DNA of 64,000 bases from Shewanella sp. Arc9-LZ (GTDB taxonomy: Bacteria > Pseudomonadota > Gammaproteobacteria > Enterobacterales > Shewanellaceae), in assembly GCF_010092445.1 (NCBI RefSeq), contig NZ_CP048031.1, positions 1,798,001 to 1,862,000 of the forward strand, read 5' to 3'. The notes below the pieces were generated by a model that saw nothing but the letters and a program-made list of their open reading frames with translations, was not told where the DNA came from and ran no database searches. Positions 1-64,000 of this stretch are shown one piece after another. Each line of letters begins with the position of its first letter. Position 1 is the stretch's first letter. A program made the position numbers and the translations under genes.

Positions 1-1867
1 CGTCAGGAGTGTTACCGGTTTTCTTACCATAAACCACGTTTGAAGTGATGGTTAAGATTGATTGTGTTGGAATGGCATTACGATACATTTTTTTAGTGCG
101 AATTTTCGCCATAAAACGTTCAACTAAATCGCAAGCAATGTCATCGACACGAGCATCATTGTTACCAAATTTTGGATAGTCACCTTGAATGTCAAAATCA
201 ACCGCAATACCATTTTCATCGCGAATAGGCTTAACTTGAGCAAACTTAATCGCTGACAATGAATCGGCAGCAATTGACAAACCTGCAATACCACACGCCA
301 TTGTACGGCGCACATCGCGGTCATGTAATGCCATTAACGCAGACTCGTAAGAGTATTTGTCATGCATAAAGTGAATCGCGTTAAGCGCAGACACATACTG
401 CGTTGCAAGCCAGTCCATTAAGCCATCAAGACGTGACATAACATCATCAAACTCAAGTACATCAGCAGTGATTGGGTCCGCTTTTGGTGCAATTTGGGTT
501 TTAAGCTTTTCGTCAACACCACCGTTAATGGCGTATAACATGGTTTTGGCTAAGTTAGCGCGAGCACCGAAGAACTGCATATGCTTACCCAAAATCATTG
601 GGCTAACACAACAAGCAATGGCGTAATCGTCTGACTCGAAGTCAGGGCGCATTAAGTCATCGTTTTCGTATTGAATTGAGCTAGTGTCAATTGATACTTT
701 GGCACAGTAACTTTTAAAACCTTGTGGCAATCTTGTAGACCATAACACGGTAATGTTTGGCTCTGGGCTTGGGCCCATGTTGTACAAGGTATGCAAGAAA
801 CGGAAGCTTGATTTAGTCACCAATGTGCGACCATCAAGACCCATACCAGCGATAGATTCAGTTGCCCAGATTGGATCGCCTGAGAATAGTTCATCGTATT
901 CAGGTGTACGCAGGAAACGCACCATACGTAGTTTCATCACGAAATGGTCAACCATTTCTTGTGCTTGCTGTTCAGTAAGAACACCATTTTTAATGTCACG
1001 TTCAATATAAGCATCAATGAACGTTGAGGTACGACCCAGTGACATTGCTGCGCCATTTTGGCTTTTTACTGCAGCAAGGTAACCAAAGTAAGTCCATTGA
1101 ATGGCTTCTTTAGCATTTTTGGCGGGTACAGAAATATCACAACCGTATTTAGCTGCCATCACTTTCATTTGGCCTAAAGCACGATGTTGCTCAGAAATCT
1201 CTTCACGTAATTGGATCACACTTGATAAGTCATCACCAGCTTCAAATTGCGCTTGCAGTGAGCTGAATTGGGCAAACTTATCTTTCATTAGGTAATCGAT
1301 ACCGTACAAAGCAATACGGCGGTAGTCACCAATAATACGACCACGACCATAGGCATCAGGTAAACCTGTTAATATACCTGATTTACGGCAAGCCATAATT
1401 TCTGGGGTATAAACATCAAACACGCCTTGGTTATGGGTTTTGCGTAACTCAGAGTAAACGTAATTCACATCGCTGTTAAGTTCACGGCCATAAGCTTTAC
1501 ATGAACCTTCAACCATACGAATACCACCGTTGGGCAGCATGGCACGTTTTAATGGCGCTTCAGTTTGTAAACCAACGATAGTTTCAAGGTCTTTATTGAT
1601 ATAGCCAGCATCATGAGAGGTAATGGTTGAAACCATTTCAGTGTCGAAATCGACTGGAGCATGAGTTTGGTTCTCTTGCTTGATGCCTTCCATTACTTTG
1701 TCCCACAAAGTTAATGTTGCATCTGTTGCACCTGCTAAGAATGATTCATCACCCTCATATGGTGTGTAATTTTGTTGGATAAAGTCACGTACGTTAACTT
1801 CAGTTTTCCAATCGCCAGCTACGAAACCTTCCCACGCGTTGGCAAATAGTTCGGTTTTATCTGTCAT
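1..1867 (-). CDS. pflB: Formate acetyltransferase (pyruvate formate-lyase), C-terminus cut by window edge
   Basis: Glycyl-radical enzyme that converts pyruvate and CoA to acetyl-CoA and formate in anaerobic cytoplasm. The reading frame runs from the window edge to an ATG at 1867 and gives 622 codons without a stop. The translation follows E. coli PflB throughout, starting [15 protein letters not shown]. The catalytic adjacent cysteines (motif IACCVSP) are Cys419-Cys420, one off the E. coli numbering. The radical glycine near the C-terminus lies outside the window, so intactness of the end cannot be judged. About 400 bp upstream is non-coding and holds an extended -10 followed by a PdhR-type operator (2067-2083), suggesting repression relieved by pyruvate. 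The next gene upstream, a DUF3360 permease, has the same promoter arrangement. Identification is secure. Confidence 0.97.
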
Positions 1868-2066
1868 TTACTTAACCCTCTGGTTGATTTTCTACGGATG
1901 TCATCACAATTAACACAAAGTGTTGGTATCCGTTGAGTGTTTACATTCTGTCGTCTAGGTAGATTCGCTAGACTGAGCCGTTTACATCTTCTGCGACATT
2001 GATGGCAGAAATGTTCCGCCTGGCTTGTGTAATGACGCTAATCGATATTGTTTCTGTTAATGAACT

Positions 2067-2083
2067 AATTGGTAAGACCAATT
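2067..2083. promoter_or_regulatory. PdhR/LldR-type operator upstream of pflB
   Basis: AATTGGTAAGACCAATT is a perfect 7-bp inverted repeat around a 3-bp centre and matches the known GntR-family PdhR/LldR consensus (TTGGT-N3-ACCAA). It lies 12 bp downstream of an extended -10 on the minus strand, so it would cover about +4 to +20 and act as a repressor site. Assignment to PdhR rather than LldR is inference. Confidence 0.75.
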
Positions 2084-2095
2084 ATCCATGGGTTA

Positions 2096-2104
2096 ATAAT
2101 AGCA
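2096..2104 (-). promoter_or_regulatory. Extended -10 of the pflB promoter (candidate)
   Basis: Read on the minus strand the sequence is TGCTATTAT, an extended -10 (TG-N-TATTAT), placed immediately before the PdhR-type operator. There is no recognisable -35. The DUF3360 gene has the equivalent TGCTAAAAT in the same position relative to its operator, which supports both calls. Confidence 0.45.
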
Positions 2105-2213
2105 CAGCATAATGACGATATCGGCAGCTTTCGCTAACGGATTATCAAAAGTGTTAACTGGCTAACATATCTGTTTATAACTTGGAGTAGCCCGCGGCAA
2201 TTTTTGGCAAATA

Positions 2214-2243
2214 AAAAGCGAAACCATTGCCGATCTCGCTTTT
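2214..2243 (-). terminator. Terminator after the DUF3360 permease gene
   Basis: On the minus strand AAAAGCGA, a 14-nt loop and TCGCTTTT are followed by a T-rich run. The hairpin lies 30 bp past the stop codon. The stem is only 8 bp and the loop long, so strength is uncertain. Confidence 0.5.
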
Positions 2244-2273
2244 ATATTGATGGTATTACCGAACATGACTAGA

Positions 2274-3806
2274 TTATAGCAACGCTGGAATCCCTTCGAT
2301 CATGCCTACTGCTAACATCGCCGCCAAACAAATCACAAAGGCTAGGCTTGGGATAACGATACGGTCTGCAAATGACAAGGTTTTAGGACGCTCTTTATCA
2401 CCAATTAAACCATTATTATCAAGTAACATGGTTAACGCCCAAGCTAATACTGGGTTGGCAACAAATGCAGCGAAAATACAGATACCTGCGGCTTGGCTAC
2501 TCGTCGTGTCTTTAACCATCTGTAAACCTGCCTCTAATAACGGCAGGAATACGCCAACTAAAAGCGCAATCGACATAACAGGGCGCCACACCGTGATATC
2601 CATAGGATAACCAATGATAGCCACAATAATACACAAGCTACCGAGTAGGATAGCGCCAGCTGGAATAGGGCGTTTGGCAATAGCCGCTGGGATCATGTAA
2701 GTTCCCCACGACGAGGTAATATTACCGCCACCGACTGCAGTACCAACGATCTGTCTTACTGAGCAAGTTGTCATCGTGTCATCAACATCCATCAGTACTT
2801 TTTCAGCGCCTTTTGGATAATTTAATTCTTGGAAAATACGATGACCAAGAAAGTCTGGTGACCACATGGCAACAGCCAGAATTGCGAATGGTAATGATGC
2901 AATAAAATGAGCTGCATTTGGTAAGCCTAACTGCCAACCATGTTCAGTTGAACCCCACCAATAAACCGGATTGAGATTTGGGATGCCTGGAGCGGTAGTA
3001 AATTGTAAATCTAAGCCTGCGCCTAGGCCAAATGCCAGAGTAACTGCTGCAATAGAACACAATGGAATCGCTAACCAGCGTTTACCGTATTTGGCTAATG
3101 CTGCATAAATAATGACATTGATTAACAAGATGGTAAATGCAACATAACCGAGTGAATAGTCAAGACTGTGCTTGGCTTGCAGTCCTCCTGCCCAGTCAAA
3201 TAACGAACCTATCTGACTTTTAGCTCCCATAAATCCTAAGAACACCAATAAACCGCCGGCCACACCGCTACTGGTGAGGTTAACCAGTTTCGAGCCCCCT
3301 TTGAAATAACTTAAAATCAAGCCAAATATACCAATGAGGATTGCTAACGCTAATGGATGAGCACCAGCGAGCGCGATGGTACCAATTAACGGGATCATTG
3401 GTCCATGGTTGCCGCCAAGGTTTGCTCTTGGATTAATAAAACCAGAGCTAATAATACAGAAGAGTAAAGCTGGGATGAGCATTTCTACACGGACAATCTG
3501 GATAGCAAATTCTGCCCCAAGATTGACGTGATCCCATTTTTCACTTAAACCTGCAGCCCAAGCTGCCATTACTGCAGAATACATCACAGTAATACCAATA
3601 GTTCCTGCGATGGCTGGGACTAAGTCTTCCCATTCAAAACGAAAATCACGTCCAGGAAGGTTGAGTCCCCAACGTTTGGGCTTCATTATCTTGAGTTCAT
3701 TTTCTAGATAGGCATCGCGAGTGTCAAACTCGCTAGCAGGACGGTGAAGCTCGCTGTAGCTTGCTTCTTGAGCTTGTGTATCTGAATTACTGACTGTGTC
3801 TGACAT
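2274..3806 (-). CDS. DUF3360 family membrane protein, putative permease
   Basis: A 510-residue polytopic membrane protein with a soluble N-terminal tail of about 60 residues, then roughly 11-13 hydrophobic segments. I recognise it as the uncharacterised DUF3360 family of marine gammaproteobacteria. Segments such as INPRANLGGNHGPMIPLIG and VGGGNITSSWGTYMIP are polar re-entrant-like stretches of the kind seen in SulP/NCS2 anion transporters. This resemblance is an impression, not an alignment. The substrate is unknown. The gene sits beside pflB and its promoter carries a PdhR-type operator arranged exactly as at pflB, so a product or substrate of pyruvate metabolism (formate, pyruvate, lactate, acetate) is a reasonable inference. 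It is transcribed on its own, with its own terminator. Confidence 0.8.
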   Translation of the reverse strand: MSDTVSNSDTQAQEASYSELHRPASEFDTRDAYLENELKIMKPKRWGLNLPGRDFRFEWEDLVPAIAGTIGITVMYSAVMAAWAAGLSEKWDHVNLGAEFAIQIVRVEMLIPALLFCIISSGFINPRANLGGNHGPMIPLIGTIALAGAHPLALAILIGIFGLILSYFKGGSKLVNLTSSGVAGGLLVFLGFMGAKSQIGSLFDWAGGLQAKHSLDYSLGYVAFTILLINVIIYAALAKYGKRWLAIPLCSIAAVTLAFGLGAGLDLQFTTAPGIPNLNPVYWWGSTEHGWQLGLPNAAHFIASLPFAILAVAMWSPDFLGHRIFQELNYPKGAEKVLMDVDDTMTTCSVRQIVGTAVGGGNITSSWGTYMIPAAIAKRPIPAGAILLGSLCIIVAIIGYPMDITVWRPVMSIALLVGVFLPLLEAGLQMVKDTTSSQAAGICIFAAFVANPVLAWALTMLLDNNGLIGDKERPKTLSFADRIVIPSLAFVICLAAMLAVGMIEGIPALL

Positions 3807-3991
3807 AATTTCTCATTCTCCGAAAAGAACAGGTTAATCCATCAAATGATGAAGTTTGAGTGTGTTCCTTTGAAGTGATGGCTATGTCCGTAAGAGCAGC
3901 TTGCCGGTGAGCCGCAATGGCTCTTATCACTTTGCTCAGCTGCGATGCCTTTATTAGGGAAGCATTACAGTGATGTCCTTATTACGATCTT

Positions 3992-4008
3992 TTTTGGTAA
4001 GACCAATT
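3992..4008. promoter_or_regulatory. PdhR/LldR-type operator upstream of the DUF3360 permease
   Basis: The core TTGGTAAGACCAA (3994-4006) is identical to that at pflB; the left flank is TT in place of AA. It lies 10 bp downstream of an extended -10 on the minus strand. The flanking DNA also resembles the pflB promoter (AGCATAGCG here against AGCACAGCA there), suggesting a duplicated or convergent promoter. Confidence 0.7.
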
Positions 4009-4018
4009 TACCTTGTGG

Positions 4019-4027
4019 ATTTTAGCA
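4019..4027 (-). promoter_or_regulatory. Extended -10 of the DUF3360 gene promoter (candidate)
   Basis: Minus-strand TGCTAAAAT, an extended -10, positioned just before the PdhR-type operator as at pflB. No clear -35 hexamer is visible. Confidence 0.4.
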
Positions 4028-4393
4028 TAGCGTTGAGATTGCATCACTTGGTATCAAGAAAGTTGATGTTTTGTTTACTAGAAGTGAGAGCTGGATAACA
4101 AGTTAACAGCAAAATTAGATCAGTAAATTTGCCTAATAACTCACCTCGTAAGCAATACTCATTTCAGAATATTGTGTCACATCAATATAATTGATACTGG
4201 GTATAATTATTATTCAATTATATTTAAGACTTGTCTACGGGATTATTAAGAATTATAGAGAAATGACCGCTGCAGTAGCTACCATGGTGGTTACAAAATA
4301 AATTGGTCGAGTGCTGGCTGAAGGAAAGTAAGATTGGCTTTGGTGGTTGATAATGTCAGTACTTGAGAAGCATGAAATTGATAAACATGAATG

Positions 4394-4424
4394 GATAAAA
4401 AAAACGGCATCCGAAGATGCCGTT
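4394..4424 (-). terminator. Terminator after the TonB-dependent receptor gene
   Basis: On the minus strand AACGGCATC, loop TTCG, GATGCCGTT, then a run of Ts. This is a 9-bp stem with a stable tetraloop 34 bp after the stop codon, a textbook intrinsic terminator. Confidence 0.85.
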
Positions 4425-4457
4425 GTATCAATAAACCTATCGCTTATAACGAATAGT

Positions 4458-7331
4458 TTAGAACTTATAAGAGGCTGTAGTATGGAAGAAGCGACCTACG
4501 TTGTCATAAGCTGAGCTTGTAGTATCAGTACCTGTATAACCGTATGGTAATTCACGGTTAAACACGTTATCGATACCAAACTTCAAACGAATACCTGAAT
4601 CGAAGTTGTATGCAACTGCCATGTCGTTGATAAAGTAATCGTCAAATTCCATGTTGCTATTAGGATTCGCGTTTAAGGCTAATTCCTTATCAGTATAAAG
4701 GCTTACACCCTCAACATAGCGCGTTCTCCAGCTAACATCCCAGCTATCGATTGAGTAACTTAGGCTCCAGTTTGCTTGCCATTCAGCATAGCCTGCCGTG
4801 CCTGCAAGTTCTTCAAACGTATCTGGTTCATCCTGGAATGAAAAGTCTTTACGTTTTAATAGACGAGTCGCAATAAGGTTAGTGCGTACATCACCACTAA
4901 AGGCTTCAAAGTTATAACCAATATCAAAGTCGATACCAGCAGCTTCAAGAGATGCAATGTTTAACGAGAACTGTCTAATTTGAGTAATTTCGTGGCTAGT
5001 TGAATCACGAGTAATCAAACTACAGTATTCGTTATTCACACCAGATGGAGAATCAACACAACGGTCGATAATATCTTGGGCGCCAACAGCACTGATTGCA
5101 TTTTCGATCTCGATATTCCAATAATCGGTAGTGATCGATAATCCATCAATAAAATCAGGTTGATAAACAATTCCTAACGTGAAACTTTTCGATTCTTCTG
5201 CTTTTAGCTCGCGATTACCACCACTTAATCCTTCAAGGGTTTTATCGTCGTAATCAGCGTCAAAACCAGCAGGGATCCCTAGCGCCGCACAGTTAGCCTG
5301 GCGTTGAGTTGGATCAGCTAGATCATTTAAGTTTTTAGCACGACAAGAGTCATCTACAGAGAAGAATGTTTGGCTTGCAGCACCATAAAGCTCACTGATG
5401 TTAGGTGCACGAATAGCTTCTGAGTATGTAGTACGAACGCGGATCTGATCATCAACTTCCCAGCTTAAGCCCGTTTTCCATGTTGTTGCATTACCAATGG
5501 TGCTGTAATCAGCAAAACGTATTGCAAGATCTAAGTCTAGCTGACGTACCATTGGTAAATCGGCTAGCAAAGGAAGCGTGATTTCAGCAAAAATTTCGCT
5601 TACATCAAAATCGCCTTTATCTTCGCCCAATGCATTGAAGAAAGTACCTGCTGCATTTGAAGGTTCAAATATCTCACTTTCTTCTTTACGGTATTCAACA
5701 CCAGTAGAGAAGCCTGCATAACCGGCAGGTAATTCAAATAAACTAGAGTTAGTTAGTGAGCCACCTAATACGGTTTGCTTAATAATCGATGTACCAGTTG
5801 AAGCGGTATTAATATAGTTAATAGCATCTTGACTTGGCGCGCCAAAACCAAAAATGTTGACTGGCACACAGCCTGCATCTCTAGCTGACTGATCACGACA
5901 TACTGCAATCCCGTTTTCTAATACAGAATCAAGGGCGTTGGTGTAATTGTCATAGATTAAGTTATTTTTATTAACGCGCTCTAAATCAGTTTGACCATAA
6001 ATAGCATAGGCATCGTAATCCCAATCTTGGAATACTATACCTTCAAGACCGATAACATAACGTTGAGTTTCGCGAGTATCATCTTCAATACGCGCACCCA
6101 AGTCCGTCATAAAACGACGAATATTAAGTGTATCTAATGGCGCTGAATTACCGTCGCTATCTTTGTTTGCTTTCATTAAAGCAACCAGCTCAGGATTGAT
6201 AAAAGCATTATCAATTTTGATATCGTTGACCGGGTTACCAAAGAAAAATGCCGGTTGGCCTTCATCTGTTGATTGGCTGTTAACGTATTTAGCTTCAAAA
6301 TAAACGTTATGATTATCGTTAAGCTGGTAGTTTGCTTTAAAGTTAATATTGTAACGTTCGAATTCTGGTTGTAATTCGACAAACTGGTTTAAGTTAGTGA
6401 CATCACAATTTGCACAACGAATACCATCAACATTTTGACCGCTATAAACATCGCTTAATGAGCCATCAGGATTAAAGCTTTTCCAACCATCTAAATTGAA
6501 GGTACCGGCATTACTAATCGTGTAGTGACCGGCGTTAGGAGTCCATATTTTGTCTGGATCTGATGGGTCATTGTTATCTTCAGTGCGGTTTTTATTTGCT
6601 AGGCTCGAAAAAGCAGTTGAAGTCTGATCGCGATCAAATGCTCTTAATTGCTCTTGAGCGCTGTATTCAACCGCAAAGGCAACATTACCATCACCTTGTG
6701 CAAAATCAGAACCATAAGATAATGAGAAACGGTCTTTATTGTGGCCACTATCGTCAGCCCAACCTTTGGTTGCTGATACATCTAAGCCATTAATATCTTT
6801 CTTTAAAATGAAGTTTACAACACCGGTTACCGCATCAGCACCGTAAATTGCAGATGCACCGCCGGTAATCACTTCTACTCTATCGATCCATACACTTGGA
6901 ATGGTATTGACGTCGACTGAAGAAGTACCTGCAGAACTTGATACATGGCGTTTACCGTCCACTAACACGAGTGTTCTGGCTGTACCCATGCTTCTTAAAT
7001 CGAGCAAGTTAAGACCCGAAGTACCAATAAAGCGGCCTGAGTTGGCAAGTGAGTAGGTGTTACCTAGTGCAGGTAATTGGTTTAGCGCTTCACCAATATT
7101 TGTTACACCAGTTGATAATAACTCGTCGCCAGTAATTACTGTAACCGGCGTTGGTGCAACAGCACCTTCACGAATAATACGTGAGCCTGTTACCGATATT
7201 CTTTCAACAGTTGATGCTGGATTAGCTTGATCTTCTGCTGCAAAGGTATTGAATGTGGTTGCTGCAGAAACAGCGACACCACTGATTAGCGCAAAGCGAA
7301 TAGCTTTGGCTAAATGCGAATTAACTTGCAT
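4458..7331 (-). CDS. TonB-dependent receptor, 957 residues
   Basis: Outer-membrane active transporter. The N-terminus has a signal peptide (charged start, hydrophobic core, cleavage near TFAA), then a TonB-box-like VERISVTGSRI and a plug domain at about 50-170 with the typical TVITGDELLS, VNTIPS-type and GASAIYGADAVTGVVNF segments. The rest is a large beta-barrel with many aromatic-terminated strands, ending in SYKF, with a C-terminal Phe as outer-membrane barrels require. Two short loops contain paired cysteines (RCANCD and CRDQSARDAGC). Size and plug style are those of receptors that often import oligosaccharides, peptides or complexes rather than classical siderophores, but no substrate can be named. 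No Fur box was found upstream, in contrast with the second receptor in the window. A strong terminator follows. Confidence 0.93.
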   Translation of the reverse strand: MQVNSHLAKAIRFALISGVAVSAATTFNTFAAEDQANPASTVERISVTGSRIIREGAVAPTPVTVITGDELLSTGVTNIGEALNQLPALGNTYSLANSGRFIGTSGLNLLDLRSMGTARTLVLVDGKRHVSSSAGTSSVDVNTIPSVWIDRVEVITGGASAIYGADAVTGVVNFILKKDINGLDVSATKGWADDSGHNKDRFSLSYGSDFAQGDGNVAFAVEYSAQEQLRAFDRDQTSTAFSSLANKNRTEDNNDPSDPDKIWTPNAGHYTISNAGTFNLDGWKSFNPDGSLSDVYSGQNVDGIRCANCDVTNLNQFVELQPEFERYNINFKANYQLNDNHNVYFEAKYVNSQSTDEGQPAFFFGNPVNDIKIDNAFINPELVALMKANKDSDGNSAPLDTLNIRRFMTDLGARIEDDTRETQRYVIGLEGIVFQDWDYDAYAIYGQTDLERVNKNNLIYDNYTNALDSVLENGIAVCRDQSARDAGCVPVNIFGFGAPSQDAINYINTASTGTSIIKQTVLGGSLTNSSLFELPAGYAGFSTGVEYRKEESEIFEPSNAAGTFFNALGEDKGDFDVSEIFAEITLPLLADLPMVRQLDLDLAIRFADYSTIGNATTWKTGLSWEVDDQIRVRTTYSEAIRAPNISELYGAASQTFFSVDDSCRAKNLNDLADPTQRQANCAALGIPAGFDADYDDKTLEGLSGGNRELKAEESKSFTLGIVYQPDFIDGLSITTDYWNIEIENAISAVGAQDIIDRCVDSPSGVNNEYCSLITRDSTSHEITQIRQFSLNIASLEAAGIDFDIGYNFEAFSGDVRTNLIATRLLKRKDFSFQDEPDTFEELAGTAGYAEWQANWSLSYSIDSWDVSWRTRYVEGVSLYTDKELALNANPNSNMEFDDYFINDMAVAYNFDSGIRLKFGIDNVFNRELPYGYTGTDTTSSAYDNVGRFFHTTASYKF

Positions 7332-7894
7332 ATTTTAACTCCCTAAAATGTTTTTTTATTATGGTGTAATCATTCAGATCATTTTTAATATAAAAATGAA
7401 ACAAAGTTACACAGCTATCGATATAAGCACACCTAAATAAAAAAACAATATCAGGCCATCAGGTTGGTAATTAGCTGGGTATATACAATTAAGCTCATTT
7501 TGATTAACAATTTGATATCACAAGCGCCAATAAGTTGTAATAATGTAAGTATCAAGATTACAATGTTATTTCAAGTAGCTTACGTTGTTAATAAATGGTT
7601 TTTAATATATTGGTTTGTTGTGTTATTTGTGGCTGCCGAAATTTAATTTGTTAAAAAAATGTTCATAAATTATTTTTAATTTTTATATGAAAAATTATAA
7701 CCTAGCGTTTTTTTTAGGTAAATTACCGATTTAACATATTATAACTTTTTTTCATGAGTTTAATTAATGTGGTTTTTACGTAAAAAAATCTAGGTTTTGA
7801 CCTTCGTTGATAATAGATTATTATTCATTATTTGAATATTAATGATTTTTAAGTGATTTTTTATGCGCTTCGTTATTATGTTTAGCATGATGTT

Positions 7895-7920
7895 GATTGT
7901 CATAGATGATTGTCATAGAT
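7895..7920. repeat. 13-bp tandem repeat, two copies
   Basis: GATTGTCATAGAT occurs twice in direct succession without mismatch, in AT-rich intergenic DNA. Confidence 0.8.
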
Positions 7921-7985
7921 GAGTTTTTTATAAACAAAAAAGACTAGTAAGAAACATTGCAGATACTTTATCAATAAGCGCTATT

Positions 7986-8024
7986 CATAAGTACTATCCA
8001 TAAGTACTATCCACAAGCACCATT
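7986..8024. repeat. 13-bp tandem repeat, two exact and one degenerate copy
   Basis: CATAAGTACTATC is repeated exactly at 7986 and 7999, followed by the diverged copy CACAAGCACCATT at 8012. Confidence 0.75.
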
Positions 8025-8564
8025 AATATTGAACACTATCCATCATTTGTAATGGCTAATAAAATCCTAATTCACTACCGTAGGTTTTTATAATCACAAA
8101 ATAAATCAGCAAATAACATCGATGATAAAGCCTCATGTAGATAGAACGCTGCGACATAAATTATGGCTACTGCCGTTTTTTATTGGCAAGTGTAGGCATA
8201 TGATTATCTATTGTAATAGCGGAAACAGAGTAAATACCCATTATGATATCTTGCTCTTCATTAACGGTGAGCAGTATAGATAGACTTTGCACGGGTTACC
8301 GTTTTAGCTCAGTCAATAATAGTTAGGTCTAAGATTACAACGATGAACCTGCGACATTACTTTGGGGTAACTGCGGATTAAGTGTATAAAAGCTGACACG
8401 ATACTGATTTAACAGACTCAACAGCCGCAAACATAATGGTTTACATTGCATCGCGAGATAACTACGAATAACCGTTACTGCACATCAGTGCTGACATCTA
8501 CATTCACATCAATATCAGTATCAGTCCCAATACCAATACCAATACCAGTATCAGTGATCAATCC

Positions 8565-8600
8565 ATCAACTCTTCCATTAACTCTTCCATCAACTTTACC
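8565..8600. repeat. 12-bp tandem repeat, three copies
   Basis: ATCAACTCTTCC, ATTAACTCTTCC and ATCAACTTTACC follow each other, just after a short run of AATACC hexamers. The translation in one frame is a meaningless Pro/Ser/Thr-rich string, so this is non-coding repeat. Confidence 0.7.
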
Positions 8601-8828
8601 ATCGGTATCATTCTATTTTTTCAGATGTTGGTATTACGAATTGTGAATCAATATTATTGATTGTTGCCATCATTATTATCAAATTTTATTCTGATTATTT
8701 CAAAGGTAGTCTTATGTTTCGACAAGAAGGCCGCCATGAATAGTAGAGTGATAATACATGTCTCACTGTTCCTACAATATTTATGCTGCAGCCAAAGAAT
8801 AACCATTAGTTTATTTGGAATGTAGTTT

Positions 8829-10505
8829 ATGACTGCTTTAACAACAAAAACTTCAACAGTGCCGATACAGAGTGCTTACACACAAGACGCTGCGAATAGT
8901 GCAGTTATCAACATGTGCCAGCAAGCTGAACAATACGGGCAATCTAAAGTCATTAAGTCGCACCTTGAGTCATTCGGTTTAGCTATTTTTGCCGGTGCTT
9001 TTATTGCGTTGGCTTTTGTTTTTTATATTACGGTAACGACCGGAACAATTGGTCCTTGGGGGCAAGTGCGCTTTATTGGCGGTTTAGCGTTTAGCTTAGG
9101 GTTAATTTTAGTGGTTATTTGTGGGGGGGAACTTTTTACCAGCACAGTCTTAAGCAGTGTTGCATGGGCTCAAAAACGGGTTACTACTAGAGATTTATTG
9201 ATGTGTTGGACTCGGGTCTATGTTGGCAATTTCATTGGCGCTATGTTGATGTTGTTGTTGATTTTAGGGGCTAAAATGCACCTGCTCAATGATGGTCAAT
9301 GGGGCTTGAATGCATTAAATATTGCGCAACACAAAATACATCATGATTGGAGCCAAGCATTTATTTTGGGCATATTATGTAATGTTTTGGTGTGCCTAGG
9401 TGTCTGGATGACGTTTTCCAGTAAAGACGTACTAACCAAAGCCTTCTTACTGATGCTACCCGTTGCCATGTTTGTCAGCAGTGGTTTTGAACACAGTATC
9501 GCTAACTTGTTTATGGTGCCGCTGGGGATCATGTTGCAACAATTTGCATCGGCGGATTTCTTTAACGCTATTGGTGTACCCGCAAGCCAGTTTGCTGATA
9601 TCACAATAATGCATTTTCTGTTTAATAATCTTATTCCTGTCACGTTAGGCAACATCGTCGGCGGTGCGTTATTTGTCGGTCTTGCTTATTTAATGATCGA
9701 ACGATTAAAGCACTCTAATGCTAATCATACAGCGCCTATGGCGTTAGCCACGTTGGCATTAGCTGAATGTATTCCGGCGATTGACGCGCATATGTCAAAC
9801 CAGGCTATTTCAAATCAGGCTATGTCAAATAAGTCAGCTTCTAACCAGCCTAATTCAGATAAGCCAATACCTAACGTACCAATATCAAGTCGACCAATGG
9901 TCAGTCAATCGACCACAGATTTTTCCAAATCACATTCAGTATTAACCCAAATTCACCATGAATCTAACCTTACACCTTCGCTAAAAACGAATGGGAGAAC
10001 TGCTATGCCTAAATCAATTATTAATCTTACTGTCAGTGAATTAATGCAAGCGACACCTTTTACATTATCACCAGAACTCTCTATTCATGAAGGACTGATG
10101 CAACTCACTGCTGCGCAAGAACGAGGAGCACCAGTTGTTGACAAACAAAATCGCTTATTAGGATTTGTATCTCAACAAGATTTATTAAGATGCTTATGGT
10201 CAGAAGAATATAACAAACACATTAACAGTCATGTTGCTGATTTAATGCAGACGCAAGTGATGACCGTATCTGGCAACGATAAAATTGCCGATCTTGTTGA
10301 GTTAATGGTTGTCGACAGAGAGAAGTTGTTTCCTGTTACCGCTAGCGGAATGTATACCGGTAGCCGCTTTATGAGTTATGAAGAACGTTTAAGACATGCT
10401 TCTGCGAATAAACCGAGTAGTTTTCCTGTTGTAAATGAGGGAATATTGCTTGGAGTTATTACTCGAGAACAGATAGCTACTAAAATTTGTTCGGTGATGG
10501 GATAG
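8829..10505 (+). CDS. FocA-type formate/nitrite channel fused to a C-terminal CBS-domain pair
   Basis: 558 residues in three parts. Residues 30-292 are a complete formate/nitrite transporter (FNT) unit close to E. coli FocA: GGELFTS around 99-105 and the conserved channel histidine at 222 in SGFEHSIAN. Residues 322-362 are a low-complexity linker of about eight 5-residue units (MSNQA, ISNQA, MSNKS, ASNQP...). Residues 400-558 form two CBS modules; the second carries an insertion of about 25 residues (505-530). E. coli FocA is 285 residues and lacks this tail. CBS pairs usually bind adenine nucleotides, so the inference is a formate channel gated by energy state. The start ATG is in context TAGTTTATG with no strong ribosome site. 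It stands alone, divergent from the receptor gene. Confidence 0.9.
   Translation: MTALTTKTSTVPIQSAYTQDAANSAVINMCQQAEQYGQSKVIKSHLESFGLAIFAGAFIALAFVFYITVTTGTIGPWGQVRFIGGLAFSLGLILVVICGGELFTSTVLSSVAWAQKRVTTRDLLMCWTRVYVGNFIGAMLMLLLILGAKMHLLNDGQWGLNALNIAQHKIHHDWSQAFILGILCNVLVCLGVWMTFSSKDVLTKAFLLMLPVAMFVSSGFEHSIANLFMVPLGIMLQQFASADFFNAIGVPASQFADITIMHFLFNNLIPVTLGNIVGGALFVGLAYLMIERLKHSNANHTAPMALATLALAECIPAIDAHMSNQAISNQAMSNKSASNQPNSDKPIPNVPISSRPMVSQSTTDFSKSHSVLTQIHHESNLTPSLKTNGRTAMPKSIINLTVSELMQATPFTLSPELSIHEGLMQLTAAQERGAPVVDKQNRLLGFVSQQDLLRCLWSEEYNKHINSHVADLMQTQVMTVSGNDKIADLVELMVVDREKLFPVTASGMYTGSRFMSYEERLRHASANKPSSFPVVNEGILLGVITREQIATKICSVMG
9792..9896 (+). repeat. 15-bp in-frame minisatellite encoding the FocA-CBS linker
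   Basis: Units such as ATGTCAAACCAGGCT, ATTTCAAATCAGGCT and ATGTCAAATAAGTCA continue with increasing divergence for seven copies, encoding the 5-residue repeat x-S-N-Q/K-x. The period equals that of intergenic repeats elsewhere in the window. Confidence 0.75.
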
Positions 10506-10516
10506 TCAACTCAATC

Positions 10517-10563
10517 GATAACGCCTTTCACAAGCCATCTAATGGTTAAGTAAAGGCGTTATC
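10517..10563. terminator. Large hairpin between convergent genes
   Basis: GATAACGCCTTT and AAAGGCGTTATC form a perfect 12-bp stem with a 23-nt loop between the ends of the FocA-CBS and LysR genes. Neither side has a proper T-run, so it may be a weak bidirectional terminator or a protective 3' hairpin. Confidence 0.45.
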
Positions 10564-10571
10564 AAATACCA

Positions 10572-11465
10572 TTAAAGCGTTTTACTCATGCGTCTTGCTT
10601 CATTTAGGACGCAATCACGAAGCGGATTATCACCCGCATCATTGCGCCATACAAAAGACAATTGACGCTGTAGGTTAAGCTGTGGTGTATCAATAATAAC
10701 CAGCTTACCTTCAGCAACATCTTGCTCTACGGTAATATGGGGCAGGCAGCTTAAGTAAGACCCATTTCTGACCAATGCCTTTAACAGCAGTACATGTTCG
10801 TATTCTTTCCACACATTGAGTTTTTCAAGCACACCGTGGATAGCTCCTTCAAAAATGCGTCTGGTACCAGCACCTTGCTCTCTAAGCACCCATTTTGCTT
10901 GTTCCAATTGCGCTAAACTAATTTTTTCAGCATTGGCATAAGGGTGGTGCGGCGCGGCAACTACCACAAGATGATCATCAATCCACTTTTCTTGATGTAA
11001 GCGGCTATCGTCGTTACGCCCCTCAATAATACCAAGGTCATAGTCGTAGTTAATTAATCCTTCAACAACGTGTTCGGTGTTTTCAACCTCAAGATCAATC
11101 CTTAATTCTGGAAAATCATTATCAATTTTGCTGATTAAGTTTGGCAATAAATATTCTGCTGCAGTTTGGCTCGAACATAACTTAAATTGACCACTAATTA
11201 TGTGTTGTTCGTGTAAGCCAAATTGAATTTGTTGTGCATCTTGAAGTAATTGGCGTGCTTTGGGCCTTAACCAATTGCCCCAATGGCTTAGGGTTAGTCG
11301 GTTGCCTTGTCTAATAAACAGCGGACGGTCTAGTAAATTCTCTAGCTGAGAAAGTGACATACTCACAGCTGATTGGGTCATCGATAGCTTTCTGGCAGCT
11401 GCGCTAACACTTTCAAGACTGGCCACAGCATCAAAAACGGTAATTTGTTTAAGCGAGTATTTCAT
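10572..11465 (-). CDS. LysR family transcriptional regulator
   Basis: 297 residues, the normal LysR length. Residues 1-60 form the winged helix-turn-helix (SVSAAARKLSMTQSAVSMSLSQLE), followed by the linker helix and a periplasmic-binding-protein-like effector domain from about 90 (SSQTAAEYLLPNLISKI...). The effector domain resembles the YeiE/CysB-like branch, but I cannot name an ortholog. It is followed by cysK upstream in the same orientation, with a terminator between them, so it is probably a separate unit. A link to sulfur metabolism is only suggested by position. The promoter region is AT-rich. Confidence 0.9.
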   Translation of the reverse strand: MKYSLKQITVFDAVASLESVSAAARKLSMTQSAVSMSLSQLENLLDRPLFIRQGNRLTLSHWGNWLRPKARQLLQDAQQIQFGLHEQHIISGQFKLCSSQTAAEYLLPNLISKIDNDFPELRIDLEVENTEHVVEGLINYDYDLGIIEGRNDDSRLHQEKWIDDHLVVVAAPHHPYANAEKISLAQLEQAKWVLREQGAGTRRIFEGAIHGVLEKLNVWKEYEHVLLLKALVRNGSYLSCLPHITVEQDVAEGKLVIIDTPQLNLQRQLSFVWRNDAGDNPLRDCVLNEARRMSKTL

Positions 11466-11779
11466 ATCAGCGTAATAGCTCCGTTTTATGAATCATTTAA
11501 GTATCAATAAAATTGATGTTTACTAGTGTTTACTTCAATAAGTAAAACGGAAGGCTGTTGCATAGGCAAGCGACTTATATCAACTTTGCAACTGAGGTTT
11601 AGTTTTTAGTACAAATAAATAAATATTTATCGAAATTAGACAAGGAGTTAGCAATATATGCGATGAGCATGATGCTTTTTAGTTGAGCAACGTTTAGGCT
11701 TTATTATGGAGATGAAACAAAAAACCAGCCGAAGCTGGTTTTTATAATAGACAAATGTAGAGTCTATTCAAGCAATCTA
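11466..11779. other. Intergenic region between cysK and the LysR gene
   Basis: 314 bp, AT-rich. It contains the cysK terminator (11721-11742) and presumably the LysR promoter. Nothing else is recognisable. Confidence 0.5.
11717..11743 (-). terminator. Terminator after cysK
   Basis: AAAACCAGC, tetraloop CGAA (TTCG on the transcript), GCTGGTTTT. On the minus strand the stem is followed by six Ts. It is nearly symmetric and could work in both directions. Confidence 0.85.
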
Positions 11780-12745
11780 TTACTGTACGTTTTCGCTATC
11801 GCTAAACTCACCAGCAAATAACGCCGTTGATAAATAACGTTCAGCAGCTGAAGGCAATATTACCACGATAGTTTTATCAGCAAACTCTGGTAATGCAGCA
11901 ATACGATTTGCAGCCACAACCGCGGCACCAGAAGAAATACCGACTAAGATACCTTCTTCTTTCATTAAACGACGAGCCATTTCAATAGACTCTTCGTTGG
12001 TTACCGCTTCAACGCGGTCAATAATAGATAAATCTAGGTTGCCTGGGATGAAACCTGCGCCAATACCTTGGATTTTGTGTGGACCAGGCTGAATTGGCTG
12101 GCCTGCTAATGCTTGCGCAATAACCGGAGAATCAACTGGTTCAACAGCAACAGAGGTAATGGTTTTGCCTTGCGCTTTTAAATAACGGCTTACACCTGTT
12201 AAGGTTCCGCCAGTACCAACACCGGCCACAAATACATCAACTTCACCATCGGTATCATTCCAGATTTCTGGACCAGTGGTTTTTTCGTGTATTTCAGGGT
12301 TAGCAGGATTATCAAATTGGCCAAGCACTAGGTATTTTTCAGGCGCAGATTGGCGAATTTCTTCAGCCTTATCAATGGCACCCTTCATACCTTTAGCGCC
12401 TTCTGTGAGCACTAAGTTTGCACCTAATGCTTTCAGTAGCTTACGACGCTCTAAGCTCATGGTATTTGGCATGGTTAAGGTTAATTTATAACCACGTGCT
12501 GCAGCAACATAAGCAAGTGCAATACCGGTGTTACCTGATGTAGGTTCAATTAACTCGATATCTTTGGTGAGTATACCTTTCTTTTCAGCATCCCAAATCA
12601 TGTTGGCGCCAATACGACACTTAACACTAAAGCTTGGGTTACGTGCTTCTATTTTTGCTAACACCTTACCGTTGCTAACGCGGTTTAAACGAACTAACGG
12701 TGTGTTGCCTAAAGTATATGAATTATCTTCGAAAATTTTGCTCAT
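11780..12745 (-). CDS. cysK: Cysteine synthase A (O-acetylserine sulfhydrylase)
   Basis: PLP enzyme that makes cysteine from O-acetylserine and sulfide. It has 321 residues, as in E. coli CysK. The Schiff-base lysine is Lys42 ([14 protein letters not shown]), the substrate loop [10 protein letters not shown] is near 69-78, the phosphate-binding GTGGTLTG is near 176, and the C-terminal SSGAA motif is present. [15 protein letters not shown] is the CysK rather than the CysM form. A good Shine-Dalgarno (AGGAG) precedes the ATG. cysZ, a sulfate permease, lies 6 kb away, but the genes are not in one operon. A terminator follows. Confidence 0.95.
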
Positions 12746-13130
12746 GGATTATTTGCTCCTATGGTTGCATCGTCTAATCATAATCTGCTCAGCAGGATTT
12801 AGAAGTGAAAGTTTGTTCTTCTTTATGCTTTTTAGTTATTAAGGGGTTTATTTTTATTCTAAAAACCCTATAGATGCTGCTATATTAGGCTTTTGGAGTC
12901 AATTGTCATCACTCAATGGTCTGACCATCAAACAAATTTAATTTAGTATGACGAGATTAAATCATAAAATACTAGAATAGCGTTAATCAGCAAAATGTTT
13001 CTCTGTCGTGCCACGCAATTGATCAGTAAGGTCGTCGATAAGCGATGTTAAAACCTTCAGTGATCCATATCGATGTATTTGGCGCTCAATGAACTTTCGC
13101 TAACTCATTCACTAAAAATGGTAGAGTAAA
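12746..13130. other. Divergent intergenic region, cysK / FabH-like gene
   Basis: 385 bp between divergent genes. It must contain both promoters; I could not identify a CysB site with confidence and see no other element. Confidence 0.4.
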
Positions 13131-14252
13131 ATGAATAAAGTTGTGATTTCAGGCAGTGGTTTATATACACCACCTTACAGTGTCTCTAACGACGAATTAG
13201 TTAATAGCTACAATAGTTATGTTGACCAGTTTAATCAACAGCATTCGGCCGAAATTGAGGCCGGGACCACGCTAGCGTTGGCATATTCGTCAAGTGAGTT
13301 TATCGAAAAAGCCTCTGGGATTAAAAGCCGTTATGTCATGGTAAAAGACGGTATTCTTGATACCAATATTATGATGCCATTAATTGCAGATAGACCTTCT
13401 GAGTCTTTGTCTATGCAAGCCGAGATGGGTATTGAAGCTGCGAACCAAGCATTACAACAAGCAAACTTAACGGCTGAAGATATCGATTTGGTTATTGTGG
13501 CGTGTGCTTATACCCAACGAGCTTACCCAGCTATTGCCATTGAAATCCAACAAGCTATTGGCACCAAGGGCTTTGCCTATGACATGTTAGTGGCATGTTC
13601 ATCGGCTACGTTTGCAATTGTGAATGCCGTTAACGCTATTCGTGGCGGCACAGCTAATAGAGTGTTGGTCATTAATCCTGAGTTAACCTCGCCGCAAATC
13701 AACTTTCGCGATCGCGATAGCCATTTTATTTTTGGTGATGTTGCTACTGCAGTCGTGGTTGAACGCGAAGAGTTATCTACATCAAAACTTGCCTTTAACG
13801 TGTTGTCTACGCGCTGTGTAACCGAATATTCTAGTAATATTCGCAGTAACTTTGGCTTTGTTAATCGCTGCGACCCTGAAAATGCAACCACGGCAGATAA
13901 GTTGTTTCATCAGCAAGGCCGTAAAGTGTTTAAAGAACTACTGCCGATGATTTACCAGCATTTGGACGCACAATTTACCGATGAACAAATAAAGCCTGAA
14001 GAATTTAAGCGCTTATGGCTTCATCAAGCCAATATAAACATGAATTTGTTTGTAGTGAAGAAGCTTCTTGGTGATAATGTTGAACCAACTCAAGCGCCTA
14101 TTGTATTAGATGAGTATGCCAATACCGCTTCTGCGGGATCGGTTATTGCTTTTCATAAATTTAACCACGATTTTAAAACAGGTGATTTAGGCTTGTTGTG
14201 CTCATTTGGTGCAGGCTACTCTATCGGTAGTATCGTACTTGAAAAGTGTTAG
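13131..14252 (+). CDS. Beta-ketoacyl-ACP synthase III family protein (extended FabH-like)
   Basis: Thiolase-fold condensing enzyme, 373 residues, longer than canonical FabH (about 317). The catalytic triad is visible: Cys156 (LVACSSATF), His298 (LWLHQANINM) and Asn331 (YANTASAGSV). An insertion at about 25-60 (NSYNSYVDQFNQQHSAE...) distinguishes it from housekeeping FabH; such extended forms are widespread in Shewanella and Vibrio. It probably starts fatty-acid or a special acyl chain synthesis, but the primer is unknown. It is followed after only 28-37 bp by a REC-REC-GGDEF gene on the same strand, so the two are likely cotranscribed. A possible ribosome site (AATGGTAG) is weak. Confidence 0.9.
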   Translation: MNKVVISGSGLYTPPYSVSNDELVNSYNSYVDQFNQQHSAEIEAGTTLALAYSSSEFIEKASGIKSRYVMVKDGILDTNIMMPLIADRPSESLSMQAEMGIEAANQALQQANLTAEDIDLVIVACAYTQRAYPAIAIEIQQAIGTKGFAYDMLVACSSATFAIVNAVNAIRGGTANRVLVINPELTSPQINFRDRDSHFIFGDVATAVVVEREELSTSKLAFNVLSTRCVTEYSSNIRSNFGFVNRCDPENATTADKLFHQQGRKVFKELLPMIYQHLDAQFTDEQIKPEEFKRLWLHQANINMNLFVVKKLLGDNVEPTQAPIVLDEYANTASAGSVIAFHKFNHDFKTGDLGLLCSFGAGYSIGSIVLEKC

Positions 14253-14289
14253 ATAGCTCGAGTACGAGACAATAATAAAGGTGACCATA

Positions 14290-15516
14290 TTGCGAGTGTT
14301 GATTGTAGAAGATAGCACCACGGTATCGAAAATATTAAAACACATGATTGTTCAGGATCTTGGATACCATGTGGATATCGCACCTGATATGTCGAGTGCA
14401 TTGGTTTTTTTAGAAAAAAATCAATATTTTGTAGTGGTTGCAGATTTAAATTTACCCGATGCTTCTGACGGCGATATTGTCAAGTTAGTGGCATCGTATT
14501 CGACTCCTTGTATCGTACTGACTAGTAATCTAGACGCTGCTCAACGTCGAGAAATCTTGAAACTCAGCATCGTTGACTATATCCCAAAAGATAAACGTCA
14601 CAGTTATCAATATGTGGTCAAGTTAATTGACAGACTTTATCGCAATCAAGACGTTAAAGTATTGGTTGCAGATGATTCGCTGGTGAGTCGTAAGTTTGTA
14701 AAAATGCTGCTTGAACAGCATTTGTTCAAGGTTATCGAAGCCAATGACGGTGAAGAAGCATTAGCCGTATTAGAGGCGCAGCCTGATATTCAGTTGCTTA
14801 TTACTGATTACAACATGCCAAAGGTTGATGGTGTTGAACTTGTTTTGCGGGTACGTGAGCAGTTTAACCGTGAAGATATCGCTATCATTGGTTTGTCTAA
14901 TGACAATGATGAAAGTTTGTCGGCAAAGTTTATTAAAAACGGCGCTAATGATTTTTTACAAAAACCGTTTGTGCATGAAGAGTTTCATTGTCGAGTGCTT
15001 AACACCCTTGATTCACTCGATATGATGCGTAATTTGTGGCGTAAAGCCAATCGTGATTATTTAACTAAAGCCTACACTCGGCGTTATTTTTTTGGTCAAT
15101 ACCAACAAAATGATTCGGAACAGAAACTGCTATCAGTGGCACTATTAGACATTGATTTTTTTAAAAAAATCAATGATACCTATGGCCATGATGTCGGCGA
15201 TGAAGTGTTAATTGAATTTGTGCAACGCTTAGAAAACGCCTTTGGAGCTAACTTTACTGTAGCGCGTTTTGGTGGAGAAGAATTTGTTGTTGCTTTTAAA
15301 GGTTTAGATGCCATTAAAGCTAGCCTACTAGTGAATAAATTTCGGGAACAATGTGAAAGCAACCCGATAATGACCTCGGCAGGGGATTTGTCTGTTTCAT
15401 TTAGTTGCGGCGTGTCTACCTTGAGTAATGAAACATTAGACCATGCACTGCAACGTGCCGATGAGTTGCTGTATAAAGCTAAAAATGCAGGTCGCAATAA
15501 AGTTGTTTCTCAGTAA
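14290..15516 (+). CDS. Diguanylate cyclase with two receiver domains (REC-REC-GGDEF)
   Basis: About 408 residues, numbered here from the GTG at 14281. The first REC domain spans 5-120 with phosphoacceptor Asp55 (VVADLNLPD), the second 126-243 with Asp176 (LLITDYNMP) and Lys228, and the GGDEF domain runs from about 257 to the end with active-site GGEEF at 331-335. The RxxD inhibitory site normally located just upstream reads GANF, so product feedback is probably absent. The start is chosen as TTG at 14290 because AAGGTGA (14278-14284) is a good Shine-Dalgarno at 5-bp spacing; GTG at 14281 lies inside it. It would make cyclic-di-GMP in response to phosphorylation by a kinase not encoded nearby. 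It is probably cotranscribed with the FabH-like gene. A strong terminator follows. Confidence 0.92.
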   Translation: MRVLIVEDSTTVSKILKHMIVQDLGYHVDIAPDMSSALVFLEKNQYFVVVADLNLPDASDGDIVKLVASYSTPCIVLTSNLDAAQRREILKLSIVDYIPKDKRHSYQYVVKLIDRLYRNQDVKVLVADDSLVSRKFVKMLLEQHLFKVIEANDGEEALAVLEAQPDIQLLITDYNMPKVDGVELVLRVREQFNREDIAIIGLSNDNDESLSAKFIKNGANDFLQKPFVHEEFHCRVLNTLDSLDMMRNLWRKANRDYLTKAYTRRYFFGQYQQNDSEQKLLSVALLDIDFFKKINDTYGHDVGDEVLIEFVQRLENAFGANFTVARFGGEEFVVAFKGLDAIKASLLVNKFREQCESNPIMTSAGDLSVSFSCGVSTLSNETLDHALQRADELLYKAKNAGRNKVVSQ

Positions 15517-15548
15517 GTTACTTCATCTGATGAGTTAGCTAATATAAG

Positions 15549-15580
15549 GCCGTTGATACTTGAGTATCAACGGCTTTTTT
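15549..15580 (+). terminator. Terminator after the REC-REC-GGDEF gene
   Basis: GCCGTTGATAC, loop TTGA, GTATCAACGGC, then six Ts: an 11-bp perfect stem, 32 bp past the stop. Confidence 0.92.
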
Positions 15581-15629
15581 GCCTCTATGGCTGTCCCGAC
15601 AAGGTTAATTGTAAACCTATTGGTTATGC

Positions 15630-18029
15630 CTAAAGCAGCCAAGCGTAACTGAGTTTCATGAAATAGGTTTTTTCGTCTTGGGTTAACGAGTCGATGTCAT
15701 CATTAGCAATAAATGCGTCTGAATAACCCAGATAAAACACGCTTTGGGGATTAAGTTTATAGCCATAGAGCAATTCATTACCCATATCTTGATACAGTGT
15801 ATTTGGACGTTGGTAACGATATAAGTCAGGGTCGCGCTCTATGCGAGTATACACACTGCTTAAGCGGATAAAACTGTTTAGCGTCAGCTGCCAATTGAGG
15901 CGCATATCACTGAGATTAGCGGTAAATAAACGACCATCATCGACGTCTAATGTCTGGTAGCGGTGTGATATATCAAGCACTAATGATTCCGTTAATTTCC
16001 ATTCGATACCCGGATTCAACATAGTGATAGTTGCAGGCCTGTCATTAGCGAAATCAATGTCATCGCCATAGTTCACATCTAGTTCTAATTTCAGCGATCC
16101 AATAGGAGTGAAGTTGGTGTAAAACCAACCTAAGGTTTCATTAAATTCACTAGTGTTATTCTCTATATCAATAATGCTCGGGTTGTGGCGTCTGCCCACT
16201 CGTTGTCGTTGCACTATCCCTGTGGCGATAAAACTTTGAAGTCCGCCGTCAAACTCGATATACATTTCTGTTTCTTGCTCGAGTCGTTCGTTGTTTTGAT
16301 TATGAGTAATGTCCCAATCGCCGCCGAGGTTGATTTTGCTGAAGAAATGATTATCTGGATACCAAATGTAGCCACCGCCAGCGACAAATTTTGCGACATC
16401 AATTTTGTCGATAAAGCCAAGATCGGCACGGAAATCATCACCTGTAGATTCGTAGTGAGTACTGGCATACCAATTACGGCGTTCATGTTGATAACTAACC
16501 GCGTACATGTTGTCGTTAAAATTATCGTCTTTATGGGTGCGTAAAACGCGTTCGTTAATATTACAATCACCAAATTCGCATCGTTCAGATGGTTGTAAAC
16601 AATCATCCGTATTGCAAAAGTTAGTGAATAAATCGTCCGGATAAGCTGTTTGTGAATGCGCATATTGTGCGGTAAAAGTATCTTGTTTCGTCGGTTGGTA
16701 CTTTATATCAACACTGGCAACATAGTTATGATAATCATCCGCTTGTTTTAAGGTCACTAGGCCACCGATTGAAAACTCTCTGCTGGGGTCAAATCGATAA
16801 CGAGCCGCCATGTTATGACTTTGCTGATCTAATATCGCCACATCAGAACTTAAATTGCCAGGGACTAAAAACTGGGTTTGAGTGTCATTAGCCGCCAATA
16901 TTGCAACAGTATGGTTGTCGGTTTTGCTGGTCAATTTTAAACCATAATCTGGCGAGCTAATATTGCGGGTGTGTAGCAAATCTAATTGGGTATCAAAGTA
17001 ATCTTTGTTATCTAAGAAAAAGGCGCGCTTTTCAGGAAAGAAGAGTGCAAATGTGTTGTTAACATCTAGCTGACCCGCATCGGCTTCCACTTGAGAGAAG
17101 TCTGGGTTAATGGTGGCGTTAAGTAAGGTAGTCGGTGTGATCCCCCAACGTAAATCTAATCCAACATCGACATTACTGTCATCGCTCCAAGGTTGGGCTT
17201 GTGTCACGTCTCGTTGCTGGCTTTGATTTGCCACAATAGAGGGCGTGAGTTGTAAGTCTTTACCCTGAGTTGCGCCGGCTAAACCCGATGCGATACCTAA
17301 TTGGCATAACTGACATGACACGTTACGGTCGATTTTATGAGTGGATAAGCGATGGGTTTCATTGCGAGGATAAAAGCGAATAAGCTCAATGCCCCAAGTT
17401 TGAATTGGATTACTGTCATCAAAATTAAACAGTCTTAAGGGGAGTTGTACCTCAACTTGGAAACCGTTTTTGGTCAGTTTACCTTTGCTATACCAAATCC
17501 CGTCCCACGCATCACTTTCTTGGCCTGTGAGTTCATTTTCTATGGAATCACTTTGGACGCCATAAGGGTTAATAAAAAATTGGTAGGCTAAACGAGCATT
17601 ATTGAAGGTATCCAGTTTAATACCCACCATGTCATCGCCCCAGGATTTGTCTCGATCACGTAGATTTGCCCTAATATTGTCCGGATTAGGATCGTGGGCA
17701 GTAAACGCAAAATATAGGCTGGTGTTCGACGCATAGACTTTAGCTGTGGTTGTCACTGGTGCAGCGGTATTCTCTCCAGGAGAGGTTTCATAACGCAGTA
17801 TTACCTCGGTAGCATGTTGCCATGCAGGCTCGTTAAAGTCGCCATCAAGCTCAATATCTTCATTGATGGTCGGGATGTCGAGATGAAATTGCTGGCTCGA
17901 CCCCGCAAACGCAGCAAAAGATAATAAACTGCTTAATATTACCAATGCTAACGTGAATATAACGTCACAGGTGCGGGTTAATCGGTTGATTGGGGTTAAG
18001 CTGCTAGTTGGCATTAAGTCGTTGATCAC
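15630..18029 (-). CDS. Outer-membrane protein with CBM9-like domain and DUF5916 barrel
   Basis: 799 residues. A long N-terminal signal sequence (hydrophobic core near 24-42, cleavage near AAFAG) is followed by a CBM9-like carbohydrate-binding beta-sandwich at about 48-250 (IDGDFNEPAW-type start, here LDGDFNEPAWQHA), then the DUF5916 region with NPDFSQVEADAGQLDVN and FFPEKRAFFLDN, and a C-terminal beta-barrel ending in LSYAWLL. Proteins of this kind are exported and may bind or act on glycans or other ligands at the cell surface, but no activity is established. A GTG at 18029 has a possible ribosome site (AAAGAG); an ATG at 18014 without one is the alternative start. It is a single gene transcribed toward a converging terminator. 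Confidence 0.85.
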   Translation of the reverse strand: MINDLMPTSSLTPINRLTRTCDVIFTLALVILSSLLSFAAFAGSSQQFHLDIPTINEDIELDGDFNEPAWQHATEVILRYETSPGENTAAPVTTTAKVYASNTSLYFAFTAHDPNPDNIRANLRDRDKSWGDDMVGIKLDTFNNARLAYQFFINPYGVQSDSIENELTGQESDAWDGIWYSKGKLTKNGFQVEVQLPLRLFNFDDSNPIQTWGIELIRFYPRNETHRLSTHKIDRNVSCQLCQLGIASGLAGATQGKDLQLTPSIVANQSQQRDVTQAQPWSDDSNVDVGLDLRWGITPTTLLNATINPDFSQVEADAGQLDVNNTFALFFPEKRAFFLDNKDYFDTQLDLLHTRNISSPDYGLKLTSKTDNHTVAILAANDTQTQFLVPGNLSSDVAILDQQSHNMAARYRFDPSREFSIGGLVTLKQADDYHNYVASVDIKYQPTKQDTFTAQYAHSQTAYPDDLFTNFCNTDDCLQPSERCEFGDCNINERVLRTHKDDNFNDNMYAVSYQHERRNWYASTHYESTGDDFRADLGFIDKIDVAKFVAGGGYIWYPDNHFFSKINLGGDWDITHNQNNERLEQETEMYIEFDGGLQSFIATGIVQRQRVGRRHNPSIIDIENNTSEFNETLGWFYTNFTPIGSLKLELDVNYGDDIDFANDRPATITMLNPGIEWKLTESLVLDISHRYQTLDVDDGRLFTANLSDMRLNWQLTLNSFIRLSSVYTRIERDPDLYRYQRPNTLYQDMGNELLYGYKLNPQSVFYLGYSDAFIANDDIDSLTQDEKTYFMKLSYAWLL

Positions 18030-18162
18030 TTTTACTCTTTTTTATTTTTTGTTATTTGTCTTATTGTCGCAAAAAAGTCCTTAAAACGTAGGTCCGACTT
18101 GTACTAAAATCATCACTAAATTGTTACTGAATGTTAAATTAGCTTGCGTGAATGTAATAAAA

Positions 18163-18187
18163 AAGCCCGATAGTCGCTATCGGGCTT
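18163..18187 (-). terminator. Terminator after cysZ
   Basis: AAGCCCGATAG, loop TCG, CTATCGGGCTT: an 11-bp stem. On the minus strand it is followed by a T-run, placing it 73 bp after cysZ. Confidence 0.88.
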
Positions 18188-18259
18188 GTCTTGAGGCGCT
18201 GTAATCTAAGCTGGTCTCTGTTGGAGCATCCATGCATCTAAGCATTAATTCTCTACAGA

Positions 18260-19033
18260 TTAATCTGGGGCAATACTGCTATTTTTGTAGGCGTCACGAT
18301 ATTTATCGACCCACATAGCGGTTGCACCACAAATGGCTACCGGCATAACGATAAAGTTTACAATCGGTATCATTGAAAACACTGTCACGGTAGCACCGAA
18401 GCTAAAACTAGATCCTTTAGTATTTTTGAGGGCGAACTTCATATCATCAAAAGGCACTTTATGATTATCAAATGGATAGTCACAATATTGAATTGCCATC
18501 ATCCACGCAGTGAATAAAAACCATAAAATGGGCGCTGCAGTTTGGCCGATAATCGGCAACCAAAATAACACTAAAAACAATAATGCTCGTGGTAAATAGT
18601 ATTTTAGCTTAATCCATTCTCGACCAAAAATTCGCGGCAAATCTTTGATCATATCGACTGAACCGCCGGTGTTTAAGCTTTTTCCGGTGAGATGCTGCTC
18701 GACTTTTTCGGCCAACAAACCATTAAACGGCGCTGCAATCCAGTTCATTACGGAACTGAATAAAAATGACATTACCACTAGCATTGTCAGTACGGCTAAT
18801 GGCCATAATAAAAAATTCAACCAGCTTAGATATTCTGGGAGTTGTCCATCCATCCAGGTAAATAATGCTGTTAATTGTCCTAGTGCAAAATACATCGCTG
18901 AGGCGAATAAGACTAAATTGATCATCAGCGGTATAAAGACAAATGAGCGCAAACCCGGTTGTTTAATTAATTGAAACCCTTGGATAAAATAATTCACACC
19001 ACTTTTCTTGGCGATTATTGAATTGGTAACCAT
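18260..19033 (-). CDS. cysZ: Sulfate transporter CysZ
   Basis: 257-residue inner-membrane protein that imports sulfate for cysteine synthesis. It has four main hydrophobic segments (about 31-50, 72-95, 147-180 and 210-235) and the family pattern: GxNYFIQGFQLI at the N-terminus, AAPFNGLLAEKVE after the second helix, and QYCDYPFDNH. E. coli CysZ is 253 residues. It is divergent from smc with 160 bp between, the arrangement I know from Shewanella genomes. A strong terminator follows. Confidence 0.93.
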   Translation of the reverse strand: MVTNSIIAKKSGVNYFIQGFQLIKQPGLRSFVFIPLMINLVLFASAMYFALGQLTALFTWMDGQLPEYLSWLNFLLWPLAVLTMLVVMSFLFSSVMNWIAAPFNGLLAEKVEQHLTGKSLNTGGSVDMIKDLPRIFGREWIKLKYYLPRALLFLVLFWLPIIGQTAAPILWFLFTAWMMAIQYCDYPFDNHKVPFDDMKFALKNTKGSSFSFGATVTVFSMIPIVNFIVMPVAICGATAMWVDKYRDAYKNSSIAPD

Positions 19034-19193
19034 TGAGACTGCCTATTTTGTGACTTATATTGTTGATTTTGACGAGCCAAGCACAATAAAACAAGTGATA
19101 AACTGTGTCAAAAGGATAAAAATCGTTACAAAAAGCTGCTCAATTGCTAAAGTGAGCTGCTTTTTCCTTTTAATGCGTACCTGAACTGGCAAC

Positions 19194-22100
19194 ATGAGAT
19201 TAAAACAAATAAAACTTGCTGGATTTAAGTCGTTTGTAGACCCAACTAAAATCCCATTTGATAACGCCTTATCAGCGATTATTGGCCCTAACGGCTGCGG
19301 TAAATCCAATGTGATCGATGCCGTGCGCTGGGTGCTGGGCGAAAGTTCAGCAAAGCATTTGCGCGGTGATTCGATGACCGACGTTATTTTTAACGGCTCA
19401 TCGGCACGCAAACCCATTTCTGTTGCGGGTGTCGAACTGGTATTCGAGAACATTCAGGGAAGGCTCACTGGACAATATGCCAGTTATCAAGAAATCTCGG
19501 TAAAGCGACAAGTTAACCGCGACAGTGAATCAAGTTATTTCCTTAATGGTCAAAAATGTCGTCGAAAAGACATAACCGACTTATTCATGGGTACGGGTCT
19601 TGGGCCGCGTAGTTATGCCATTATCGAGCAAGGTACTATTTCACGCTTAATCGAATCTAAACCTCAAGAATTAAGAGTTTTTATTGAAGAAGCTGCAGGC
19701 ATTTCGCGTTATAAAGAACGTCGCCGTGAAACCGAAAACCGTATTCGTCATACCCGTGAAAACCTCGAACGTTTAAACGATATTCGAGTTGAACTCGGTG
19801 CTCAATTAGACAAATTATCGCAACAAGCAAAAGCTGCTCTGCAGTACCGCGAATTAAAAAATAGCGAACGAGAGTTGCATAGCCAACTATTAGTGATGCG
19901 CTATCAGCAATTGTTGCAGCAAACAGACAGACTTGATGCCGAAACGGCCGAAGGTGAGCTTAAATCTGAAGCGTTAGCCAAAACCGCACAACAGGGCGAC
20001 ACCAGTGTTATTCAGCTGAAACAGCAATTGGCTGAGCTCAGTGATGCTGAACATAAGCTGGTAGAGCAATATTACCAAGCCGGTAATACCATGACCAAGC
20101 TTGAGCAACAGCTTGCTCATCAGCAACAGCAAGACTCTCAGTTACAGCAACAAATTCAAGTATTACAACAGCAAATCAAACAAGCTGACGATAATATTGT
20201 CAGCATGACCGATACTCATCAGCAATTAGTTGCGCAATTGGATACTCACCAACCCGCTTATGAACAGGCGAGTATTGTGCTTGAGCAAATCGATGAGCAA
20301 GTTTTTGCTATCGAAGAAGCGTGTGATGATCAGCAGCAACAAGTAACCCAATATGCTGAAACCTTAGCGACTCATAAAATGCAGTTGGCACTGAGCCAAT
20401 CGACGCTCAGCCATCAACAGCAAAGTTTGGTTCAAAACGAACAGTACTTAGCTCAATTACAAACAGAGTTAGCTGTTTTAGCTCAGCAAAACAACCAACA
20501 GCAGTTGCAAAACAGCACGGCAGAATTAGCTAATGTTGAACAACAACTAAATGATAAACAGCTGCAGTACAGTCAACTTGAGCTTTCCTTACTTGAGCAG
20601 CAACAAGCCGTCACTGAAGCGAGTGATGCTTATCAAACCCTTAAGCAAACTGTCACTCGTCATCATTCTCGATTGCAATTTATTGATGAGTTACTGGCCG
20701 ATCATACTCAAGATGATGGCCAACAATTATGGCAAGTTATTGAGGTTGTGCCTGGCTGGGAGAAAGCGGTCGATAAAGTGTTACAAGGCTTAAGTCAATT
20801 ACCTGTTCTAGGGTTGGGGCAAACATCTTCATTGAGCGTTTCTCCGCCTACAGTGGGTTTTGAGCCACAGCATCAAGTGACGTATCCTGCTTTAACAACC
20901 CCAGTTAATTTAACGCCATGGTTACAACATGTTGTGTGGGCGTCCAGTCTCAGTGAAGCAAAGGAGTTATTACCAACATTGCTTCCTGAGCAATATATTG
21001 CCACTCAAGAAGGTTACTTGATAGGCAATGGTTTTGTGCTCAATCATACTCAGGCAGGGCAATCCGCTATTGTACTGAGCCAAGAGCGAACAAGCTTAAG
21101 CCAGCAATTAATAGAACTTGAGCAACAACAGCTATTGTCTCAGCAATCTCTGACATCGTTAACTCAACGGGCTGCGACCACTCAGGTAGAGCTGAATCAA
21201 TGCCAACAGGCTTGTCATCAGTTGCAAATAGAGCAGACAAAACTGCACTCTTTGGTGACGAGTTTAACTCAACAAGCCGTTGAGAAACGCGATAAGCAAC
21301 AGCAATGCAGCCAATCAATCGCCAAGCTTGAACAGCAAATTGGTGATAAACAAATGCATGTCGATGCCCTTGAAGAACAAGTGCTAACGCAAGAAGATGT
21401 ATTGTTGCAAGCAATGAACCAACACGATGTTGCTCAACAAGCTTGGCAAACAAGCCAAGCTAAATTGCGTGAAACCAAAGTTACTCGCACCGATGCTGCA
21501 AATAGCGTTAAACAGCTGCAAGCACAAGTGCAACAACATGCTACCCAGCAAGCATTGAGTGAACAAAAATTAAAGCAACAACATGAAAAACAGACAGAAT
21601 TAGTCAGTCAATTGACTCAGTTACAACAAATGTTGCTCGACAATCAGCAACAACAAGGTCAACATGATTTAAGTCAATTATCAATACAGCTGGCGCAAGC
21701 ACTCGAGCAGCAACAAGCATTACAGCAGCAATTACAGCAAAATCGGTCTCAACAAGCAGAGCTTCAAACCAGTTTAGACCGTTTAGTATTGATGCAAAAA
21801 CAACAGCTTGTAGTGTTACAAGACTTGACTCAAAAGATAAGCACGTTAAAGTTACGTCGTGAGGGCTTAAAAGGGCAAGCTAATGGGCAGCTGCAATTGC
21901 TGCAAGAACAGCAAATTCAGTTACAACAGGTCATTGCCGACATACCGGAACATGCATCTGTTGATGTTTGGTCGCAACAGCTTGAAAAAGTAAAACAGAA
22001 CATTATACGTTTAGGTGCTATCAACCTTGCAGCCATTGAAGAATTTGAATCGCAACGAGAGCGAAAAGCTTATTTAGACAGTCAAGATGACGACCTAAAT

Positions 22101-22628
22101 AAAGGATTAGCGATTTTAGAAGATGCTATCCGTAAGATAGATAAAGAAACCCGAAGCCGTTTTAAAGCCACATTCGAAACGGTAAACCATGATTTAGGGC
22201 TGCTATTTCCTAAAGTTTTTGGTGGGGGAAGAGCTTATTTGGCATTAACCGGTGATGACCTGCTTGAAACGGGTGTTACTATTATGGCGCAACCGCCAGG
22301 TAAGAAGAATAGCACCATACATTTACTTAGTGGTGGAGAAAAAGCGTTAACCGCTTTATCATTAGTCTTTGCCATTTTTAGACTGAATCCAGCACCTTTT
22401 TGTATGCTAGATGAAGTAGATGCACCTTTGGATGACGCCAACGTCGAACGTTTTTGTCGGTTACTGAAAGAAATGTCACAAAGTGTGCAATTTATTTATA
22501 TCAGTCATAATAAAATAACAATGGAAATGGCTGATCAACTTATTGGCGTTACTATGCATGAACCTGGCGTTTCAAGAATAGTCGCAGTGGACATTGAAGC
22601 CGCCGTCGCCATGGCAGACGCGGTATAA
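19194..22628 (+). CDS. smc: Chromosome partition protein SMC
   Basis: 1144-residue ABC-type ATPase of the condensin family that organises and segregates chromosomes in the cytoplasm. The N-terminal Walker A is GPNGCGKS (31-38). Two long, very Gln-rich coiled-coil arms flank a hinge at about 500-635. The C-terminal head has signature LSGGEK (1045-1050) and Walker B LDEVD (about 1072). Kleisin partners (ScpA/B) are not in the window. The abundance of CAA/CAG codons explains the many open frames on the opposite strand. It begins the smc-zipA-ligA cluster; zipA follows after 21 bp. The ATG has only a weak ribosome site. Confidence 0.95.
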   Translation: MRLKQIKLAGFKSFVDPTKIPFDNALSAIIGPNGCGKSNVIDAVRWVLGESSAKHLRGDSMTDVIFNGSSARKPISVAGVELVFENIQGRLTGQYASYQEISVKRQVNRDSESSYFLNGQKCRRKDITDLFMGTGLGPRSYAIIEQGTISRLIESKPQELRVFIEEAAGISRYKERRRETENRIRHTRENLERLNDIRVELGAQLDKLSQQAKAALQYRELKNSERELHSQLLVMRYQQLLQQTDRLDAETAEGELKSEALAKTAQQGDTSVIQLKQQLAELSDAEHKLVEQYYQAGNTMTKLEQQLAHQQQQDSQLQQQIQVLQQQIKQADDNIVSMTDTHQQLVAQLDTHQPAYEQASIVLEQIDEQVFAIEEACDDQQQQVTQYAETLATHKMQLALSQSTLSHQQQSLVQNEQYLAQLQTELAVLAQQNNQQQLQNSTAELANVEQQLNDKQLQYSQLELSLLEQQQAVTEASDAYQTLKQTVTRHHSRLQFIDELLADHTQDDGQQLWQVIEVVPGWEKAVDKVLQGLSQLPVLGLGQTSSLSVSPPTVGFEPQHQVTYPALTTPVNLTPWLQHVVWASSLSEAKELLPTLLPEQYIATQEGYLIGNGFVLNHTQAGQSAIVLSQERTSLSQQLIELEQQQLLSQQSLTSLTQRAATTQVELNQCQQACHQLQIEQTKLHSLVTSLTQQAVEKRDKQQQCSQSIAKLEQQIGDKQMHVDALEEQVLTQEDVLLQAMNQHDVAQQAWQTSQAKLRETKVTRTDAANSVKQLQAQVQQHATQQALSEQKLKQQHEKQTELVSQLTQLQQMLLDNQQQQGQHDLSQLSIQLAQALEQQQALQQQLQQNRSQQAELQTSLDRLVLMQKQQLVVLQDLTQKISTLKLRREGLKGQANGQLQLLQEQQIQLQQVIADIPEHASVDVWSQQLEKVKQNIIRLGAINLAAIEEFESQRERKAYLDSQDDDLNKGLAILEDAIRKIDKETRSRFKATFETVNHDLGLLFPKVFGGGRAYLALTGDDLLETGVTIMAQPPGKKNSTIHLLSGGEKALTALSLVFAIFRLNPAPFCMLDEVDAPLDDANVERFCRLLKEMSQSVQFIYISHNKITMEMADQLIGVTMHEPGVSRIVAVDIEAAVAMADAV

Positions 22629-22649
22629 ATTTGCAAGACAGGGAATCTA

Positions 22650-23714
22650 ATGAAAGATCTACAACTGGTGTTGTTCGTATTAGGCGCGATCGCAATTATT
22701 GCGGTGTTAGTGCACGGTTTTTGGTCGATTCGCAAACAACAACCTAAATCTATGAAACAAAGTCCGATGGCAGGATTTTATAAAGACCAAGCTAAACGTC
22801 GAGACTCTGAAGGTTTTGACGCCGATGGCATTGGCAAAGTGCGTGTACGTAAACCTGGTGAGGTTGAAGATGTAGTCATTAAGCCTGTATTAAAGACCAA
22901 TTTAAGTCAAAAACCACACTCAGGTGCAACTAAGCTCACCGATACTCCTTTACAAGACTCACTGCGTCAGCCTGGTCCGCACCAAACTGAGCCAGAACAT
23001 ATTCAACCTAAAGTAGTAAAGCCTGCGCAACAAAGCTTATTTGTTGAAGACGATGTTAAACCTGCTCCTACGGCAAGTACGTCAATGAATACCCCTAAAA
23101 AGATATTCAATACTTCAACCAGTACAGCCAAATTAGAAAGTTACACAGGTAAACCTGTCGCCGCCAGACCAGAACCCACTAAGCCAACGGTACAAGCCGC
23201 GGTGCCAAAAGTGGATGTTAGCCCTGAAGTAGCGGTTAAAGCTGAAGTAGCGGTTAAATCTGAGGTTATTACCCCTAAAGCAGATGCTCCAGTAAATGAA
23301 CCTTTAGAGCCGACCGATGTATTAGTACTGCACATTGTTGCTAAAGCAGGCGAGCAAATCCAAGGCGCTGAATTATTGCCAAGTTTGTTGTCGCTCAATT
23401 TCAAATTTGGTGATATGGATATTTTTCATCGCCACATCGACAATGCTGGTACTGGCAAAGTGCTATTTTCACTCGCTAACATGTTAAAGCCTGGGATATT
23501 TGACCCGGATAATATGGAACAATTTGTCACCCAAGGTGTGGTGTTGTTTATGACCTTACCTGGCTATGGCGATCCATTGATGAACTTCACCATTATGCTG
23601 AACTCGGCTTATCAAATTGCCGAGGATCTCGGTGCTGAATTATTGGATGGACAACGCCAACCTTGGTCAGATGCAACCAAAAAAGATTATTTACGACGAC
23701 TCAATGCGGCGTAG
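22650..23714 (+). CDS. zipA: Cell division protein ZipA
   Basis: 354 residues; inner-membrane anchor for FtsZ at the division ring. One N-terminal transmembrane helix (about 5-23, VLFVLGAIAIIAVLVHGF) is followed by a Pro/Ala/Lys-rich linker to about 220, including the 6-residue repeat EVAVKA-EVAVKS, then the C-terminal FtsZ-binding domain (DVLVLHIVAK... to LRRLNAA). It is cotranscribed with smc, 21 bp downstream of it, with ribosome site AGGGA. A hairpin separates it from ligA. Confidence 0.95.
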   Translation: MKDLQLVLFVLGAIAIIAVLVHGFWSIRKQQPKSMKQSPMAGFYKDQAKRRDSEGFDADGIGKVRVRKPGEVEDVVIKPVLKTNLSQKPHSGATKLTDTPLQDSLRQPGPHQTEPEHIQPKVVKPAQQSLFVEDDVKPAPTASTSMNTPKKIFNTSTSTAKLESYTGKPVAARPEPTKPTVQAAVPKVDVSPEVAVKAEVAVKSEVITPKADAPVNEPLEPTDVLVLHIVAKAGEQIQGAELLPSLLSLNFKFGDMDIFHRHIDNAGTGKVLFSLANMLKPGIFDPDNMEQFVTQGVVLFMTLPGYGDPLMNFTIMLNSAYQIAEDLGAELLDGQRQPWSDATKKDYLRRLNAA

Positions 23715-23726
23715 GTTGATGTTTTT

Positions 23727-25828
<2,102 letters not shown>

Positions 25829-25882
25829 CATAAAAACTAGTATTGCTTTATTTATGCTGGTGCATGCCGATAAGAGTTTATT

Positions 25883-26404
25883 GTGAATTTTAGTAATATT
25901 ACTTGGTTAGATGATCGTGGTCATATAAAACCGCCATTATTTTTGTATTTGATTTTGGTCTTTTTAGCCCGTGGCTGGTGTATTTTTATTGCATCCTTAA
26001 CCCAGTTTAATGACCGTGCTGGTTTAGTAAGGTTATTTTATCCTGAAAAAAGCGATTTTGTATCGGCGCTAATTGCTGGTGTCGGGGCGATACTGATTTA
26101 TGGACTTATTATTGCCGAGCGTAAACGCAGCTGGCCGATATTAATACCTTTGTTTAGACGTAGTGCTTGGTTTTTGTGGGGATTACTCATTATTGATGGA
26201 CTATTTTTGTTCCAACGTATGATGCACGATGACTATTTGTTTAAAATTGGCTATTCGATTGATGCACTTTTTCTGTTTTGGTCAGTTATTTATGTCTTCA
26301 AATCAAAGCGGCTATATTACTATTTTACCGACTGGACCCCTGATGATAGTACTGTGCAAGTCGAAACCATATCTGATGATGAGATTAAGCCAGATACGAA
26401 ATAA
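25883..26404 (+). CDS. DUF2919 family inner-membrane protein (YfeZ-like)
   Basis: 173 residues with four hydrophobic segments (about 18-40, 60-78, 92-110 and 125-140) and a charged C-terminal tail. The opening LDDRGHIKPPLFLYLILVF is characteristic of the DUF2919 family, to which E. coli YfeZ belongs. Function is unknown. GTG is the start codon. It lies 54 bp after ligA on the same strand and could be in the same transcript; no terminator was seen between them. Confidence 0.8.
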   Translation: MNFSNITWLDDRGHIKPPLFLYLILVFLARGWCIFIASLTQFNDRAGLVRLFYPEKSDFVSALIAGVGAILIYGLIIAERKRSWPILIPLFRRSAWFLWGLLIIDGLFLFQRMMHDDYLFKIGYSIDALFLFWSVIYVFKSKRLYYYFTDWTPDDSTVQVETISDDEIKPDTK

Positions 26405-26560
26405 TGTACGACTTGGTATAAATGCACTATTATTTATTGGTTTCCAAAAACATTAAAATGTATGACTTTGATACACATAGCTCTATTTCAAAAATGTTAG
26501 CGTAGAAATGACATTATCATCTCGGCCATAACTTGGCTAATGTGAAAAAGGATCAGTACT

Positions 26561-27763
26561 TTGGCTAAAACAGAATTAACACAAATACCTGTTTCGCAAA
26601 TGGTTATCGGGTTAACCGTTAAGCTGCCTTTGTCATGGACAAGCCATCCTTTTTTTCGCAGTAAAGTAAAGCTTGAACAACAAGTGCAAATCGAGATGAT
26701 CAAAGGTCTCGATGTGTCATTTGTTTACGTGATTGATGGCCATGATTTGCTGCCTAAAGTTGATGAGCCCGTTGAAATTGAGCCACCAGAAGAGGTTGTT
26801 GAACAAGAAATTGATTATCGACCTTTGGCTAAAAAAAGTATGCGAGTTAGCCAACAGCGCTTTGTAAAATCGGTTAACGATAGTCGAACCGTTTTTGGTA
26901 AAATAGTCAGTGATCCTGAAGGTGCTTATCGTGAAGCGGCCACCTTAGTTGAAGATTTAGTCGATCATTTGTATGAAAGTGAAACCCCTCATTTAACGCT
27001 CGTGGGCAGTGGCGAAACAGATGTTAGTGTTACTCAACATGGTATTTCAGTTGCGGTGATCTCTATGATGATTGCTCACACATTATCACTGTCTAAAAAA
27101 GATGTTCGTGACATTGCATTAGGCAGCTTGTTTCATGACATTGGTAAGTTAAAAGTCCCAGAGGCAATCCGGCGTAAAAAACGTGGTGAGTTAACTGACC
27201 ATGAAATTAACTTTTTAAAAATGCACCCTAACTTTGGCCACGAGATGCTTAACCGCACCGGATTATTTCCTGAAGCCATGTTAGACATAGTGTTGCATCA
27301 TCATGAGTTTATTGATGGTAGCGGTTTTCCTAATAATCTGACCGAAGCTAAAATTTTACCCACCACCCAAATAGTGTCATTAGCTAATGACTATGAAACC
27401 CTGTTACATCAATACCAGACGCCACAAGTTGCACTGGGTATTTTATTTAAAACTCACAGCAGTAAACACAGTGATAATTTAATTTCGGTTTTAGTTAAAA
27501 TATTAGGTATTTATCCTCCAGGCACTATAGTGCGCTTAACCGACGAAAGCATCGCTAAGGTGATGATGACAACTGCCGATGTAAAACAGCCACATGTGTG
27601 GTCATGTAACCTCAGTGGGGGGGAACCTAGTTTTCGTTTTTTAATTAACGAAGATGTTCAAGTTCAAGAAGTGATGAAATTAGACGAATTATCTGAGGGT
27701 GCCATTAAAACATTGCAAGCCAATAGTCCAATTAGTTTTTACTTCAATAACTTCAATCATTAA
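26561..27763 (+). CDS. HD-GYP domain cyclic-di-GMP phosphodiesterase with DUF3391
   Basis: 400 residues. An N-terminal DUF3391 domain (about 5-130) precedes an HD-GYP domain (about 150-340). Metal ligands are visible as His160, His192-Asp193 (LFHDIGK) and His246-248 (LHHHEFIDGSGFP). The GYP triad is present as GFP, a common variant compatible with activity. It should hydrolyse cyclic-di-GMP in the cytoplasm. The start is TTG at 26561, supported by AAAAGGA at 26546-26552. It stands between a DUF2919 gene and a YeeZ-like gene, 27 bp from the latter, so a short operon is likely. Confidence 0.92.
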   Translation: MAKTELTQIPVSQMVIGLTVKLPLSWTSHPFFRSKVKLEQQVQIEMIKGLDVSFVYVIDGHDLLPKVDEPVEIEPPEEVVEQEIDYRPLAKKSMRVSQQRFVKSVNDSRTVFGKIVSDPEGAYREAATLVEDLVDHLYESETPHLTLVGSGETDVSVTQHGISVAVISMMIAHTLSLSKKDVRDIALGSLFHDIGKLKVPEAIRRKKRGELTDHEINFLKMHPNFGHEMLNRTGLFPEAMLDIVLHHHEFIDGSGFPNNLTEAKILPTTQIVSLANDYETLLHQYQTPQVALGILFKTHSSKHSDNLISVLVKILGIYPPGTIVRLTDESIAKVMMTTADVKQPHVWSCNLSGGEPSFRFLINEDVQVQEVMKLDELSEGAIKTLQANSPISFYFNNFNH

Positions 27764-27790
27764 AATTTAACGTCGTAATATCGAGAATAC

Positions 27791-28597
27791 ATGAATACAG
27801 TTACTATTATCGGATGTGGTTGGTTCGGTTTGCCGCTCGCGACACAATTAGTTAAACAAGGTATTAAGGTAAAGGCTTCAAAACGTCACCCTGAGGATTT
27901 AGTCCAATTACAGCAAGCCGGTATTGATGCTTATCAGTTAGATTTGGCCAATGTGACTAACCAAGCAAAAAACTCGTCTTTATTCGATGCAGACGCTATC
28001 GTGATTAACATACCACCGGGACTTAGACGAGGCGAAACTGATTACCTTGGCTATTTAACTCAGTTAATAAACTTGATGGGTGAACGCCAATATCAAAAAA
28101 TTATTTTCATCAGTACGACTGGGGTTTATCCTTCGCTAGATCAAACTGTAACCGAACAAGATGCTGCTGCTTTTAATGATACCAGTGGTACATTATTACA
28201 AGCAGAAGCGATGTTTTCAGCTATGAAAAATAGCTGTGTTGTACGATTTTCAGGCTTGGTTGGACCTAAGCGACATCCCGGACGTTTTTTTGCCGGAAAA
28301 ACGGATGTCAGCGGCGCCAATGTTGCGGTTAATCTGGTGCATTTAGATGACTGTGTTGCTGCTGTTAGCTTAATTCTTTCTCGCAACGATACTTTAGCTA
28401 TTTATAATCTTGCTGCAAACGCTCATCCTACTCGTGGTGAGTTTTATGTTGCTGCCGCTGAACATCTTGGGTTAAGTGCGCCAGAATTTAATCAACAACA
28501 ACAACCCAATAAAACTATCGATGGGCAGTTAATCTGTCATCAGTTAGGGTTTACATATGCGTTTAATAATCCATTCAAAATGCTTGATGCTTGCTAA
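27791..28597 (+). CDS. NAD(P)-binding epimerase/reductase-like protein (YeeZ family)
   Basis: 268 residues, matching E. coli YeeZ in size. It has an N-terminal Rossmann motif (IIGCGWFGLPLA, about 6-17), a STTGVYP segment typical of extended SDR proteins (about 118) and VHLDD further on. The substrate is unknown. It lies 27 bp after the HD-GYP gene on the same strand. Confidence 0.82.
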   Translation: MNTVTIIGCGWFGLPLATQLVKQGIKVKASKRHPEDLVQLQQAGIDAYQLDLANVTNQAKNSSLFDADAIVINIPPGLRRGETDYLGYLTQLINLMGERQYQKIIFISTTGVYPSLDQTVTEQDAAAFNDTSGTLLQAEAMFSAMKNSCVVRFSGLVGPKRHPGRFFAGKTDVSGANVAVNLVHLDDCVAAVSLILSRNDTLAIYNLAANAHPTRGEFYVAAAEHLGLSAPEFNQQQQPNKTIDGQLICHQLGFTYAFNNPFKMLDAC

Positions 28598-28647
28598 ACT
28601 GGCATAGGCTATAATAGCCAGAATATTTTGATTAAAAGGCGATTATT

Positions 28648-28881
28648 GTGACGACTCAAACTCAAGCGTTTGCATTACTTCAAGGTGATGAATTCGTAGA
28701 ACTGTACAAAGTACTCAAAGTACTCGGTCTAGTGAACGGTGGTGGCGAAGCAAAGCATGTCATTACCGAAGGTCAAGTTACCGTCAACGGTGAAGTTGAT
28801 ACTCGTAAACGTAAAAAGTGTGTTGTTGGCGATGTCGTTTCGTTCAATGGCGCTACAATTGAAATTGTTCCTGCACAGTAA
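28648..28881 (+). CDS. S4-domain RNA-binding protein (YbcJ-like)
   Basis: 77 residues made almost entirely of one S4 domain (FVELYKVLKVLGLVNGGGEA, then GQVTVNGEVDTRKRKK). It is like E. coli YbcJ and probably binds structured RNA. The start is GTG. The rraB gene follows after 10 bp, so the two are cotranscribed. Confidence 0.88.
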   Translation: MTTQTQAFALLQGDEFVELYKVLKVLGLVNGGGEAKHVITEGQVTVNGEVDTRKRKKCVVGDVVSFNGATIEIVPAQ

Positions 28882-28891
28882 GGATTGATAA

Positions 28892-29278
28892 ATGCAATTC
28901 CCAGAAGATGATAATGGCCAAATGTTGGCTGCAATGGCAGATGCCGGTATTGACCTTACTCAATCAATAGAAGTAGATTTCTTCTTGGTGTTTGACGATC
29001 AACGTGATGCCGAGTCAGCCTTAGAAGCATTAAGCCAAAAAGACCTCCAAGGTGAGCTTGAGCTTAACTTTGATGAAGAAAGCACCAAGTGGGAAGTGAT
29101 TGTTTGCCTACAAATGGTACCTGAATACGCAACGCTTGTGGCTAAAGAAACTGAGTTAAATAACTTTGCCAAAGAGTTTGACGGTATTTCTGATGGTTGG
29201 GGCGTGATGCAAAACCAAGCCAGCGATAATGAATTTGCAGATGATGACCATGTTCACACTGAGCATTGTAAGCACTAA
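28892..29278 (+). CDS. rraB: Ribonuclease E inhibitor RraB family protein
   Basis: 128 residues, highly acidic. The conserved stretch LNNFAKEFDGISDGWGVM corresponds to the LxxLAEKFDxxYDGWG region of E. coli RraB, and the C-terminus is Asp/His-rich (DDDHVHTEHCKH). RraB binds RNase E and tunes RNA decay. It lies 10 bp after the S4 gene, and a very strong terminator follows. Confidence 0.88.
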   Translation: MQFPEDDNGQMLAAMADAGIDLTQSIEVDFFLVFDDQRDAESALEALSQKDLQGELELNFDEESTKWEVIVCLQMVPEYATLVAKETELNNFAKEFDGISDGWGVMQNQASDNEFADDDHVHTEHCKH

Positions 29279-29331
29279 CATTGCCAGCAACTAACATAGT
29301 CTTCACTATAGATTGAATTATTCAATTGAAC

Positions 29332-29365
29332 AAAAGCCGTTAATGCCCAGCATTAACGGCTTTTT
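29332..29365 (+). terminator. Terminator after rraB
   Basis: AAAAGCCGTTAATGC, loop CCA, GCATTAACGGCTTTT: a perfect 15-bp stem with A and T runs on either side. It probably serves both rraB and the converging lipoprotein gene. Confidence 0.93.
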
Positions 29366-29386
29366 GATTATACAAAGCGACGTGGT

Positions 29387-29590
29387 TTAGTCTTCTTTTA
29401 TCTCATTAATGACTTCTTTGGTTTCATGTCCAATAGCTTTAACGGTATCGCGCGTCCCGTGACCGATAGCGGTGGTCACTTTTTTTGTGGTGTGACCGAT
29501 TTCTTTGCCAGTCTGTTTTAATTCAGCACAGGCGGACAAAGATAGAATAAAGCTAAACGATATCAGTATTACGATGATTTTTTTACACAT
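29387..29590 (-). CDS. Small lipoprotein with 11-residue repeats
   Basis: 67 residues. The signal sequence MCKKIIVILISFSFILSLSAC ends in a lipobox (LSAC), giving a mature lipoprotein of about 47 residues. This consists of three 11-residue units: IGHTTKKVTTA, IGHGTRDTVKA and IGHETKEVINE. An 11-residue period suggests an extended amphipathic helix, rather like Lpp or entericidin-type proteins. Function is unknown. It ends in the shared terminator with rraB. Confidence 0.75.
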   Translation of the reverse strand: MCKKIIVILISFSFILSLSACAELKQTGKEIGHTTKKVTTAIGHGTRDTVKAIGHETKEVINEIKED

Positions 29591-29687
29591 TGTAGTAGCC
29601 TTATCAATAATCTAATATGAGATGTATCATCAGCTTAGCGTCGTTGCTATTTCAGCATAACGGGTTTGATGGTTAAAGGGTGTAATC

Positions 29688-29891
29688 ATGGAGTTAAATG
29701 GCACATTGATTGGCCAAATTATTTTCGTTTTAACCTTAGTTGTGGTGTTCTTCACCTTAAGATTTGCCAAGGGGAAAACCACAAATTTACCCTTGGTGGG
29801 TTTTTACGCTCTTGTGTTAAATCTCATTTTTGCCCCTGCTGGGTGGATATATTGCTGGTACTGGTCAACCAAACCGTTTTTATCCAAATAA
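29688..29891 (+). CDS. Small inner-membrane protein, unknown function
   Basis: 67 residues with two hydrophobic segments (about 7-26 and 37-59) separated by a short basic loop (RFAKGKTTN). The start ATG at 29688 has AAAGGGTG about 8 bp upstream. An overlapping frame starting at 29666 is a shadow. I do not recognise a family; the short, well-formed membrane protein and ribosome site make it likely to be real. Confidence 0.6.
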   Translation: MELNGTLIGQIIFVLTLVVVFFTLRFAKGKTTNLPLVGFYALVLNLIFAPAGWIYCWYWSTKPFLSK

Positions 29892-29991
29892 ATTCAAACT
29901 CAAGAAAAAAACGAACTCAAGAAAATCACAAACAACTAGGATGAGATAATAAACTGTTCGTTCTATTTTAGGTTAACTAATTTATGGAATA

Positions 29992-30669
29992 TTAACCTCG
30001 GTTAATGGTGATATCAGAGACATATCCATGTTCTGTCGCTATTAAGGCTTGCTTGAGCATGGTGGCGGCTTCTGTTGCCGTCATAAAGCTTGATGTATTA
30101 ATGTCTTTGCCACTGGTTTGCCAAAAGTCCGTTGCCATTCCTCCTGGATATACCGCAATCAATTTCATCGGGCTGCCTTTCAATTCTAATCGTAACGATT
30201 TTACCAATCCCTTTATGGCCCATTTTACGGCACAGTAAGTCGACTCATTTGCTTTGCCAGCTTGCGCAGCGGTCGACATCACGACTACTACAGTAACGTT
30301 GTGATCACGATAGCGACTAATAAGTTCACGCAGCACTAGAATGCTTGAAGTGAGATTGTTGTGTATTAACTGATTAATCGCTTCAGGTACTTGTTGTTCG
30401 ATAGGGCCAAAATAACCACTACCAGCACAATGAATAACCTTGCTTGGCGGCGCTGATAAACGCGAAAATAATGCACTGACATCTTCGGCCACACACAAGT
30501 CTGCTGTGTGAGTTTGTACGTTAGCTTGCTCTGGTTGAGTTAGATCAGCCATTACACCTGCTAATTTTTGCTCACTGCGACCTGTCACCAATAACGGTTG
30601 ATTTTCTGCAGCATACAGTTGTGTTAGTGCAGCACCTAAGCCGCTACTTGCGCCGGTAATAACAATCAT
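29992..30669 (-). CDS. Short-chain dehydrogenase/reductase
   Basis: 225 residues, classical SDR. The cofactor motif TGASSGLG is at 5-12, the NNLTS segment follows the CAGSGYFG loop, and the active site is Ser (VVMSTAA) with Tyr-x3-Lys (STYCAVKWA, about 144-148). The substrate is unknown. It is a single gene, in convergent orientation with the preceding small membrane gene. Confidence 0.88.
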   Translation of the reverse strand: MIVITGASSGLGAALTQLYAAENQPLLVTGRSEQKLAGVMADLTQPEQANVQTHTADLCVAEDVSALFSRLSAPPSKVIHCAGSGYFGPIEQQVPEAINQLIHNNLTSSILVLRELISRYRDHNVTVVVVMSTAAQAGKANESTYCAVKWAIKGLVKSLRLELKGSPMKLIAVYPGGMATDFWQTSGKDINTSSFMTATEAATMLKQALIATEHGYVSDITINRG

Positions 30670-30966
30670 AATAAAACCTTCAGCTCAATATTTACTAGGC
30701 CGACTACTATAACAATGCCTAAGTGAAGCGCAAAGCGGTTGTAGTTCATTTCTCAAATCGATTTTCAATTCTGATGTTTAAGTCAATATAAGCTTATTAA
30801 TGGGTAATACGTTATTTGGTCAGTGTTTATTAGCCCAAGCTGAAATTAGTTGGGTAAAGCGGAATAAATTACACAGAACGCTTTGTATTTTGACGATAAA
30901 GATTGTCTAATAACGCCTTATATTATGTCTGCCGACTTCACGCTATTCCTAATAACGAGACTCCCC

Positions 30967-31728
30967 ATGCTTGAACTCACGCTCCAACTCGCGGTTATTT
31001 TATTTTTTGTTGCTCTGGTTGCGGGGTTTATCGACTCGATTGCTGGTGGCGGAGGTTTACTGACCATTCCCGCATTAATGTGGGCAGGGTTACCTCCTGC
31101 AGCAGCATTGGGTACTAATAAACTGCAAGCATGCGGTGGCAGCTTTTTTGCGAGCTTATATTTTGTACGTAAAGGGATGGTTGATTTACGCAGTATCAAA
31201 CTGTCGTTGATATGTGCTTTTATTGGTGCATCAATTGGCACAATATTAGTACAAATGATCGACGCTAAATTATTGGAAGTGGTGCTGCCATTTTTAATTC
31301 TAGCCATTGGTTGTTATTTTTTATTCTCTAAAAAAATAAGTGAACAAGATCGCCAACAAGTCCTCACCCCAAGTGTATTTGCCTTTACTGCCGCATTGGG
31401 CGTTGGTTTATATGATGGTTTCTTTGGCCCCGGTACTGGAAGTTTCTTTGCTTTAGCATTTGTGTCATTGGCTGGTTTTGGTTTGGCCAAGGCAACCGCG
31501 CATGCAAAGCTACTCAATTTTGCCACTAACATTGCGTCGTTAATTTTCTTTTTAATCGGTGGCCAAGTCGCTGTGGTATTGGGATTAATTATGCTGGTAG
31601 GCCAAGCAATTGGTGCTACGTTAGGTTCACGTTTAGTGGTGACCAAAGGCGTTAAAATCATTAAACCTTTGGTGGTAGTGATGTCATTGGGCATGAGCGG
31701 CAAATTATTGTGGTCGCAATATATGTGA
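30967..31728 (+). CDS. TSUP family transporter (YfcA-like)
   Basis: 253 residues with about eight transmembrane segments. It follows E. coli YfcA closely: AGFIDSIAGGGGLLTIPALMW, ATNKLQACGG-type loop (here GTNKLQACGG) and LYDGFFGPGTGSFFALAF. TSUP proteins export sulfite, sulfonates or related anions; the YfcA substrate is unknown. I start at the ATG of MLELTLQ because E. coli YfcA begins at about this point; a longer frame reaches back to 30883. The stop codon lies in the first unit of a 15-bp tandem repeat. Confidence 0.9.
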   Translation: MLELTLQLAVILFFVALVAGFIDSIAGGGGLLTIPALMWAGLPPAAALGTNKLQACGGSFFASLYFVRKGMVDLRSIKLSLICAFIGASIGTILVQMIDAKLLEVVLPFLILAIGCYFLFSKKISEQDRQQVLTPSVFAFTAALGVGLYDGFFGPGTGSFFALAFVSLAGFGLAKATAHAKLLNFATNIASLIFFLIGGQVAVVLGLIMLVGQAIGATLGSRLVVTKGVKIIKPLVVVMSLGMSGKLLWSQYM

Positions 31729-31779
31729 TAGCAGTGCATGTGATAGCAGTGCATGTGATCGCGGTACATGTGATCATAG
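31723..31779. repeat. 15-bp tandem repeat beginning in the TSUP stop codon
   Basis: ATGTGATAGCAGTGC occurs exactly twice, followed by ATGTGATCGCGGTAC and a partial fourth copy. The first copy supplies the last Met and the TGA stop. Confidence 0.85.
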
Positions 31780-31849
31780 AAGCGATAATTTGGGTTTATT
31801 AACGCCAGCATTATGTGGTGTACGTGTTTGTTTTTATTGAAGGGATTTT

Positions 31850-33178
31850 ATGCGCATTATTCACACATCAGATTGGCATCTTGGCCAATATTTTTATGGT
31901 AAAAGTCGCGCAGCTGAGCACCAGGCCTTTATGCAGTGGTTACTTGAGCAAATCAACATCCACCAAGTTGATGCGCTTATTGTCGCGGGCGATATTTTCG
32001 ATACTGGCACACCGCCAAGTTATGCCCGTACGCTATACAATCAATTTATTGTTCAAATTCAACAAACAGGTTGCCAGTTAATTTTATTGGGCGGTAATCA
32101 TGATTCTGTGTCGACATTGAATGAATCTAAAAATCTCCTTGCTTGCCTAAATACTGTGGTTATTCCAGGCGCGTTAGAGCATGTTGAAGAGCATGTATTT
32201 GCCCTCAAAAATCGCCAAGGTGAAGTGGGTGCTATTTTATGTGGTTTACCCTTTTTACGCCCGCGTGATGTGGTGCTAAGTGAATCAGGTGAGTCATCAA
32301 TTGATAAACAACGTAAATTGGGTGATGCCATTAGCGAGTTGTATCAGCGCTGTTTTGAGCAAGCTGAACAACTCAATAATACATTTACTACACCAGTACC
32401 CATTATTGCGACAGGTCATTTAACCACAGTGGGTGCAAGCACTTCAGAATCCGTGCGTGATATCTATATTGGCAGTTTAGATGCCTTTAATGCAGCGCTG
32501 TTTCCTGCCGCAGACTACATTGCATTAGGTCATATTCATCGCCCCCAAGTGGTGGCGAAATCTGAACATATTCGTTACAGCGGTTCACCGATAGCGTTAA
32601 GTTTTGATGAACTCGCGGCAGATAATGCCACTAATAAGTCGGTGTTTTTGGTCGAATTTAGTGATGCCAAATTATCTCAAATCACAGCATTAATGGTGCC
32701 AGTTTTCCAGCCGATGCAGGTGTTAAAAGGCGACTTAGATAGCATTGAGCAACAGATAAGCACATTTGCTTTGCAAGCAGAATCGGCAAAAACGACTTGG
32801 TTGAGCATTGAGGTGTCACAACAAGATTATTTGTCTGATTTGCAATCGCGCATTGCCGACATGACTCAAGACAAAGCGGTTGAAGTATTGCAGTTAAAGC
32901 GTGCCCGTAGTCAACGACAGCAACACATTAAGCAGCTCGATAATGAAACCTTATCTGAGCTCAGCGTCGACGAGGTATTTGGGCGACGTTTGTCGCAAGA
33001 AGAGTTTGAGAGTGAATCGCAACAGGCACAGTTAGGACGAATAAAGCAACGCTTTAACCAAGTGTATGCCGAAGTGGAGTCTGAGCGAAACAGTCAAGAA
33101 ACGGCTGCGAGCCATGTGTTACAAGAAACGTCGACAGAAGCCGTTGCAACAAAAAGTGCTACCGAGGGTGAGCAATAA
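31850..33178 (+). CDS. sbcD: Nuclease SbcCD subunit D
   Basis: 442-residue Mre11-type phosphoesterase. Metal-binding motifs are clear at the N-terminus: DWHLG (8-12), GDIFD (about 48-52), GGNHDS (about 81-86) and later GHLTT and GHIHRPQ. With SbcC it opens hairpins and trims protein-blocked DNA ends. The C-terminal 50 residues are a low-complexity tail rich in Ser, Glu and Thr. The stop TAA overlaps the ATG of sbcC by one base (TAATG), so translation is coupled. Confidence 0.95.
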
Positions 33179-36100
33179 TGAAAATTCTAAGCCTTCGCTT
33201 TAAAAATATTAACTCACTTAAAAATGAGTGGAAAATCGACTTCACCCAATCGCCATTTGCTGAAAACGGTTTATTTGCTATTACAGGTCCTACAGGCTCA
33301 GGTAAAACCACCATTCTCGATGCGATTTGTTTGGCGCTTTACCATCGTACACCGCGGTTAAGTAATATTTCTAAAACCACCAACGAGTTAATGACTCGTG
33401 GCACTGCAGAATGTTTAGCTGAAGTTGAATTTGAAGTTAAAGGTGTCGCTTACCGAGCGTTTTGGAGTCAGCGTCGTTCGCGCGACAAAGCCGATGGCAA
33501 TTTACAAGATGCGCAAGTCGAATTGGCTAAACTCAGTGACGGTAAAATCCTTGCCAGTCAGATAAAACGTAAAACCGAATTAATTGAAGAAATCACCGGA
33601 CTCGACTTTGCTCGTTTCACTAAGTCGATGATGTTGTCACAAGGCCAGTTTGCCGCTTTTTTAAATGCCGAAGCCAATGAGCGCGCAGAACTATTGGAAG
33701 AGCTAACGGGTACTGAAATTTACAGCTTAATTTCAGCGCGAGTGCATCAGCATTTTTCTGATGCCAAAACTAACCTAAAAGTGCTTGAAGCTAAGCTTGG
33801 CAGTGTTGAGTTATTTGATCAACAACAAGTTGTGGCGCAGCAACTACAGATTGAACAACTCAATCAGGCGCTTGTGATCGATCAACAGCAATTAGCTCAA
33901 TTAAGCCAATTTATTACCTGGGCGGACAATACTGAGCAATCGCAGCAGACATTAGTTAACGTTCAGGCTCAACAGCAACTAGCACTGTCTCGCGTACAGC
34001 AACATAGCGATGAACTAACTCGACTTGAACATAGTGAGCCAGCACAGCAAATCCAGCCTCTATTTGAACAGCAACAAAAAGCCCAGTTAAGCACCCTAGT
34101 ATTATCGGAACAGATTGAACAGTTAACGGAACAGGTTGGTGTAGCTGAACAAACACTGCAACAGCACACCCACAAGCAAACGCAAGCTGAGCAAGGCGTT
34201 GATAAAACCAATCAAGCACACAAAGATTTGCTTACGCTTATCGACAAACAGGTGTTGCCGTTAGACCAACACATTAGCCAATTGAACTATCAGTTGTCTC
34301 AGGTCAGATTAAGCCATCAGCAAACGGCTGAGCAACAACACAAAACGATTGAGCAACAGCAACAGTTGATGGCGTTGCAACAGCAACTCACGTCGGCAAA
34401 GCAAGACATACAGCAACAACTTGATAGTTTGCCACAAGGCCAAGAAGTGGCCAAAAAGTTTGCGGCTTGGCAGACACAATACAGCCAAGTGTTGCAATTA
34501 AACCAGCAGTTGAGCCAACTTGACACTCAACGAGTTCAGCAACAACATAATATCGAGCAAACTCAAACAACGTTATCTGAGCTTTCGCCACAAATAGAAC
34601 TGGCCAAAACGACGGTCACCCAAGCGTTGGCTCAACAAGCCGACAGCCAGCAAGCAATAACGGCATTATTGGCTGGCCAAGACGAAAGTCAGATTAATCA
34701 TGTCTACCAACAACTGGTCGAGCAGCAAGCTGGGCGTTATCAGTTAACCCAGCTATTTAGTCACTATGTGCGTCAGCAGCAACAATGCCAGCAATTAAGC
34801 AGTCAATCGGTGCAATTTAACACTGATTTACAGGCTTTAGCGCATTCACTTTCGCAGGTAAGAACCCAGTGGAGTGAAAAAAATCAGCAAGTAAAAGATC
34901 TGCAAACCATATTGCAGCAAGAACAGCAAATAGCCAATTTAACCTTAGAGCGTGCCAAGCTTAAAGCCGGTGAGCCTTGTGCATTGTGCGGTTCGACAGA
35001 GCACCCGTTAGTTGAGCGTTATGAAGCATTGAATGTGTCTGTTACCGAGCAAAGAATGCAGCAACTACAAATTGAACTTGATGCGATTAAACAGCAAGGT
35101 GAGCAGCTTAAAAATCAACAAACGGCGTTGCAAGTTAACTATGACAATTCGCTCAAGCAATTGAGCCTAGCGCAAACTGAATTACAATTAACTGAGCAAC
35201 AGTGGCAACAACATACTCAGGTGCTTGCAGTAACGCTTGAATTACATGAGGAGCAACAACATAAACTAACTGATTATATTGACCAGTCAGAAGCCAAACA
35301 GCAGCAACTTGCCCAAACGATAAGCCAGCTTAATCAATGCCAAAAAACCTTACATCAACATCAGCATAATGCTACTCAAGCAGAACAAGCGTTGGCAGTA
35401 TTAATTAATCAGCAAGGGTTATTGCAACAGCAGCTCGATAATTTGTCCCAAGGTTTAGAGAGTCATCAGCAGCAAATTGAATCTGTTAACAAGCAACTGC
35501 AGCAACTGAGTAGCGCTCTGGATTCGCACATTATTGCTACAGGGTTAACGCCGCCGAGACTTGAGGATGCCGACACTTGGCTGCATCATTTACAACAACA
35601 ACTTGAGCGTTGGATTGAAGCGCAGCAGCAGGCTATCGATAACCAACAGCAGCTCAGTGTCACCGCAGAAAAACTCACCGCAAACAATCTACACACCACT
35701 GAAATAGCAACCAAGCTAGCGGAAGTGACTGCGCAAGTAGTTACGCTTAACGAGCAACTCGATTCGGTACTCGCAAAGCGTAAAGTCGTGTTTGCAGAGA
35801 AAGTGGTTGAAGATGAAAAGCTGCTTAGCCAACACGCAGTAGATCAAGCTCAGCAGGTATTTGTCTCAATTCAACAACAACTGCAAGCGGCGGATAAACA
35901 TTTTGCTGGTTTGCAAGTACAGCTGCAATCGACAACGCAGCAAACAACCAAGGCGACTCAAGAGTTACAACAGTTGCAGGAAAAATGGCAAGTGGCATTA
36001 CAATCAAGTCCATTTGCAGATCAACAATCATTTGAGCAAGCCTTATTGACGCCACAAGAGCGTCACACCTTACAGCAATTAAAACTGCAACTTGATAACG

Positions 36101-36876
36101 ACATTGTCAAAGCCAATACGTTAGTTGAGCAAGCCTTAACAAAACAAACGGAGTTAGCGCAGCTGGCAGAGCAACACGGATACGATATTACTCAACACGG
36201 CGATACAATGCTGCAATATCAAACGATGGAAGCTAAGCACCAACAAGACAAGCAAACACTGTGGCGCTTAAGTCATGAGTTAGAGCAAGATACCAATAAG
36301 CGGGCAGGGCAACAGCAACTGCTAGCGGAACAAGCTCAAATGCAACAAGATTACGACGATCTTGCGTATCTGCATTCGTTAATTGGCTCACAAAAGGGCG
36401 ATAAGTTCCGTAAGTTTGCTCAAGGGCTTACTTTAGACCATTTAGTGGCATTGGCGAACAGACAGCTGGAACGTTTGCAAGGTCGTTACTTACTTGAACG
36501 CAAAGAGTCCGATGCGTTAGAGCTACAAGTACTCGATACCTGGCAAGGTGATGCAGTACGAGACACCAGAACCTTGTCGGGCGGTGAAAGCTTTTTAGTG
36601 AGCCTGGCCCTTGCACTCGCATTATCTGACCTTGTTAGTCATAAAACGAGCATTGACTCACTGTTTTTAGATGAAGGCTTTGGTACGTTGGATAGTCAAA
36701 CGTTAGATACCGCTTTAGACGCATTAGATAATTTAAATGCTTCGGGCAAAATGATTGGTGTCATTAGCCATATTGAAGCCATGAAAGAGCGGATCGACGT
36801 ACAGATAAAAGTGACTAAAATGAACGGTCTTGGTATCAGTAAATTGCAGGGTGAGTTTGCTGTAAGTGGGTCTTGA
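33178..36876 (+). CDS. sbcC: Nuclease SbcCD subunit C
   Basis: 1232-residue Rad50-type SMC-like ATPase. Walker A is GPTGSGKT (about 37-44). Two extremely Gln-rich coiled-coil arms surround a zinc hook with CALC ([13 protein letters not shown], about 600-612). The C-terminal head has signature LSGGES and Walker B LFLDEGFG. Length is slightly above E. coli SbcC (1048) because of longer arms. It is translationally coupled to sbcD. Confidence 0.96.
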
Positions 36877-37182
36877 TCTGCCTCAAACTCCCATGATTAC
36901 TGTAATCGAGTTCAAATTAATTATTAATTAAATATCATTTTATATTTGTAAAATGATTATTTTTTGATATAAAAGAGCGTTGATATGCAATTTGAGTGCA
37001 AAAGTCCGTATTTTTAGCTGTTTATACCGGATGCCGTAGTATCAAATATTGGGTCATATTCACCATAAAAAACGACATGAAGGCATAGCGTTAACTGAAT
37101 TTATGCCCAATATCGCAATAACAATTTGCAGTAAAAGAAAAATAAAAAATATAAAGCGTCATCTTTTAGGGTGGATTAGACA
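36877..37182. other. Intergenic region before the M23 peptidase gene
   Basis: 306 bp, very AT-rich. It contains a candidate promoter at 36946-36973 and an AGGGTGG ribosome site near its end. No terminator for sbcC was recognised. Confidence 0.4.
36946..36973 (+). promoter_or_regulatory. Candidate sigma-70 promoter for the M23 peptidase gene
   Basis: TTGTAA and TATAAA are separated by 16 bp. The match is fair, but the surrounding DNA is so AT-rich that chance cannot be excluded. Confidence 0.3.
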
Positions 37183-38475
37183 TTGCTAATGAGTAAAATT
37201 ATGGGCTTCCAAAGGCCAGCGGTAAGTCAATTGAACTTGCCAAACTTGCACAAGAAAGTCTTGCTAGCGAGTGTATTTGTTGTCGGGGCGGCTTTATTAT
37301 GGCCAACACAACAAGAGTTTTCATCACAACGTATTCCAGTGGCAATCGATATCGATTCGTTATTGCCACACATAGCTCAACAAGATAGCGCTTTGAAGCT
37401 GGTAAAGCCTATTTCACCGATTTTAAATCGCGTAATTGAAAGTGGTGATACCTTAAGTCATTTATTTGAATTAGCCGGTATCGACCAACGAACCATGTAT
37501 AAAGTACTTGAGGCTGATTTAGAAGTCTTAGCACTAGATACACTTCTGCCGGGTAACCGAATCCAATTTTGGGACAACGCTAATGGCGAGCTTGATAAGC
37601 TAGAACTGTACTTTAGCCCTGCTCACCAAGTGGTATTCTCCCGTTTTAAAGACGGAACTTACGGTGTTAATGACATTAACATCGATGGCATTTGGCAAAA
37701 TCGCATCGTTGGCGGAGAAATTAACGGCTCTTTTTATGTATCGGCTAAAAACGCTGGTTTAAGTGCCGCTGAAATTCAAAAAGTTGAAACTCTGTTAAAA
37801 ACGAAATTAAACTTTTCTCGTGAGTTGCGCGCAGGTGATACTTTTTCGGTTTTGGTTAACGACCAATTTGTTGAAGGTGAACCAACAGGCACAACATCGA
37901 TTGAAGGCATTCGTATTAATACCGGCCGTCGCGACATTACCGCGTTTCAAAATGTCGATGGCAATTATTACGACATTGAAGGTCAAAGTTTAACGCCTGC
38001 TTTTCAACGTATTCCGCTTAATCGAAAAGTTCGTTTAAGTTCGCGCTTTAACCCTAACCGTAAACACCCAATTACTGGTCGTATTCGTCCACATAACGGC
38101 ACTGATTTTGCTACCCCAATAGGTACGCAAGTCGTAGCACCGGGAGATGGCATAGTCACTATGGTGACTAAACATCCTTATGCAGGCAACTATATTGTGA
38201 TTCAACACGACAATAAGGTCAGCACACGCTACCTGCATTTATCGAAGTTTTTAGTTAAAAGAGGCCAACGTGTCACTCGTGGTCAACCGATTGGATTGTC
38301 GGGTAATACTGGTGCTTCAACAGGTCCTCACTTACATTATGAGTTTATTGTAAATGGTCGTCCTATCGACGCAATGAAAGCCAATATTGCAGAAGCTACT
38401 GTATTACCTAAAAAGCAACTACAAGCGTTTCAAGCTTTGGTGCATAGCCGTAGCATGATGATGGATTTAGGCTAA
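37183..38475 (+). CDS. M23 family peptidoglycan peptidase (MepM-like)
   Basis: 430 residues. It has an N-terminal membrane anchor (about 24-42), a LysM-like or OapA-like region (IESGDTLSHLFELAGID, about 85-101), a central domain, and a C-terminal M23 domain from about 290. Zinc ligands are in HNGTDFATP (HxxxD) and HLHYEF (HxH). It is like E. coli MepM (YebA), which cuts cross-links during cell growth. The TTG at 37183 is favoured by AGGGTGG at 8-bp spacing; an ATG at 37189 is the alternative, two codons later. A terminator follows. Confidence 0.9.
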   Translation: MLMSKIMGFQRPAVSQLNLPNLHKKVLLASVFVVGAALLWPTQQEFSSQRIPVAIDIDSLLPHIAQQDSALKLVKPISPILNRVIESGDTLSHLFELAGIDQRTMYKVLEADLEVLALDTLLPGNRIQFWDNANGELDKLELYFSPAHQVVFSRFKDGTYGVNDINIDGIWQNRIVGGEINGSFYVSAKNAGLSAAEIQKVETLLKTKLNFSRELRAGDTFSVLVNDQFVEGEPTGTTSIEGIRINTGRRDITAFQNVDGNYYDIEGQSLTPAFQRIPLNRKVRLSSRFNPNRKHPITGRIRPHNGTDFATPIGTQVVAPGDGIVTMVTKHPYAGNYIVIQHDNKVSTRYLHLSKFLVKRGQRVTRGQPIGLSGNTGASTGPHLHYEFIVNGRPIDAMKANIAEATVLPKKQLQAFQALVHSRSMMMDLG

Positions 38476-38507
38476 TCACAACGCGTGTAAGCGAACTCTG
38501 ATCGATA

Positions 38508-38537
38508 AAAATGCAGCCTATATAGGCTGCATTTTTT
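38508..38537 (+). terminator. Terminator after the M23 peptidase gene
   Basis: AAAATGCAGCCTA, TA, TAGGCTGCATTTT, then more Ts: a 13-bp near-continuous palindrome 32 bp after the stop. It could serve the converging MFS gene as well. Confidence 0.88.
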
Positions 38538-38602
38538 GTTGTTAAATCACAGTACTTAAAGAGTGCTCAATACTAGCGGTAACGGTTGTCCCTTGTTATT
38601 AC

Positions 38603-39874
38603 TTATCGTTGCAGTGCTTCCGCTTGTGGATCTATCTCAGTTCTGGGGTCCATTTCATATGCTGTTGGGCTTGCCATATCGGTGACGGCACGAAAACTTT
38701 CTTTTGTTGCAAGTGTTGAGGGGGCAATATGGCTGCGGCGTCTTAATAATACTATCACGAAGAAAATCGCCAAACATGAACTGGTAAAGGCATATAAACC
38801 CTTGGCGCCAAATAATCCCATCGCAAGTGAAGCCATAGGCGCACCAATAGCCGACGATAACCCAAGAGTGATAAGCATGGCACTGCTTATTTCAACAAAA
38901 TCTTCAGCGGTGGCGTTGTCATTAGCATGGGCTAAGCATATTGCGTATAGCGTCATACATGTCCCTCCCCAAAAAAAGGCTGATATTGCTGCTGGCCAAC
39001 CGCCAAAAGTAGTGACTACGTAAGGCAGAGTGACGAAGAGTAATGACACCAAGGAGCCACCTAAGGCAGTAAACATCAAAACACTGCGCCTATCAAACCT
39101 ATCGGATAACTTACCTAGTGGTACTTGAAAACAAGCTCCGCCAAGGACGGTAGCAGATAAAAATGCACCGAGTTGAATACTGTCAAAACCATTATCTTTA
39201 GCGTAAATAGGCGCTAATGCCCAAAATGCACCTGTGACAAAACCGGCAACCACGGCTCCAATCAGTGCAACGTGAGAGTGCCGCCATACCTTGGCCATAT
39301 TCAACTTAACGTGTTTTACCACCGCAGGTGCTGATGAACGTGTCAGTGACACCGGAATGATTGCGATAGAGATAAATATAGCGGCTAGACCGAATAGCAT
39401 CGATTCGTGCTCGCTGCCTAAATTGAACAGTTGTTGGCCACACATCACCATGATTAAATTTAGCGTGGTATAAATAGACAGTATTGTTCCTCTATTATTC
39501 GCTGTTGACGTGCCGTTTAGCCAGCTTTCAATGATCATGTATAAACCAGAAATCATCACCCCGATTAAAAACCTTAACAACATCCAACTATAAAACTCGG
39601 ATAATAATGGAAATAGTAAGATGACCACCGAGTAACATGTTGCCAATACAGCAAAGCTACGAATATGCCCAACTCGTTTTAACATATAGGGTGTGGCTAA
39701 ACAGCCGGAAACAAATCCTAAAAAGTACCCCGATCCGGTTAAAGCGACTTGAGTATCGCTAAAACCAGATTCACTCGCCGCAATGGGGAGCAGAGTCAGT
39801 AATAAACCATGGCCAAGAATTAAGAATGCATTAGATATGAGTAATGCTGAAAGTGGGATTAACGCGTTTAACAT
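38603..39874 (-). CDS. MFS transporter (YcaD-like)
   Basis: 423 residues with twelve transmembrane segments. The GxxxDRxxRR-type loop between helices 8 and 9 is seen as GKLSDRFDRRSVL, and WLNGTSTANNRGT lies in the N-half. The C-terminal tail with PTAYEMDPRTE is a feature shared with YcaD-type carriers. The substrate is unknown. It converges on the M23 gene; a long gene-poor region lies upstream. Confidence 0.87.
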   Translation of the reverse strand: MLNALIPLSALLISNAFLILGHGLLLTLLPIAASESGFSDTQVALTGSGYFLGFVSGCLATPYMLKRVGHIRSFAVLATCYSVVILLFPLLSEFYSWMLLRFLIGVMISGLYMIIESWLNGTSTANNRGTILSIYTTLNLIMVMCGQQLFNLGSEHESMLFGLAAIFISIAIIPVSLTRSSAPAVVKHVKLNMAKVWRHSHVALIGAVVAGFVTGAFWALAPIYAKDNGFDSIQLGAFLSATVLGGACFQVPLGKLSDRFDRRSVLMFTALGGSLVSLLFVTLPYVVTTFGGWPAAISAFFWGGTCMTLYAICLAHANDNATAEDFVEISSAMLITLGLSSAIGAPMASLAMGLFGAKGLYAFTSSCLAIFFVIVLLRRRSHIAPSTLATKESFRAVTDMASPTAYEMDPRTEIDPQAEALQR

Positions 39875-40723
39875 GTCACTCCAATAGGTTTTGTGTGTGA
39901 TACGTCACCAATTCACACAGCTAATAACCAAGATTGATTGTAATGAACTCCGAATTTGCCCAGGTATTAAAGCGTGTTTTAGTTTATTAATACCGCGTGT
40001 GACGCTGCTTATCGTACTATTTGGGACAGAACTGGGCGATGTTGTTGCAAGAAACGACGTTGGTTAACGCTGATGTAACCTGCGTTTTACACATTTCACT
40101 GACACACAATATGAAAGGAAGATTTATGCCAAGTGTGGTTATTATTTTTTTATTTTATAAATCAGCACGTTGAGAGTATGGCTTTTGGTTTTGCAGTTTA
40201 GATTAGTTTTACAGCGGTACAATGCTGAGCAGCATTGCACTGAAATCGAACAATATTTACTCTAAATATTGTGATAAATGCTTTCAATAAAGATGATATA
40301 AATTGAAACGTTTACCAGTCATAACCTTTGTAACAAACTGCTTATTTGAAAAGAGTCATTATGATGAAACTCTCTTAGAATAAATCGAATAAGGAAGTGA
40401 TTTAACAATGGTTTGCAGCATATACCAGTTGTTACAGTGGTTACAGTTTGTATATATCTTGCCTTGGACTTAGGTGCGAAAATTGTGACTCAGTTATTAA
40501 TGTTTGAGCATGTTACTAATAAAAGCATAGCGAATAATAAAATGGCGGCATTAGGTTGGTGATAAGGGACTCGTGATAAAAGGGCTAGTATTGGCCGTGA
40601 TGAAGCCACAAGGCGGATCTAACCACTAGCACTGCTTTGAATCTACTGAATTGGACAGAACTTTCTATCTAACGCTCTGTTTGTGAGTAATTCCTGTTCA
40701 ATTTATACAGTTGTATCATCTTG

Positions 40724-40760
40724 AAAGCTATCGTAATTAAAGCTATCGTAATTAAAGCTA
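40724..40760. repeat. 15-bp tandem repeat, about 2.5 copies
   Basis: AAAGCTATCGTAATT is present twice exactly (40724 and 40739) with the first 7 bases of a third copy. Confidence 0.8.
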
Positions 40761-41122
40761 AAAGTAGTTATGTTAATTCATTATAGAAATAGGGAGCATG
40801 GTTAATTTTCTGGCCTGCGGCCACTACGAACGTGGCGCTTCGACCACACCAGACCAAGAGTAAACCAACGGTAGTTCCCTCTTATAGTTTACAACATAAT
40901 TGGCCCCGCTGCCCCGCAATATTTTCCTTATTTACTTAAAAAACAGAGCGAAAAGGTCGCCATAGGGATTAATTCAGCGTTGAACCTCATTTGAATACGG
41001 CTTCGGCCCATTTTGTTGTAAAGAGTGAAAATGCTAACGCTTTCGATTGGAATCTGATGTGAATGGATTCACTAATGTCGTGGTGGCATGGATGCCAAAT
41101 AACGACCTGTACCGCGAAAACT

Positions 41123-41157
41123 AAGCTCACAACCATGTGAGCTTCATGCTATTTTTT
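41123..41157 (+). terminator. Hairpin with T-run in gene-poor region
   Basis: AAGCTCACA, loop ACCA, TGTGAGCTT, then CATGCTATTTTTTT. A 9-bp stem, structured like a terminator but with no gene before it, which hints at a lost or unrecognised transcript. Confidence 0.55.
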
Positions 41158-41468
41158 TCAACAAATACCATAGAAGGCATAGACCTCTAATGCTGTGTAT
41201 AAGCACAGTTATAATTTGCCTTTTGTAAATTAGCCGTTTTGTTTCTCGTTATGTAATCATAAAAATTCTCGGTTTCAATTGAGTTTATAACCCTCATTGA
41301 ATCAGCCAAGCTTAAAGATGTATGATAGAAAAATACTATGAAAAGTGATTTCAATGAAAACTTACACACTACTCGATATCAATTGACCAAAAAACGGCTC
41401 TGTAGCCCAGAGCCCGCATCAAAAATAGCATTAAGTATGTCAATTAGCTTTGACTAGGCATCGGCCAA

Positions 41469-41528
41469 GTCCAACAAGCGATTAATGCGTCGCAAATAAC
41501 ACAACGCATAAAGACTAAAATGTTAGGT
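41469..41528 (+). other. attC-like element upstream of the carbonic anhydrase gene (weak)
   Basis: The ends GTCCAAC (RYYYAAC) and GTTAGGT (GTTRRRY) are 60 bp apart and in the right orientation. Inside, TTAATGCGT and ACGCATAAA can pair (8 of 9) around a 13-nt loop. Spacers between outer and inner pairs are unequal, so confidence is modest. If real, it marks the left border of the cassette. Confidence 0.35.
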
Positions 41529-41593
41529 TTTCATAATCTGTCGTGGAAACTAGCAATAGAGAAAAATTGGCGGCAAAACAAAGGAGAATGATG

Positions 41594-42178
41594 ATGAGTA
41601 AAATAGTAGAGGAAGTAACATCTGCAAATGCTAATTACGTGGCTGACTTTGGAGATAAAGGTAATCTACCAATGCCTCCTGGAAGGCAGTTTGCAATACT
41701 TACATGCATGGATGCTCGTTTAGATCCTGCAAAATATGCAGGTCTTGCTGAAGGTGATGCCCATGTGATTCGTAATGCGGGTGGCCGAGCAAGTGATGAT
41801 GCCATCCGTTCCTTGGTAATTTCTTATAAGTTACTTGGAACGAAAGAATGGTTTGTAATTCACCATACGGATTGTGGGATGGAAACATTCAACAATGAAA
41901 TTATGGGTGGTTTGTTGTCTGGTAGTCTCAAAACCGCAAGTGTTGATGCCTCGGGTTGGCACGATAGCAATGCTGGTGGTGGTACAACCGATGGTAAATA
42001 CATCAATTGGTTAACTATCAGTGATCAAGAAAAAAGTGTTTTGGAGGATGTTCAGCGAATCAGAAGTAACTCAATGGTTCCAGGTGATATTCCAATTTAT
42101 GGCTATATTTATGACTGTAAATCTGGAAGTCTTGTAGAAGTTCCAGAGGCAACAGAAGCCGGCAAGGCAAAAATCTAA
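41594..42178 (+). CDS. Beta-carbonic anhydrase-like protein, putative integron gene cassette
   Basis: 194 residues. The zinc-binding pattern of beta-class carbonic anhydrases is intact: CMDARLDP (Cys, with the Asp-Arg dyad) and HHTDCGM (His and Cys). It resembles the short type known from Mycobacterium Rv1284 rather than housekeeping Can. It would interconvert CO2 and bicarbonate in the cytoplasm, though some relatives act on other substrates. The start is the third of three consecutive ATGs, because AAGGAG at 41581-41586 lies 7 bp before it; a GTG at 41543 is less likely. The stop codon falls within RYYYAAC of an attC-like site. Neighbours are unrelated and no integrase gene is visible, so it looks like a lone cassette. 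Confidence 0.88.
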
Positions 42179-42262
42179 CAAGGCAAATTAACTCGGACTG
42201 TCAAGAACTGCGCCGCTTCGCGCTATGCGGCTTTTGATATCCGGTTATTTGCGACGTTAGTG
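42173..42262 (+). other. attC recombination site (putative) after the carbonic anhydrase gene
   Basis: A 90-bp imperfect inverted repeat begins ATCTAAC (fits RYYYAAC) at the stop codon and ends GTTAGTG. Paired elements in order are CTAAC, GCAAAT, TAAC, CGGA, TCAA and GCCGC on both arms, with single unpaired bases between them, as in attC folded on one strand. The stretch GGACTGTCAA also occurs in the Vibrio cholerae repeat as I remember it. The last base triplet departs from GTTRRRY at one position. Confidence 0.6.
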
Positions 42263-42442
42263 GCTGCAGGCCAGATCTTAAACTAACTTTTGTCCATAAA
42301 TGAGTTACAACACAATCAAACTTGAATATGTCGGTGCTTAACTTATGGATTAATTTGTTCTGTTCAGTATGGAGGGGTCTGTTTGCAAGCCCTCAGTATC
42401 TGGGTCTTTTTAAAACAAAATATTGAGCCAATAGCTTATCGA

Positions 42443-43087
42443 TTACTTCGTATAGGGCGATTGTCCGACTTCTTCAGCTACTAACCATACTCGCATATCA
42501 AATTCTAATTGGTGGTAATCCGCTAACATAAAGCTGCATAGTTGATAAAAAGCTTTGTTGTGTTCCTTTTCCCGCAGATGGGCCAATTCGTGCACCACTA
42601 CCATTTGTAATAGCTCAAACGGAACGTGTTTTAAGTGTGCTGCAATTCTAATTTCATTTTTGGCTTTCACTTTATTACCTTGGCGGCGATTAACATAAGA
42701 ATGCAAACCCAGGGCATGGTGGCTTAAGCTGATTTTTTCGTCAAAAATGACTTTGGCTAATGGGTCTGACTGACGCATATAGGTATTTTTTAATGTCAGC
42801 GCCATATCGTATAAGGCTTTGTCTGTGCGAACGTCGTGTATTTTTGGGTAGCGTGTTAAAAAGTGGGCAGCTAAGGCGTTAGCGTCAACGAGTTGGCGAA
42901 TTTTCTCGACCACGTCAGGACGATAACCATTCAAATAACGCAATGCACTTTGTTCACTTTGCTGCTTTTTAATGTCGGCGCTGGTGACTAACAGGCTGAG
43001 ATCTGTTTTTGGCTTTAATGATTGGCTTGCCGACTTGACTGGCATTTTAGGTGGGGCTTTAGGTTTTTTAGTTTTAGTATCTGACAT
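42443..43087 (-). CDS. YgjP-like metallopeptidase domain protein (DUF45/M48 type)
   Basis: 214 residues. The zinc motif HELAH (VVHELAHLREKEHNKAFY) lies near 163-167, with a third ligand His in the following helix, as in the YgjP/WLM group. The first 40 residues are Lys/Pro-rich and probably disordered. A phosphatase or peptidase role has been suggested for relatives, but the real substrate is uncertain. It is followed by a DUF3010 gene upstream on the same strand, 84 bp away. Confidence 0.85.
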   Translation of the reverse strand: MSDTKTKKPKAPPKMPVKSASQSLKPKTDLSLLVTSADIKKQQSEQSALRYLNGYRPDVVEKIRQLVDANALAAHFLTRYPKIHDVRTDKALYDMALTLKNTYMRQSDPLAKVIFDEKISLSHHALGLHSYVNRRQGNKVKAKNEIRIAAHLKHVPFELLQMVVVHELAHLREKEHNKAFYQLCSFMLADYHQLEFDMRVWLVAEEVGQSPYTK

Positions 43088-43171
43088 GGTTGTAGTTCAA
43101 CTGATTTTTTGGCGTTACCGTTATCTGAGTCGGTATCGATAACGCCAATATAGAACGGTGAAAGCGGTGGG

Positions 43172-43609
43172 TTACACTTTACCGAAGATGAGTCGGTTAT
43201 GCTGAACATAAGCAACATCAAATGCATTAAGCTGCACGCGTTTTAGATCCAATGATTCAAAGTCAACTTGTGGCGGGTTACGCTTTAATTGCTCTTTAAT
43301 AATCAATGGAGAAATAAGCGAAACTGGAAGGTCCATTAATTGAAGTACCGCTTCAAGTTTGAAGCTGGTGGCACTGCCGGCAAACTTGCCTTTTTGTTCA
43401 CGTTCAATAATAGCTATTTCATCGACTTTGTAGTCGCTCATTAGTTTTTTAAACGCAAAATCAAACTCACGAATTGAGTCCGTGCTAGCTGATTGTGAAA
43501 TACTGAATGAAACTTTACGACATGCTGGCACGTTATAGGTTTCGCCTTCATAGGTCAGTAAACAGATAATGGCTTCGCCGCCTTTTAATTCCACACCACA
43601 AATTTTCAT
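43172..43609 (-). CDS. DUF3010 family protein
   Basis: 145 residues, recognised as the DUF3010 family of marine gammaproteobacteria from the start MKICGVELKGGEAIICLL and the central DEIAIIEREQKGKFAGSA. The fold looks like an RNase H/actin-type ATPase strand order, but this is a guess; the function is unknown. The start is placed at 43609 because AAGGA precedes that ATG by 5 bp; a frame extends 8 codons further without a ribosome site. It lies between a DEAD-box helicase and the YgjP-like gene. Confidence 0.8.
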   Translation of the reverse strand: MKICGVELKGGEAIICLLTYEGETYNVPACRKVSFSISQSASTDSIREFDFAFKKLMSDYKVDEIAIIEREQKGKFAGSATSFKLEAVLQLMDLPVSLISPLIIKEQLKRNPPQVDFESLDLKRVQLNAFDVAYVQHNRLIFGKV

Positions 43610-43762
43610 GTTAATCCTTACTGGTTTATTCATACGAGTGTGCCGTTGGCATGCTCGTTATCGTTCATTTGTTGCAGGGCAGTGTACTGCCCTACATTCA
43701 TTATTCTGTCATCGCAGTTTGTTGGTCATCTACTTGCAGATTACCTGCGATTTATGGGCTAT

Positions 43763-45118
43763 CTAGTCTTCTGCTGTGCCGTCGTCTTCGATAATGACAA
43801 TAGGCTTAACTTTACGGCGAACTGGCGCATCACCGACATCGACGCCAGTGATAAAGCGTTTATCACTCTTTGGTGCCGCTTTAGGTTTTTTAGGTGCGCT
43901 AACTCTATTGTTGATCACAGCTGCTTTTGCACTGGTACCGGCTTTGCCTGCCTGAGGCTTATCTTTTAGACCGCTAAATTTGGCCTTTAAGCCTTCAATC
44001 ACCGTGAGGTCGAAATTTTTACGTAAAAACAATTGTACTTTTTTAAAGCTGTCCCAATCTTTAGGACCTACAAATGAAACCGCATCACCTTTAGCGCCTG
44101 CACGGCCAGTACGACCAATACGGTGGACGTACTCTTCTGCAAACTTTGGCATATCAAAGTTAATCACTAATGATACGTTGATTAAATCAAGGCCGCGTGA
44201 TGCCACATCGGTTGTCACTAATATTTTTGATTGGCCACGAGCAAATTGATCCATAATTTGGTTACGAGCCGATTGCTTTAAATCACCACTGAGTGCTGAG
44301 GTGGCAAAACCTTGCGCAGCCAATAGCGTGGCTAAACGGTCGGTATCTGAACGCGTAGCGGTAAATACAATCACTTGCTTGTGTTGCTCTTGGCTTAAGA
44401 TGTGCTGTAGCAAGGCTTGTTTATGGTCTAAATGGTCAACCAAAATAATTCGTTGCTCAATATCTTTATGTTCAGTGTAAGACTCACCGATAGAGACATG
44501 GCTTGGTGTTTTGAGCAATGTTGTTGCAATGTCACCGATGCTTTCATGATCTAACGTAGCTGAAAACATTAACGTTTGGCGACGCTTATGATCAGCGGCA
44601 TCATTAATGGCTTTTAGCTGTGGCGCAAAACCTAAATCGAGCATACGGTCAGCTTCGTCAAGAACCAGTAATTCTAAGCCATTTAAATATAAGTGGCGCT
44701 GTTGTAAGTGATCCGCAATACGTCCCGGTGTGGCAACAATGAAATGTGGATCTCTGGCCAATGCTTTGGCTTGGTCGTTAAAGTTCTCACCGCCGAGTAC
44801 GCTAATGGCTTTATATTGGGTATTGGCGACTAATAAACGTAATTGGCCATAAACTTGCTGGGCTAATTCACGAGTCGGTAACAAGATAAGTACCCGAGGA
44901 TCTTTTTTCGACAATGCTCTAGTGGATATCACGCGTTGCATTGCGGGCAATAAAAACGCTAAGGTTTTACCTGAGCCGGTTTTAGACGATGCCATTAAAT
45001 CTTTACCTGATAAGGCAATGGGAAGTGCTTGCGCTTGAACATCGGTAGGCGTAGAAATGCCAAGGTGCTTTAGACTGTCAAGCAGGCGCTTGTCCAACGA
45101 AAAATCGGTAAATTGCAA
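43763..45118 (-). CDS. DEAD-box ATP-dependent RNA helicase
   Basis: 451 residues. Motifs in order: Q motif (about 22-28), Walker A SSKTGSGKT (44-52), PTRELAQQ (81-88), TPGR (130-133), DEAD (154-157), SAT (about 187), then the C-terminal core with TDVASRGLD and HRIGRTGRAG. The tail from about 370 is Lys/Pro-rich, as in helicases of ribosome assembly or RNA decay. It could be an SrmB- or RhlE-group member; I cannot tell which. It is divergent from the patatin gene. Confidence 0.95.
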   Translation of the reverse strand: MQFTDFSLDKRLLDSLKHLGISTPTDVQAQALPIALSGKDLMASSKTGSGKTLAFLLPAMQRVISTRALSKKDPRVLILLPTRELAQQVYGQLRLLVANTQYKAISVLGGENFNDQAKALARDPHFIVATPGRIADHLQQRHLYLNGLELLVLDEADRMLDLGFAPQLKAINDAADHKRRQTLMFSATLDHESIGDIATTLLKTPSHVSIGESYTEHKDIEQRIILVDHLDHKQALLQHILSQEQHKQVIVFTATRSDTDRLATLLAAQGFATSALSGDLKQSARNQIMDQFARGQSKILVTTDVASRGLDLINVSLVINFDMPKFAEEYVHRIGRTGRAGAKGDAVSFVGPKDWDSFKKVQLFLRKNFDLTVIEGLKAKFSGLKDKPQAGKAGTSAKAAVINNRVSAPKKPKAAPKSDKRFITGVDVGDAPVRRKVKPIVIIEDDGTAED

Positions 45119-45301
45119 AGGTAAATCCCCTAAAAAATGATAGCCGACGATTATAGCTGTTTCACCTTGCTATAGCCAACAAGAGTCGCTTTAGTTATGC
45201 TATTTTTTAGCTTTATATTATGGCCTGAGTTCTACGTCGCTATTGGACGATTCAGGCGGGCGTATCGTAAAATTGAATACCGAGCATGGAAGGAACGAAA
45301 G

Positions 45302-46246
45302 ATGACAAAGCTCACCGTGGGATTAGCGCTAGGCAGTGGAGCCGCTAAAGGTTGGGCACATATTGGGGTATTGAATGGTTTAGCCAAGTTAGATATTTAT
45401 CCTGACAAAGTGGCAGGTTGTTCGGTAGGGGCATTAGTGGGTGCTGCCTATGCCAATAATCATTTGGGTGAACTTGAAACCTGGGTGAGTGGATTTTCAA
45501 GTTGGGATGTACTCGGGTTAATGGATTTAGGCTGGCGAAAAGGCGGACTTATCAGTGGTGAAAAAGTATTTGATGTATTGGCTAATCGTATTGGCGACCT
45601 TAACATTGAACAGCTGAATCGTCCCTTTGCTGCAGTCGCGACAGATTTATATTCTGGGCAAGAGATTTGGTTTAAAGAAGGTGACTTACGCCATGCGGTT
45701 AGGGCTTCATGTTCAATGCCGGGCTTTTTACCCCCAGTACAGCAAGGGCATCGCTGGGTTGTGGACGGTGCGGTAGTGAATCCTGTGCCGGTATCATTAG
45801 CTCGCTCTATGGGCGTTGATGTGGTTATTGCGGTGGATTTAAATGGCCATCGTCGTGGCCAAATGCACTTAATCCCAGAGCAAGTAAAAAGCCGCAAAGC
45901 CACTAAGTCTGAACCTATTGATGAAAAGCGCGAGCTTGAATCTGGCTTTATGGACCTATGGGGTAAAGGCAAAGATTATATGAATGGCTTAACCGATAAA
46001 TTCTCTTTAGGAAGCTCAAAATCCCATCCGGGTATGCTGGCGGTGATGTCACAATCGATGGATATTTTAGAACAACGCCATAAACGTTCACGCCTAATGG
46101 GCGAGCCACCTGATATTTGCATCGTACCTGATGTGGGTGATATTGGCACCATGGAGTTTCATCGCGCTAAAGAAGCGATTAAAGCAGGTGAGCAGGCTGT
46201 AAGTGATATTAAACATTTAATCGAAGCGACCTTAAAGAAATGTTGA
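45302..46246 (+). CDS. Patatin-like phospholipase (RssA-like)
   Basis: 314 residues, close to E. coli RssA (301). The oxyanion-hole motif GSGAAKGWAH is near 11-20, the nucleophile is in GCSVGALVGA (GxSxG), and the second dyad residue is in DGAVVNPVPV. It is probably a serine lipase or esterase; the biological substrate is unknown. The ATG at 45302 is preceded by AAGGAAC; a frame extends 35 codons upstream, but without a ribosome site. No partner RssB is nearby. Confidence 0.9.
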   Translation: MTKLTVGLALGSGAAKGWAHIGVLNGLAKLDIYPDKVAGCSVGALVGAAYANNHLGELETWVSGFSSWDVLGLMDLGWRKGGLISGEKVFDVLANRIGDLNIEQLNRPFAAVATDLYSGQEIWFKEGDLRHAVRASCSMPGFLPPVQQGHRWVVDGAVVNPVPVSLARSMGVDVVIAVDLNGHRRGQMHLIPEQVKSRKATKSEPIDEKRELESGFMDLWGKGKDYMNGLTDKFSLGSSKSHPGMLAVMSQSMDILEQRHKRSRLMGEPPDICIVPDVGDIGTMEFHRAKEAIKAGEQAVSDIKHLIEATLKKC

Positions 46247-46411
46247 AGCAGTATCGAATATAGTGGTGTGTTTATGATAAATACACCCGTTGATTGCCGC
46301 TGTGTGAATATTTGCTATTTTATCGGTATTTGTCATTAAATCCGCGTTTGTTATTCAACTAGGGCATTGTCTAACCTGCGCAGTCTGATGGGTTGATAAG
46401 ATTATTCACTC

Positions 46412-46455
46412 TCTCATAGTTATCTCATAGTTATCTCATAGTTAACTCATGGTTA
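46412..46455. repeat. 11-bp tandem repeat, four copies
   Basis: TCTCATAGTTA occurs three times exactly, followed by ACTCATGGTTA. Confidence 0.88.
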
Positions 46456-46457
46456 TT

Positions 46458-46479
46458 TAGTCATTATCTAGTCATTATC
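46458..46479. repeat. 11-bp tandem repeat, two copies
   Basis: TAGTCATTATC occurs twice exactly, two bases after another 11-bp repeat of different sequence. Confidence 0.8.
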
Positions 46480-46809
46480 TAGTAGTGACTTGCCCGCAAT
46501 GATCTACCCGCAACTATCTAACGATAACTACCGAGTCATTAGATACAGTGGGTAAGTTATTTGTGTTGTTGATCTAGCCATTTAAGGTTCGATCAATGAC
46601 TTAATACCGTCATTCAGCACCATTTTAAGCTGTCAAATACAACCCTTATGGCGTTTTCACATCAGATTATCGATTCAGCAAAGCATCCCAAATCGCTAAA
46701 TTATGTCGATTTTATCCCCTTGTATTAGCCTGTCAAAATTAGTTGCTATTCCTACAATATCTATCGCTGATAGCAAGTGTTTTTTCAATATTAAGTACTG
46801 CCGACAATT

Positions 46810-46823
46810 ATGATCTGGATCAA
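46810..46823. promoter_or_regulatory. FNR/EtrA-type box upstream of nrdD
   Basis: ATGATCTGGATCAA matches TTGAT-N4-ATCAA at nine of ten positions. It is about 100 bp before nrdD, fitting anaerobic activation. Confidence 0.6.
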
Positions 46824-46851
46824 GGTATTACTCCGCGTAAATGTGTCTAAT

Positions 46852-46867
46852 ACACTCTATCTTGTGT
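46852..46867. promoter_or_regulatory. NrdR box 1 of nrdD
   Basis: ACACTCTATCTTGTGT closely matches the NrdR consensus (acaCwATATwtwGtgt). It is 31 bp (three helical turns) from box 2, the canonical tandem spacing. Confidence 0.8.
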
Positions 46868-46882
46868 TGTACGTGTATTAAA

Positions 46883-46898
46883 GCGCTATATATAGTGC
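46883..46898. promoter_or_regulatory. NrdR box 2 of nrdD
   Basis: GCGCTATATATAGTGC is a palindrome fitting the NrdR core CTATATATAG. It sits only 18 bp before the nrdD start codon. Confidence 0.8.
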
Positions 46899-46915
46899 TT
46901 GTAAAGGATGGTTGT

Positions 46916-49033
46916 ATGCTTGTAGTAGTGAAAAGGGATGGATGCCGAACTGCTTTTGATGGATGTCGAATCAAAGAGGCTGTTGTGGCAGCAATGGAGT
47001 CTGCAGGTATAGCCGACCATCAATATGCACAGCAGTTAGCGCAGACGGTAGAGCAGCAAATGGCTGTGAAGACCGAAGTTGATATTCACGAACTACAAGA
47101 TGCAGTTGAAAATTTATTAATGTCGGGCCCGTTTAAGTCGGTGGCGCGTCATTACATTGAGTACCGTCACGATAGAGATAAACACCGTGAAACCCAGAGT
47201 AAATTAAATTGTGCTATTCGCGGTTTGGTTGAGCAATCTGATAGTGCCATTTTAAACGAAAATGCCAATAAAGATGCCAAAGTCATCCCGACCCAACGAG
47301 ATTTATTAGCGGGCATTGTGGCCAAGCATTATGCCAAAACGCATTTACTGCCAAAAGATGTGGTAGCCGCCCATGAAAAAGGCGAAATTCACTATCACGA
47401 CTTAGATTATGCGCCTTTTTTCCCGATGTTTAACTGCATGCTAATTGATTTAGCCGGCATGTTAACGCATGGTTTTAAAATGGGTAATGCTGAAATAGAA
47501 CCGCCTAAGTCTATCTCAACTGCTACCGCAGTTACGGCGCAAATTATTGCCCAGGTCGCGAGCCACATTTATGGTGGTACCACGATTAACCGTATCGACG
47601 AAGTGTTAGCTGAGTTTGTGCAAATCAGTTATCAAAAGCACCTTAGCGTCGCAAAAAAATGGCAAGTGGCTGACGTAGAAGGTTATGCCATGACGCAAAC
47701 CGAAAAAGAGTGTCATGACGCATTCCAGTCACTTGAATATGAAGTGAATACCCTGCATACCGCCAACGGCCAAACGCCATTTGTCACATTTGGTTTTGGT
47801 TTAGGCGTGTCGTGGGAGTCGCGTTTAATTCAGCAATCGATGTTAACTGTACGTATGGCGGGTTTAGGTAAAAATCGTAAAACAGCAGTCTTTCCAAAAT
47901 TGGTGTTTGCCATTAAAGATGGCGTGAATCATAAAGCGACTGATGTTAATTACGATATCAAAAAGATGGCCTTAACGTGTTCAAGTATGCGCATGTACCC
48001 AGATATTCTCAATTATGATCAAGTCGTGAAAGTCACCGGTTCGTTTAAAACCCCAATGGGATGTCGCTCATTTTTGGGCGCCTATGAAGAAAATGGTCAA
48101 TTGGTCCATGAAGGCCGCAATAATCTAGGTGTTGTCAGTCTTAATTTACCGCGTATAGCGTTGGAAGCAGGTAAAGATGAACAGCGTTTTTATCAAATAC
48201 TCGATGAGCGTTTGTTAATTGCCCGCAAAGCCTTAGAAACGCGTATTGCCCGTTTAGCCGGAGTCAAAGCACGAGTGGCACCAATCCTTTATATGGAAGG
48301 CGCCTGTGGTGTGCGCCTAAATGCGGATGATGATGTGAGCGAAATCTTTAAAAATGGCCGGGCATCAATTTCGTTAGGGTTTATTGGTCTTCACGAAACC
48401 ATTAATGCTTTATATAGCAATGCTGAACATGTGTTTGATAACACACAATTACGTGATAAAGCTGTCGCCATTATTAGTCATTTAAAGCAAGCCACTGAGT
48501 CTTGGAAACAACAAACAGGTTATGGCTTTAGTTTATACAGTACCCCAAGTGAAAATTTATGCAGCCGTTTTTGTCAGCTTGATACTACCCAGTTTGGCGT
48601 AGTGGCAGGTGTGACCGACAAAGGCTATTACACCAATAGTTTTCACTTAGATGTCGAAAAGAAAGTAAATCCTTTTGATAAGATTGATTTTGAACAACCT
48701 TATCCAGCGATCGCTAATGGTGGGTTTATTTGTTACGGCGAATATCCCAACATGCAGCACAATATTGAAGCGCTCGAAAACGTTTGGGATTACAGTTATA
48801 GCCGAGTGCCATATTACGGCACCAATACTCCCATTGATGAGTGTTACGAGTGCGGTTTTATTGGTGAATTTAATTGTACTAGTAAGGGCTTTGTGTGTCC
48901 TAAATGTGGTAATCATGAGCCAAGCCGAGTGTCTGTTACTCGTCGCGTGTGTGGTTATTTAGGTAGCCCAGATGCACGACCATTTAACTTCGGTAAGCAA
49001 GAAGAAGTTAAGCGTAGAGTGAAGCATTTATAA
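46916..49033 (+). CDS. nrdD: Anaerobic ribonucleoside-triphosphate reductase
   Basis: 705 residues; class III glycyl-radical enzyme that reduces ribonucleotides without oxygen. An N-terminal ATP-cone (VVKRDGCRTAFDGCRI...) is the allosteric domain. The C-terminal zinc site has four cysteines (CYECGFIGEF and CPKCGNHE), and the radical glycine is Gly680 in RRVCGYLGSP. The ATG at 46916 is chosen for AAAGGA 7 bp upstream; the open frame continues 25 codons further upstream, but through the NrdR boxes. Two NrdR boxes and an FNR-type box precede it. The stop overlaps nrdG by one base. Confidence 0.97.
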   Translation: MLVVVKRDGCRTAFDGCRIKEAVVAAMESAGIADHQYAQQLAQTVEQQMAVKTEVDIHELQDAVENLLMSGPFKSVARHYIEYRHDRDKHRETQSKLNCAIRGLVEQSDSAILNENANKDAKVIPTQRDLLAGIVAKHYAKTHLLPKDVVAAHEKGEIHYHDLDYAPFFPMFNCMLIDLAGMLTHGFKMGNAEIEPPKSISTATAVTAQIIAQVASHIYGGTTINRIDEVLAEFVQISYQKHLSVAKKWQVADVEGYAMTQTEKECHDAFQSLEYEVNTLHTANGQTPFVTFGFGLGVSWESRLIQQSMLTVRMAGLGKNRKTAVFPKLVFAIKDGVNHKATDVNYDIKKMALTCSSMRMYPDILNYDQVVKVTGSFKTPMGCRSFLGAYEENGQLVHEGRNNLGVVSLNLPRIALEAGKDEQRFYQILDERLLIARKALETRIARLAGVKARVAPILYMEGACGVRLNADDDVSEIFKNGRASISLGFIGLHETINALYSNAEHVFDNTQLRDKAVAIISHLKQATESWKQQTGYGFSLYSTPSENLCSRFCQLDTTQFGVVAGVTDKGYYTNSFHLDVEKKVNPFDKIDFEQPYPAIANGGFICYGEYPNMQHNIEALENVWDYSYSRVPYYGTNTPIDECYECGFIGEFNCTSKGFVCPKCGNHEPSRVSVTRRVCGYLGSPDARPFNFGKQEEVKRRVKHL

Positions 49034-49500
49034 TGCATTACAGTGCATATCATAGCGTTGATGTGATTAACGGTGAAGGCACCCGCTGTACGTTATTTGT
49101 CAGCGGTTGCGAGCATGGTTGTAAAGGTTGCTATAACCAAAGTACTTGGCGTGTAGATGCTGGCCATATTTTTAGCCAAGCACTAGAAGATCAGATTATT
49201 GATGATTTAACCGATACTCGTATTTACCGTCGAGGCTTGTCGTTAAGTGGTGGCGATCCGCTGCATCCCGCCAATTTTGAAGGCGTACTAAAATTGGTTA
49301 CGCGGGTAAAGCTGGAATGTCCCGATAAAGATATTTGGCTGTGGACCGGTTATCAACGGGCTGAACTTACACCGCAGCAACAAGCTGTGGTGAACTTTGT
49401 GGATGTGTTGATTGACGGTAAGTATGAGCAAGACAAAGCCGACCCCGCGCTATTATGGCGCGGCAGTATGAATCAACAGATCCATCGTTTTATGCGCTAG
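49033..49500 (+). CDS. nrdG: Anaerobic ribonucleotide reductase activating protein
   Basis: 155-residue radical-SAM enzyme that installs the glycyl radical on NrdD. The cluster motif CEHGCKGCYN (Cx3Cx2C) is at about 26-33, and LSGGDPL is near 71-77. The ATG overlaps the nrdD stop (TAATG), so the two proteins are made together. It is followed by a 15-bp tandem repeat with no clear terminator. Confidence 0.97.
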   Translation: MHYSAYHSVDVINGEGTRCTLFVSGCEHGCKGCYNQSTWRVDAGHIFSQALEDQIIDDLTDTRIYRRGLSLSGGDPLHPANFEGVLKLVTRVKLECPDKDIWLWTGYQRAELTPQQQAVVNFVDVLIDGKYEQDKADPALLWRGSMNQQIHRFMR

Positions 49501-49525
49501 CGTTTTATATGAAGGCGTTAAGACG

Positions 49526-49630
49526 AGTCGCTTAATGTCAGCACTTTAACTGTCAGCGCGCTAATCGTTAGCACGTTAATCGTTAGCAAATAAATGTTTA
49601 ACCCGCTAATCGTTAACCCGTTAATGATTA
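49526..49630. repeat. 15-bp tandem repeat, about seven copies, running into the end of a gene
   Basis: Seven consecutive 15-base units; the best conserved are GCGCGCTAATCGTTA, GCACGTTAATCGTTA, ACCCGCTAATCGTTA and ACCCGTTAATGATTA, with two degenerate units at the left end and one in the middle. The last unit contains the stop codon and final codons of the oxidoreductase on the minus strand. Confidence 0.8.
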
Positions 49631-50859
49631 GAAAGACCCACAATATGGCGATAACGTTTAGTGCGCTGTTTGGTTTTATATTGATCGATCAATAAACTCC
49701 ACAATGGTGAATCATTAGTGTGTGGCGACTTACCTTGGCTTACACGACGAAGTTGGCGTTTAATGACGGCCATCGTCGCCAGCCCAGCTAAAGGTTTACT
49801 TTGCCAATTCACTGTTGGAATAGACGGGACAAACTCTGGCTGAATTAGCCATCTATTGGCTAAGTCTGGATAGAAGGCGAGGGCGCTAGCGATACCACAC
49901 AATGCAAAACCAGCATCAATAACTTGTTGAGCCACAGGTAGGCGATGAATACCTCCGGTTAACATTAATGGAATAGGGCTACGCTGGACCAACTGCGATG
50001 TTAAACTTAAAAAATAAGCCTCTCGAGCTAACGTTCGCTCATCAGCACTGCGACCTTGCATGGCTGGTGCCTCGTAGCTGCCACCTGATAATTCCACCAT
50101 TTCAACGTGATACTGTGCCAACATATTAATGACCTTTTCGGCGTCGTCGACATCAAAGCCACCGCGTTGGAAATCAGCAGAGTTGAGTTTTACTGCTACA
50201 TCGAAATCGGCACCACATTTAAGTCTTACTTGCTTAACCACTTCGAGTAATAACTTGGCACGATTTTCAAGCTTTCCGCCCCATTGATCATTACGTTGAT
50301 TGGTTAACGGCGATAAAAATTGAGCCAGCAAGTATCCGTGTGCAGCATGAATTTGTACTCCATCAAACCCAGCTTGTTGAGCCAATTGTGCTGTGGTAGC
50401 AAACCGTTGGATAACCTCTTCAATGTCTGCTGTTGTCATCGCTTTTGGTTGAGAGAACATGGATGAGTGTTTGCCTAAATCGAGAGCGATGGCAGAAGGG
50501 GCTAGATTTTTACCGCCCATCGCTTTAAACACCTGACGGCCTGGATGATTGATTTGCATCCATATTCTGGCGTTATTTTGCTTAGCTGTTTTGGCCCATT
50601 GGATGAACGGCTCAAGTGCGCTGTTGGGATCTAATACCACTCCGCCAGGGCCGGTCATGGCTAAGGGATCAATCATCACGTTACCGGTGATCATTAATCC
50701 TACGCCGCCTTTTGCCCATGCTTCATACAAGTTGAACAATGCGTCATCAGGTTGTTGTAAGGTGTTAGCAAGGTTTTCTTCCATTGCGGCTTTAACCAAT
50801 CTATTGGGGATGATGGCACCATTGCTCAAGGTGTATGGTGTGAAAATGGTATTAGCCAT
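49621..50859 (-). CDS. NADH:flavin oxidoreductase, old yellow enzyme family
   Basis: 412 residues. A TIM-barrel flavoprotein: LSNGAIIPNRLVKAAM at the N-terminus, QINHPGRQ (FMN contact), GFDGVQIHAAHGYLLAQFLSP with the catalytic His pair, and the phosphate-binding LTGGIHRLP. It lacks the C-terminal Fe-S/FAD part of 2,4-dienoyl-CoA reductase and has a basic extension instead (QYKTKQRTKRYRH). The physiological substrate is unknown. Its 3' end has been shaped by a tandem repeat. It lies between nrdG (convergent) and a TonB-dependent receptor on the same strand, with a terminator ahead. Confidence 0.9.
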   Translation of the reverse strand: MANTIFTPYTLSNGAIIPNRLVKAAMEENLANTLQQPDDALFNLYEAWAKGGVGLMITGNVMIDPLAMTGPGGVVLDPNSALEPFIQWAKTAKQNNARIWMQINHPGRQVFKAMGGKNLAPSAIALDLGKHSSMFSQPKAMTTADIEEVIQRFATTAQLAQQAGFDGVQIHAAHGYLLAQFLSPLTNQRNDQWGGKLENRAKLLLEVVKQVRLKCGADFDVAVKLNSADFQRGGFDVDDAEKVINMLAQYHVEMVELSGGSYEAPAMQGRSADERTLAREAYFLSLTSQLVQRSPIPLMLTGGIHRLPVAQQVIDAGFALCGIASALAFYPDLANRWLIQPEFVPSIPTVNWQSKPLAGLATMAVIKRQLRRVSQGKSPHTNDSPLWSLLIDQYKTKQRTKRYRHIVGLSNH

Positions 50860-50953
50860 GAAATAATATCCTAAGGTAAGCCGCTGAATTAATGTGTTGT
50901 TTATCCTACAAGTAGCCTAGATAGTCAATTGTCCTTATTAGAAAGGGATAAAA

Positions 50954-50978
50954 AAAGCACTGCCACAGGCAGTGCTTT
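50954..50978 (-). terminator. Terminator after the siderophore receptor gene
   Basis: AAAGCACTGCC, loop ACA, GGCAGTGCTTT; on the minus strand followed by Ts: an 11-bp stem about 90 bp after the stop codon. Confidence 0.85.
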
Positions 50979-50991
50979 CATCATCTCGTTA

Positions 50992-51025
50992 CTCAATTTA
51001 GCGCTAGATTTAACGCTAAATTGAG
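50992..51025. other. Inverted repeat between siderophore receptor and its terminator
   Basis: CTCAATTTAGCG and CGCTAAATTGAG form a perfect 12-bp stem with a 10-nt loop. It may stabilise the 3' end of the receptor mRNA; no T-run follows. Confidence 0.5.
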
Positions 51026-51065
51026 ATCTAGATTTCGAGCAAACAAAATCCAGATTGATATGTTT

Positions 51066-53543
51066 TTAAATACGATAAGTTAGGGTTAACTTCGCATTAC
51101 GCTCTTCGCCGGGTAATCCGCCTAAGAACATGGCTTTATCGTAATATGTTTCATTAAATAAGTTATTAATGTTCAATTGAATTTTATAACGTTCAACGTC
51201 ATAACTAATCGCTGAATCGATTACCGTATAACTTGGCACATAACCATCTGGAATACCAAAAGAACTAGAGTGTGTGCTGCGTTCATCGACATATTTAGCC
51301 CCAAGACTGATTGATACCGGTGCTGGTAAGGCAAATTCTGCGGCATAAGTTACCCAAGCGCCCGCTGTGACGTAAGGTACACCTTTTTGGCGTTGGCCAT
51401 AATCACTGCTATTTGGATTTTGATTGTCTCTAGCATCTTGGTAAACCGCGTTAACGTTGACTTTCCATTGGTCACTTAAATATGCATTCAGATCTAGCTC
51501 CACCCCTTTAGTATCTTCGCTGCCGTCGTAAAAATACGGGAAGATATCAGGTGTTGCTTCGCTGCTTTCGTATTCTGGATTGCTATAAGCCACATTAGTA
51601 CGTGATGTTTTGAAAAAGACCAAAGATGCAAGCAATTGATCATCAAATGCTTTGGCACGAATACCTAAATCATTACTGATAGATTGAGAATCTTCACGGT
51701 CTGCTTCATTGCCTTTTACATCGCCTAACACACTGTATGCTGTACGGCCTTTAGAATGATTAACGAAAATAGAGATATCGTCAGTTGGCATATAAGTTAG
51801 GCCTAAATTGTAGGTTACACCGTTATCTGTGGTATCCGCTTCTGGTTGAGGGTCAGCTAAGCTACTACTGTAACGAGCATCGACACCCAAGTGTTCATAA
51901 CTTTGTTTAATTTCATTGAATGCGACACCAATACGGCTAGTAAATCCGCCACCTAAATAACCCACATGTTGTAAGCCCAAGCCCCAAGCTGTGACAGATT
52001 TATTGTAGTTACTGGTTAATAATGGATCGTAGTCTTCAAATTCACCTTCGCCCCAATTGGGGTTACGGATATCATAAATATACGGTAGCGAACCTTGATA
52101 TGACAAATTACCATCGGCATCTTTCAAGGTGTAATCGGCGTCGTAAATTGAATACTGTTTAAAGCGAATATCGCGATCTTCAAAATTAGCATTAACTAAT
52201 AATTCGTTACTGATATTGCCAATGTCGAAGTCATAACGTAAGTCGGCAAAATACTGCCATGACTTTTCTTCTGCCGAGACTTTGCGGTATTCCTGACGGC
52301 GTGCCGCATAAGGGTATAGAGTGCCATCTTCAACCAAGGGCGCACGTGGGTCAGCGTTAATTACGCCACTACGTTGCCAATAAACATAATTATAAGCCCC
52401 TGTTTGACGAGCAAAGCTGGTTTCGTAATTACGGTATTGCAGTTGTTGGTTTAAAAATAAGTCATCGGTTAAGTACACATTATGGCTTAGTTTAAAGCGC
52501 AACTCTTCGCCTTCATTGTCTTTCGCCATTGGTGAAATAAGACCGTTATGACCAAACTCATACGGTGTTAGGCCATCATTTGCGCTTAACGAGTCGGTTA
52601 ATTGTTGGCGCTGATCGTCTGTGAGTTGTAAACCATTACTGGTAGGGTCGTTGACTAAGTCTTGCCAGCTGACTTCACCAGCGGTTTTTCCCTCGACTGA
52701 AGCTGCGTTATAAATGCGGATAGGATGGCCGATTGAATCGACGGGGATCGCATCGCTAATATATGCTGTTGATAGCATAATATTTTGGTTTTCATTCAAT
52801 ACATATTTAATCGAGCCATATATTTCATCGCGGTCGGTACCAAGATCTCGATAACCTGTACTTCGAGCCGTTTTTGCCACGAGGCGATAGGCTAAATCGT
52901 CAGTTATTCCGCCCGTAGAATCAGCCATGAGAGAATAACTATCCCATTGACCCACTTCAGCTTCAAACAACTGTTTACTGTCAAATTGAGGTTTTTTCTC
53001 AATAAGGTTAATCACGCCACCCGCGCTACCCATACCATACAGACCAGTAGCAGGACCCTTGAGTACTTCAACGGAACTCACGTTGGTTAGTGAACGAGTT
53101 GGATTAAAAGTGTTACCTAATCCAGCACCGCCATACATACCATCGTAAGTGTAGTTGGCGCCTAATCCGCGCACGACCAAATTGTCGCCAATACCATAAT
53201 TATTACCCGCTTGGGTTACGCCGCTGATGTTACGAACCAAATCTTGCATGTTGGTGATGCCTTGGGCATCAATTAATGCTTCATCAACAATCACCACCGC
53301 GGCAGGCGTTTCCATCAGCGACATATCAGATTTGGTTGCTAAGCCGGAGTTCATCACTACTTGGTTTTGTCTGCCATAAACTGTTATTCGTTCATAATTG
53401 GTAGAGGATGATGCATTGGTCGTATCATCTGCAGGTTGTGTTGTAACCTCAGATTGGGAAGTAGGCGTTTGTGCGTGAGCATAAACGGGAAACAGTACAC
53501 TTTGACAAGCAAGGGCGAGTAGCGATAAACGTAATGGCGTCAT
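51066..53543 (-). CDS. TonB-dependent siderophore receptor
   Basis: 825 residues. A signal peptide is cleaved near AHAQT. A TonB-box-like ERITVYG (about 51-57) is followed by the plug (about 75-185: TPAAVVIVDEALI, VRNISGVTQA, VEVLKGPATGLYGMGSAGGVINLI) and a barrel ending in LTLTYRI. Plug motifs and length are those of the FhuE/FepA-type siderophore group. A Fur box lies 33 bp upstream, confirming iron control. The ligand cannot be named, and no biosynthesis or permease genes are adjacent. Confidence 0.94.
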   Translation of the reverse strand: MTPLRLSLLALACQSVLFPVYAHAQTPTSQSEVTTQPADDTTNASSSTNYERITVYGRQNQVVMNSGLATKSDMSLMETPAAVVIVDEALIDAQGITNMQDLVRNISGVTQAGNNYGIGDNLVVRGLGANYTYDGMYGGAGLGNTFNPTRSLTNVSSVEVLKGPATGLYGMGSAGGVINLIEKKPQFDSKQLFEAEVGQWDSYSLMADSTGGITDDLAYRLVAKTARSTGYRDLGTDRDEIYGSIKYVLNENQNIMLSTAYISDAIPVDSIGHPIRIYNAASVEGKTAGEVSWQDLVNDPTSNGLQLTDDQRQQLTDSLSANDGLTPYEFGHNGLISPMAKDNEGEELRFKLSHNVYLTDDLFLNQQLQYRNYETSFARQTGAYNYVYWQRSGVINADPRAPLVEDGTLYPYAARRQEYRKVSAEEKSWQYFADLRYDFDIGNISNELLVNANFEDRDIRFKQYSIYDADYTLKDADGNLSYQGSLPYIYDIRNPNWGEGEFEDYDPLLTSNYNKSVTAWGLGLQHVGYLGGGFTSRIGVAFNEIKQSYEHLGVDARYSSSLADPQPEADTTDNGVTYNLGLTYMPTDDISIFVNHSKGRTAYSVLGDVKGNEADREDSQSISNDLGIRAKAFDDQLLASLVFFKTSRTNVAYSNPEYESSEATPDIFPYFYDGSEDTKGVELDLNAYLSDQWKVNVNAVYQDARDNQNPNSSDYGQRQKGVPYVTAGAWVTYAAEFALPAPVSISLGAKYVDERSTHSSSFGIPDGYVPSYTVIDSAISYDVERYKIQLNINNLFNETYYDKAMFLGGLPGEERNAKLTLTYRI

Positions 53544-53992
53544 AACGGGTTAGGCTCTTTATTAACAATGTTGCGAATGATAATGATTATCATAAGTATT
53601 GCAATGGTGTGTTGTGATAAATGTGGCAAAGAATGGGTTTTGGTGATTTGATTGCTGATCAATTGCACAATTTGAGTGAGGAATGAGCATGGTTAACTTG
53701 CCAATAAAGGGCATAAATCATGGTAAAGCTTAGGTATTAAGTGGCTTAAGCACACATTAGTATTTGTTATCCAATAAGTGCACCGCATCTCACGCTGATG
53801 ATTAATTGTAATGCGATAATATCCAGATTGTTTGTACAGGGTGAAAAACTTTGCCTGTACATTCATATATGAAGCGTTTGCTATTCGCATCTTAGGTGGT
53901 TTTGGGTATATAATCTGCCTCCGAAACGGTGTTGTGATAAACGTATAAGCGTAAACGATTCACTAACACGCCAAAGCACTTAAGGTAATCAA
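53544..53992. other. Divergent intergenic region, siderophore receptor / yibL
   Basis: 449 bp. Next to the receptor is the Fur box. Near yibL there is a TATAAT hexamer (53909-53914) preceded by a GGTA stretch that may be its -10, without a clear -35. Nothing else is recognised. Confidence 0.45.
53577..53593. promoter_or_regulatory. Fur box upstream of the siderophore receptor
   Basis: ATGATAATGATTATCAT, a perfect 8-bp inverted repeat about one base, closely matching the Fur consensus (GATAATGATAATCATTATC). It lies 33 bp before the receptor start codon, where it would block the promoter when iron is plentiful. Confidence 0.88.
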
Positions 53993-54349
53993 ATGAATTT
54001 AAAGCTAGAACTGCAGACATTGAATGATAAATTAGACAAGTTTCGTCGCAAGTTAGCTGCGGCTGAAGCACGTGGCGATGCCACGATTGTCCTGCAGTTT
54101 AAGAAAGAAGTGGCGACAGTGACTAAGCGAATCGCCAGCATTAAAGGCCAGCAAACTCGCGAGTTCAGCAAAGAAGGTGTGGCGCTGAAAGCATTAGGAT
54201 TTAAGCGCGTGCTGACTAAAGCCGAACAAGCCGATATGGGTAAGTTAAACAAGTCGGTTAAAGGTTTAGTCGTTGTGCATCCTTTAACGGCATTAGGCCG
54301 TGAAATGGGCATAAAAGATGTGACGGGTTTTGCGCCTGCTAAGTTCTAA
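53993..54349 (+). CDS. yibL: Ribosome-associated protein YibL
   Basis: 118 residues, basic, matching E. coli YibL (120 residues) especially in the C-terminal half: EQADMGKLNKSVKGLVVVHP then TALGREMG. The N-terminal half is a coiled-coil-like helical region (LNDKLDKFRRKLAAAEARG). YibL cosediments with ribosomes; its precise role is not known. It lies 37 bp before ribA on the same strand. Confidence 0.9.
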   Translation: MNLKLELQTLNDKLDKFRRKLAAAEARGDATIVLQFKKEVATVTKRIASIKGQQTREFSKEGVALKALGFKRVLTKAEQADMGKLNKSVKGLVVVHPLTALGREMGIKDVTGFAPAKF

Positions 54350-54386
54350 TATTTTCTTTTACAGTTAGTTGTCGTAAGGTTAATTC

Positions 54387-54995
54387 ATGTCGGTAAAGTA
54401 TATCGCAACATCTAAGTTACCCACTCCTTGGGGTGTTTTTGCTATGCACGGTTTTGAAGAAACCGCGACAGGTAAAGAACACGTTGCTTTGACATTTGGT
54501 CAACTGGATCCCACAGAGCCCATGTTAGGTCGTATTCATTCTGAATGTTTGACCGGTGATGCATTATTTAGTTTACGTTGTGATTGTGGTTTTCAATTAC
54601 AAGCAGCAATGCAGAGTATTGCTGAACAAGGGCAGGGGTTTCTTCTGTACTTGCGCCAGGAAGGCCGTGGTATTGGGTTGCTTAATAAAATAAGAGCTTA
54701 CGAGCTGCAAGATGCTGGTGCCAATACGGTTGAAGCGAATGAGCGTTTAGGCTTTGAAGCTGATATGCGTAAATACGACATGGTTTTGCCGATGTTAACG
54801 CAAATTGGCGTGACTAAAGTAAAGTTGATGACCAATAACCCGCGTAAAGTGATGGCGATGCAAAATATGGGTATCGAAGTCGCAGAACGTATTCCGTTAC
54901 AAGTGGGAAAGAATCGCTATAACGAATCATACTTAAAGACCAAATCAACAGAGTTGGGCCATATGATGTCGGAATACCATTTCCACGATGAATAG
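54387..54995 (+). CDS. ribA: GTP cyclohydrolase II
   Basis: 202 residues, the first step of riboflavin synthesis. The zinc-binding cysteines are in [17 protein letters not shown] (Cys-x10-Cys-x-Cys), followed by [10 protein letters not shown] (catalytic and GTP-binding) and the [14 protein letters not shown] segment. It is a stand-alone form without a RibB domain. It probably shares a transcript with yibL; an outer-membrane protein gene starts 21 bp after it. No FMN riboswitch was recognised. Confidence 0.96.
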
Positions 54996-55016
54996 TCTGC
55001 AACAATAATAGTCTAA

Positions 55017-55949
55017 ATGATGATGAAACAAAGGCAGAACTTACCGCTTATTGAATCATCATTGTTTGATTACCTGCGTTTTATAGATGTAACCTTCCGC
55101 TTATCTTTGATGATATTGCTTATTGTTTGTAGCAGTATGAGTCATGCTGCTGAATTAACGCCGACTACACCACCAGAGCTGATCACTGAACCTGACGCGT
55201 CTCATTATGCATTTGCCAATTACCTAGGCAGCGGTGTGTATCGAACTTCTGGCCAAAGCGCTGCTGTCGCCAATATTCCTATGGGATTTGTGCTTGACTC
55301 AACAGATGACTATTTATTGAAGTTACGCTTTACTGCATCATTTGGTTTTTTTGATTACTCCTTTAATGACCTACCTCAAGGCAGCATTCCTAACAATGTC
55401 GGCACAATTACTCTAACCCCTGGGCTTGAATATCACTGGCTGGTGGACGACACGTTAACGCTTGAGAGCTATGTTGATTTAGGCTATGGACATAATTTTT
55501 CAACTTACAGTCATGTGGGTATTTTTTCCACTGGCGTTTCTGCACTCTATAAACTTGATGCGCCTTTGTTTACCCCTATTTGGGTAAATCGGATTTATTA
55601 TGCAGGTTACCAAAGTAATCAAAACGACAGCACAGAAGGCTATTCGGTTTTTAAAACAGGTGTAGATTTTGGGGTTAATTATGATTGGCAGTGGCAAGAT
55701 GTCCGGGTTGAACCGAGATTGTTTATTGCCGGACACTGGTATTTCGATAAACTAAAATTTGTTACCCCAGTTGGGAAAGATGTTCTAACCTCATACACCT
55801 ATGAAATAGGCGCAACGCTAGCATTCTCTAAACCTATCAACTTGAGTGCGATAGGCTTAGACAGTGTCGAAATTGAACATTTTGGATTAAGTTATCAAGT
55901 CGGTGGTGGGCTTAAAGTGTGGCGCTTAATTTTTGAATTTCCGCTATAA
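55017..55949 (+). CDS. Solitary outer-membrane autotransporter-type beta-barrel protein
   Basis: 310 residues. A signal peptide with a long n-region (hydrophobic core about 30-40, cleavage near SHAAE) is followed by a beta-barrel with alternating aromatic strands, such as YDWQWQDVRVEPRLFIAGHWYF, ending in LIFEFPL. The overall plan resembles the family called solitary outer membrane autotransporter beta-barrel, which lacks a passenger. Function is unknown. An internal ATG at 55020 or 55023 could also be the start. It lies 21 bp after ribA, so it may be cotranscribed. Confidence 0.7.
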   Translation: MMMKQRQNLPLIESSLFDYLRFIDVTFRLSLMILLIVCSSMSHAAELTPTTPPELITEPDASHYAFANYLGSGVYRTSGQSAAVANIPMGFVLDSTDDYLLKLRFTASFGFFDYSFNDLPQGSIPNNVGTITLTPGLEYHWLVDDTLTLESYVDLGYGHNFSTYSHVGIFSTGVSALYKLDAPLFTPIWVNRIYYAGYQSNQNDSTEGYSVFKTGVDFGVNYDWQWQDVRVEPRLFIAGHWYFDKLKFVTPVGKDVLTSYTYEIGATLAFSKPINLSAIGLDSVEIEHFGLSYQVGGGLKVWRLIFEFPL

Positions 55950-55977
55950 GCCCTACCAATGTGAATAGGTGAATACA

Positions 55978-56364
55978 TTAATTTGAGCTAGTTCCCCAAA
56001 TATTGGCATTCACAGGTTCTGTCGATGCAGTCTCTGAGCTAGCTTTAGTAGAAACGACTTTATTTACTGCAGGTTTAGCCGCATTGGCTTTGGCTGGCCG
56101 AGATTTAGCGGAAAATGATCCACGGCTATCTTCTTTAGGCGGCGGTAATGGCAGCTTGTTTGCTTTACGATATAAGTATTCAACTTTGTCACGAGCCCAA
56201 GGCGTTTTACGTAAAAACTTCAAGGTTGATTTTACACTCGGGTTATCTTTGAAACACTGAATGTTTATCCTAGATGCGAGCTCTTCCCAGCCGTACTTTT
56301 CAACGAGTGAAGTCACGATAGTTTCTAGTTTTATGCCGTGAAGCGGATTGTTTGCTTGTGTCAT
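55978..56364 (-). CDS. VF530 family DNA-binding protein (DUF2132)
   Basis: 128 residues. Residues 5-70 form the VF530 domain ([22 protein letters not shown] ... [16 protein letters not shown]), a small helical fold found in marine gammaproteobacteria. The rest is a disordered Ala/Lys/Ser-rich tail. The structural family is named; DNA binding is presumed from it. It converges on the outer-membrane protein gene. Confidence 0.87.
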
Positions 56365-56433
56365 GAGCCGTGCGAGCTAATTAAGTTTGGCAATATTATA
56401 CCCACATTGTTGCCAAAGTGATATCAACACAAG

Positions 56434-56455
56434 AACGGCAGCCGAAGCTGCCGTT
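56434..56455 (-). terminator. Hairpin after cstA
   Basis: AACGGCAGC, tetraloop CGAA, GCTGCCGTT: a 9-bp stem about 20 bp after the cstA stop on the minus strand. The T-run is short and interrupted (TTCTTGTGTT). Confidence 0.6.
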
Positions 56456-56473
56456 TATTGATGATATTAACCT

Positions 56474-57934
56474 CTATAGCTCGTTGACTAGTTCAACTTT
56501 GTCATCTTCGTCAGTGTCAATATCCCCTTTGCCTTTGGTTTTAATAATAATCATTGTCGCAATGATTGCGGTAGTGACTAAACCTGCAATGGTTGACACC
56601 GTCATCGGTAGACCTGCACCTAATGTTGATGAGTTCAACATAAAGCTAATCACAACACAGGTCATGAACATAGCCGGTACAGTACAAATCCAATGGAATT
56701 TATTGTAGCGCAGCAAGTAAGCTGAAGCGGTCCATAACATTAATACAGCAGTAGTTTGGTTTGCGACACCAAAGTAGCGCCAGATAATACCAAAGTCGAC
56801 TTGAGTCAATACGGCACCGACGACAAATAATGGTAGTGCTAGCATTAAACGCTTCGGTAACTCAATTTGCTTGATGTTAAAGAACTCTGCCAAAATTAAT
56901 CTCGCTGAACGAAATGCGGTATCGCCAGAGGTGATAGGCAATACAATGACACCTAAGATAGCCAAGAAGCCACCAAATGTACCCAATAGCCCATTAGATG
57001 CTTCGTATACAACATTTGCTGGGTTACCAGCCATACCGACATTCAATCCTTCAACACCACCAAAGAATGATAATGCAATTGCACACCAAATTAATGCAAT
57101 AACACCTTCACCAATCATGGCGCCAAAAAATACAAAGCGGCCGTTTGATTCATTTTCAACGCAGCGCGCCATTAAAGGTGATTGTGTTGCATGGAATCCC
57201 GATACTGCACCACATGCAATCGTGATGAACAAGGCTGGCCATAATGGCATGTCATTTGGGTTTAAGTTGCTAAAGAAGTCACCCATTTCAAAACCAGGTA
57301 ACATGGTATGTTCGGTTGATAATGCTAACGCTATAATCAGTCCGAGTGACATAAAGACCAGTAATGCACCAAAGAATGGATATAAGCGACCAATAATCTT
57401 GTCGATAGGCACGATGGTAGCAATTAAATAATACACAAAAATGATACCAACAAAGATGGTGACATCTAGTCCGGTAAGTTTGCTTAGTAATCCTGCAGGA
57501 GCAGAGATAAACACCACGCCAACTAGCAACAATAAGATAATGGCAAACAAGTTCATAAAGTGTTTGGCATTTTTACCTAAATATTTACCAGCCAAGTTAG
57601 GAACTGATTGACCGTTATTGCGTACCGATAACATCCCCGAAAAATAATCGTGAACCGCACCGGCAAAAATACAACCAAATACTATCCATAGCATCGCCGC
57701 CGGGCCATAAAGGGCACCAAGGATCGGACCAAAAATTGGACCGACACCAGCAATGTTTAACAGCTGAATTAAATATACTTTCCCTTTAGACATCGGTACG
57801 AAGTCGACACCGTCTGTCTGAGTGAAAGCAGGCGTTTGTCTTTGGGTGTTAATGCCGAACACTTTTTCGACAAAAGCCCCATAAATAAAATAGCCGCCAA
57901 TTAGCAGGCCTACACAAAGTAAAAACCACGTCAT
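56474..57934 (-). CDS. cstA: Carbon starvation CstA family permease, short form
   Basis: 486 residues with about 13 transmembrane segments, against about 700 for E. coli CstA and BtsT. Family motifs are intact: NIAGVGPIFGPILGALYGP, GAVHDYFSGMLSVRNNG and SGFHATQSPLMARC. E. coli CstA and BtsT are pyruvate importers. The C-terminal tail is acidic (DTDEDDKVELVNEL). The gene follows, on the same strand, a LytS-type kinase and a LytTR regulator that resemble the pyruvate sensor BtsSR. A pair of direct repeats at 58071-58102 in its promoter region fits control by this regulator. Pyruvate uptake is therefore the most likely role. Confidence 0.92.
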   Translation of the reverse strand: MTWFLLCVGLLIGGYFIYGAFVEKVFGINTQRQTPAFTQTDGVDFVPMSKGKVYLIQLLNIAGVGPIFGPILGALYGPAAMLWIVFGCIFAGAVHDYFSGMLSVRNNGQSVPNLAGKYLGKNAKHFMNLFAIILLLLVGVVFISAPAGLLSKLTGLDVTIFVGIIFVYYLIATIVPIDKIIGRLYPFFGALLVFMSLGLIIALALSTEHTMLPGFEMGDFFSNLNPNDMPLWPALFITIACGAVSGFHATQSPLMARCVENESNGRFVFFGAMIGEGVIALIWCAIALSFFGGVEGLNVGMAGNPANVVYEASNGLLGTFGGFLAILGVIVLPITSGDTAFRSARLILAEFFNIKQIELPKRLMLALPLFVVGAVLTQVDFGIIWRYFGVANQTTAVLMLWTASAYLLRYNKFHWICTVPAMFMTCVVISFMLNSSTLGAGLPMTVSTIAGLVTTAIIATMIIIKTKGKGDIDTDEDDKVELVNEL

Positions 57935-58070
57935 TTTGTTATCTCCCCATTTTTATAGTGACATCATTTTAAAACATCAAAATAGGGTATTTGGGACTAA
58001 CTGAGTGACAGGTTAAAAAGGCTGAGTAAGCGGTAAATAGTCATCCTGAGCGGTGTTGGTGGTTGGGCAA

Positions 58071-58102
58071 ATGTGGTGCATGTCACGCTTTATGTGGTGT
58101 AT
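58071..58102 (-). promoter_or_regulatory. Candidate LytTR (BtsR-like) binding site upstream of cstA
   Basis: ATGTGGTG-N-AT appears at 58071 and 58092, exactly 21 bp (two helical turns) apart; on the minus strand they read ACCACATA and ACCACATT with a 13-bp spacer. From memory, E. coli BtsR uses ACC(G/A)CT(C/T)A repeats with a 13-bp spacer, so these copies differ at one and two positions. It lies about 140 bp before the cstA ATG. Confidence 0.55.
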
Positions 58103-58108
58103 ACCTGG

Positions 58109-58819
58109 TTATTGAAATCCAAGCAACTGCTTTAACTCTTTAAGATAACGACGTGACACCGGCACTTTTGCTCCGCTATGGGTGGTGACTTCTGCGCCCG
58201 TGTCGGTGATTTCAATTTCTGAAATAGCACTTGGGGCCAGTAAGTATTGTTTATGGCAACGAAATAGCGCAGTTTTTTGCTCTAATACCTTAAGGGTTAA
58301 TTGGGTGTGACTGAAACCTTTATTGGAGCACACATGAATACCGCCTACATCACTGACTATAAATTCTACATCAGCGGTAGCGACAACTTTGAGTTTATTG
58401 CCACTGTAGCAGGGTAAATGGGCTAATTGCGTTGGCAGTATCTGTGTCATTAGTTGCGGCGTCATGTTGGTGCGTACTTTGTCTAAAGTTTGGTTAAAGC
58501 GTTTTTCATCGATGGGTTTAAGTAAGTAGTCAAATGCATTGTTATCAAATGCTTTGATCGCATATTCATCAAATGCGGTAATAAATACTGCTCGTGGCAT
58601 TTTTTCAGGATTAAGCATGGCGATTAACTCCATGCCATTTATCCGTGGCATTTGAATATCAACAAAAATCAGATCGGGCTTTAACAGGTTAATTTGTTGT
58701 AGTGCTTCAATGGCATTACTACACTGTCCAAGGACTTTGATATCAGGATGTTTGTCGAGTAAATCTGCCACTTCTTGGCGGGCGAAGGGTTCATCATCAA
58801 TGATTAAGCACGAGATCAT
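58109..58819 (-). CDS. btsR: LytTR response regulator, BtsR-like
   Basis: 236 residues. The REC domain (1-120) has phosphoacceptor Asp in LIFVDIQMPR, a conserved switch Thr/Ser (VFITAFDEYA) and Lys in YLLKPID. The LytTR DNA-binding domain spans about 135-236 (VISDVGG-type strand through VSRRYLKELKQ). The ATG overlaps the kinase stop by four bases (ATGA), so the two are coupled. It probably activates cstA downstream. Confidence 0.9.
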   Translation of the reverse strand: MISCLIIDDEPFARQEVADLLDKHPDIKVLGQCSNAIEALQQINLLKPDLIFVDIQMPRINGMELIAMLNPEKMPRAVFITAFDEYAIKAFDNNAFDYLLKPIDEKRFNQTLDKVRTNMTPQLMTQILPTQLAHLPCYSGNKLKVVATADVEFIVSDVGGIHVCSNKGFSHTQLTLKVLEQKTALFRCHKQYLLAPSAISEIEITDTGAEVTTHSGAKVPVSRRYLKELKQLLGFQ

Positions 58820-60492
58820 TGGTCAATTTCCTTTAACGGTAAACGCACACTAACGCGGGTGAATACATCGGGTTCACACTCAACTTCAATACCGTATTGG
58901 CTGCCAAATAAATTTTGAATTCGTTTGTGGACTAAGTTCATGCCTAAACCATCTGTGTTTTTAGAGGGTTGATATAAACCGGCATTATCGGTCACGTTGA
59001 GCAATAAGTCATCGCCGTCTAAAGTGGCTTTAACATCAATAACACCAGCATCAAGCATCCGCGACGTACCGTGTTTAACTGCATTTTCAATCAAAGGCTG
59101 TAAGGTAAATGCAGGCATTTTTTGGTGATGATAAATCATAGCAATATCTATGTTGACGTGCAGTTTGTCGATAAAACGGGCGCGTTCAATGGCTAGGTAA
59201 GCGTCTATGTGCTCAAGTTCATCAGCCATTGTCACAAGTCCAGTCGTTCGGGTTAAGTTGATGCGTAAAAATTGCGATAACTGCTGCAATAATTGTTTAG
59301 ACATTTGCGGGTCACGCTTAATAATTGCACTGATTGTATTGAGTGCATTAAATAAAAAGTGTGGATTAACTTGAGCTTGTAGCAATTTTATCTCTGCTTG
59401 CATCAATAAGTTTTGTTGTTGTTCAAAGCGGCCATAAAGAATTTGGTTAGACAGTAACCTGGCAATACCTTCGCCTAAAGTACGATTAATGTTTAAAAAC
59501 AATTTGTTTTTAGGCTCGTATAATTTAATGGTGCCAATGACTTCGTCGTTACTGCGCAGCGGAATAACTAGGCTTGAGCCTAAACTGCAATTGGGCGATA
59601 TAGAACAGGAATAAGTGGTATCGACACCATCAGCAAACATCACACTATTTTGTGCGATGGCTTCGAGAGTGATTTTTGAGGAAATAGGCGTATTAGGTAT
59701 ATGGTGATCGGCACCAAGCCCAATAAATGCCAGTAATTTAGTGGTGTCGGTAATGGCGACTGCGCCGACTTGGGTTTCTTCTATTACTATCTGGGCGACT
59801 TTTTGGCTCGACTCTAAATCAAACCCTTTAGACAGTAAGCCGACACTGCGCTCAGCTATTTTGAGTGCTTTAGTCGAAAAGCTGGAAGAAAGTTTATCAA
59901 ACATGGCCTTTTGGTCGCGAACAATACTCATAAACATCGCCGCGCCTAATGAGTTAATCAGTAGCATTGGCGGGGCGATGAGTTTGACTAATTCCCAGGC
60001 TTGGTCAAAGGGTTTTGCGATTAATACAATTATCGACATCTGCATTATTTCAGCCATAAACGTCACACCAAATACCACAATTGGCTGATAAACCATTTCT
60101 GATTTACCGGCTTTTTTGAAGTAATAACTGATCATACCCGCGGATAAGCCTTCTAAGGTGGTGGATATGGCGCAAGCAATATCAGTGAATCCACCCATTG
60201 AATAACGGTGTAATCCACCTGTTAACCCAACCAGTAGACCAGTGACTGGTCCACCTAATAATCCGCCCAACACAGCGCCCATAGCACGAGTATTGGCGAT
60301 GGCTCCAGATGTTTGCTCACCAAAGTAAGTCGCCATAATGCAAAAGCTGGAGAACACCAGATAGATAAAAATTTTGTGCGGTAATCTTTTTGATGTTTCT
60401 GCGAAAAGTTTAAACAATGGCGTTTTACTGACTAAGTAAACGATAACTAAGTAAACACACATTTGCTGTGTTAGCAGTATTATTAACGACAT
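58816..60492 (-). CDS. btsS: LytS-family sensor histidine kinase, BtsS-like
   Basis: 558 residues. An N-terminal five-helix membrane sensor (5TMR-LYT, about 1-195) contains GLTGGLHRYSMGG, a GAF-type domain spans about 210-350, a HisKA-type block has the phosphorylated His in QVNPHFLFNALNTISA (about 375-390), and an ATPase domain has LQPLIENAVKHG and GLGMNLV. In E. coli BtsS, the homologous protein, extracellular pyruvate is the ligand. It is coupled to the regulator and upstream of cstA. Confidence 0.92.
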   Translation of the reverse strand: MSLIILLTQQMCVYLVIVYLVSKTPLFKLFAETSKRLPHKIFIYLVFSSFCIMATYFGEQTSGAIANTRAMGAVLGGLLGGPVTGLLVGLTGGLHRYSMGGFTDIACAISTTLEGLSAGMISYYFKKAGKSEMVYQPIVVFGVTFMAEIMQMSIIVLIAKPFDQAWELVKLIAPPMLLINSLGAAMFMSIVRDQKAMFDKLSSSFSTKALKIAERSVGLLSKGFDLESSQKVAQIVIEETQVGAVAITDTTKLLAFIGLGADHHIPNTPISSKITLEAIAQNSVMFADGVDTTYSCSISPNCSLGSSLVIPLRSNDEVIGTIKLYEPKNKLFLNINRTLGEGIARLLSNQILYGRFEQQQNLLMQAEIKLLQAQVNPHFLFNALNTISAIIKRDPQMSKQLLQQLSQFLRINLTRTTGLVTMADELEHIDAYLAIERARFIDKLHVNIDIAMIYHHQKMPAFTLQPLIENAVKHGTSRMLDAGVIDVKATLDGDDLLLNVTDNAGLYQPSKNTDGLGMNLVHKRIQNLFGSQYGIEVECEPDVFTRVSVRLPLKEIDQ

Positions 60493-60908
60493 ATATTCTC
60501 TTTGGATTAATTAAACGCAGTCAAATTGTGGTGGATATATTATTGACTCTTGTGAGCGTGTATTAACAGGTTAGTCAAGTCTAGTTCTCAGCATCTGGTT
60601 TTCAAAATGTGAGTGTAATATAAAACCATACTATTTCAATTTCAGTCTATTGTTAAAAAGCTATCAACAGTAATAATAGGTTATCAACTAAGGTTGTTTT
60701 AGAACCGGGATATTGTATTTCGATGCATCGCTGAACTATCACGTTTTGTCACGACTAATGAGTCGACCATGATGAGTCGACCATGATGAGTTGTCTAAAC
60801 ATATCATTGCTCACAATCGATAATACGCTATAACTTGGGTATTTGGTGCATCACAGGACCGCATCTATGCCAGTATATTCTGAAGATATTAACCAAAAAC
60901 TGTTGCTG
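60493..60908. other. Intergenic region between the ParA/RHH pair and the btsS operon
   Basis: 416 bp. It must contain the btsS promoter. The only structure seen is the 14-bp repeat at 60758-60790. Confidence 0.4.
60758..60790. repeat. 14-bp tandem repeat, two exact copies plus a part
   Basis: ATGAGTCGACCATG is present at 60758 and 60772, then ATGAG of a third copy. It lies about 120 bp beyond the end of the ribbon-helix-helix gene. Confidence 0.8.
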
Positions 60909-61259
60909 TTAACGTGATGTTTTACGCAATAAATCAGATTGTTTCACACTACTTTGCTGATAAAACTCATCAATGAGTATTCTGAGAATTTTGGATTTGG
61001 CAACTTTGCTGGTTTTGGCTATCTCATCCAATTGTGAAATGCTTTTTTCGGTCAGTGTGAAAGTGGCATGACGATAAATTTTAGTGCTTTTTTTATCGAG
61101 CCCTTTTAAGAACTCTTGAGTTGTTGAAGTGATATCGGGTTGACCATGCGATGCCCCAAGACCTAACGCATAATTATTAGCATCTTCGATAAAGTCGTCT
61201 ACAGATACCTTTACTCGGGTATCTTTGGGTTTCTTGCGCTTAAGATCAGTTAAACTCAT
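60909..61259 (-). CDS. Ribbon-helix-helix protein partnered with ParA
   Basis: 116 residues. The basic N-terminal half (SLTDLKRKKPKDTRVKVSV) is followed by a C-terminal ribbon-helix-helix: IYRHATFTLTEKSISQLDEIAKTS then a second helix SKILRILIDEFY. This looks like the centromere-binding partner (ParG/Arc type) of a type Ib partition system. It starts at 61259 within the end of the ParA gene (14-bp overlap); a longer frame upstream is a shadow of ParA. I do not recognise a named ortholog. Confidence 0.75.
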   Translation of the reverse strand: MSLTDLKRKKPKDTRVKVSVDDFIEDANNYALGLGASHGQPDITSTTQEFLKGLDKKSTKIYRHATFTLTEKSISQLDEIAKTSKVAKSKILRILIDEFYQQSSVKQSDLLRKTSR

Positions 61260-61914
61260 AACTATTTTCTGGTGGAATGGCAAAAAGCTCATCGGCAATG
61301 GCTCTAATTTCATCTGCCGCTTTACCGCTAGGATCGATTTCAAGCACTGAAGAACCGCTTTCTTCGCTGTCATCATAGATGTTACGACTAAACGTCACTG
61401 AATTGAGTGCGCGTAAACCAAAAGACTCAACCACTTCCTTAGCTTCTAAAATCCGTTTACCTTGAGATGGCAGTGCAGGGCATTGTGTTATCACAATGGC
61501 GGCAATCATTTTAGGATTGACCATTTTACAAGTACTGAGCATGTCTTCCATATGAGGTAAGGTTTTAAGATCGCGTCGCTTAGGACGAAGTGGGATAACA
61601 ACATAGGTTGCGACAGACATGGCAGCTCGCATTGCTAGATTATCCTGGCCACCACAATCAACAATGACATAGTCAAACCGATCATTAAGACTCAGTAGAT
61701 CATTACGGATTTTTCCATAAAGCTGAATACAATTGATGGCTTTTAGGCTGGGGTCATTATTACGAGCTTGGATCCAGTCGGATGTGGTTCGTTGCGGATC
61801 GCAGTCAACCATAAGTACATTTGCATCGTGTTTTTGGCTAATATGTACAGCAATATTTTGTGCTAAACAGCTTTTGCCACTGCCACCTTTTTCTCCACCA
61901 ACCAGCAATATCAT
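61246..61914 (-). CDS. ParA family ATPase (ParF-like)
   Basis: 222 residues. The deviant Walker A is GGEKGGSGKS (about 6-15), Walker A' is MVDCDPQ (about 38-44) and Walker B is VIVDCGG (about 85-91). Its short length and lack of an N-terminal HTH match the type Ib ParF or MinD-like group, rather than chromosomal Soj/ParA. The ribbon-helix-helix gene overlaps its end, as in parFG-type modules. Such pairs usually segregate plasmids; here it sits on what appears to be chromosome. It may be an orphan positioning system for another cargo. Confidence 0.87.
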   Translation of the reverse strand: MILLVGGEKGGSGKSCLAQNIAVHISQKHDANVLMVDCDPQRTTSDWIQARNNDPSLKAINCIQLYGKIRNDLLSLNDRFDYVIVDCGGQDNLAMRAAMSVATYVVIPLRPKRRDLKTLPHMEDMLSTCKMVNPKMIAAIVITQCPALPSQGKRILEAKEVVESFGLRALNSVTFSRNIYDDSEESGSSVLEIDPSGKAADEIRAIADELFAIPPENSYEFN

Positions 61915-62016
61915 GTTGTGATCCTTGATGCTAGGCGCTTTGTAGCACCGAAAATATCGATTAGTATTTTATCTTGAGTATAGAGCAGCCATAAAGGACT
62001 GCATGAAAATAATCAA

Positions 62017-62319
62017 TTAAATTAGCTGTAAAGCAATATGGTAACTATGAGGTGAGCATTCGGTGCAACGGCAAACTTGGCCTTTAATGGTATTTTGTTT
62101 ATCGGTGTTTTCATTGAACGTTAAGGCTATCAAATCACCCACTTTAAAAGAGGTTTTAAAGTCAAATAATACCCCTTTGCGAGCAAGATCGATGCAGATA
62201 CCATGGTCGACACATGATTCACCATGAGTATTAATCCAATCTAGGCGGATCCGCTCAGCTTCCATATCTACACGTAACGAACCGCGTTTTTCTTCGAATC
62301 CTGTTGGCTCTTGGCCCAT
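62017..62319 (-). CDS. PilZ domain protein
   Basis: 100 residues, almost entirely a PilZ domain. Cyclic-di-GMP-binding elements: the RxxxR region is seen as EKRGSLRV, and the D/NxSxxG motif as DLARKG, with Ala in place of Ser. Four Cys are present (SCVDHGIC, CRCTEC). The start at 62319 is favoured by AAGGAG 7 bp upstream; a longer frame exists without a ribosome site. It lies 100 bp ahead of the ParA gene, same strand, so an operon is possible. Confidence 0.82.
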   Translation of the reverse strand: MGQEPTGFEEKRGSLRVDMEAERIRLDWINTHGESCVDHGICIDLARKGVLFDFKTSFKVGDLIALTFNENTDKQNTIKGQVCRCTECSPHSYHIALQLI

Positions 62320-62614
62320 CCTGTTTCTCCTTGAAATGATCCGTCTATCGGCATCTTGAACTGTTGTTTGGCGATAATTCATCATCAAGACTATAGATGC
62401 CTAATTACCGCTAGCCTTACAACATTCTATTGTTTAGCTCATTATTGTTGTCGTTAACATTCAGTGCTGAGTGTTAACGTTTTACATCGACTTATACATT
62501 TACCTTTTTATGCTGTTAGTAATTTTTAGCATAACTGCTTTGTTAAGCAAGACAAAATTATCATTATAATGCTGAGTCATCGATACTCGGTATGTTGAGT
62601 GGCAGTTAAGGTGA

Positions 62615-63031
62615 TTAATTATCGTAGTCTTGGTTTTTAGGGTAAGGCATTTTCAACTGACCCCAACGAATCACAATTACCGTGCCAGCCAGTAAAATTG
62701 TCGACAGTGAAATGGCTAAAATACGCCAATCTTCCATGCCTTTCATGTCTAAAATCAAGTATCGAGCCAATGCAACAATTGCAATATAAAGCGGCATACG
62801 AATAGGTAATTTACCGGACTCAATATAATTAACGACCATCGCTAAAACTTCAAGATAAATAAACAGTAATAGTAAATCGGCCAGCTCGACGGTTCGAATG
62901 GCAATCATGTGGAGAATTTCTTCACCAATAGCAAATACCGTTGCCAGTGCGATAATTAATAATACTAAATGTTCGATATTTTTTAAGGATTTTAGTCCTA
63001 CTTTTCGCAGTAATGGCATAGTCATCTTCAT
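62615..63031 (-). CDS. PsiE-like membrane protein
   Basis: 138 residues from the chosen ATG, with four transmembrane segments (about 22-42, 57-72, 80-97 and 112-130). It resembles E. coli PsiE (136 residues, phosphate starvation induced): FIYLEVLAMVVNYIESGKLPIRMPLYIAIVALARYLI. The frame is open to an ATG at 63184, which adds 51 non-conserved residues; neither start has a strong ribosome site, so the true start is uncertain. Function is unknown. Confidence 0.75.
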   Translation of the reverse strand: MKMTMPLLRKVGLKSLKNIEHLVLLIIALATVFAIGEEILHMIAIRTVELADLLLLFIYLEVLAMVVNYIESGKLPIRMPLYIAIVALARYLILDMKGMEDWRILAISLSTILLAGTVIVIRWGQLKMPYPKNQDYDN

Positions 63032-63261
63032 TAATAAAATCAAAACACTATTATTGACGACTTCCGCATAATTTCCCAGTGATCTGGGTCGATTTTTTGA
63101 GATAAACTGTGGTTTGCAGAATAAGTGGTTAATATACTCTCCACTCAATATCGATATAGTATGATTTACGCCGTTATGAGTCATTAGTTAGCGTTTTATC
63201 TTTACTAGGCTCAGATTAATCCTTCACGAGGCTAGAGTCATGCCATTCAATAGACATAAAA

Positions 63262-63290
63262 AAACCGCTAAAGCGATGCTCTAGCGGTTT
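63262..63290 (-). terminator. Terminator after suhB
   Basis: AAACCGCTA, an 11-nt loop and TAGCGGTTT; on the minus strand a T-run follows. The stem is 9 bp, some 20 bp past the suhB stop. Confidence 0.82.
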
Positions 63291-63310
63291 GTCTAAATAA
63301 AGGTAAACGA

Positions 63311-64000
63311 TTAACGTTTTAAACCTTCATTTAGTAGGGGACGCATAGTTTTAACTAATTGCGTGGTCACTTTTGGACTACCAGCCACAATGTTTCCTGA
63401 AACCATATAGTTGTGTCCGCCCATAAAGTCAGTAACAGTACCGCCAGCTTCACGACAAATTAAGTCGCCCGCAGCAATGTCCCACGGCTTAAGACCAATT
63501 TCAAAGAAACCATCTAAACGGCCTGCAGCGACGTAAGCTAAATCTAATGCAGCAGAACCACCACGACGGATATCAGCACATAATGGGAATACTTCACCCA
63601 AAATAGCCATATAGCTTTCAGTGTGTTGACGTGCTTTGAATGGGAAACCGGTGCCAATCATGGTGCTGCTCAAATCATTTACGTTGGTTACACGTAAACG
63701 GAAATCATTGAGCTTAGCGCCTTTGCCGCGAATCGCTGAAAATAATTCTTCACGGACAGGATCGTAAATAACGGCAACTTCAATTTTGCCTTTATATTGT
63801 AATGCGATAGATACCGCGAAGTGAGGAATACCACGAACGAAGTTGTTAGTGCCATCCAAAGGATCAACAATCCAAATGTAGTCTTTATCAGTACCACGGT
63901 TTTCACCGTTTTCTTCACCAATAATGGTGTGGTCTGGATAAGATTTACGAATTTGATATGTAATAGTTGCTTCTACTTCCTTGTCTACACTAGTCACAAA
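63311..64000 (-). CDS. suhB: Inositol-1-monophosphatase SuhB, N-terminus cut by window edge
   Basis: The visible 229 or so codons correspond to all but about the first 38 residues. Metal-binding motifs: GEENGE, the DPLDGTNNF signature and the C-terminal KPWDIAAG. E. coli SuhB dephosphorylates inositol phosphate and also acts in rRNA antitermination with NusA/NusG. An ATG-like GTG inside the frame (VTSVDKE) is not the real start because conserved sequence continues to the edge. Confidence 0.95.
   Translation of the reverse strand, partial: FVTSVDKEVEATITYQIRKSYPDHTIIGEENGENRGTDKDYIWIVDPLDGTNNFVRGIPHFAVSIALQYKGKIEVAVIYDPVREELFSAIRGKGAKLNDFRLRVTNVNDLSSTMIGTGFPFKARQHTESYMAILGEVFPLCADIRRGGSAALDLAYVAAGRLDGFFEIGLKPWDIAAGDLICREAGGTVTDFMGGHNYMVSGNIVAGSPKVTTQLVKTMRPLLNEGLKR

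Follow-up and report, generated by a model that had tools for sequence, protein, structure and literature searches.

Matching PdhR-type operators precede pflB and a DUF3360 gene, a candidate formate or pyruvate transporter, in Shewanella

The window, the whole 64,000-nucleotide stretch of Shewanella sp. Arc9-LZ that was analysed (NZ_CP048031.1, positions 1,798,001 to 1,862,000), opens within the gene for pyruvate formate-lyase (pflB). It carries next upstream, on the same strand, a gene for a DUF3360 permease and, farther on, a divergent gene for a FocA-type formate channel. Among named relatives, S. frigidimarina KCTC 23109 (locus L226) is the closest. The features are as follows, palindromes being given without strand.

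1 to 1867, minus strand: pflB, pyruvate formate-lyase (TIGR01255 equivalog, 1080.5 bits against a cut-off of 994.2; also PF02901)
2067 to 2083, no strand: predicted PdhR box of pflB, AATTGGTAAGACCAATT, a perfect 17-mer and an exact match to the E. coli box AATTGGTnnnACCAATT
2096 to 2104 (read 2104 to 2096), minus strand: extended -10 of pflB, TGCTATTAT, as read from the sequence
2152 to 2167, no strand: CRP-like palindrome upstream of pflB, TGTTAGCCAGTTAACA, binder uncertain
2274 to 3806, minus strand: DUF3360 permease, 510 aa (PF11840, 1014.9 bits against a gathering score of 26.2)
3992 to 4008, no strand: predicted PdhR box of DUF3360, TTTTGGTAAGACCAATT, a 17-mer with two outer mismatches
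4019 to 4027 (read 4027 to 4019), minus strand: extended -10 of DUF3360, TGCTAAAAT, as read from the sequence
4085 to 4100, no strand: CRP-like palindrome upstream of DUF3360, TGTTATCCAGCTCTCA, binder uncertain
8829 to 10505, plus strand: FocA-type formate channel fused to a CBS-domain region, 558 aa (TIGR04060, 395.1 bits against a cut-off of 290.1; PF01226 and PF00571)

These profile matches bear out the identities that an earlier sequence-only reading had given to pflB and the DUF3360 gene. The 3′ end of pflB lies beyond the window edge, with pflA next on the same strand (locus L018 holds the entire gene and pflA). The focA-CBS gene, whose CBS-domain region is C-terminal, is divergent from DUF3360; a TonB-dependent receptor gene (4458 to 7331) lies between them. 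In the window and in genome G031 pflB and focA are about 7 kb apart; in the 42 remaining genomes where a long FNT gene is near pflB, the separation is about 3 kb. Convergent to focA-CBS is a gene for a LysR regulator (10575 to 11465; 5576 to 6466 in L024), which is YeiE-like (222 bits, below the cut-off of 480) and could be the predicted regulator PflR considered below.

The 13-mer TTGGTAAGACCAA is present in exact copies at 2069 to 2081 and 3994 to 4006, ending 202 bases from the start codon of pflB (1867) and 188 bases from that of DUF3360 (3806). Both copies lie within 17-mers that match the palindrome of PdhR operators, published for E. coli as AATTGGTnnnACCAATT (PMC7660256, Table 1), and these 17-mers follow the extended -10 elements on the minus strand after gaps of 12 bases (pflB) and 10 bases (DUF3360). 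The repeat, its gaps and its distance of about 200 bp from both start codons had all been claimed from the sequence and were reproduced. When same-genus loci are aligned on the box, the majority consensus at the -10 position is TATGnTAATAT for pflB (61 loci) and TGTTAAnAT for DUF3360 (60 distinct loci), and in this profile the extended -10 keeps a fixed spacing from the box. A simple -35/-10 scan listed no promoter at either extended -10 site. The suggestion that the two genes stand under one control is supported as regards the similar operators, but the promoters are two and separate; a terminator scan gave no hit in the interval between the two genes, and DUF3360 transcripts may therefore read through into pflB.

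Upstream of the promoters, a CRP-like site (at most two mismatches from TGTGAN6TCACA) precedes DUF3360 in 59/61 loci, against 19/61 shuffled sequences, and pflB in 27/61, against 7/61; the control for these sites, and for the FNR-like sites below, was one plain shuffle per sequence. The CRP-like sites of the window, two mismatches off consensus, could have another binder.

The bare motif is weak evidence, being at or near the genome background: the 4.91-Mb genome holds 24 copies of TTGGTNNNACCAA and 19 of its reversed control, and, when up to two mismatches are allowed, 64 copies of the 17-mer and 95 of its control. An AAG centre is found in four of the 24 sites, and these lie before pdhR (36 bp), oadA (about 0.5 kb upstream, where a short gene could intervene), pflB and DUF3360, all upstream of pyruvate genes; the identities of PdhR, OadA and PflA come from a profile search. 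Three exact copies of the 17-mer are present in the genome: one upstream of pdhR, one upstream of pflB and a third, probably there by chance, next to a reading frame that by eye resembles an ammonium transporter. Both sites of the window exceed chance because of the AAG centre and their conservation.

Conservation was assessed in 129 same-genus genomes, 127 of them with a pflB match, so the counts come from related genomes. DUF3360 lies upstream of pflB on the same strand, 416 to 956 bp away, in 61 of the 127 (59 intact genes, two broken); among the others, 13 have focA in its place, 46 a divergent short FNT gene and seven no FNT gene listed near pflB, and none of the 127 has both DUF3360 and focA upstream of pflB on the same strand. 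A strict TTGGT-N3-ACCAA box precedes DUF3360 in 61/61 loci, broken genes included, at -140 to -228 from the start; the spacer varies (CTT 37, CAG 11, CTG 7, ATG 5, AAG 1) around an invariant core. In the same loci TGGTNNNACCA precedes pflB in 61/61, in the strict form in 51, and the background of these loci (313,684 bases) holds no strict and three relaxed sites. Of 20 loci with other DUF3360 types, five of which belong to the same genus, none has a relaxed box within 700 bp.

Taking all pflB genomes, the TGGTNNNACCA box lies within 900 bp of pflB in 114/127, the remaining 13 being focA-pflB operons; within 600 bp of focA, 11 of these carry a strict box, G073 a relaxed one and G055 none. The two broken DUF3360 genes, with stops or frameshifts (L140 in G067, L180 in G122), lie upstream of pflB, and the boxes of both genes are kept. 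A genome without DUF3360 but with a long FNT gene (G070, locus L143) has a second box at -885 from pflB, which may be left over from a DUF3360 promoter that has since been lost.

PdhR is encoded in the genome itself (NF007001, 413.7 bits against a cut-off of 330) and in 129/129 same-genus genomes, and the exact 17-mer stands just upstream of pdhR. Predicted PdhR control of both pflB and DUF3360 in Shewanella is strongly supported by these observations and by the conservation of the boxes. E. coli-type LldR was rejected as the reader of the boxes, the model NF007741 giving nine weak matches in this genome and none over the cut-off.

Near the genus, the box appears to go with DUF3360 even away from pflB: two Parashewanella loci and Shewanella sp. 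OPT22 (L240, L244 and L242) have a perfect 17-bp box at -77 to -125 from DUF3360 and no pflB in the fetched stretch. In four Ferrimonas loci (L250, L251, L253 and L262) the gene order is different, a gene that by eye is symporter-like separates pflB from DUF3360, and separate relaxed boxes lie at the two promoters; F. balearica (L303) has a strict box at -345 from DUF3360, and a locus of the same family (L210) has no box before DUF3360.

In Vibrio, Photobacterium, Agarivorans and relatives, DUF3360 stays before pflB. Of 48 loci (L258 to L305), six were dropped with pflB absent or on the other strand; in 500 bp, allowing one mismatch, the PdhR box was found before DUF3360 in 0/42 and before pflB in 1/42; L259 carries a single relaxed site immediately ahead of pflB. 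Upstream of DUF3360, 40/42 loci have an FNR-like site, frequently GTGATCnAnATCAA, against 4/42 shuffled. Extension of the operator to Vibrio is therefore rejected: the palindrome that the sequence-only reading had proposed to scan for in both genera is present in Shewanella, where its claim of PdhR control is supported, and is absent before DUF3360 in the Vibrio-type loci.

The distribution of the DUF3360 family is narrow (4/369 genomes of a class sample, this genome included). In an order sample of 394 genomes, 79 have a DUF3360 match of at least 900 bits, and 78 of these have pflB, the exception being 60% complete; pflB is present in 7/25 genomes with only other DUF3360 types and in 188/290 without DUF3360. 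In a tree of 53 rows, a fully supported branch sets all 31 pflB-near rows, together with three more, apart from the rest. The neighbours of the other types gave no common substrate clue; in 5/5 loci of one such type (L186 to L190) DUF3360 is divergent from a protein of about 850 aa, by eye cache-sensor-like in its N-terminal half and DUF294-nucleotidyltransferase-like in its C-terminal part. In the alphaproteobacterium Pseudovibrio (L255 and L261, 9.6 to 14.7 kb), the stretch after DUF3360 contains a P-type-ATPase-like gene and a second radical-enzyme pair that is YjjI/YjjW-like, both named by eye, the pair from its protein starts.

FocA shows a reciprocal pattern. FocA was counted only inside the fetched locus (46/61 DUF3360 loci and 60/66 others, one a fragment in G094), within 600 bp and leaving out the box nearest pflB or DUF3360. 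In loci without pflB-linked DUF3360 it has its own strict box in 48/60 cases (36/46 divergent, 12/14 on the same strand, fragment included) and a strict or relaxed box in 54/60. Beside the main DUF3360 type the counts are 0/42 strict and 2/42 relaxed, and in an 870-bit DUF3360 group, in which FocA is short, 0/4 beyond DUF3360's own box. The focA-CBS gene of the window has no strict PdhR box in the 430 bp upstream; its sole site, with one mismatch at -200 (8628 to 8640), is absent in S. frigidimarina and is probably due to chance.

CBS domains were found in 23 of the 27 FocA reading frames scanned from DUF3360 loci (the four without are short) versus 1 of the 60 from other loci, all 60 of which match FocA models; such domains might let FocA sense nucleotides. 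A long FNT gene is present in 54/61 genomes with pflB-linked DUF3360 versus 1/66 without. DUF3360 changes 18 times on the pflB tree. In ten supported independent pairs it agrees with FNT length in 7.7 and disagrees in 0 (median p 0.008), and in nine pairs it is opposite to the FocA box in 8.2 and the same in 0 (median p 0.008, range 0.004 to 0.125), although the tree was built on pflB, itself a member of the cluster, and block transfer could inflate the test.

Simple replacement of FocA by DUF3360 is rejected, since 54/61 genomes retain the long FNT gene, though its operator is gone. An FNT gene of any length is kept in 60/61 DUF3360 genomes, and three loci from other families (L211, L215 and L224) hold FocA and DUF3360 in one pfl cluster; DUF3360 cannot therefore be regarded as just another FocA. 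The contrast between FocA with its own box and no CBS domains and DUF3360 with its own box may reflect a handover of regulation, the two transporters being unrelated.

The predicted fold of DUF3360 is a 7+7 inverted repeat, as in NAT/SLC26 transporters. Membership of the FNT family was rejected: there is no PF01226 match, and DUF3360 is the sole Pfam model matched (E 0.001). A sequence search of the PDB (phmmer) gave no match at E up to 10, and Pfam and NCBIfam assign DUF3360 no function. Transporters of this fold carry nucleobases, sulfate, bicarbonate or other ions, so the fold does not point to a particular substrate. A literature search found neither DUF3360 nor PF11840 named, and nothing on a pyruvate transporter with Vibrio and pflB or on a formate transporter with a CBS domain and FocA.

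Our analysis suggests that the neighbours pflB and DUF3360 have matching promoters, in each of which a PdhR operator comes after an extended -10 and covers the likely start site or lies immediately beyond it. At low pyruvate, PdhR would occupy both operators and block transcription; a rise in pyruvate would release it, and pyruvate formate-lyase and the DUF3360 protein would be made together. The CRP-like sites would centre near -80 and -70 from start sites placed by the -10 elements, which is compatible with class I activation. DUF3360 itself would be a 7+7-helix transporter of the NAT/SLC26 fold for a metabolite of the pyruvate formate-lyase branch; synteny, the behaviour of FocA and the predicted fold are all consistent with a transporter of small carboxylates. 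Formate is the most likely substrate, because the pairing with pflB occurs in two lineages with different regulator-like sites and because of the FocA pattern; pyruvate comes second, favoured by the pyruvate sensor and by the loci that hold both FocA and DUF3360. The reading as a whole, of PdhR-coupled pflB and DUF3360 with the latter a small-monocarboxylate transporter of the pathway, draws on sequence, conservation, synteny and predicted fold and is in our view reasonably probable; what we infer in it are PdhR binding, the direction of control, the start sites, CRP action, transport and substrate.

A possible but doubtful alternative is that DUF3360 imports pyruvate (or lactate) and is induced by the substrate that it carries, as LldP is under PdhR control in E. 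coli, with pflB as the main anaerobic user of that pyruvate. In an E. coli pdhR mutant lldPRD mRNA is reported to rise 3.3-fold (PMC7660256), the targets given for Shewanellaceae PdhR include lldP-dld (PMC5343134), and the loci with both FocA and DUF3360 speak for different substrates of the two; against this, the association of DUF3360 with pflB spans several families, and the pattern of FocA favours formate. We regard as unlikely that DUF3360 carries another small ion or nutrient with no functional tie to pflB, the operator reflecting a general pyruvate response. PdhR is described as controlling TCA-cycle genes in Shewanella as well (PMC5343134), four loci (L206, L210, L248 and L249) have DUF3360 and no pflB in the fetched locus, and other DUF3360 types are mostly in genomes without pflB (18/25); yet the pairing persists in Vibrio with a different regulator-like site, and co-occurrence with pflB reaches 78/79.

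Less likely still is the proposal that DUF3360 exchanges the precursor and product of pyruvate formate-lyase, with pyruvate moving in and formate out towards a periplasmic formate dehydrogenase through an SLC26 anion-exchange fold; in about half of the genus it would have taken FocA's place under the pyruvate sensor, while FocA lost its operator and gained CBS domains. Equally little favoured, if not less, is a reading of the DUF3360 box by predicted PflR or by another GntR regulator (LldR or GlcC) instead of PdhR. The PdhR of this genome is related to both (197.5 and 134.9 bits with the LldR and GlcC models), and GntR regulators so related may have sites in common. The identical 17-mer before pdhR itself and the failure of the LldR search speak for PdhR; a separate PflR regulon for formate metabolism is predicted in 10/16 Shewanella, S. 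frigidimarina included, but PflR is missing in six of the 16 species listed (PMC3223726), against a DUF3360 box in 61/61 loci. That the palindromes match by chance or recent local duplication is scarcely credible, near-background motif counts notwithstanding, and is contradicted by the 61/61 conservation, with its varying spacer and invariant core, and by the lack of strict sites in the background.

PdhR-coupled transport for the pyruvate formate-lyase branch is the preferred reading. DUF3360, beside pflB in many marine bacteria and with the same predicted pyruvate-sensor switch in Shewanella and near relatives, makes a promising candidate for a missing transporter of formate or pyruvate, and the pattern makes it directly testable as such in Shewanella and Vibrio, two genera whose anaerobic energy metabolism draws on formate flux. 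The apparent novelty lies in the combination of a putative PdhR target, DUF3360, whose box persists at a distance from pflB, with an FNR-like site in the Vibrio-type loci, a reciprocal pattern of FocA and the predicted fold.

The arrangement agrees with the Shewanellaceae PdhR regulon described in 2011 and 2016 (PMC3223726; PMC5343134) in regulator, operator type and the targets pflBA, focA and oadGAB. It differs in that DUF3360 is not known to be among the targets named in the text of these papers, although supplements or RegPrecise may list it by locus tag, so its operator may already be on record there. The FocA-PflB system likewise places a gene for a membrane protein directly before pflB, in the same orientation and, in Shewanella, with the same box; DUF3360, however, matches no FNT model and has a predicted NAT/SLC26 fold, and same-strand focA precedes pflB in 0/61 DUF3360-pflB loci. 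LldP, YhjX, BtsT and CstA are carboxylate transporters linked to pyruvate signalling (PMC7730263; PMC7660256), whereas DUF3360 matches no Pfam model but its own. NAT/SLC23 and SLC26 transporters (UraA, SLC26Dg and SLC26A3/A6) show 8 to 16% identity to DUF3360 in structural alignments, and, unlike them, DUF3360 carries conserved motifs of its own, such as GNHGP and GGGN.
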